Positions 1-41,729 of a DNA stretch of 41,729 bases are shown in pieces. Source of the stretch: Basidiobolus heterosporus B8920 (taxonomy: Eukaryota; Basidiobolomycota; Basidiobolomycetes; Basidiobolales; Basidiobolaceae); NCBI GenBank assembly GCA_000697455.1, contig JNET01029041.1, forward strand, positions 1 to 41,729, written 5' to 3'. Under the pieces are notes generated by a model that worked only from the letters and a program-made list of their open reading frames with translations, was not told the origin of the DNA and did no database searches. The stretch's first letter is position 1. Every line of letters starts with the position of its first letter. The position numbers and the translations under genes were made by a program.

Positions 1-621
1 TGTAGGCGACTAGATAGCACACAGCAACGTGCTCATATGTTGTCATATGGTAGATCCCAATCTCATGACCTCTTGCCTGAAGCCGGACAGAGCCAATCAA
101 TTGATGTTCCGGAGGGGTTGGCCTCAGCAGGATACCTCACAACGCCGTGAACAGAAATGATGGTGCAAAGCAGGCGTAGCGTGTTAGTTTGAATGGTGTT
201 GATGCATTGCAAATCTACAACTAACGCTCACTACTGATGAAACAATACAACGCTACTTGCATTTTTTGACAAGAAATCTACGGATTTGGGCAATTCAGGG
301 GCAGCAACATTTGGTGTAACATCTTGGTCCCGTTATTCAGAAGATCCAAATTCACTCCGCTGCAATATTTTCCTTATCCATCTTGGTGTATAAAACTATT
401 GGCCATAATACGATGACTAATTCTTTATCTTTCTTACTGAAGTCCATCTGTAGCCGTGATTTTTTTCAGTAATTATCAAATTGGCCATCATATCATTAAG
501 GAGACAACGGGATATACATATTGGCTGTATATATTTGGGCTGCTCGCTGAAAGGTCACTAATTATCCTCCGCGAATTCTTTGACTATTACATAGAGATTT
601 GTATATTTTTATTCTCCTACA
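1..621. other. Intergenic, upstream of DAHP synthase
   Basis: No open frame with recognisable protein features on either strand. The right part is the presumed promoter of the DAHP synthase gene and holds a TATATAT run near 527, about 90 bp before its start codon. The first 200 bases are richer in G and C but I cannot assign them to a gene. Confidence 0.6.
527..534 (+). promoter_or_regulatory. TATA-like element of DAHP synthase
   Basis: The run GTATATATTT lies about 90 bp upstream of the ATG at 622, a plausible TATA position for a fungal gene. Assigned from sequence and spacing only. Confidence 0.4.
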
Positions 622-1772
622 ATGACCTTTGAACAAACAGACGACCTCCGCATCACTGGGTATGACCCTCTTCTACCCCCTCAAATTATCCAACAAGAGC
701 ACCCTTTAACTGAAGAAGCGAGAAACACTGTCCAACTGGGCCGCAAGAAGGCAACCGCTGTCTTAAAGGGTGAGGACGATAGAGTCCTGGTAATTGTTGG
801 ACCTTGCTCCATTCACAATATTGAAGCAGCTAAAGAGTATGGTTAGTATTCCCTACACTTCTGTCATAGATAACTGGTTTATTCATACCAATATTTCACA
901 TAACAGCACAAAAGTTGAAAAATGTTGCCGAGAAGCATGACAATGAGCTTGTGATAATTATGCGCGCGTATTTTGAGAAGCCTCGCACTACTGTTGGCTG
1001 GAAGGGCTTGATTAACGATCCATTTCTGGACGGAAGCTTCCAAATCAACAAGGGCCTTCGTATTTCTCGTCAATTATTGATTGACATCACCTCCATGGGT
1101 GTCCCTGTTGGTTCCGAGTTGTTGGATACCATTTCTCCGCAGTTCCTCGCAGACCTTATTTCTTGGGGCGCCATTGGGGCTAGAACTACCGAATGCCAAC
1201 TCCATCGTGAGCTTGCTTCAGGTGTATCTTTCCCAGTTGGATTCAAAAACGGAACGGATGGTAATGCTGGTATTGCTCTTGATGCGATTCGCGCGGCCTC
1301 TCACCCACATCATTTCCTTGGTGTCACGAAGCAGGGACTAGCAGCTATCACGAACACTGCTGGTAACGATACCTGTCATATTATTTTGCGTGGCGGAAAC
1401 ACTGGCCCCAATTACGAGAAGCAGCACATTGCAGGAATTCGTGAGGAATTACGCAAGACCAAGTTGAAGGAAGTGATCATGGTTGACTGCAGCCACGGCA
1501 ATAGCTGCAAACTTCATACTAATCAACCCAAAGTTTGCTCAAACCTTGCACAGCAAATCGCCAATGGGGACAATTCTATTGTCGGCTTAATGATCGAAAG
1601 CAACCTGGTCGCTGGTAGACAAGATATCCCCAAAGAAGGACCGGAATCCCTAACCTATGGGCAGAGTATTACTGATGCTTGTGTTGACTGGGATTGTACT
1701 GTGGAGATGTTGGATGGATTAGCCAAAGCAGTGCAGCAACGCAGAAGTTTACGTGCCAATGGAAACCATTAA
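622..1772 (+). CDS. 3-deoxy-D-arabino-heptulosonate-7-phosphate (DAHP) synthase, class I
   Basis: First enzyme of the shikimate pathway: condenses phosphoenolpyruvate and erythrose 4-phosphate to DAHP, committing carbon to aromatic amino acids. Two exons, 622-841 and 907-1772; the intron has donor GTTAGT and acceptor AACAG and splits an Ala codon. The product is 361 residues, close to the roughly 370 of yeast Aro3/Aro4. Visible signatures are VGPCSIHN (metal-binding Cys) near residue 60, RAYFEKPRTTVGWKG (PEP-binding), FKNGTDGN, VDCSHGNS and MIESNLVAGRQ. The N-terminal part before the barrel, which in AroFGH-type enzymes takes part in feedback inhibition, is present (DDLRITGYDPLLPP), so an allosteric isozyme is likely. 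I cannot tell the Phe-sensitive from the Tyr-sensitive type, so I give no ARO3 or ARO4 symbol. Confidence 0.95.
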
Positions 1773-2815
1773 ATACAGTAGTCTATCATTTTGCTTCTAA
1801 GCTACCTGTAACATTGGAATTGACATGTGAATAGCGCATCTTCATTTATAGTATATACATATATATTTAACTATAGTTTTTATCACTCGATTACCCGTGA
1901 TTTCAACTCTTCACACAACACAATAAACGAACTATTGTCGCTCACCAAGCTTGGCCATTTTCTTTGAGGTTATCCTGCATCAACAAAGACTGGCATCTTG
2001 ACATTAGTCTTTGACGGATTTAAGGTGGGTTGTACAGAATTTTCATTGATTTAGAGTTCACTTGTAACTGCAATGCGAAGGCGGCGATTCTATTGTATAT
2101 ATACTACAAAGAACTCTGTAAGTATCCTAGAATCATAATAAATCAAGCAAATATAATCGTTAGAGTCATTATAATATACCTGACTGGATAAAGCCGATTG
2201 TTTGAATTGAATTTTTCTTGGTAAATCAAGTTATTTACTGAAAAGGAACAATAATTATTACTTGCATGCCAAATACTACTTTTGTTTTGCCAGATGTGAT
2301 AGGATTACTTCTAAATAACGCCAATTGCAGTACGTCAAACGTTACATCTCCTTGAGCTGTCACCGTGTTAGATACGACAAGCAGGTGCATCATCACCATT
2401 TCACAATATCCAGCTCAATTTACATTAACCTTGCGTGCGTCATCTATTTGGAAGCAACCTATCTTACAAAGAAGAAATTGGGCGAAATTGAATACGAAAG
2501 ACGTAGTACAACATTTAATGCAATAAAGGTGCTTCGAGATTTTCACCTCAGTCTCAAAGTCAAGAAAAACTTGATTCTCTCCAGAAACGGTTATCTTATT
2601 CTGAGTCAGGTAACTTTGTAGTGATACGATTTTAATTGCTGCAACTTTACTGAATTGTCTAATATATTTTCAGTTAGATCACCCAGCATATTCTACAACA
2701 TATAAAGCATAGTCCCGTACTTCTTTATCTTACAAACTTTAGCGACTGATTTCTTCATCATACTAGTGCAGGTCACTTACAACATCTACTTTCTTTATCG
2801 AAAACTTCTCTAAAC
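1773..2815. other. Intergenic, DAHP synthase to LPMO-like gene
   Basis: Contains the 3' end of the DAHP synthase transcript, with an AATAAA at 1922-1927 about 150 bp after the stop, then AT-rich sequence and the promoter of the next gene. A 98-codon open stretch at 2325-2621 has no ATG start and no recognisable composition; I do not call it. The TATA element for the next gene is at about 2700. Confidence 0.5.
2700..2706 (+). promoter_or_regulatory. TATA box of the LPMO-like gene
   Basis: ACATATAAAGCA lies about 115 bp before the ATG at 2816. The downstream leader is pyrimidine-rich (CTTCTTTATC, CTTTCTTTATCG), as is common before the transcription starts of strongly expressed fungal genes. 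Confidence 0.5.
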
Positions 2816-3634
2816 ATGTGGGGCAAAAAGCTGATCACTCTAGCAATCGTTTCACTTGCATGTGCTGTCAATGTTCAAGGCCATTCTTACTTGACTGGGC
2901 CCGATCCACGTGTCAGACAAGGTCAATGTCGCCTCGATGGCAAAACATTTACCGGTTCAAATCCAAAGCAATGCTACGGACCATGCGAAACTACTGTCGT
3001 AACTCCCTTAAACAAACGTGCCGTATATCAAAGAGGCCAGCAGATCAGTGTCTCTTGGGCACGTAACAATCACCCTGGAGGGTTTGTTCGTATTGCCTTT
3101 GCGAAAACTTCTAAATCCAAGAGTGCTAGCGAATTCGACAAAAACGTTCACAAATATTCTTGCTATGAAGCTGGACCCGGATGTCGTGGTCAAGGCAGTA
3201 AAAACAACAATGACAAGTTAGGTAGCAACACCAAGAATTGTAATACTGCTATCAATATTCCGAAGTGGCTTGATGATGGTGAGTGGACTCTTCAGTGGTC
3301 ATGGTATGGCTCCATGCAAGGCCATGGGGACTTCTATTCTTGCTCAGATATTGTCATCAAGGGCGGACCTAAGGGTAATAGCCAAGGTGCTGCGTTTGAA
3401 GGAGGCGATCCTCGTAATCCTAGCAAGCAAGTTTGCGCTATTGGATGGGGTGACCGTCTGGGAGTTTGTAAATGGAACAGATGCTGGGATTCCAATAACA
3501 AGAACTCTCGTGCACCTTTCGAAAAGAAGGGATGGAACACAAATGTTGTCATCAACACTGTTCCTTATTCAAAAACTCCATTGAAAATGTTACCTGGACG
3601 TAATCCCAATACCAACAAGTCAACACCTTGGTAA
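2816..3634 (+). CDS. Secreted copper lytic polysaccharide monooxygenase-like protein
   Basis: Intronless, 272 residues. Residues 1-22 are a typical signal peptide (KKLITLAIVSLACAVNVQG); predicted cleavage leaves His23 as the mature N-terminus, the hallmark of LPMOs, whose N-terminal His forms half of the copper histidine brace. The second brace His is probably His86 in NNHPGGFVRIAF. An axial aromatic is offered by HGDFYSCSDI (residues 170-179), the usual last strand of the LPMO core. The mature chain has ten cysteines, fitting a disulfide-rich secreted fold. After about residue 190 comes a tail with a Cys/Trp cluster (CAIGW, GVCKWNRCW) that I cannot match to a known carbohydrate-binding module. 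The likely role is oxidative cleavage of chitin or another cell-wall polysaccharide outside the cell. The CAZy AA family is not assignable by eye. The next gene is also a secreted carbohydrate-binding protein on the same strand. Confidence 0.75.
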   Translation: MWGKKLITLAIVSLACAVNVQGHSYLTGPDPRVRQGQCRLDGKTFTGSNPKQCYGPCETTVVTPLNKRAVYQRGQQISVSWARNNHPGGFVRIAFAKTSKSKSASEFDKNVHKYSCYEAGPGCRGQGSKNNNDKLGSNTKNCNTAINIPKWLDDGEWTLQWSWYGSMQGHGDFYSCSDIVIKGGPKGNSQGAAFEGGDPRNPSKQVCAIGWGDRLGVCKWNRCWDSNNKNSRAPFEKKGWNTNVVINTVPYSKTPLKMLPGRNPNTNKSTPW

Positions 3635-5106
3635 AATTGTCATGGATATTCAATTAGCTTGATTTCATTTGACTTTAATAAACGTACATTTCCAACCATT
3701 TGATGGCTCACAAATATTTCTGGAAACACAACTCTCAGGATGAAGAAATCGGCGTGTATGTGGCATACACAGCGATACTAAAGATTTGATGACTCCTATT
3801 TCACTATCAGGACCTACTGCTAATGCATTTCCTTGTCATCAAATCTAATTAAGGAGGGCTCGCCAAGGAGAACCAAGTTCAGGGATGCAACTTGAGCATT
3901 TGATTGTTTTTTGCCAGTACAGATCGAATATATTGAATATACACTCTTGGGTCAGGGAGACCAGTATATCAGATCGTTAGGAATCTTCTTTTAATGAAAC
4001 AAGATACAATTTTTATACATCTCGATTGATAAGCTTCTAGATATTCTTGGTTCAAATACCGTTTTGAATCCATTTTTCGATCCCTGAACACGATCAACCT
4101 CTTGGCCTATCATATAGGGATTTTCACACGGATGTAGGATTGATTTTATAGCAACACTGTCCTATGGCAAGAGACTATCTCAATTCAACTTGATTTCCTG
4201 ACAACATCTGAGAGAATTCATCCTAAAATATATACACATTCAGGTTGTGATTAGAATTGAGTTATGAAGGACAAATACAGTAAAACCAGTGCATGTTGGT
4301 CTGGAAACTCGCGAACACGAGATTCCATAGAAAATGGCTCGGCTGCAGTAGATTACCCACAGGTCGCACAAATATATGGTAGAGAAACGTTTGTGTCCAT
4401 TTGATGCTCAATCTGTAGTCTACAATCAATACTTCATGTTCACATTCTTGGGAGCATTCGTCGTTCTATTCCTAAGATTTGGCGATCATCAATGCTCCTT
4501 TCCCCCTTCGATAGAACTAATAAGTTTATTTTAATCTCGCGAGTATCCAAGCTAAAATCAAATAAACTGCATCCCACGGAAGAGTAATATGAGGGGGATG
4601 TCTTTTAAAGTATTGGTATGAAATCCACGAAATCCTACTCGAGACCCAATTTAATTCACAGACCACAAATGAACACAACACTGCTTATGAGATCAGCAAA
4701 TCTAAGGAGCTATTAATAGCCTTACAAACCACTACATCAATCCATTCACTGCTTAATCAGTCAAAATGGATTTATGTACCTCCTCAAGTGGCACAGCTTA
4801 AATTGAACTGGTATGGAGATGAAAGTGGGGGCTCAATATTGAGCTTCTACGGTAATTGTTAGTGAAAGGGCATGTTGTGGTTCCACCAAGCCATGACCTT
4901 ATATATGTATGATTGCCCTATCGTTCCTAGCCACTTATCACTTGGTATCTTTATCCATATATTCCCTTATTTTTCAGGCGCTTGGCCGTCCATACTCCCT
5001 CTCTTCTCCTTGCACCTTTAACATCGGTGCTTTCCTCCTACACCATCACCTATCGTGAGATCCTTTTATCATCGATTAGAACTTCTTTTTCACTAAGTAG
5101 CGTATC
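3635..5106. other. Intergenic, LPMO-like to CBM9-like gene
   Basis: About 1.5 kb with no supported gene. An AATAAA at 3677-3682 is a likely polyadenylation signal for the LPMO-like gene, about 45 bp after its stop. The 3' half is the presumed promoter of the CBM9-like gene; TTATATATG at about 4900 is about 200 bp upstream, followed by a long pyrimidine-rich stretch (4960-5050) that is probably the transcribed leader. Confidence 0.5.
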
Positions 5107-6384
5107 ATGAGATTGTCCGAAGTCTTGCAATCAGTTGTAGTTTTGGGATTAGCCGCTTCTTCTTTGGGCAACAACACCTGTAAGGTCCCTTCTCCCAAAA
5201 CTCACGTATCCTATCGCGCCTCCGGTCCTATCGTTCTTGATGGCAAACTTGACGACCCAGCCTGGGAGAAAGTCCCTTGGACTGATAACTTCGGCAATAT
5301 TCAGGGGCCTGCTGGTACACCCCCTCCTTCTATGATGAACACTCGTGTGAAGGTAAATTGAAATACCATCTATGAATTCGTAGCTAGTTTCTAAGTGATG
5401 TTTCAGATCATGTTTGATGAAGATTATATCTACGTTGGTGCCCAAATCGATGAAGAAATTATTCGTGCCAAGTCCGACTATTGTGAGGGCAAAAGTAAGG
5501 AATTTCAGTCTATCTAGATATCTTTCATATATACTAAAGTACTCTTAGAATGGGATGATAACGATTTCCAGTTCTATCTCGATGCTGACCGTACCAACAA
5601 AAATCTCAAGGTGATCAAGATGAACGCCTTGGGCCTGTACGAGTCTTTGATCTATGACAAACCCCCTAGTAGCAAGGGTGTTGGCAAGCCTTGGGATATC
5701 AAATCTAAATTTGAGTTCAAAGTATACACAAACGGCAAGGTTAACGACCCAAGATGGACGAAGGTCAAGGGTGGATTTTGGTCAGTTGAATGGAAGCTCC
5801 ACAAGAGCCTCCTATCCAACAAAGCTGTCAGCAAGCGTGATGTCGAAGGAGTTCCAGCATACCAGAACATGAATTTCTTGCGTACTGGTTACAATCCAAC
5901 CTCCGTATATCCTCTTCCTAACCAATCGAATTTCACCAGCACTGCCTCTTTGTTCTTTGGAATTCCAATGGTACCCAACATGCAGAGCATTCAGAAACGC
6001 CATCAGGTTACATCAAGATACCAATTCTCTTGGACCCCCCAATACTCTAATGATCCTACCGATTCTGATCTTTGGGGCCATGTTGAGTTCAAGGATACTA
6101 CTGATACCTCCGTTCCATTTGTTGAGGACCCCAACTACGCTACCCGCTATGCTCTCATCCAAGTCTACTATGCCCAGCAACTCTTTGCTTCCAAGAACAA
6201 TGGCAAGTACGCCAACATTTACTCAAAATTGAATATCGAATCGGACATTATCGGTAGATGCGTTCCTATTCCTAAGATCAAGGTTTCTAACGACTGCCTG
6301 AACTTCGATGCTTTCATCAAGAAGAGCAAGATGGTTGGCACCATTAATGACAGTCGTGAAATCAACTTCAGGGCTCAAGTTTAA
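5107..6384 (+). CDS. Secreted CBM9-like carbohydrate-binding protein
   Basis: Three exons, 5107-5352, 5407-5494 and 5549-6384, giving 389 residues; both introns are 54 nt with GTAA donors. The N-terminus (MRLSEVLQSVVVLGLAASSLG) is a signal peptide. Residues about 35-90 read VLDGKLDDPAWEKVPWTDNF, then IMFDEDYIYVGAQIDEE across the first splice and DNDFQFYLDAD after the second. This order (DGxLDDPAW, D-YLYVG, D-F-F-DPD) is characteristic of the CBM9-like immunoglobulin fold of bacterial xylanases and of related stand-alone fungal proteins. The remainder lacks recognisable catalytic motifs, so a binding or adhesion role at the wall or on plant or fungal polysaccharide is inferred. It lies downstream of and parallel to the LPMO-like gene; the 1.5-kb gap argues for separate promoters. 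Confidence 0.8.
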
Positions 6385-7157
6385 CTTCATTTTTTGAAAA
6401 CCATTTTCCTTCACACTGATCGATCTCAAATGATATGAATCCCTTAATCAGTTTTTGTTTGCCTTAATTATGTATTACATCTTTGTGTCCTTTTTGATAT
6501 GTGGTCTTCATTCCATTACCATCTCATAAATGTATTCCCCAACATGGGGTTACTGCGTAACTCTTATCATTAAAGTTGATTTCAATCACCTACGATATTG
6601 GTGTATGTTGTGACTACAGGCCATGGTCGCCAGTTCTTGACCATACCGACTATATATTGATCTTAATCAATGATCCAGTGTCACAAGGATTTGTTTTACA
6701 TCATATAGATCTTGATCCTTTGGGCTGAGCCTTGTCTGCACATATTGAAGCCGGGTTACTTCTTATATATCCTATTGTAATGCATGAATCAGTTCATGTC
6801 AGACAATACATTACAATATAAGCGCTTACATAATAGTCACTGGTTGAAACAGAAACAATAAGCCATGACTCAGATATCAGTGTGACGTGGTTTGTCAGCA
6901 CGGATTTCCTTTTATAGACAGGAGCATACTAATTAAACTGATTATAAATCGTTAATAATGCATTAGGTAGGTGATACCTGTTTGCAGTATCAGTTTTTTA
7001 GTCCTCCTCCGTTTCATTAACTCACGATATGGATACATTCTAAATAAGGCCAGAATCTATGGTCTACTGCAGTTGATTTATTGCAAAATTTCTTAATCTT
7101 CTTATATTGGATTGCTCACGTTTATTAATTTCAACTTTGTATGCTATCACAAAGATT
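6385..7157. other. Intergenic, CBM9-like to INTS10-like gene
   Basis: About 770 bp, AT-rich, no supported gene. It contains imperfect repeats of TGATCTTAATCAATGATC-like sequence (6650-6720) that may form a weak hairpin but match nothing I recognise. Confidence 0.45.
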
Positions 7158-9906
7158 ATGCCCCTTCTAGAGAACACTTTACTCTACACGTTAGAAACTA
7201 TCAAAAAAGACTTAACCAATGGTGTGATTGAATTAGCTAAACTTAAACTGATTCCACTTGTGGATGCTTATCAGACAGTTTTCGAAGTTCAGGTTTGTTG
7301 TTTATTACTTTGCTGGACAATAGTTGGTTTTTGAAGTTAACATATGAATTTTTAAAGTTACTCTTACTTGAAGTCAGCCTTGCTGAAAGGAATTTTGGGA
7401 AAGCATTACAAGTTTTAACACACCTGTAAGTAATTTCCATTCTACTATAGACTATATATCAAACCACTAAACCTGGCTTTAAGACGAGTGAAGTACAAGT
7501 ACGAAGAAAAGTACAAAGAATTAGTGTGTCGTATTGTTCACTCCGCTTTAATTGGGTCAATCGAGGATTATGCAGGTATTTATTGGTGAAAATTAGTAGT
7601 AGGAGTTAAGTGAGTAGCCCACGTTCTCATACTTCTTTTGTTGGGAATATAGAGTTGTTTCGACTAACGCCTGGTAACCTGCAAAAGGAATTACTTATTG
7701 AAGCAGCAGGTATTACTACTTTGTGAATATATAGAGTTGTATTAAGTTGCTAATATTCTATATTTGAAAGCGCTTCACTCCTCGGCAAAACGTTTGTTTG
7801 ATGCCTCTCGTGTACTTGCATTCCTTTGTTACTTCTTTCCAGAGCTGACGTCTCAATATGGGGTACGCTAGTCAAATATGCATGTTTAGTCGAGTTCCTT
7901 TTTGACACTTTATGCTTTATCTCAGCCAGTTGCTGCTGACTGGGTGATTAGGGTGGAGAAAGAGAGTAATCTCTCAGTACCAGTAAACACTTATCGTCGT
8001 TTCTTCCGTAAGAACTTTTATAAGACTCCCTACCCAAAATTTTTATACTAATTCTTGTCTAGTAAACGGAATCTTACCTCAGATCTTTGCAAACAAAGTG
8101 AACTGTAGAGATCCAGAAGCCAAAGGGTTTAATTTAAACCACACCAACCAAAATACTATACCGTATGAGCTTTTGGTGGAATGGATGAAGCTTCATCAAG
8201 AGTACTATATCGCTCAAATTGAATGGAAAACGATGTATCAATCTATGGTGCATATTTTCAAGCAATGCGAATTTCTTCCTGAAGAATGGTAATTGTGCTT
8301 ATTCAGCAAACTAATCCACGTTGAATTGAAAGCTAAATGTTGGCAACATTTGTATTTTACAGTCAAATATCTTCCGTAGAGCCAGACCAGCATTCAAATC
8401 TCCTTTTTCCCGATACTCTCTTGGAGGCCGTTAACCTTAACAGATACAACTTGCCGAGCCATTTTAAATCCCTTTTCTTGACAACCTGTTTTGCCCAAAT
8501 ATGTTTTGAATACCAATCGTTGATTTTTAATCCGAGCAAACTCCAAGGTAAACCGAGTTTTCTCAATGAATACACTCAATCCCATCTAACCCCTGCCTTA
8601 GAATGCTCAATACCAGTCGGTGACTATAAACTGGACAAAGTCGGCAAAAAAGTGAAAAAAGCCAAAATCAGCAAATCCACAAAGAGCAAACAGAAACCCA
8701 AGGCCATGGCTATAGGCAATGCGGTTGATACGTCTGCTTCGATGTCTTCACCTGATGGTAAATAAGCCAATATCTTTTGCAATTTATTATAGAAGTCTCA
8801 ATTCTAAGTAACCTTGTATAAATAGATTGCATGAAAGTTACCGCACAAACCACAATTACTTTACGTAAAGCCCAGGAGCTCCTTAGTTCAATAGAAGGCA
8901 TAGATGGTGGCTGGATTCTGAAACAGATGGTTAATGACTGGTCTCTACCATTTCATATAGTAAACGGAATTCTTCTTTGCCAAGCAGATATTCGTTTGAT
9001 GGAGGTAAATATGAACCAACACCTTTCAAGTATAATACCTCATTTATCAAAAACATGTTTTGTAGAAGCGATATTCGGACTCGCATAATCTTTACTGTAT
9101 GTTATCAAATAGGTGTCAAGCTAGGTGGCAAAAGAAGAACGAAATTGTGGACGGAACCTCGGTCATATTTCATCCCCTGTATCATTCTCGACTACTCTAT
9201 TCACTTAGCATAACCAGTGACCACATGGGACAACGTAAGGTTCGAGCAAGCCAGGGTTCTTTTGAAAGTTTGATTGAGAACTTACTTGTTTTCTTAGATT
9301 GCTCGAAAATATCTTTTCCCAATTATATATTCAGGAATACCCTGTGAATTTAGCGATCTATGCCTTGATATAGAAAAGTCATCAAAGTTTCGACTTCGGC
9401 CTGCATCCGTATTCGAATTGTTGAGTCGTAGTATACAACATCTAATAACGTTATATGTAAATGACATCGAGCAAAATGGATACGATCACGATTTAGTAGG
9501 AGATTTTTTGGTTTTATTGCAGTTTGCGGAAGCGCAGCTGCCAGAACGACTTCAGTGGATTTCTGGTCTACTCATCCAAAATGGTTCTTTCATTTATCGA
9601 GAATTTTTCCACTTCGTATTTTCTGAGGCGATACTACAACAAATCTTTCAAGTCAGAAATCTCAATGATCTGTTTATATCCCTCTTGCCAGTGAAAAACG
9701 ACGATTCCTCTCCGAATCGATCAGAAGTATCTCAAGTCGAACAAAACCGTACTCTCGAAGCCCACCTACAGCTTGCGCTTGAGAAGACACCCAAAAAAAT
9801 GTTACTGCTACGGGAATTCTGCAAAAGGACTTACCTCCGGGATCAAGGAATACCAGTTCAAAAGTGGCAGCGTAATATACATGCAGTCATGGAATTCTGG
9901 AACTAG
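7158..9906 (+). CDS. Integrator complex subunit 10 (INTS10)-like protein
   Basis: Eleven exons: 7158-7292, 7358-7425, 7451-7575, 7653-7709, 7771-7862, 7926-8007, 8063-8288, 8363-8757, 8826-9004, 9066-9239, 9298-9906. All phases join to 713 residues; human INTS10 is about 710. Recalled INTS10 motifs appear in the same order. LFRLTPGNLQKELLIEA (residues about 111-127) corresponds to LFETLPGRVQCEMLLKV. YFFPELTSQYG corresponds to RRFPETVVQHG. VNTYRRFFLNGILPQIFANK (about 180-199) corresponds to VNCFRKLFVCDVLPLIINN. A basic linker (KVGKKVKKAKISKSTKSKQK) precedes a helical half. FVFSEAILQQIFQVR and LQLALEKTPKKMLLLREFC match the human C-terminus. In animals INTS10 belongs to the INTS10-13-14 arm of Integrator, which binds nucleic acid in RNA polymerase II termination and snRNA 3' processing. 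The extreme N-terminus matches less well. The match is inference from memory, not a search. The exon 10 donor is unusual (GTTCGA). Confidence 0.68.
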
Positions 9907-10213
9907 AGAGACCCGCTACTTTGTATATTCATTTTCTCAGAAAGCAATCTTTTAGTATGTAAATATACGAACAATCCATTTTTCTTGCTCAGATGGAAAC
10001 TACCTACTACCAATCAGTTTCAAGTCTAGTATATGAATAAATATTTTATATTGATGGTTCACAGCTTAGCCTTGGTCTTGGACCTATGATTTATTAGTCA
10101 GATTTCCACAAAAATAGTTATCTACATTAACAAGGCAGGAGGTAGGGTAGATGTTGGATGAAGAAATAGATAGCATGAACTCGTTATAAACGTGAGGCCA
10201 TCGATTCATCAAT
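9907..10213. other. Intergenic between convergent INTS10-like and epimerase genes
   Basis: 307 bp shared 3' region of two convergent genes. AATAAA at 10036-10041 on the + strand, 130 bp after the INTS10-like stop, is a candidate polyadenylation signal. Nothing else seen. Confidence 0.5.
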
Positions 10214-11388
10214 TCACAAAGCAGCTTGAACAACTTGTCCACCCTCCCAAACTTCACCAGGGTTCAATTTGATGGGACTGGCTACAGTACCACATTCGAC
10301 GCAAATCATATTCTTGTACTCATCATCTCCAAAGTCTGCCATACCATTGGCTTTCTCCACCCAAGGGTTCCAAACTACAGTATCCTCCAGATTGTTTCTT
10401 TTGATCAACAATGCCTTTCCGTGGCCATCATCAAGTTTTAGTTCAATAGAGGTGACGTTTTTGTATACGCTATCTACTTCAGAAGCAACTTGAATGGAAG
10501 AACGTTCTTCTTTGGCTTCAGTACCCTTAACTTTGTCAGTGTACTTGTAGCCATGTAATCCGCTAACTGAGGCCTTGGTAACATCCTAATATAAATATAG
10601 CTTAACAAAGATCACCGGGTGGTGCTCAGAAAGTAGCTGAATTTGACTTACGGGAACCTGGAAGTAAGTATGAAGTAAAGTAGTGAAATCAAAAGATTTT
10701 CCACTATCGGGTGTTTCAGCATTTTTAACAGTTAAAGTGGTTTCCAGAGTATCCGCCTTCAAGGTAACAGTGTAAACCAATTCAAAAGCAAAGGGCCAGA
10801 TTTTACGGAAATCAGGACCAATTTGAACATCGTTCAAGCCTGAATGACCGGGAGATAAATTAATCCTGGACTCTTTGTTGGTTACGATGAACAATATGAA
10901 AACTTACCAAAACGAACTTTGACTTCATCTTCGGACCCGGCAACGGTTCCGAGCCATTGCCAACGAGTGATTCTAGCAAATCCGTGTTGTGGTAAACCAG
11001 AAGCAGGGTTTGGTGCTTCAGCTTTACCGAAGTTAGGGAAAACGAGTGGAATTCTGAGGTTGAAAAGCTTAAGTTCTATGATAATACATCGATTTGTATA
11101 AGGAAGTTCACTTACCCTCCTCGAATGGCTTTAGTACCGTTAAGGATGGCTTTTTGACTGAGTAGCAAGCATGGTTAGTTAGTCAGAAGGATATTGTCGT
11201 TGCTTTGAGAAGAAATACAAAACCAACCTAACAAAGAGTCTTTCGACATCCTTGACCTTCCAGCTTGTAACTGTGGCTCCATAGAGGCTGACAGTGGTAG
11301 TGGCACCTTCTGGGTGAGTCAAGATGATTTGGTCAGGTGAGCCGTCCTCGGCTTGTACAATTTTAACTGCTTTTCCGGACCAAGACAT
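10214..11388 (-). CDS. Glucose-6-phosphate 1-epimerase (D-hexose-6-phosphate mutarotase)
   Basis: Aldose-1-epimerase-like protein of the YMR099C type, interconverting the alpha and beta anomers of glucose 6-phosphate in the cytosol. Five exons on the minus strand: 11388-11228, 11157-11116, 11053-10908, 10839-10652, 10585-10214; 302 residues, against about 297 for the yeast enzyme. Family signatures across the splices are DVERLFVSQKAILNGTKAIR, GGIPLVFPNFG, LPQHGFAR, FDFTTLLHTYFQVP and VVWNPWVEKANGMADFGDDE. The His in LLHTYF and the Glu in CVECGTV are in the positions of the catalytic His and Glu of this family. The 108 bp upstream of its ATG end at a perfect TCACGTGA. Confidence 0.93.
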
Positions 11389-12203
11389 ATTTTAAATAGG
11401 AAGGTTTTGTAGAGCGTACAAGAAACTTATGTCGACTTCGTTCGGCACGGAAAGCTTGTTATCTATTAAATACGATGATTATCGTCACTTCTCAATCACG
11501 TGAGGAGTCCTGGTTGACGTACTACATAGTATCATGAAGTATTCGGATGAAGGCCAAATAACAGTCTAGTTCCCATCTTCATCATTTCCTGGATTTCCAC
11601 TGGATCTATGCGTATCCAATTCTATATCTCAGTAGGTGACGTAAGCTAGCCAGAACGCTTGTCAATCACAGAATTAAGAATCAGCGTGAGGCATGGCTAA
11701 CAGAATAGAATTGGAGTAGATCATTAGTATTGAGTGGTAAGGAAAAGGTAACCAGGTCCCCATGAATATTGCTTTTGGAATTCGCCGTTTTAACCTAGGC
11801 TAGATTTCAGGTACAGTTCATAGCCATATCAAATACGCCGTTTGATCTATTTTAAAGTGAGATTCTTGCTCTATCTTTCGTTCCAATATGTGTGTTAGAT
11901 AATAATTACATGGTCTTGCTTGCTCAGCTAGAATTCCAATAAATTATGGTGTATTTGTGCAAAATGAGTGATATGAAAAAGAATGCTATAAAATTTTCCA
12001 CGTAATAGCATTAGTTTCGAAAGGTGATCAATTTGATTAGTTGGAGAGCAGGCGTCATTATTCGTATACCTTTGCCACAATTTGTTTCTCCTTGATTTTT
12101 CCTCCTTAGCTACGTATTATTAAAGAAGGAACACCTGACTCCTTTTTGCTTTTATACGTTTACAAAAAAGTCAAGTTTTCGAGAAAGCCATAAGCCAAAG
12201 ACA
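11389..12203. other. Divergent promoter region, epimerase and Bro1
   Basis: 815 bp between two divergently transcribed genes, no supported gene. It contains the TCACGTGA palindrome described separately and, nearer to Bro1, AT-rich sequence without a clear TATA box. Confidence 0.5.
11496..11503. promoter_or_regulatory. TCACGTGA palindrome (E-box/Cbf1-type) upstream of the epimerase gene
   Basis: Perfect 8-bp palindrome 108 bp upstream of the epimerase ATG. The flank AATCACGTGAGG is identical over 12 bp to the site upstream of Rad23. CACGTG is the core bound by bHLH and bHLH-Zip factors; which factor acts here is unknown. Confidence 0.5.
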
Positions 12204-15200
12204 ATGATACAATCTCCTTGTATTCACGTCCCCAGTAAGCGGACAGAAGAGGTCGATTGGGCTACTCCTTTGAAAAAGTATATTGCTAGTAATTATCAAG
12301 ATGACCCAGAAAAATATTTGGAGGAGGTCAATACCATCAATAGACTTCGTCAAGATATGCGTGGTGCTGGGAAAGATACTACGGGAAGGGATTTGCTCTA
12401 TCGGTACTATGGACAATTGGAGCTGCTTGATTTACGCTTTCCTGTTGATGAAAACAACATTAAAATTTCCTTCACTTGGTAATATACCTCTTGAAACTTG
12501 GCGGCTTTTCTCTGTCTGACATGTTTGTTTAATTGTTTAGGTGTGATACATTTACTGGAAAAACCACTTCTCAATTTTCTTTAGCGTACGAAAAGGCTTG
12601 TACCATATTCAACATGGCTTCGACCTTGTCCGCAATTGCTTCTTCTCAAGTTCGCTCGGAGCCCGAGGGATTGAAGCGCGCTTTCAATTACTTTCAAGCT
12701 TCTGCTGGAATGTTTACTTACATAAATGAAAACTTCCTTCATGCCCCTTCTACTGATCTTAGTAGAGATATCGTTAAAATATTATCTCAACTCATGCTAT
12801 CTCAGGCTCAAGAATGTTTCCTCGAAAAAAGTCTTGGCGAGAAAAAGAAGGATGCTCTTATAGCAAAGTTAGCAAGTCAGGCTTCTTGGTCTTATGGATC
12901 AGTTGTTGATGCAATGAATGAAGGTGTCGCTAAAACTGCTCTTAGTCGTTGGTGGCATATGGTTTGTCAGGTAAGGCAATCTCTATGGAGTATATCTAGT
13001 CGAACCTGCTTTAATAACTTGTCAATCAACATCCGGCTAGGCCAAACAAAAGCACTATCAAGCTGTTGCTCAGTATCACAAAGCACTGGCATGTGAAGCT
13101 GAAAACAAGTATGGTGAAGTTGTTGCTCGCCTCACTTTCGCTGAAACCAATGCCAAGGAAGCCACTAAGTTGGTCAACACATTTGCAAGTGGATTTACAC
13201 CTTCTTTAACCTCCATCCCCCCAGATGCTGCAACAGCTCTTCAAGATATCACCAAATCTTCTCAGACCATCATTTCAGAGAAGTTGGTGTCGGCTACTAA
13301 AGATAACGACCTGGTTTATCATGATACTGTCCCTAATGTAGATGTGTTGCAACCTATCGACAAACTCAATGCTGTCAAACCCATCCCAATCTCCGAACTT
13401 TACGGTCCTAATGAAATACAAAAAGTTATTGGTGTTGATATTTTCCAAAGACTGATCCCTCTATCCGTTCACGAATCTTCATCTCTTTATTCAGAGGAAA
13501 AGGCAAAAATCATTCGTAAAGAGACAGAGAGAGTAGATCTTGCCGACGGAGAGCTTGATGCGGCCTTTTCTTTCATGCAACTTCCCCAGTCTATCGAAAA
13601 GTTCAAGAATAGAAATTCAGCAGGTGAGAAGTCTATCTCCTCTCTTGCTCGCAGCACTCCGGAGGTAAAAGAGTGGGCCAGGATGATCAGTCAAGAAGAA
13701 AACGAGAGAGGAATGGTCGGCGATTTAATTGTGACACTTGAAGGACTTCGAGGTAAAGCTAAGGAGTTGATCGACGGTGTTAGTATTTCCTTGGAGCAAG
13801 AACAGCGTGATTGTGAAGCTATGAGGGTAAGTTATATGCCATTGACGCACCTGTTAACAATCATTTAATCCTTCCACTTCACAGGTCAAATTTGGAGATC
13901 TCTGGACTCAAGTACCCTCTGGTACACTTACGGCTAGCTTCCGTCAAGATATCCGAACTCATCGCGAGGCTCTTGATAAAGCCATTGCTTCTGATAGGTC
14001 TTTGATCTCCAGATTCGAAGAAATACATACTTCCATTGAAGTACTTCGTGAAGGAGAGCATAGTGACAGACTAGAACAAATGTTTGCTGAAGCAGTTGCC
14101 AGTGCTGCAGGATCCGGTAGTAATTCTGCTAATGAAAGCACTTTATTAGATACCGATATGGAGGATGGAATCGAGTCTAACATAGCAAACATTGAAAAGA
14201 GTATTGAAAAGTTGAACAAGATCAAGAAGGAAAGACAAGAGACTCTTGACGACTTGAAGAATAAGGTTCGTACCTTCTGCTATGTTAATTCATAACTTTG
14301 ACCACCTTCTAACATTTATTGGTCTACAGATACAGGAAGATGATATTTCCCACTTGTTGATTTTAAATAAGAAATCTCCAAATATCGAGTCTCAGCTATT
14401 CGCCACTGAACTCGAAAAATTCAAGGGACATCAGAATCGTATTACCGCAGCTATTCACCACCAACAAGCAATTATTCAAGAGCTTTCCGGCTATTTCAAG
14501 GCTCTGATGGAAGGGGCTGAGGCTAAACGTGTTCAACGAGTTTGGGATAATGCTGAAGCTAGAAGGGACGAAGTGACCAACAAACTTCGCATTGCATCCA
14601 ACGACTACCTAGATATTAAGAATGGCGTTAGGTATTGTACATTTCTGAGATATATGTTGACCGTCTAGATCAAATCTAACATAGCATATTTGTTTACAGA
14701 AAAGGTGTCCAGTTCTACGCGGATTTGAATGATGTTTTAGCTGATCTTAATACCAATGCTAGGAGATTAGTTCACGACCGTGAGCAAGAGAGGCAATCCT
14801 TGGTTCAATCGATTGAAGGGAATAAAGTTGAACGAGAACATCAAGCACTAAAAGAGCAACTGGAGAAATATCAGGATGTTCCTCTGGATCGAGGTCAACG
14901 CCATTTTGAAAATCCTCCAATGAACCCTGCCTTTGCCAATCCTGCAGAAGCAAATATCTATGCAGATATGGCCATCAAGAAACTCACTGAACAGGCTAAT
15001 CGTCTTCATATTAACAATGAAAGTGGGCAGCTTCCTTATGCCCCTCCGGGTGCTCCATCAGGATTTAATCTCCCACCTCCCGCACATGCCCCTCCCGCTC
15101 CTAATCAAGGACCAGCAAGATACAACCAGCCCGACTACACCAATAGCCCGGTTTTCTCGCCTCCTCCACCTAACGCTCAGGGTTCCGTTTGTAAAACACC

Positions 15201-16941
15201 CTCTTATGGATCAGATAAAGCGCAGAGTCCCTACTATCCACCACCCCAGAACGCACAAGTGCCTATGGCAAGAACTCCGTCTTATGGATCGGAGGCTGAT
15301 CATCTTAACCCGTACTTCCCACCTGCTGGAAATCAACCACCTCCACCAATGAATGCCCCTCATGGTGCAGCTGTTCAACCAAGCATGATTCCTGGAGGTT
15401 ACCAACCTGCACAGTCACCCTATGTCAACCAAGATCCTCAATTTAGAGCTCCAAGACAACCTGCTCCTCAACATCCACATGCCAATATTCATTCACCTGA
15501 TGTTGCCGAGCCTAGACAGTTATCACCAGTAATGGACCGTAATACTCAAGCTCCAATCGGCGGATACCAAGGACAATACGGCTATGGCCAGCCTCCATAT
15601 CAACAGCAACAACAGCATCAACATCAACCGCCTATCCATACCTCGCAGCCTCAGAACTACTCTAGCCCAGTTGGATATGGGTACTCACAACAACAGACAC
15701 CAGTTCCTGAAAATGTCGCCAGTCCTCAAGCAAATACCGCTGGATGGCAACCTCAGCAGCAGTACCAGAAAAATCTACCACAACGTCCTGAGTACAATCC
15801 TGGCCCTGCACAGCCAGTTCAACAACAACAGCAGCAATACCCTAACCAGAACCCTCAACTCAATCAATATCCTGGTTATGGCGGAACCTCACCCATCCCA
15901 GGCCAAGGACAACAGGGAATACAGAGACAGCCATCCAATTATGATCTACAGTTGAAACAATCTCCTCTACAAGGACAGCAAATGGGTCCAAATGGCCAGC
16001 CCCCTCGTAATCAACCTCCCCCACAACCTCAATATCAAGGCTTTGATCAAGTAGGCCAAAGACCTGATCCCCAACAATATTATAACCCACGTAATCAACA
16101 ACCACAATATAATCCCGCATTGCAGCAACAACCTCCTCAACAACCGCAACAACATCCTCGTCCAAACATGTATCATGAGGGAAGTCAAAATTCGCAATCC
16201 CAATACCCTTATGGTAACGGGCCAAATGCTCAAGTTATTTCTTCACCTTATCAACCATCTAATCCAGCTACGCTATCTGGCGGCTCTGATAACTCTTATG
16301 TGTCCACATCACAAGCTCCACCTCAACAAGGCTATCAATCGCAGCCACAGCAAGCACCATATCAACAATATCATGGTCAGCCACCAAACCAGCAACCGGG
16401 TCAAGACCCAAGACTGAGAGAAGCTACAGTTGGACAACAACCATATCAATACCAAGGAGGATCGGGTGGGCCAATGGGACAGCATCCCCCTCAACATCAG
16501 CAACCACCACTCCAACAAGAGCATAACTATCCAGGTTATCAGCAAAGACTTCCGCAAAATTATGAGGTGCCATCTCAACAATATCAACCATCAAATCCTC
16601 AACAACAATTCCAAGCTCCACCTGGACCACATGGATACCAATTGCAACAAGGCTATAACCCACCTCCACCTCAAGGCGCAAGTGGTTACGTGAATCCATC
16701 GCCTCAAGGATGGCAGCAAGGAGCACCGCAACAGCAACCTATGGGTAATCAATATCAACCCCCAGCTGTGATCCAGGGTCAGCAACCTCCAGCTCCGCAA
16801 CAGCAGCAGCAACAACAACAATACCAGCAGCAGCAGCAACAGCAACAGCAACCTGGACAATGGAATGGTTATCCTCAACAACAAGCACCACCTCCAGGGA
16901 ATTTCTACGGAGGACAGGGAGGCGGATCTCTCTTGGACTAA
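12204..16941 (+). CDS. BRO1-domain ESCRT-associated protein with very long Pro/Gln-rich tail
   Basis: Six exons: 12204-12478, 12541-12970, 13041-13826, 13885-14265, 14330-14631, 14700-16941; about 1471 residues. Residues about 5-390 are a BRO1 domain: SPCIHVPSKRTEEVDWATPL, YYGQLELLDLRFP, WCDTFTG, YEKACTIFNMASTLSAIA, FNYFQASAGMFTYI, LMLSQAQECFLEKS and HYQAVAQYHKALACE. The next 400 residues are charged and helical, as expected for the V-shaped ALIX/Bro1 middle domain. From about residue 800 the chain is almost entirely Pro, Gln, Tyr, Asn and Gly, ending in polyGln blocks (16797-16853) and GGSLLD. BRO1 domains bind ESCRT-III (Snf7/CHMP4); V domains bind YPxL ligands and, in yeast Bro1, ubiquitin and Doa4. 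The proline-rich tail favours Bro1/ALIX over Rim20/PalA, which has only a short tail, but the distinction is not proven. Intron 4 has the unusual donor GTTCGT. Confidence 0.92.
16797..16853 (+). repeat. CAG/CAA microsatellite encoding polyglutamine in Bro1
   Basis: Imperfect run of CAG and CAA codons coding two Gln blocks split by a Tyr, near the C-terminus of the Bro1 gene. Mixed CAG/CAA usage should reduce slippage, but length variation between strains is still expected. Confidence 0.9.
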
Positions 16942-17378
16942 AAGCCCAAAGACATCCAACTAAAGCAACCATCATAACTCACCATTCCATTTCACCATCA
17001 CTCACAAACGAAACACTTTCCAACATGAATCAATCAGTTGACATAAGCATATTCGTTTGAAAGAAATTTTTTATTTTATGTAGCAAAAGAGATATATATT
17101 AATTAATGTATAAATTTTTAAGAAATTTCCCAAAAATTCATTCGTCTGGTATCTTTTAGTTAATTGACTACCATATAAAAAGGTAAGGACAAGGGTTAGG
17201 GTTAGGGTTGGGTTTGGTCTTTACTACAAAATCAAGTTTTATGAATGATCAACATGTGGATTATTTATTATTTATCTATATTACAAATCTATGTGTCTAT
17301 CTCATTGGATGGTAGTGAACACAATGGTCTATGTATATATAAGTGTGAGTGTGAGGTTATGCCAGCGTGAGATGAAGT
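16942..17378. other. Intergenic between convergent Bro1 and arrestin genes
   Basis: 437 bp shared 3' region, very AT-rich at 17060-17170. It contains the TTAGGG-type tract at 17193-17215; no gene seen. Confidence 0.5.
17193..17215 (+). repeat. Short interstitial telomere-like (TTAGGG) tract
   Basis: GGGTTA, GGGTTA, GGGTTG, GGTTT: two perfect and one or two degenerate units of the common fungal telomere repeat, located between two convergent stop codons rather than at a chromosome end. It could be a TTAGGG-factor binding site (Tbf1-like), a relic of end repair, or chance. Confidence 0.8.
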
Positions 17379-18450
17379 TTAAGCAGCGGAGTTCACAACA
17401 GTATGGTAATGAGGAGGAGCTATCATGGTTTCCATGGAGTATTCATAAGATGGTGGTGATGGAACGATACTGTAGCAAGGTAGCTCTTCATTGGTGTCCA
17501 GGTTTGGAGGACTAATAAGTATAGGAAGTTCGAAGTGAGCACTGGTCAACTTTCCCTTGAAACTAACATCAATACGGATCTGAAGACGATGTGTCACTTC
17601 AATATATTCGTTACTGGAGTCGAAGATCTTCAGTGAAGAGGGGATCTTCATCATCAACACCTTCTCGTTGTTAAGATGTTCTTCGCGGAACCAAGCAAAA
17701 CTCGTGTCTAAGTTTCTTTCAGTCTCGCGGACGATTTGGTTGGGATTCTTTGGGGATTTGTAGACAATACGTTGCTTTAGTAAGCAAGCAGCAAGGAGAA
17801 TTTTGTCCAGTTTGGTGTGATCAGTAATCTCGTGTTGTAACTGTAATGGAAACTCATCCCCAGGAGAGAATCGTAAATTGGGAATGGTGAAGTGACAGGA
17901 TAGTTTGTTCTCCCATTCTTGTTCCATATGCGTGATATGGCGAGGAGTGAGCAGAGAGTCAACGTAACGTCTGATATAGACAGGTTGCTCTGCCTTGAGT
18001 TTAAAGTATATTAAGGTAGTGTCGACTACCGCCTTGAACTTGTATTGGATAGACCCAGATTCCGATTTGATGCTTTCTGGTAAGTCTCTGGGCATAGCAA
18101 GTGTGAAGTCATAGGTGTTGATTTGTCCACTCTTGAAAGTTTGGCTCGTGGTGCTGTTGAGGAAGTTCCATTCTTTGTGATAGAAGAGGGTTTCATTCTT
18201 GCGAATATCTAAGAGATGAAGTGTGTTAGAGATCAGTAAATTAGAACTGATTAAATGATTGATGTTGCTTACCTGTAGTGGTTTGAACGGAGTATCTTCC
18301 TTCGAATTGAAGGGTGATTTTGTTAACTTTGACTGTGGAGTTGGGGGTGAAAATCAAAGTCCCGGAGAGAAGGTGGTCGCCAGTTCCACCGTAGCCTTTG
18401 TAAAATGTGTCTTGATCTAAGACAATATCGAGTTGAGTTTTTCTGGTCAT
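17379..18450 (-). CDS. Alpha-arrestin (ART family) with two PPxY motifs
   Basis: Two exons on the minus strand, 18450-18273 and 18208-17379; 335 residues. The N-lobe begins TQLDIVLDQDTFYKGYGG and continues LLSGTLIFTPNSTVKVNKIT, an arrestin N-domain pattern; FTLAMPRDLPESIKSESGSI with YKFKAVVD is the conserved end of that lobe (LP.S......I.Y.L.A). The C-lobe follows to about residue 305. The last 30 residues contain PPSY and PPHY, two PPxY motifs that recruit Nedd4/Rsp5 HECT ubiquitin ligases through WW domains. The inferred role is a ubiquitin-ligase adaptor for plasma-membrane or endosomal cargo. It is convergent with Bro1, which acts later in the same ubiquitin-dependent sorting route. A minus-strand TATATAA about 48 bp upstream of the ATG is a candidate TATA box. 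Confidence 0.88.
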
Positions 18451-19617
18451 TGTAACTTGTAAACGGATACTTCAAAAAGTTGACAATCTTCCCCCTCTTA
18501 TATACACTTCATCCTGTATTCAACGGACAATGTCCCCCATTTTGGAATTGCTGTATATGGTACCATTATCGCTGAGTATCCTAACTTTTAAAAAATCTGC
18601 GGACCATGTTATCTCTCTCACTTCCAGATGCATTCGATTCGTGATTGCTTGCATATCCAAAAAAGGCAGCATTTAGCGAATCATCTAGGAATCCTAAGAG
18701 TCATTGCAGTGGAGTGTTAATATTATGAGCAAATATTGGTCAATTGTTGAAAGAATTCTCGAATGAATTCATTGCTTTTGGGAAGAATAATTATCAAATG
18801 GATTAGCTAGATTTGTGATGGGGCAGTTGGTGAAAACATGGGAAAAATGTGAAAATTACGAACATTGCGATTTAAATGAATGCAATTCGATTCCAAGTTA
18901 CCATAAAAAAATTGTTTTGTAAATTGAATTTCGATGGTGGTCGGCAATTCCATATCCTTGGTATCAACAACCAATTTCGTATTATTTATGGAAATTTTTG
19001 ATCAATGTGGACATCGTTATCTCAAGAGATATGGTGTTTCCCTGCCTATATTGGCGAGTTGGTAACTCCGATATGGCTATGCAAACCGCCTACATGGTGT
19101 AACTGATCGCTACGATAATGTAATTTACGTAAAAATCTGTCGATTACCCAAGCCAAACCTTTCCACTCCAAGACTTGTGGAATTATTGCCAACACTTCGA
19201 TTAATCAGCCATGGACTGCTTCATGACTAATGATGACATCTAAGGGAGAAACGGAATTTGGATTTATCAAGTATTTACATGAAGAAGTACTGCGTCAATT
19301 TTGCTATAACTCGGGATCAACATGAAGAAAGGACGGTATTCACAAATGGATTAATTGGTAGCTTGATTTATTCCGTTGAATCAAAATTGTCTATATGCCA
19401 AACTTAGTTGTCAAACCAAAGGAATTGTTAGTGCATTTGGATGGATGTATATATACACTTTTACTAGAAGAGATATGGGTCATTTAGTAAGCTGATCTAC
19501 TTGTGATTTTCTTCAAGCAATATCAGAATATATGCCAGTCGTGTGCTTGGGTGATTTTTATTTTTGAACTGTTTAAAGTATCAAATTGTATCGAAGGGGA
19601 AATTCACAAAGAAGAAA
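18451..19617. other. Intergenic, arrestin promoter to eL36 3' end
   Basis: 1.17 kb, AT-rich, no supported gene on either strand. Left end: arrestin promoter. Right end: eL36 3' UTR, with a minus-strand AATAAA at 19557-19562 about 56 bp after the eL36 stop. Confidence 0.5.
18498..18504 (-). promoter_or_regulatory. TATA box of the alpha-arrestin gene
   Basis: Reads TATATAA on the minus strand, 48 bp before the ATG. This would imply a very short leader; placement by sequence only. Confidence 0.35.
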
Positions 19618-20031
19618 TTAATGGGCACGACGAGATTCGGCGATAACATTGGACATCTCTTCAACCTTGGCCTTGGCACGGATGAAGGTACCAAGTCTCT
19701 TCTTAGCAAGCTTACGGGCACGCTTATCCTTGGAGTTCTTTAACAATTCCATGATACGACGTTCATATGGGGCAAATCCAGCAACTTCACGAACGATTTC
19801 ACGAACGAACTTGACGCGCTTGGAAGCAACCTAGAGTTATCAAATATGCGAGGTGAGTCGAAAGTTCATTAAGAATATCTATCTTGGGATGTTCCATCGA
19901 TCCATCCATTAGATTAATGTGGATTCACTTACCCCCTTCTTGTGGGAAGGCTTGACCTTCAACTCACGACGAGTGGTGATGTGACCGTGGTTAGCACCAA
20001 GGATAATACCTGACTTTTGAGTAACGGCCAT
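19618..20031 (-). CDS. 60S ribosomal protein eL36
   Basis: Two exons on the minus strand, 20031-19933 and 19830-19618; 103 residues, against about 100 in yeast. Begins [17 protein letters not shown] and continues across the splice with [58 protein letters not shown] and SRRAH, the eL36 signature. An in-frame ATG at 20118 would add 29 residues absent from the family. I prefer 20031 because the stretch before it on the minus strand (CTCTTATTTCTTCC) is a pyrimidine-rich, TOP-like transcription start, which would place the upstream ATG outside the mRNA. It is divergent from the small gene at 20343 across a 311-bp promoter carrying TCACGTGA. Confidence 0.96.
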
Positions 20032-20342
20032 GTTTAGCAACTCTTCAAACGAAAATACACGTTTCGTCGTGGAAGAAATAAGAGAAGGAGCAATCTTCGA
20101 GGCGTCCTTCGTGGTCATAAAGCTTCCAATCCACCGTGGCCACCCTTTTTTTGCGTGTCACGTGAGATGCTGGGATTTTTTTTACGATTCCGTTTTGATT
20201 TTTTCATGCAAAACACCGACATCTGGCATATCCCCATGAGATTCATGTACACCCCATGATATACTGTTTAGATTGATAGATAGATAGAGATAAACACTTA
20301 GGGTTATCAAATGATCCAATTCAGCTTTAGACTTTGTAGAGC
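20032..20342. other. Bidirectional promoter of eL36 and the small unknown gene
   Basis: 311 bp. Contains TCACGTGA at 20158-20165 and a single TTAGGGTTA at about 20299. Ribosomal protein promoters of several fungi use TTAGGG-binding Tbf1/Rap1-type factors, so this single unit may be functional; that is inference. Confidence 0.45.
20158..20165. promoter_or_regulatory. TCACGTGA palindrome upstream of eL36
   Basis: Perfect palindrome 127 bp upstream of the preferred eL36 ATG and 178 bp upstream of the divergent small gene. Same core as the sites upstream of the epimerase and Rad23 genes. Confidence 0.5.
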
Positions 20343-20790
20343 ATGTTTAAGGAATACTTTATGAGTGCGAGATTTTTTCACCAGTCTAGAGTGGTGTACA
20401 CTAGGTTGGAGCCACTGATACTCAGTACTTTAACCATCAAAAGCACTGCCACTACCCAGGAAATACGCACTGTTTGCCGGGAAGTAGAGAGCGTGGACAA
20501 GGTGATTGACAAAGCCATACTTTCCCTTGAAAAAGAAAAAATCCTCACTCGCGTCAAAAGTTCTACCGCACCGAATTATGTTGGCCCAGGTGGTCTGAGT
20601 GCTGAGCAGGCAAGCTTTTTCCAGCCAAAATACTCGAATATTTGTTGATTAAGATTTATATTGACACTCGTATATCAACCTGCTTGTTTAGATATTTACC
20701 AAGGTGCAAGAAGCTAGACGCAGAGATGAGGAAAGCGGTCTACAGGAAGACTCAAGTCTCAACAAGGAAATCAAATGGAAGATTGCCTGA
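20343..20790 (+). CDS. Small protein of unknown function (121 residues), GC-AG intron
   Basis: Two exons, 20343-20609 and 20692-20790. The only phase-compatible junction I find uses a GC donor (CAG|GCAAGC) and a TTTAG acceptor, joining LSAEQ to IFTKVQEARRRDEESG; the unspliced frame stops at 20648. The first 25 residues (MFKEYFMSARFFHQSRVVY) are basic and hydrophobic without acidic residues after position 4, resembling a mitochondrial presequence. Residues 27-75 (PLILSTLTIKSTATTQEIRT then VDKVIDKAILSLEKEKILTR) look like a small winged-helix-like helical unit. I do not recognise the family. It shares its promoter with eL36, which may point to a growth-related or mitochondrial translation role. 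The intron call lowers confidence. Confidence 0.55.
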
Positions 20791-21084
20791 ATTCTTAAAC
20801 TATCAAAGCCACATCTGGGCATAATTTGTGGGAGAAATTAATCCATTCAGTTGATTGAGTTCGCTTGGGCAATTTGTCGGACAAAAAATACCTAGAGAAT
20901 CAAAAGTAATCTATGATTTTATTAACCAGAAGGGTGGGAAGGGGAAAAAAGAAAACCATCGGTTCGTCTTGTGGGCACTGATGGCCGATATTAAGAATTC
21001 TTGGCTTGAGATACATGGGTGTACTTGTAAGACTTATGATTACATAACAAATGTGAGATTGTATGGTTTTGAAGTAAATGCCTC

Positions 21085-22638
21085 TTAGAATCCACTATCA
21101 AATAAATAATTGGCGGCTAATTCCTCATTTTTATCGCAGGCAAAATAGGCTTCGGTAGCGGTTTCGCGATCGAATCCTAGCGCAACCAACTAATACAAAT
21201 GGGTTAGTGTTTCTGAAGGATCTGGCTTACTTTCCAAATGACCTACCCTATCTATAGCTTCTTTCTCTTGCGGAGATATTTGGATATATTGCATTTCTGG
21301 GTCTTCGGGATCATAATCTTCATCATCATCCATATCATCGTTGTCCGCGCTTAATAATTGGAAGAAAGTATCCTGATTTTCATTAATGAGTTGGAGAAGT
21401 TCAGGGTTGGCCTGTCCGAGTTGCTGTAGCAAGGGTTGAAGCAGTTCGGGATTTTGATGAACAAGTTGGCGCAGTTGTTGGAATTGTGGCTGTCCTGTTA
21501 AGAACGACAGGTCGGCATCATCTTCGTCCTGATCTTCCATAGCGGCTGCTTCAGCTGCTGCAGTGAAGAGATTTTGGGGTTGGCCTATAGGGAGAGGGGC
21601 GCAACAAATGTCTTGTTAATATTACATTCATAGTGAGCGACGAATCCAATAGATGATACTTACGAAGATTGGTAGTCGCGGTTTCCCGTTGTGTCTGCTC
21701 TGGGATACCCTGGTATATATTTTATAGGTTAATTGATGGACATTGATAAATCTGTACTGTACTGGCTAAACGAACATTCATCAAGTATTCTACTGCTCTA
21801 TCGGGGTTGTTGAAGCTAGCACGCATAGCTTTCGTTATCTTTTCGCGTTCGAATCCCATTTCCAGCATATGTGAGATTGCTGCCTCATATTCAGGGCCTG
21901 TCGCTTTGATAAAATGTGAGTGAATTTGAGTACTTCTATAAAACCACGCACATAGCAATGATACCTAATTCGCTATCTGCACTACTATTATCCTGAGTAT
22001 TAGAAGGTGGTCTAGGCGCAGGTGTATCGTCTGGTTTGTCTTCAGCGCTAACCTGACGCTGAGTATTCCGAGTAGGTGCAAGAGGAGTTTGAACCAGAGC
22101 AGCAGGTGGGGCTGGAGTGACCGGAACTTCGGTTGTTGTGGTAGTGGCGCTTGAGGCAGCAGGTTGAGCCTTGGGCTACAAAAGAATTTAGCATTTTGTT
22201 TACTCCAAGATATATGCGCGAAATAGATGAACAGTACCTTCGACACCATGACAACCATAAAGTCCCGTTCAGTGGCATTGTATTCAGAAACCAACTTTTC
22301 GTCATCCAAAATTTTGCCTGAAATATTTCGTAACGTAAAATAAAGTATAAGCTTCTAAACAACCAGCTTCTATGAATGTGCGAAGCAAGAAAAAACACAA
22401 ACGCTAGTCGAAATAAGTACCTGAGAAAATGAGTTTTTGTTGAGCCACTGGATAGCCTTGACTTTGCTCAATTTTTTCCTTCAAAGTTGAAACCTGATAT
22501 TCCCCAATCCCGGGAGCGGGGTTAATTCAAAGAGAACTTTTTTGTGTATGAAGTGGATTCTATCCTTATTACCTTGTCTTCAGGTTCTACCTCGATTTGA
22601 AATTGTTTTTGTTGTAAAGTCTTAATAGTAAGCTTCAT
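21085..22638 (-). CDS. RAD23: UV excision repair / proteasome shuttle protein Rad23
   Basis: Eight exons on the minus strand: 22638-22573, 22493-22421, 22317-22238, 22175-21965, 21903-21776, 21709-21664, 21584-21247, 21189-21085; 348 residues. Order is diagnostic: an N-terminal ubiquitin-like domain ([28 protein letters not shown]), a Pro/Thr-rich linker, UBA1 ([29 protein letters not shown]), the XPC-binding domain ([29 protein letters not shown]) and UBA2 ([27 protein letters not shown]). It delivers ubiquitylated substrates to the proteasome and stabilises the Rad4/XPC damage-recognition factor. An acidic stretch ([15 protein letters not shown]) lies between the XPC-binding domain and UBA2. 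Intron 5 uses the rare donor GTTCGT, fixed by the invariant NGIPE that follows. TCACGTGA lies 78 bp upstream of the ATG. Confidence 0.96.
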
Positions 22639-23056
22639 TTTGACTCTTCCAGTTGAATAAGTTGAATTCGCAGGTGGTTGACACTACACGATAGCAAAAA
22701 GCTATATTCGTACAATCACGTGAGGTAGGTGCTTGGCCCCTCGAAAATTTACTCATGACGACGCGCACTTGGACATTTTTTTTTGTGCTGCGAGAGTCAT
22801 AAAAAAAAATTATGGTAATGATTCTGTTGGCTGTCAAAAGGGTAGTTGTAAGCTAAATCAAAAAGCCGACATTTTGTTTGTTTCTTGTATCCTATTTATA
22901 TTTATAGATAAGGCCGGAGATTGAACAGGATTTCAAGGGTTATCTCACAATAAACTGTTTGCTATTGATTGGTATGATTTTGGTTGTACTTAAATGATCT
23001 CGAGTTAGGTAAGGTATGTAGGGTGGGTGGCGGCGGTGGAAATACGCGACTTCCAC
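22639..23056. other. Intergenic, Rad23 promoter to aminopeptidase P 3' end
   Basis: 418 bp. Contains TCACGTGA and homopolymer A/T runs; an open stretch at 22733-22924 has no ATG and is not called. Confidence 0.5.
22716..22723. promoter_or_regulatory. TCACGTGA palindrome upstream of Rad23
   Basis: Perfect palindrome 78 bp upstream of the Rad23 ATG, in the 12-bp context AATCACGTGAGG shared with the epimerase promoter. Confidence 0.5.
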
Positions 23057-25183
23057 TTACAACGGGACCGTCTCACGAATGAGCCAGTCATGGGCTAGGT
23101 GGTTATGTTTGAGAAGTGGTGCAATCTTGGTGCGTGTAAGTGCGTGATAATCATTAATCCACTTGAGTTCTTCGGCATTAAGCAAAGATGTTTGGATTAA
23201 ATTACGCATCATAGGGACCATGGTGATATGCTCAAAACCAAGGTAGCCACGGTTACCGAACTGGTAGCTTGTGTTTGCTTCATTAACCAACAGTATGTTC
23301 TCTATACGTATGCCGAACTTGCCGTCTTCGTAGTAGCCAGGTTCATCCGTCACAACCATGCCTTTCGAAAGGCTTACCTCATTAGCGCCTGCTCGAGTCG
23401 CGATCCCATGAGGACCTTCGTGAACGTTCAGAAATGAACCCACGCCGTGTCCAGTACCATGTCGGAAATCAAGCCCTGCCTTCCAGAGGCTACTTCTAGA
23501 GAATGCATCAATTTGATATCCGGTAGTGCCTTGGGGGAAAACGAGTGTGTCGATAGCGATATGACCTTTCAGAACCCGTGTATAGCATTCACGTTCATAC
23601 TCCGTAGGGTTGGTGAAATGGAGGGTACGAGTAACATCAGTTGTTCCGTCACGATATTGAGCTCCAGAGTCGCAGAGATAAATCTGATTCTTATCAATGA
23701 GAGAACATGTTTCTTTTTCAGGCTTGTAATGAATGATAGCTCCATTGGGACCAGTAGAGGAGATAGTGTCAAAACTGAGGTCAAAGAAGTTAGCTTGTTC
23801 TCTTCTGAATTGTTCAAGTTTGTCAGCTCCATCAACCTCACTGATGTTTGTATTGCCCTTGTTTATCAATTCATCTTCTAGCCAGGCGAAATAGCTAATT
23901 AATGCTGCCGCATCTCTTAAATGGCATTGTCTCATACCCTCAAGCTCGATTTCATTCTTTATGCTTTTGGCATCAGCAATTGGCGAGCGAAGTTCATACA
24001 CGCTATCGGCTCCGATTGTTTCATACAAGGCGAAGTTGGCTTTATTGGACACGAGCAGTTTCTAATAAAGAGCAAAATTCCGGCGATTAATTGATGAAAA
24101 AGATCACGAATACTATGGGATTTACCTTCTGTTCGCTGGCAGCCTGAATGGATGATTTCTTTAACTCCTCCCAGATGGCATTGTAAGGGCGAACTTTGAC
24201 ATTTCCATCGATGTGCGCTTTAACCTATGTGTGAAAATTTAGTTTGGTACTGAAAATTGGTCTACCTTAAGCGCACTACTGCTAACCTCATCGGTAAGTT
24301 TCCCTTCGTTGATATACAAGATAGCATCATCGCGGGTGATCAGAGCATACGAGAAAAAGACTGGGTTGCATTGGATATCGTTTCCGCGCAAGTTAAGAAG
24401 CCATGCGATCTCATCCAAAGCAGATACTACGAAACCATAAGCATTGTGCTTTTGGAGCTCTTCTCGAAGCTGTTGAAGTTTGTCCTCCACCGAACGACCT
24501 GCATATTTCATGGGGTGAACAAAGACTTGATTTGAAGGGAAACTGGGTTGATCTTCCCATATCTGGTCAATTAAATTTTCCCGAATAGTAACTAGAGTCG
24601 AGTTGACTCCTTGTAATTTTTCCCCGAGTTTTCTCGCTTCAGGAGCAGTAATGAGTTTAGGGTCTATGCCAACTCGAGACCCGACTGGGAGGTTTGTAAC
24701 AACATACTCTTGCCAGGTTGGAACTCCAGGAAGCCCTTGTTTCATGAGAGTCCAGTTGTTATCCAGTTGCTTGGAAGCTTGAAGAAAGTAGCGACCATCA
24801 GTAAAAAGAGCAGCTGCTTCAGTAGAAACAACAGCGCAACCAGCAGACCCAGTGAAACCAGAGATATATGGTCTACGGTTATCACAGTCAGCAGTATACT
24901 CACTCTGGTGGGCATCCTCACTTGGAATCACATAGGCCTGAAGATTGTATTCTTTCTTAGCCATTAGCTCTCTAAGCTTGGTTAAACGGTCAGTTGTGTT
25001 GGTTACTGACACATCAACGGAATAAGGACGTTCAAAACGAGTAGTTAAACGCAACTTGTCTGCTGTAAAACTGGCAGTTTTATATTTACCAGCAAGTTGG
25101 GTCGTAGGGGAAGATATTGTTGTAGTTCTGAGACCACGAGCAACAGAAGCACTGGGTATGCAATTTCTAAACAGGAATCGCAT
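23057..25183 (-). CDS. Xaa-Pro aminopeptidase (aminopeptidase P, M24B) with presequence-like N-terminus
   Basis: Three exons on the minus strand, 25183-24266, 24224-24126 and 24061-23057; 673 residues. Removes N-terminal residues that precede proline. Domain order follows the three-domain AMPP/XPNPEP1 type: creatinase-like domain 1 ([40 protein letters not shown]), domain 2 ([20 protein letters not shown]), then the pita-bread catalytic domain. Metal-site motifs are intact: [19 protein letters not shown] (two Asp), [19 protein letters not shown] (His), [20 protein letters not shown] (two Glu). The first 35 residues ([20 protein letters not shown]) are Arg-rich with no early acidic residue and precede the usual AMPP start, suggesting import into mitochondria; the cytosolic form of the family lacks this extension. 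An internal start could give a cytosolic form. Confidence 0.93.
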
Positions 25184-25735
25184 GATTTATTAAGCAGATA
25201 GTGGTTTCTCTGGAAGAGGAATAAAACCAAACTTTTTCTGACTGTGTAATTTCATCATGCTTTGATGATGGCTATGGTGAGATGTTGCTTTAGCGTATGC
25301 GACAGATAATTCTTCAATAACGCTGAGCCAGCCAATGAGATGAGAAAAATTTAAGGCACAAGCCGTATACTATATAGATGAATATATATATAAGCATCTA
25401 TTGAAATTAATTCACATATGGCTCATTTCTTGCTTATTCTCATCGTCACAACTTACAACACAACTGTTTCACATAGGGACAAGTATTTATTAAAGAGAAA
25501 TGGTTCAAAATAAATGAATACACTGGGCTATACAGAATGTCGAATCAAATACGTGGATCTATCCTTGAGGAAGTAAGAACGATGATCAATTCTCACCAGC
25601 CTTTGAGGTGGGAAAATTGGTGAACAGGTGTAATAAATATTAGATAAATTCTGGGGTCGCAGGAGCAAACTTCCCAAGGTTGACGACAATACGAGCGAAA
25701 CAGTGAATGTGGCAATTCGAAGAAGCGGATTGCGA
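25184..25735. other. Intergenic, aminopeptidase P promoter to RRM gene 3' end
   Basis: 552 bp without a supported gene. TATATATATAAG at about 25382 is AT-rich and could serve as a promoter element on either strand; AATAAA-like sequence near 25500-25512 is a possible minus-strand 3' signal only in reverse. Nothing else seen. Confidence 0.4.
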
Positions 25736-28696
25736 TTATGCCTCGAATGAAAAGTTGCGACCTCTACCACGGCCTCTAGGTCTCCCACGTCCCCGGAAGG
25801 TAGACGGCCTAGAGGGATCCGTATCGTCAAAGTGGCCATCAGGACCGCGTCTTGATGGGTTAGCTAACACACGTGGTCGGTTGAATGTTTGCTCACGGTG
25901 TTCAGCTCTGTTGATCTTTAGTATACCACCGTTCCATTCACATCCATCTTTTCTTTGACCGCGATCCATACTCTCTGCATCTCTGAAGTTGACGAAACAA
26001 AAAGCCCTCTGCTGTCCGGTGTGACGATCATGCAGTAATTTCACTTGGCTGATTGAATTTCGCATAGATCCGAAGATGCTTTTCACGTCCTCTTCTGTAT
26101 ACGGAATTTTATTGAATCCGCCAACCCAAAGAGTATACGGTTCGGTAGATGGTGTAGGGCCTGCCTTCGTAGCATCTGCATCAGCCCAAACGCTTGCACT
26201 AGCTCCTATCCCAAGCTTAGAACTTTGCACAGGTCCGTTTTCATTATGCTCTGATGATAGTGGGCCCGTAGAAGCGACGGCCGATAAAGCCTGATCGTTT
26301 TGAACGTTCAGGTCAACCCAACTTTCATTTTCCTCATATACATCTTCACTCCAATCGATCATGTGACCTTTGGTAGGATTCTCAGGTAGATCCTCATCCC
26401 AGTTCATGGGCCCGTCAAATACTGGCTCATCCCAGTTCATTTGGCCCAAATCTTCCGCTACCACATCGTCCCAGCTGGTAGTACATTTTTGTTGATCGCA
26501 TGCGCCATTCTCTAGCTTGGCTGAATCTCCGTTGGATTCGATTTGGAGGTTTGATAGGGCTTCGTCTATTTTGATCCCATTAGTACCGTTCTTGACAGAT
26601 TTCGAGCCCTCATCTGATAATCGTAGGAATTCGTTAGTTGTTGCAAGCAATAATAATAATAGAATCTTTGTTTAAGTCGCATTACCTCCATTTGTGACCA
26701 CATTGCCAACAGTTGGATTCTTGTTGGTCGCGAATTTCAACGCATTCTTCAGACGGTGGCCAAAACTGATTCCTTTTAACGAAATACCTCAGCACTTATT
26801 CAGAGCTCTACAGTGACGTTGAACCTTACCTGTTGATTTTGTCTCAGCGGCGATGAGGCCATTTGAGATGTCTAACACCAAAGAGCCTTTTGCCAATTCG
26901 GGTAGTCCAAATGTCCAACAGCGCTCCAGCAGACTTTCGGTTTCAGGAAGTTCATTCAAAATGGCAAGTCCACTCTTCAGCCACTGCATTTGCTGTGGGC
27001 TAAATTAAAGGTGGAATTAGCTCTATGTTGGAGCAAACCAGGTCTGAGAGGACCCGTTACCTGTAGTTGTTTTCAACATCTGCCCGAATCCTATCCCAAA
27101 GCTCCACAAGACTTGAGCGAGCTTTGATTAGTTTCTCTTGGTAAGCCTCAGGATCAGAAAGATTGGTTGTTTCGATGTAGCTTAGGCAATATTGGGCGGC
27201 TTCCTCCGGGGAAATAGTATAATCCACCTAGTGGAAAATCTCATTGTTAGCTCTATAGGCGTTGAAATGAAGTGTACAACTAGTTACATTAAGTGTGTGT
27301 GCCAACTGCGCTATAACCGTATGCCTGGTTGGGGAAGCTGTAGTCATTAAGATTCGGACTTCGGATGGATCGTAAACCTGAATATTTTCTAAGAACGATT
27401 GCCTAGAGTTACATGAAAGTCAAAATGCGCCTACCTTTTGTGCTGTCTCGATGGCTCTTCCCATTTGAACAAGTTTGATGTATGGATCATTCAATTGACC
27501 TATAGAAGAAAATCAATATTCATTTCTCGGGTTTTTGATGAGTATAGATATTGCATTACGTTCGGGGGTAAACAACTGCTGAGGCGAGTAGTCTCCAGAC
27601 ACTCCCAATAAGCGTATCCTGGTTCCACCTACCTCGATTAAGCCGCTACTACCGCAGTGTAAAATATGAAGTTGAGGAATGGCAGTCTTTTCGTCCAGTA
27701 GTTTCTTTAGAATAACAGGATCCTCGTTATGCCCATAAATTGTGAAAACAGGAGCATCGAATTTGAAGACGCCCGAAAGGGCAGATGGAAATTGAGAGAG
27801 TTCGAGACAAGCTGGTTCTTTGCGAAGGCTCTCTATTGGCAAGCTGTTTAACTCTAATTTTTCCTCTTTGGAGAGTAGCGGACTAGATGTAATTATATCT
27901 CTGAGGGTGCTGTTTTGAGAAACTTCTTGCTTAGGATGGGTTCATTGCAAAGTAGTATGTACTGACACATATATAATTGTCTACCTTTCTGAGAGTCGAG
28001 TAGAACTTTCGGAATCTAGAGAAATTTAAAGTTGATTAAAGAGATTGATAAACGCTTGTCTCAGGAAGAGCTACCATAGAAACCGAATTCGCCACAATGT
28101 AGAACTGCCACAGCTTCATAACGTTTTATCAGCTGGTTGAGGTAAGATAAGTTGCCTAAAGTTGATTAAATTGTAACGTATCAATAATGGCGCTAAGTCG
28201 AAATGATTCAGGCTAAAAACAATGGAAACTGTTGGATGGGCAATTTCGTGTATATAGAAAGGAAATGACATAAACATGTCATCCTCGTACCTCTGATATT
28301 GGAAACACATAACAGCCTTCCAGCTCGTGTACCAAACAACTTGACGTTCTTACTATCTAGTTCTGAGGAGTAACCATCGAGTGTTTTCATGGACTCTTTT
28401 CTAGATGTGAAATCTAAAGTTCTCGCGTTAGTAATTGATTAAAAAAAACAAGAGCAAGGAGAAAATATCAAGGTTTTCTATTTACTTTCTACAGGTTTGT
28501 CGGTTTGACTTTTGATGATACTTGATACAACCTCATCCGAAGAGATCTCTGAGCCTCCTTTTACTGACCAGTTTTGCCAGCTAGTGGCATCGTATTGAGG
28601 AGCAAATGAACCTTCTGAAGCGTCTCTAGATTTAGGGATTCGATTGGATTTCATTGAGGGTTTGCGAAAATTCTTGACCTTCTGCTGCTCAGTCAT
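25736..28696 (-). CDS. Calcineurin-phosphoesterase-like (DUF2433-type) protein joined to an RRM and RG-rich tail
   Basis: About eleven exons on the minus strand: 28696-28486, 28413-28291, 28155-28075, about 28015-27985, about 27917-27560, 27499-27435, 27377-27288, 27227-27061, 26999-26830, 26772-26686, 26613-25736. The exon 4/5 junction is ambiguous. The N-terminal part carries RLLCVSNIRGNLSYLNQLIK, VLHCGEFGFY, FTIYGHNEDPVILKKLLDE, LHILHCGSSGLIEVGG, RIRLLGVSGDYSPQQLF and VRILMTTASPTR, the metallophosphoesterase fold of the fungal DUF2433 family, but with usual metal-site residues replaced (SNIRG for SDxHG, GEFG for GDFG). The 26613-25736 exon adds an acidic segment with two MNWDE repeats, an RRM (RNP2 LWVGGF, RNP1 RAFCFVNF) and an Arg/Gly tail (RGRGRPRGRGRGR). 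The inferred role is RNA binding or translation-related; substrate unknown. The fusion depends on one 72-nt intron and could instead be two genes. Confidence 0.7.
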
Positions 28697-29279
28697 TTTG
28701 AAGAATTAAAGCCAAGAACTACGAAAATTAGAACACTAATAAGAAATCAAACTCTTTAACACTAATTATTTAATTGGAAAAGATCAATATGGTATTTTCA
28801 CGTCACGAGTCCGGGAAATGGGCTTCAATTTATTATTATATCATCGGGATATTTGGTTCATTGCTTGACTCATCTAATGCAACCAATGAATAGCAGTTCA
28901 GGAATTTTGGGTTAAGCTTCGATTTTGACTCGACAGAAATATTGTTGAATGATCACGGTTGTGGTGTATCTCGCGAGATGGACCGCGAGTGTACTTGGTA
29001 GAATAGCATGTATTAAAAACTTCCATCAGCTGTACTCAAATCTACTTGCTGATCCGGTTGTTGATCTTTTAGTTCCTCCAAAGAGCCGGTCTATAATTAA
29101 TCAACTCATTGGCTATCTATTCCCTGGCGATTTCAACATACTGCTCATCCAAGTAATTCTTCAAATTTCTGCGGCAATTTCTCCTGATCCATTTAGCAAT
29201 TTATTTATTATCGAGTTGCACTTGCACTTGATTTCATTCCTCCACTTCCAGAGTCATGAGAAAGAAAACAAAAGCTGAC
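28697..29279. other. Divergent promoter region, DUF2433-RRM and Rtt107/Brc1 genes
   Basis: 583 bp. It includes a 109-codon ATG-initiated open frame on the + strand (28949-29278) whose stop is one base before the ATG of the BRCT gene. It has no recognisable domain and I do not call it a gene; if transcribed it would act as an upstream ORF. Confidence 0.4.
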
Positions 29280-32200
29280 ATGGGAAACCTTTTCGAGAAT
29301 ATAACTATCTATGTAAGCCCTTGGCTAGAAAGAAAAGAATACGAAGAGGTATTATATACGTTGATATACAAATACTCGAGAAGAGAGAAGTTCAACTTTG
29401 ACCATTTTCATCGAATGTTTTGTGAATTGTAGGTTAAAAAAACCCTAGTAGAACATGGGGCTTTCTTGGTAAAAGATAGGAGAGGACACGAGAATTTGTA
29501 TTTGATAACGAGGGAGATCAGTGACAGTTTCGATATAGAAAATTGTACAGTTGTTACGGTACGCATACGAGGGTACATCTTTCTAAAATAACTACCTAAA
29601 CTTACGAATTGTCTGTTTAGCCAAACTGGGTATATCAAACCATTCTCATGGGAAGTTTACAAAGGTTTATCTTTCGTTTGACTTTTGACTCGACTATTGG
29701 TTAACATGTTTGTAGTGAAGCTGCTTTTTCTCCCGATCCTTTTCGAGTGTTTTCAGGATCTACCATAACGTCGGTGCATGTAAGAATAAATGCTATTTAC
29801 TCTTTTATTATCAGACTAGAATTAATGTTTCTCTGCTAGTTATCAGAATTTGATCAAGATTCCTTATTTGCGGGAGTAGAAGAGTTAGGCGGCCGGTGTA
29901 GTGTAGATTATACGAAGGATGTTACCCACCTTGTAGCTGCCTATCCAGACGGAGTACGCATGAGTTCAATGATAAAATATGGCTTTTAGGCGGATGTTAT
30001 CGTGCTAATTGCTTATTCTCGTATTAGGATACGTATGAGAGGGCAATTGCGAACAATCAGTGCAAAGTAGTGCTCCCGCATTGGATCGATGATAGCTTGA
30101 AGCTTCGACGAATACTTCCCGAAGTAATTTACTTATATCCGAAGACGTTCACTCTTCAATACAACTAACATTTGTTCTCCTGTCAGAAAATTTACGAATA
30201 CCCCGAGCCCTCCATATATAAACTGTTTCTTGATCAAGAGGAGGCAAAGGTATACTCAGCACCCTTACAAACTAATCGGATTCCCGAATTCTTTCCTGAA
30301 GATCAAACAGTTCCTGTGCCCGATTCAAAGTTTCTTGAAGGATATACATTTTTACTCTTAGATGACTTGGGTCTTATTTCTGAGATCAAAAAGGTCTTAC
30401 ATGAAAGACTTGAGCAAGCAGGAGCTAAAGTAGCGACATATTATTCGAAGAACGTGAGCTGTGTTGTGTGTAAATATCGCTTAGGCAACACATATATTCA
30501 AGTAAGCAATGCTATACAAGCTTGGCCAAGTAGGACCTTCGAAGATAACTCTTTCCTAGGCTTCTCGTGATCAAAAGATCATAGGAAACTCCACTTGGCT
30601 TTACTATATTTTAAACATGGGTAAAATCTGTAACCCACTGAGATTTCTACTTCATTATCCTCTTCCAAAGGGGGGAATTCCTCAGTTTCAATCCTACGTA
30701 AGTCAAGTAATCTTTATATCGGATCTGTGGGTGCCAGATTTATCCCAGCATTGATAATCTAATCGATGTACCTAGACGATTACCCTGACGAACTATATCG
30801 GTAATGCTCGTGAATATCTAAAAAGATTGATCATTGGAATGGGTGCAACGTACACAGGCCACATGGCATCTGGTCATTCGCATTTGATCTGTGGAAGGTA
30901 GGATTCTCAAATGGATTTTCATATGTACAGCTTGCTCATATTTTTTCAAGTCTTGGCGGAGAAAAGTGCCGTAAAGCGCAGGAATGGAATGTCAATATCG
31001 TTAATCATTTGTGGCTAGAGGATTGCTTTCGTTCATGGACATTACATAGTATCACCAAGCATCAATACACCTATTTCCCGAATGGGATCAACTTGACAGA
31101 TGTGATAGGACAATGCACACAACTCTCTAAGAAAGTGACTGAGTGGTACATGAATATTGAATGCAATATTGAGCATACATCGCATCCAAAGTCACATGAA
31201 ACTCCTAAGAAAAATATAGATAATACCACCAATGCAGTTGCAAGAGAGCACTCAAGTAATAGCAACTTAGATTTTGAAACGAACCCTTTTATGAAAACCT
31301 CCTTGGCTGACAAATCAAATAGACCAGTAACAGTAAAAAAGACGAGACAACTTCAACTCGGACTAAAATGCAAGAACGAAGGCTCAAAGAGTCGATTTAA
31401 TAAAGAGGAGGACTTAAGTAAGAAAGACGAGGCTGAGGATTTATTGGCTCTTGAGAAAAAAACCGACAGACCCGAAATAATTGGTGAGCAGCTGGATGAC
31501 AAGTAGGCTCTTGATTACTTCTACACTCTAATTATCCAGCCATTTAATGGAGAGCGTGTATTTTGCCAGGACTACGTTACGCACACTCAAAAAGCAAAAA
31601 AAACCAGCTAATACCAAGCAGAGTAGTACTGAATCAACAACAACAATAACAAAGGTATTATCAAAGCCCATTCGAATCTTAAGCACTGGAGTAAAATTAA
31701 CGGAAAGAGAAATTAAGGTATTAGCTTATTGTAAACACTACTAGTGATTTAACTAACAGTCTGAATTGAAACATAGGGGATCAAAGCATTGGGAGCCAAA
31801 GTCGCCAGTTCCCCGAAAGACTGCACACATCTTATAGCAAACCAAGCAACTCGAACCGAAAAGTTCCTTTCAGCAATCTCGGTAGCAGAGTATATTTTAA
31901 CCCGAGATTGGATCAGTCAAAGCTTAAAAGCTCACACTTTCTTGGGTAAGACTAGCTATTTCATTTTTATTTTTATAGAAACCAGTTTCGATTTCTAATC
32001 AACTCTAACGCAGACGAAGAAGAGTTTCAGTTGAAGGATGAAGCGGCAGAAAAAAGCTATCAATTCTCTCTGAAAGAGTCCCTGATAAGAGCCAAAACTA
32101 AGAAGCTTCTGGATAAGATGACCATCTACATCACACCAAATACACAACCGAAAGCTAGCACGATGAAAATTCTAATCGAATGTGCTGGAGGGAAGGTAAG

Positions 32201-32478
32201 AGGCCAACCCAAACAATCTCTATTCCATACCAGCTAAGATTTTTAATCTAATTTAGCTGGTCACTACATTCCCACGCAAACGTCAACGTTCCAATACTAG
32301 CGCAAGTCCCAGCTCATCACTTAATTCAACTGATTTGGTTGCCATCTCCTGCGACGAAGACTGTTTATTATGGGAAACTCTACCTGAGAATACTCCTCTC
32401 TTCACATCAGAATTTATCCTTACAGGGTTATTAAAACAGGAACTTAACTGGGGACCTGAGTTCAGCCTCAGAGAATGA
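29280..32478 (+). CDS. Multi-BRCT genome-stability scaffold, Rtt107/Brc1 type
   Basis: Fourteen exons: 29280-29348, 29433-29558, 29621-29664, 29716-29779, 29840-29953, 30028-30123, 30187-30501, 30560-30697, 30776-30897, 30951-31502, 31540-31717, 31777-31945, 32014-32195, 32257-32478; 796 residues. BRCT repeats can be followed: ITIYVSPW...NCTVVTPNWVYQ; FAGVEELGGRCSVDYTKDVT to VVLPHWIDDS; a third ending YRLGNTYIQ with IIGNSTWLYYILN; then the family signature LRFLLHYPLPKGGIPQF with ITLTNYIGNAREYLKRLI leading into a fourth (THLICGS, VNHLWLEDCF). After a charged linker the C-terminal pair begins ILSTGVKLTEREIKGIKALG and ends FILTGLLKQELNW. Rtt107/Brc1 proteins read phosphorylated H2A through the last BRCT pair and bring Smc5/6 and nuclease scaffolds to stalled forks. 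At 796 residues it is shorter than the budding yeast protein, mainly in the linker. Confidence 0.9.
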
Positions 32479-34557
32479 ATTGGCAGTAATGTTTCAAATA
32501 CGACTTGCGGCCAAGTTAGCTTGTACACCATAGGGGATAAATCATTACGATAAATCAATATACTAATGCTAAACATCTAATAAACATAGAAATATACATA
32601 TGACTCAATCGAGTTGATATGAGTATAAGTGACAAATCAGAGTGCATAAACTTTACTAATGATTTGGCAAGTATCAAAAACCATCTTCTATCAATTTCCC
32701 TAGCAGGTAACGACGAACTTGTGATAAGTTTGTGTTGAAGACTCATTGGCCCGAAGGAAGAAGTGAATATTTGCTTTTCTAAGACATCATTAAACAGAAG
32801 GCTACTGACAAATGCATTTGAAACGTCCTCCTAGTTGAATAGCTCACGATGACAGTAGTCCACCTTAGCTAATAATAGGTTGTGTCGGATCCATGGCCAA
32901 TCCAATGAAAAGTAGGTGCTAGTGGGTGATCCTTACATAGTGAAGATTCTAAACATACGATGTTCTCAGTTTGTTGTATTTAGCAGTGTGATCAAACTGA
33001 GACTAGTTACCCAGTTTGTCGATGTTTCTTAATTCCACCTAGCTTTCTCATCGCTCTGATCCCTGAGGTACCATTGACGTTTCTCCCGTATAATCGGGGA
33101 AAATAGTGGAGGCTATGATAATTGAGAGGCAGGTTCCGAATGTGCTTATGATCAGGGAATCAATCAGTGATATTCTAAGCACAAAATCGAAACTCCGATA
33201 AAATGATCGTTGATCTAAACCAGGCCCTCCCAATCAGCATTTATTAGTTGTGAGGTACAGGCTTGGTGTGAATTCGGTACGCTTCAGCACACTGGACGTG
33301 GGAAAGCCATTCAACTAGAACCAAGGTTCAGTTCTGAAGTGGTATTAGCATCACGCATAGAAACTTTGATCCCCTTCCGGAAATGAGACCAGTTCAATAC
33401 CACACCTGATAGACATACATCCACACACCCGGTCCTACCCGTTGTGCCTACTGCGTAGATTTATTTAGGTTCTTGCAGGAGTACTACATCATTCTATGAA
33501 TCATTCATTTTAAACATCCCAAAAACGCAAAAAATCCTGTCTTTGAAGCATGTGACAAAGGTGTGATCAATCAAATACTTAACAAACACACGACAATGAC
33601 GCAAACCCCCTTCACACTTCAAAGCATGTTTACTTAGGATAATCCCCTGAGTTTAATCCGTTATTGTTAAAGGCAACACACTGCATAACTTGAACTCTGC
33701 CTCGTGATAGGCTATCCACGTGTAACTTGGTCAATATTTCCCTTACTTTTGATCTGTGGTCTCGTGCAATGAATCATCAGATGCATTGAAGTATTACAAT
33801 CGTCAATACTCTAAAAAGGGAAAAGGGAAAATAGCTAATATTAAGCCCAACCTTACTCTTAAAATTTCTCACCCTCATGAACAGTCACACTTGTATGACA
33901 TTCACTTTATCTTCCTTTGTCATTCAATCCAAACCTAATCTAATATGTCCTACATTTGCCCGATTTCTTCCTGGCCTGATTCCTTGCTTATTTCTGGTCG
34001 CCTAGCATAAACAGAGAAATCATTGAAATCATTGAAATCCCCGAAAATATACCAGTCAAAATGGTATCCGAGGGTTCGCAACGATTTCCTATTAAATTTG
34101 GATTATTCCGAAATGGGATGAGTGTTTCACAGAATTGAATAAATAAGTTGTGCTGACCTTCCCACGAACTGGACATTCAAGCCTTACTCTTCCATCACTG
34201 CTCTACTTCTTGAGATACACATAACTATACTCTTTAAAAACTATTCTATCCTTAAGACTATATTCAGTATAGTTAAAGAGAAGCCTCAACATAATCTTAT
34301 TGTCTTGACGTTAGCTTGCATCCTTAAACAAGTGTCTGTTTGTTAAGTACCTACCCATTCTGTGAATTTTAGAATGCTTCGCTTGAGGTAGGCCCTTGAT
34401 AGATCCACAGAAATGTGTCTGTTTCCTTCCATATAACACAGCATTTTAGAAATATCATTCCAGTTAACGCACAATCGAGCTTCCGAAGTGGTATATCGGT
34501 AAGCACTGATAAGCACATTTAACAAAACCCCCGTCACTCTCATCATTGGCTAATTGA
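32479..34557. other. Long intergenic region before PEPCK
   Basis: About 2.1 kb, the largest interval without a gene apart from the right end. Only short open stretches lacking ATG or family features. If PEPCK has an untranslated or short coding first exon, it must lie here; I could not find a phase-compatible ATG exon. CATTGGCTAATTG at about 34544 contains an inverted CCAAT box. Confidence 0.5.
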
Positions 34558-36882
34558 ATTGAATTCGTAACTCAGTCAACTACTAAGCAGTCACATCGAT
34601 TACCACATTCAAAATTACTACGTACCTACTACACTGGCGGTAATCAAAAACTCAAAGAATGGGTGTCAAAACATGAGAAACTCCTAAAACCGTCCAAGGT
34701 TCATTGGGTTGATGGATCTGAAAAGGAATATAAGCAGTTGGTTGATTCGCTGGTTCAGCGTGGTGTTATGATACCATTAAACCCTTCTAAACGGCCAAAC
34801 TCATACTTGACACGCACAGACCCAGCAGACGTTGCTAGAGCAGAAAGCTCCACATTCATTTGCTCCAAGAACTCAGAAGATGCAGGGTATGTGCAGAAGT
34901 CCAATGCTCTGTTCTCATCGAGCTTGTCATTTACTTTCTCTCATTTACTTTAGTCCTACCAATAACTGGGTGGACCCAGGGGAAATGCGCGCACAATTGG
35001 CAAAAAACTTCGATGGTTGTATGGAAGGTAAGAAGTAATTCGACTCGTCTGATCTTGCGCAAATACTCACAAATTTCATGCCTATCTCACAATTATAAAG
35101 GACGCACAATGTATGTGATCCCATTCAGCATGGGCCCTATCGGCTCTCCTCTAGCAAGAATAGGTGTTCAGCTCACGGACTCACCTTTCGTAGTTACTAA
35201 CATGCGCATAATGACCCGAATGGGAAGTAAAGTACTGGAACAACTCGGCGATAAAGGGGAATTTATCCCGTGCGTGCACTCTGTTGGATGCCCACTTCCA
35301 AATGGTAAAGAGGATTCTCTTTGGCCATGTAATATACCAGAACGTAAAGTAGTGCACTTTCCGGAAACAAGAGAGATCTGGAGTTTTGGTTCAGGGTATT
35401 GATGGATTTCATGTCACTCATCCTGAACTGGTGTACTCACACAAATTTAGATATGGTGGCAATTCTCTTCTAGGCAAAAAGTGTCTTGCCCTGCGTATCG
35501 CCTCAGTGATGTCAAGAGATGAAGGCACATTGGCAGAGCACATGCTAATTTTAGGATTGACTAGTCCTGAGGGAAAAAAGCACTATGTTGCAGCTGCGTT
35601 TCCAAGGTAATATTTCAAAGAAATTTATGCAGTTCACCGACCCAAAGTTAACGAGCATCTGGTATTTAGTGCCTGTGGAAAAACAAATTTAGCAATGATG
35701 GAACCAGCCTTGCCTGGGTGGAAAATAGAAACCATTGGCGATGATATTGCCTGGATGAGAATCAATGAAAAGGACTCTCGTTTATACGCAATTAACCCCG
35801 AAGCAGGATTTTTTGGAGTAGCTCCAGGCACTTCCAACTCAACTAACCCAAATGCTATGGAAACTATTCGCAGTGATACTATATTCACCAACGTAGCATT
35901 AACTGAAGACGGTGATGTCTGGTGGGAGGGTATGAGTAAACAACCTCCTGCTGGAAAAATCGTAGATTGGCGTGGGGTGGAATGGGAGAGAAGTGAATCG
36001 GAGCCAGTACGCAAAGAACCATTGGCTCATTCGAATTCCCGCTTTACTGCGGCCATATCCAATTGTCCTGTGAAAGACCCACGTTGGGAAGACCCTAACG
36101 GAGTACCTATCTCTGCTATAATATTCGGAGGAAGACGTGAGCACACCATTCCTCTGGTATTCCAAGCTTTGAACTGGAATCATGGTGTTTTACTTGGAGC
36201 CTCTGTGGCAAGCGAAAAAACGGCAGCTGCTGAAGGTACTGATATTGGAGTAGTCAGACATGATCCATTCGCAATGCTACCTTTCTGCGGTTACAATATG
36301 GGCGATTACTTCAAGTAAGTAAGAAAGGCCTGCAACAAGAGTGATAAATCACAGTTAACATATGTTCTACTTTCTCTTAAGACACTGGATTTCCTTAGGT
36401 CAGTCCGCTCCAGATCCATCGAAACTCCCAGCGATCTTCCACGTAAATTGGTTCCGTAAAGGGGCTGATGGGAAGTTCCTTTGGCCAGGATTTGGGGATA
36501 ATTCACGGTAATCTAGGGTGGATTTGATGTTGAATACAGAAAGCGATTGCTTACTCTAATTTAATCTAGCGTTTTGAAGTGGATAGTGGAACGCATTGAA
36601 CACCCAGAAGCTGATGCTCAACCGACACCCATTGGCTATCTACCAAAGCCAGACTCTCTAGATCTTTCTGGAATTGAAAAGGAGGCGACTCCAGAGGTGA
36701 TGTCGGAGCTCCTCAACGTCAATCGAGAATCTTTCGTGAATCAAGTGCGTGAGAATCGAAAATACTTCTCGGTCTTTGGTGAGCATTTCCCAAATGAATT
36801 GAAAGATGAGCTAGACCAAATGGAAGCTCGACTGAAAACAGAACATAGTGTTGAGAGTACTGGTAAAGAAGCGGTAGTTTAG
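34558..36882 (+). CDS. Phosphoenolpyruvate carboxykinase, GTP type (5' end unresolved)
   Basis: Converts oxaloacetate plus GTP to phosphoenolpyruvate, the entry step of gluconeogenesis. Exons: (about 34558)-34886, 34954-35027, 35101-35395, 35451-35606, 35670-36314, 36382-36507, 36570-36882. GTP-class signatures are clear: [58 protein letters not shown], the kinase-1 loop [13 protein letters not shown] (split by an intron), [45 protein letters not shown] and [10 protein letters not shown]. The ATP-class loop GxSGTGKTT is absent. Dikarya normally have only the ATP enzyme. The open frame starts after a TGA at 34555 and has no ATG before conserved residues ([17 protein letters not shown]); the first in-frame ATG, at 34768, would cut into the conserved N-lobe. 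A small upstream coding exon is therefore expected. The catalytic part looks intact. Confidence 0.92.
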
Positions 36883-37488
36883 AAACTCTAGAAAAAGACT
36901 ACTGCCATAGGCCGCAGCCTCAGCTCAAGAATATAGACAACTAATGTAACGTTTTTCAACAAACTCTTATTCAAAGAAGTTACTTGGTTGCTTAACATCG
37001 CCATGTATTCACTATATATCTATTACCGTTGTTGCCTTTTGTCTACATATAGTGATCCTTAATTTTATCGTGCTCTTGTGTGATATTTGAATATACTATA
37101 CTATAACGTTAGCCACCGTTTATTTTGCTAATATGAGTCCTAATTATTCAATCTACAATGTACCTCTTAGGCTTGAGTTGTTAAATTAGAAAGATTTCTT
37201 AAAGCTGTCACAAACCACTAGATATGCCCCATTTATGCTATAATGTGCATTTCAAAATCCAGTAAGTTGAAGTGAATTAAAATAAGTGTGGGTAAGTAGC
37301 TATCAGTATGAGTCAATATAGGGATTAATCCAAGTTTAACAATTCATTTCCCACAGTCAAAAAACCATCACGTCATACTGATAGTCCCACTGAGTGAGAT
37401 CTAAAGTTCAGATTAGCTTTAGACAATCTGGAGATTAATTGTTCATTTATTCTATGAAACCTATGTATATATTTATATGAATATGTAT
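36883..37488. other. Intergenic between convergent PEPCK and DHA2 transporter genes
   Basis: 606 bp, AT-rich, no supported gene; shared 3' region of two convergent genes. Confidence 0.5.
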
Positions 37489-39371
37489 TTAGTGAGCAGA
37501 AGCAGCAATATTTTCCGCTGCTGGTCTTCTCTTTGGTGGGATCTCCTGAAGAAATACCAGGGCAATCACAGCAAGTACACCAAATGGTATTACCGACACA
37601 AAACTCTTGTCCAGTGCATTTACATAGGCACTAATCACTCCCTCACGAATTGCTGGATCAAGTTTCTGAATGGTATCAACAGAGAGCGCGGCTGATTCGG
37701 ACTAAACACGGTCGTGTGGTTAATAGTATGCTCTACAATCTAAATCCTAATTTTCACATACCGAGGTAGAGGGCAACACCTGCCCAATGTTTTTACTAAG
37801 AAAGTTGGTGAGTACTGCCCCTTGGATTGCTACACCAAATACTCCCCCAATGGTCCTCAGGAATGTCACCAAGGATGTGGTGGATGCGTTGTCTACAAAA
37901 GCATCATTGAGATATTATCCTTTGAGTCTATACCCTAATACTCCTGTACCTTGAACGGTAACCGCTGCCTGTGCTGCTAGTAATAAAGTTTGAATCTCGA
38001 AGCCGAAACCTGCTCCAATTAAAATCAAGTAGAGAATCAGCAATCCACGGCTAGTCCCTTCATTCACCGTGGATGATAATCCCAGACCAACAGTCAGTAA
38101 GACTGCCCCAGGGAGTGCAAACACTCGATACCATCCACGAGAGGATGACAAAGGCCCTGAAATCAAGGATGTAACTGTTACACTGAGCATGAATGGAAGG
38201 AGTTGAAGTCCAGCTCCAGTAGCTGTATATCCTTTCACCACTTGGAAGTATATGGGGAAGTAGTACTGTGCACCAAACACACTTGCGCCTACCATGAAGA
38301 ATCCAACACTAGAAACAAGTACGTTGCGAACTTTGAAAAGATGTGGGGCAATTAGAGGCTCTTTTGCGACCTTCAATTCAACATATATAAAGGCAGCTAA
38401 TAGTACAAATCCAACACAATAAACTGATATGACCACTGGGGAAGACCAGGCATACTCATTACCACCCCAGTTGGTAGCCAACAGAATGCAAATCACTGAG
38501 CTTAGAAGGGTGACAATTCCCCAGTAGTCAACTTTGGCCAGTTTTTCACGTAAAGAGCCCTTGGGAGCAGGCATCTTCAACATAAAGATGACGACGAATA
38601 GAGTAATTGCACCAACTGGCATATTGATATAGAAAGCCCAACGCCAGCTAACATGATCTGAGAATATACCTCCTAATAGGGGGCCTAGTACTCCTGATAA
38701 AGCGAATACCGCACCAATTGCACCAAGATACTTTCCTCGTTTGTGTAGTGGAACAATATCTATGGTGTAGAACTGAGTTAGAGACGTAAACCGTTTTACG
38801 GACACCCATGTCTGAATACATACCCGAGATGATGATAACTACCAAACACAAAATCCCTCCACCCCCGATTCCAGACACCGCTCGGAACACAATCAGCATA
38901 GTCATGTTCTGAGATACGCCACACATAATGGAGCCACCCAAAAAGGTGAACAGAGCAAAGAGAATGGTCAATTTACGCCCAAAAATATCCGAGAATTTCC
39001 CATACAGGGGCTGGAATGATGTGAAAGTAAGTAGATACGACGTCGCTACCCACGATACTTGGTTCAATGCATTGAATTCTGACGAGATGGCCGGTAGAGC
39101 TGTAGCAACAATCGTTTGATCCAACGATGCAAGAAATACAGCAAGCATAAGACTAGTAGAATCTATAGTTAGTAGAGAAAATTGTTTGCGCTTGGTGTGA
39201 TACAAGTTCTTACCCTATAAATATAACAATTCGTTGCCGGGTAGAATAGTTCAGCTCTTGTTCCGCCTTCTCCTCCACTCCCAATACAATTTGTGTATCG
39301 TGTTTGTCCGTAACCGAAGCCTGGTTGACTGGAGAGCAATCGAAATCTTCTTTCTCTTTAGTGCTATCCAT
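37489..39371 (-). CDS. Major facilitator transporter, DHA2 (14-TM drug:H+ antiporter) family
   Basis: Five exons on the minus strand: 39371-39214, 39152-38824, 38759-37950, 37892-37762, 37701-37489; 546 residues. The ATG at 39371 opens a hydrophilic N-terminus (MDSTKEKEDFDCSPVN), then RQRIVIFIGLMLAVFLASLD and QTIVATALPAISSEF, the TM1 signature of DHA2 proteins. Motif A follows as GKFSDIFGRKLTI, and antiporter motif C as ALSGVLGPLLGG, with SWRWAFYINMPVGAI immediately after. Length and hydrophobic segments fit 14 membrane spans. Relatives export drugs, toxins or dyes, or carry basic amino acids at the vacuole; substrate cannot be read from the sequence. Splicing restores the complete frame, so the gene looks functional. 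Exon 2 starts at TACTAG|TCTTATG; an earlier TATAG would be out of frame. Confidence 0.93.
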
Positions 39372-40344
39372 TTGCTGATTTGTGCAATGATGTGCGGCTA
39401 TTTGTCTATTTATATCAAGATCTGCTTTCTCTTTTTTGATGGGAAATTTCTTTTTGACTCACGTTGTAACATTAGTCAGTATATGGCTGATCTTTTCATC
39501 CATTTTTAATTCACTAGCTTTGTATCACCATACACAAGGCTTATTCTCACCAACATTATAGGTTAAAGGTTGTTACACTGGAGGAAGCTATGGATGCGAT
39601 CCATCAATGAAACTCAGGTGTCTAGAAGCTCTTTGGATTAAATTCCAACTGTACAAGGAATGCTATCATTTTGTATCATAGTGTATCATTTCTTAGCATT
39701 TCCCAGCATTTCATATGTAATGAGTGAAGGTTGAGTAACAGGCATTTGGCGTTTCTGACTCCTTTTGTGCTTTACTCGTGGAGTAAGAGAGTCCTGATGA
39801 GCATGCTGCCTTGTAAGTCGGTAGGCAGCAATCACTACCAACCCCGGGTTAGTGGTTCATACCAGTTGCTGCATATTATATCGGGTAATCATTTATCCAT
39901 CTTAAAGTCGCCATTATACTCATTTCCCAGTATAATCGGGTAGTACTTCCATTCCCTTGTTTCAGGATCCTGATCCATGGTAAGCGACTGCAATGAGATC
40001 GTTGTACCATACTCACTTTTCCTATTTAGATTTCTGGTATTTTTGGTATTTTCTGAGTCACTGACAACACGTTTGGCATAGGGTTGAGGTTAGGACTTCA
40101 CTATAAGAGTAACATATATCACTACTAATGGATCAAGATGAAAATAGTACTCTTCCCTATAAGAGTCAATGACAAGTTATTCTACAAATACGCCCTTATC
40201 CAATCACTTATTCTAATGAAAATAAATTGCTAGATATTTCTAGTGTAGATTAGTAGGGCCTAGAGGGTTATAACAAGGAAAGCCACCCAAGGTGTAATCC
40301 CCATTGCTGTCTGGGCCTTTCAACAAGACTGTGTAGGAACTCAC

Positions 40345-40640
40345 TACTTTATGAAAATGGGAAATGTTGATCTGGAGCTCATACACCTGAGATCTAATGT
40401 TAGATGGTCATGGGGAAGAGCAAATGGCAGCAAAGGTAAATTAACTAAATGCACTGCCAAATGAACTTGCAGCCTAATGGGAAGCAGAAAGGGTGCATCT
40501 TTCCTCAAGTAGTCCTGCTAAAATTGAGCTTGGTAATCTTCATGAACCTCTTTGGGTAACTTGGCAGCTTGAATAATGTTAACAAACTTGTTTACCAGGA
40601 TAGAGCTCGAGATAATATTCCACCATGATTTGAACCTAGT
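40345..40640 (-). pseudogene. Possible decayed coding sequence of unknown origin
   Basis: On the minus strand one frame runs about 95 codons with a single internal stop, starting TRFKSWWNIISSSILVNKF and passing QAAKLPKEVHEDYQAQF before that stop; it ends at TAG/TGA stops near 40345. There is no ATG and no recognised domain. Position next to the LTR suggests a relic of a mobile element, but it may be chance. Confidence 0.25.
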
Positions 40641-40963
40641 AATTGGTGTAGTCACCTACTGTTAGATTAGTGGATTGCAGGAATTTGTTAACTAATATAT
40701 AGTCTGATTCCCAAGTTAAAACTATGACTGACCAAGACAAGAAGCTAAATGAATAAGCTCTCTGTGAGGATATGGACTTCTGAAGGAAGGAAGTCACCAA
40801 TGTGGGTGAAATCTTAGCTTGAAGTGAATGCTACACAGCAAGTAACAAACCCACTAGAATATCAGATCCCAGAATGTATCTGAAAGAAATAAAAAGCATT
40901 ATTAAGCTATATTCTGCTGTGAGATTCTTGGAGTTATTTGGAGTGACTTAGAGAATCAGAAGA

Positions 40964-41040
40964 ATATGTGGTTTTCACTTGTAGATTTATTGAATGGAAA
41001 GTAGACTTTTATACTTTTACCATGAAGTAAATATTGAAAG
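40964..41040 (-). repeat. Diverged partial copy of the adjacent LTR end
   Basis: TTTTCACTTG, TTTATTG, AAAGTAGACTTTTATACTTTT and AAGTAAA occur in the same order and spacing as in the left 75 bp of the LTR at 41083 (TTTCACTTG, TTTTATTG, AAAGTATTTATATCTTTT, AAGTAAA). This suggests two insertions of related elements, or a partial tandem duplication. Confidence 0.4.
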
Positions 41041-41082
41041 TGAAAATAGTGATATTGGAAGTGACTTTGGATATTAAGAAGT

Positions 41083-41379
41083 TGTTGTACTTTCACTTGA
41101 TGTTTTATTGTATTAAAGAAAAGTATTTATATCTTTTGTTAGAACTAAGTAAAAAAACTATTACATACTATTCTAGAGGGTTCTAAGAACATACTGTAGA
41201 GGTTTCAGCTCATTTGGACATGTTCAAGATTTTTCATAAATCCAACATTTCATAATCTTGTAATTAATCCAAATTGATGTTACGCATTTCAACTTTGACA
41301 AATATCTCATAAATACAAAATATAAGTTATATACCTAGTTATATGAATATTTAGGTGCTAAACTAACCTAATTTCAACA
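41083..41379 (-). mobile_element. Probable Ty1/copia-type LTR (3' LTR of a minus-strand element)
   Basis: 297 bp bounded by TGTTG and CAACA, a perfect 5-bp inverted terminal repeat in the TG...CA form of LTRs. Read on the minus strand it starts TGTTGAAATTAGG directly after a purine-rich tract (GAGTGGGAG) typical of a copia polypurine tract. It then has a TATA box (GATATAAATAC) and an AATAAA shortly before its end. The 5 bases outside the left end are GAAGT, the expected target duplication. The 5' LTR lies beyond the window, so LTR identity and target duplication cannot be tested here. Confidence 0.5.
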
Positions 41380-41729
41380 CTCCCACTCAACTAAATACTC
41401 ATATAAATAACAAACTCTTTCTAGTTGAATATTCAAAGCATCAATATATTACTCTATCATAGAGTAAAAGTTTAAAACCAACTGGGAACTTTTTGTGACC
41501 TATATCACGTCCTAAATATGCATAGGAATGCCCACATTGATCTAAAATTGCATTAGCCAATGCACAACTTGAGCATAGATTTATCCACCACTTGATTTGG
41601 CCGGAAATCTGCTTAACTACTGGTATAAGATCTGAGTTAAGATCTTGATTGAGTAAGTTAGTTTCTCCCACTGAATCTGCAACTTCTAGATGGAGTTCAG
41701 GATCAGTGTCCATCAGATTTTTAGTAGAA
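41380..41729 (-). mobile_element. Interior 3' part of the same LTR element (degenerate)
   Basis: Minus-strand frames immediately upstream of the LTR. One, 41713-41441, encodes 90 residues (MDTDPELHLEVADSVGETNL ... HKKFPVGFKLLLYD) and stops; another frame then continues to an end reading EYLVEWEC-stop at the polypurine tract, similar to the QLEGEC-type end of many copia pol ORFs. The change of frame suggests decay. No integrase, reverse transcriptase or RNase H motif is inside the window; the element runs off the right edge. Confidence 0.35.

Follow-up and report, generated by a model that had tools for sequence, protein, structure and literature searches.

Results

Gene content of the window

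The window, that is, the whole stretch of 41,729 nucleotides analysed here (Basidiobolus heterosporus B8920, contig JNET01029041.1), contains at 7158–9906 on the forward strand an intron-containing gene, the product of which resembles subunit 10 of the Integrator complex (INTS10). Other genes lie around it. Two ORFs at 34839–36318 (+) match a GTP-dependent PEP carboxykinase in its N-terminal and P-loop domains (PEPCK_N, E = 6.3e-46; PEPCK_GTP, E = 2e-103). Because fungi usually carry the ATP-dependent enzyme, this may represent an unusual retention or a transfer. On the reverse strand, 37915–39214 holds ORFs of an MFS-type transporter, the first of which (37915–38838) shows similarity to MFS_1 as well as to the TRI12 efflux pump family (E = 3.1e-12), and the second of which spans 38648–39214. 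A 294-residue ORF at 2750–3634 (+), with a secretion-like start and the motif HSYLTGP, looks by eye like a lytic polysaccharide monooxygenase and has no Pfam match at E ≤ 0.001. At 13041–16941 (+), a BRO1-domain ORF precedes one of 753 residues that is rich in Gln, Pro and Tyr and matches no Pfam family, and the two together are perhaps one ALIX/Bro1-type gene.

The assembly that holds the window (8.1 Mb, 428 contigs) contributed four members to the sequence set, namely the window gene (C68) and the copies C259, C354 and C93, the last two of which are spliced in part only. Five database proteins complete it: P0001 and P0003 of Basidiobolus ranarum, both named 'Integrator complex subunit 10' at the source; P0002 of B. 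meristosporus (K493DRAFT_340225), flagged partial and named only 'hypothetical protein'; P0004 of B. ranarum (K7432_002976); and P0005 of B. meristosporus (K493DRAFT_373578).

Structure of the INTS10-like gene

The best model of the gene has 12 exons and 11 introns and encodes 684 residues without an internal stop. All introns are GT-AG and 54–77 nt long. Translation would start at ATG 7158, with an in-frame stop upstream at 7074, and end at the stop codon 9904–9906.

The start region in exon 1 (7158–7292), with start codon 7158, matches that of B. ranarum P0001. Exons 2 (7358–7425, 68 bp), 3 (7484–7575, 92 bp), 4 (7653–7709, 57 bp) and 5 (7771–7862, 92 bp) are each identical in length in all four copies. 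The acceptor of exon 3 was moved from 7450/7451 to 7483/7484, and the new position is supported by the length of 92 bp found in every copy. Exon 5 encodes FFPELTSQYG, corresponding to human RRFPETVVQHG, and exon 6 (7926–8007) encodes VPVNTYRRFF, corresponding to human SPVNCFRKLF; the latter exon is 82 bp long in three of the four copies and 67 bp in C93. Exon 7 (8063–8288) was placed by spliced alignment. Exon 8 (8363–8547) is 185 bp long here and in C259, and is followed by the likely intron 8 (8548–8601), which is 54 nt long, in frame and open. Exon 9 (8602–8757), a Lys/Ser-rich linker, was again placed by spliced alignment, exon 10 (8826–9004) by both the hand model and spliced alignment, and exon 11 (9066–9239) ends at a donor, GTTCGA, picked by homology to P0001–P0003. 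Exon 12 (9298–9906) includes the stop codon and encodes NGSFIYREFFHFVF, corresponding to human QGNFQYENFFNYV.

The introns were recovered by a spliced-alignment script supplied with no intron information and with profiles lacking the window protein. The same 11 introns were obtained each time, whether with P0001 (score 2276), with P0001 and P0003 together (2100) or with the distant P0004 (631). When a profile of six family members was run on 13 controls, namely three fetched loci read on the wrong strand and five other stretches of the window read on both, the scores were 24–34. Script and hand model had also agreed in an earlier run, for which the profile contained the hand model, so that the two were not independent.

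Ten of the script's introns are those of a 702-residue hand model, and the eleventh is 8548–8601. That hand model, which kept 8548–8601 as coding, was overturned by the profiles without the window protein; a still earlier model of 699 residues had two introns wrong (7426–7450 and 9235–9334). Sequence comparison makes 8548–8601 very likely an intron, because its 18 residues are missing in P0001 and P0002 and the preceding 185-bp exon matches that of C259. P0003 as annotated has an insert at this position.

A sequence-only reading of the window had proposed a hand-spliced gene at this locus with a product of 713 residues. The gene and the locus stand, as the 12-exon model was recovered from B. 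ranarum proteins alone; the product needs two corrections, which bring it to 684 residues. The difference of 18 + 11 residues would be explained if intron 8548–8601 had been retained and the acceptor of intron 2 set at 7450, not 7483.

Likeness to INTS10

In a Pfam scan, the 684-residue protein matched a single family, INT10 (PF21045), at E = 5.6e-6. Its score of 25.3 bits is nevertheless just below the cut-off of 26 bits, an annotation threshold rather than a biological feature, which none of the nine members scanned reached. The scores of the others were 23.8 for C259, 21.4 for P0003, 18.3 for P0001, 17.2 for P0004, 14.5 for C354 and 13.7 for P0002; P0005 and C93 singly gave no INT10 match at E ≤ 0.1.

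When the single protein was searched against 177,635 distinct PDB sequences, human INTS10 (8rbx_j) was found at 6.6e-6, and the next entry at 0.22. With a profile of eight fungal members, human INTS10 was matched over two segments, residues 22–189 and 365–637, with E = 1.4e-17, the sole other entry up to E = 10 being a cytochrome oxidase subunit at 0.014. Each of the two better-known clades described below also found INTS10 separately: a four-row profile of the window clade at 2.6e-8 with no other entry up to E = 10, and a four-row profile of the C259 clade plus C354 at 1.7e-10 with the next entry at 0.24. An hhalign comparison with a hand-entered sequence of human INTS10 had a probability of 97.9 and aligned columns 23–613 with 22–654, collinearly over 559 columns at 20% identity. 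The single-protein searches used the final 684-residue model; the eight-member and window-clade profiles and the hhalign comparison contained the window protein in its 702-residue version.

Human INTS10 (8rbx chain j, PF21045) is thus collinear with the fungal protein over 22–654 of its 710 residues, similar to it in length, and marked by the same ordered motifs towards both ends (fungus/human: LTPG/TLPG, FPELTSQYG/FPETVVQHG, PVNTYRRFF/PVNCFRKLF and GSFIYREFFHFVF/GNFQYENFFNYV). On the other hand, identity is only about 20%, the fungal single sequence falls just under the Pfam cut-off, and the fungal family is multi-copy. The motif series listed by the sequence-only reading recurs in the alignments, in order, except for a C-terminal REFC segment that lies beyond the aligned part. 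Its central claim, a fungal homologue of INTS10, agrees with the profile searches, in which Pfam INT10 and PDB INTS10 were the only significant matches. Judged from these comparisons, the likeness to INTS10 is beyond chance, and the window protein is almost certainly homologous to INTS10.

An old family of paralogues

Relatives of the window protein were sought among about 5.8 billion proteins with its earlier 699-residue model, and only Basidiobolus proteins were returned, of which two belong to B. ranarum (61 and 54%) and the third, at 58%, to B. meristosporus; the search scores 8000 candidates that share 5-residue words, and it missed animal INTS10 too. An early-diverging fungal host, as previously assumed, fits these nearest relatives, and Basidiobolus is placed in a phylum of its own, Basidiobolomycota (NCBI taxonomy). 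Over aligned residues, P0001, P0003 and P0002 are 65, 57 and 69% identical to the window protein. P0001 and P0003 are 59% identical to each other and are encoded on separate contigs of unequal size. The same database search with C259 returned proteins of B. ranarum at 61% and of B. meristosporus at 38%, and its relatives P0004 and P0005 are 67 and 46% identical to it. P0004 likewise carries the INTS10 name in UniRef. A fungal INTS10 entry is therefore nothing new to the databases, which have it for B. ranarum; the family of paralogues, with its common gene structure, is undescribed as far as our literature searches reach.

When the assembly was searched with P0001, matches were obtained in the window gene and in portions of three others (C259, C354 and C93); P0004 as query led to these four contigs and none besides. 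The four copies are 21–31% identical in pairs. Eight introns nevertheless coincide in alignment column and in phase across the four copies, and any two copies have 8–12 introns in common, compared with a mean below 0.1 and a maximum of 2 under random placing, a control that ignores splice-site sequence and concerns copies whose splicing was guided by family profiles. Intron 8, although of phase 1 in all four copies, falls in gappy columns (390–410) and was left out of this count.

A tree of the family supports the window clade (C68, P0001, P0002 and P0003) at 100/100. C259, P0004 and P0005 form a second clade with 100/99 support, which C354 joins on a long branch, again with 100/99. C93 forms a long branch, and its placement is unsure. 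This tree was built from refined gene models, and an earlier one was nearly identical; earlier alignments used first-round models of C259, C354 and C93. The clade of P0004 and P0005 is 24–29% identical to the window clade, and is separate and old. Because B. ranarum and B. meristosporus as well as this assembly are represented in both clades, the duplication that generated them predates the split of these lineages.

The picture of a single surviving subunit gene, which the sequence-only reading implied, is therefore too simple: at least four copies are present in the assembly, and the B. ranarum records hold at least three, on three contigs of unequal size, if these originate from a single isolate. 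By the sequence evidence, INTS10 in Basidiobolus is an old multi-copy family, some diverged copies of which may have changed function.

A mixture of organisms is not supported as the source of C68 and C259, since both have Basidiobolus relatives at like identity (65 and 67% to B. ranarum); it may still account for C354 and C93. Searches of the assembly for the actin family and for the proteasome each hit three contigs and gave no sign of mixture.

C259 (locus L010) lies next to a gene for a UBR-box/ClpS protein, C354 (L011) next to one for ribose-phosphate pyrophosphokinase, and C93 (L009) next to one for a mitochondrial carrier. Also adjoining C93, an ORF at 5996–6922 of L009 matches DUF4487 (E = 1.6e-9), which we take to be the family of human C1orf112/FIRRM, and has no PDB match.

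Other Integrator subunits in an incomplete assembly

Hand-entered human INTS11, INTS9 and INTS14 queries, run without a positive control, found no match in the incomplete assembly, and Pfam family searches for INTS3 and INTS13 found none in a mode that missed INTS10 itself. The INTS11 query did not find CPSF73 either, a protein expected in eukaryotes. A family search for the PROCN domain of Prp8 was also blank, as was a search for U2 snRNA run without a positive control. Eukaryotes have 14 proteasome subunit genes of the kind sought; the assembly yielded only three such loci, a count from which short exons may be missed. The assembly is clearly incomplete. Protein-type searches of it worked with P0001 and P0004, and the family-type search for INT10 was empty, so that family-type blanks carry no weight. 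Because of this and the incompleteness, the blank subunit searches are not decisive.

Discussion

Integrator is described as metazoan-restricted in one paper (PMC9006982), and another states that Schizosaccharomyces pombe is without NELF and Integrator (PMC12624956). In the mainly open-access literature searched, we found no paper on fungal Integrator, be it in Basidiobolus, early-diverging fungi or chytrids. The partners and the role of human INTS10 are known from two studies: its C-terminal region binds the vWA domain of INTS14 and its first helices bind INTS15 (PMC11062913), and it increases the RNA affinity of its module about twofold (PMC7347597).

Since conservation in the fungal proteins includes stretches towards both ends, the simplest inference is the same scaffold role. 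Like human INTS10, the window protein would be an alpha-helical scaffold in the tail module of Integrator, anchored through its N-terminus to INTS15 and through its C-terminus to the vWA domain of INTS14. It would position the INTS13–INTS14 'sting' and the cleavage module on early-paused RNA polymerase II, leading to cleavage of the nascent RNA and release of the polymerase. We give a probability of roughly 0.7 to this reading, in which the protein is a true INTS10 homologue that most likely acts like human INTS10. Action inside an Integrator-type complex is probable; the fold, the partners and a complete, active Integrator in the fungus are inferred. A working Integrator with attenuation or snRNA 3' processing, which the sequence-only reading implied, may exist in the fungus. 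Several points speak against our reading: none of the five other subunits sought was found in the assembly, no member scanned attains the Pfam cut-off, identity to the human protein is about 20%, and the presence of several diverged copies hints at changed functions for some of them.

The first of these points would be expected if INTS10 survived in this lineage after the remaining subunits had been lost, and a duplicated helical scaffold was repurposed for another complex. The four diverged copies in the assembly, at 21–31% identity, and the three in the B. ranarum records fit such a course as well. The blank searches are weak evidence, however, given the incomplete assembly, and in both better-known clades two segments can still be recognised as INTS10, which points to constraint at the known binding ends. 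We therefore regard repurposing as rather unlikely, though as the most serious competitor.

Far less probable is that the protein is an unrelated TPR-like helical protein whose INTS10 match results from chance or composition. It is true that TPR_6 appears at E ≤ 0.1 in three of eight members, that no member reaches the INT10 cut-off, and that in C354 one TPR family scores 14.7 bits against 14.5 for INT10 and in P0004 TPR_6 ties with it. Yet INT10 has the best E-value in every member that matches both. The PDB contains many TPR proteins, but INTS10 was the sole strong match there, in two collinear stretches, and TPR chains up to E = 10 numbered zero.

Animal contamination or recent transfer from an animal is the least probable explanation of all, for although Basidiobolus is an amphibian gut symbiont with many transferred genes, mostly bacterial, according to PMC7466969, the sole database relatives found are from Basidiobolus (54–61%), human identity is about 20%, and the introns are 54–77 nt long at positions common to the four copies.

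As for the paralogues, they may serve as alternative scaffolds of the tail or may no longer belong to Integrator. A doubtful extension is that Basidiobolus kept Integrator and diversified its tail, with old INTS10 paralogues, conserved between species, forming alternative tail modules that direct Integrator-type termination to different transcripts; the literature consulted describes such modules for no organism.

The INTS10 family of Basidiobolus suggests that yeasts lack Integrator because it was lost within Fungi, and not because its absence is the primitive state. It makes Basidiobolus a culturable fungus in which the role of Integrator before animals can be asked about, and its old paralogues raise the question of whether several versions of the tail module exist within one organism.
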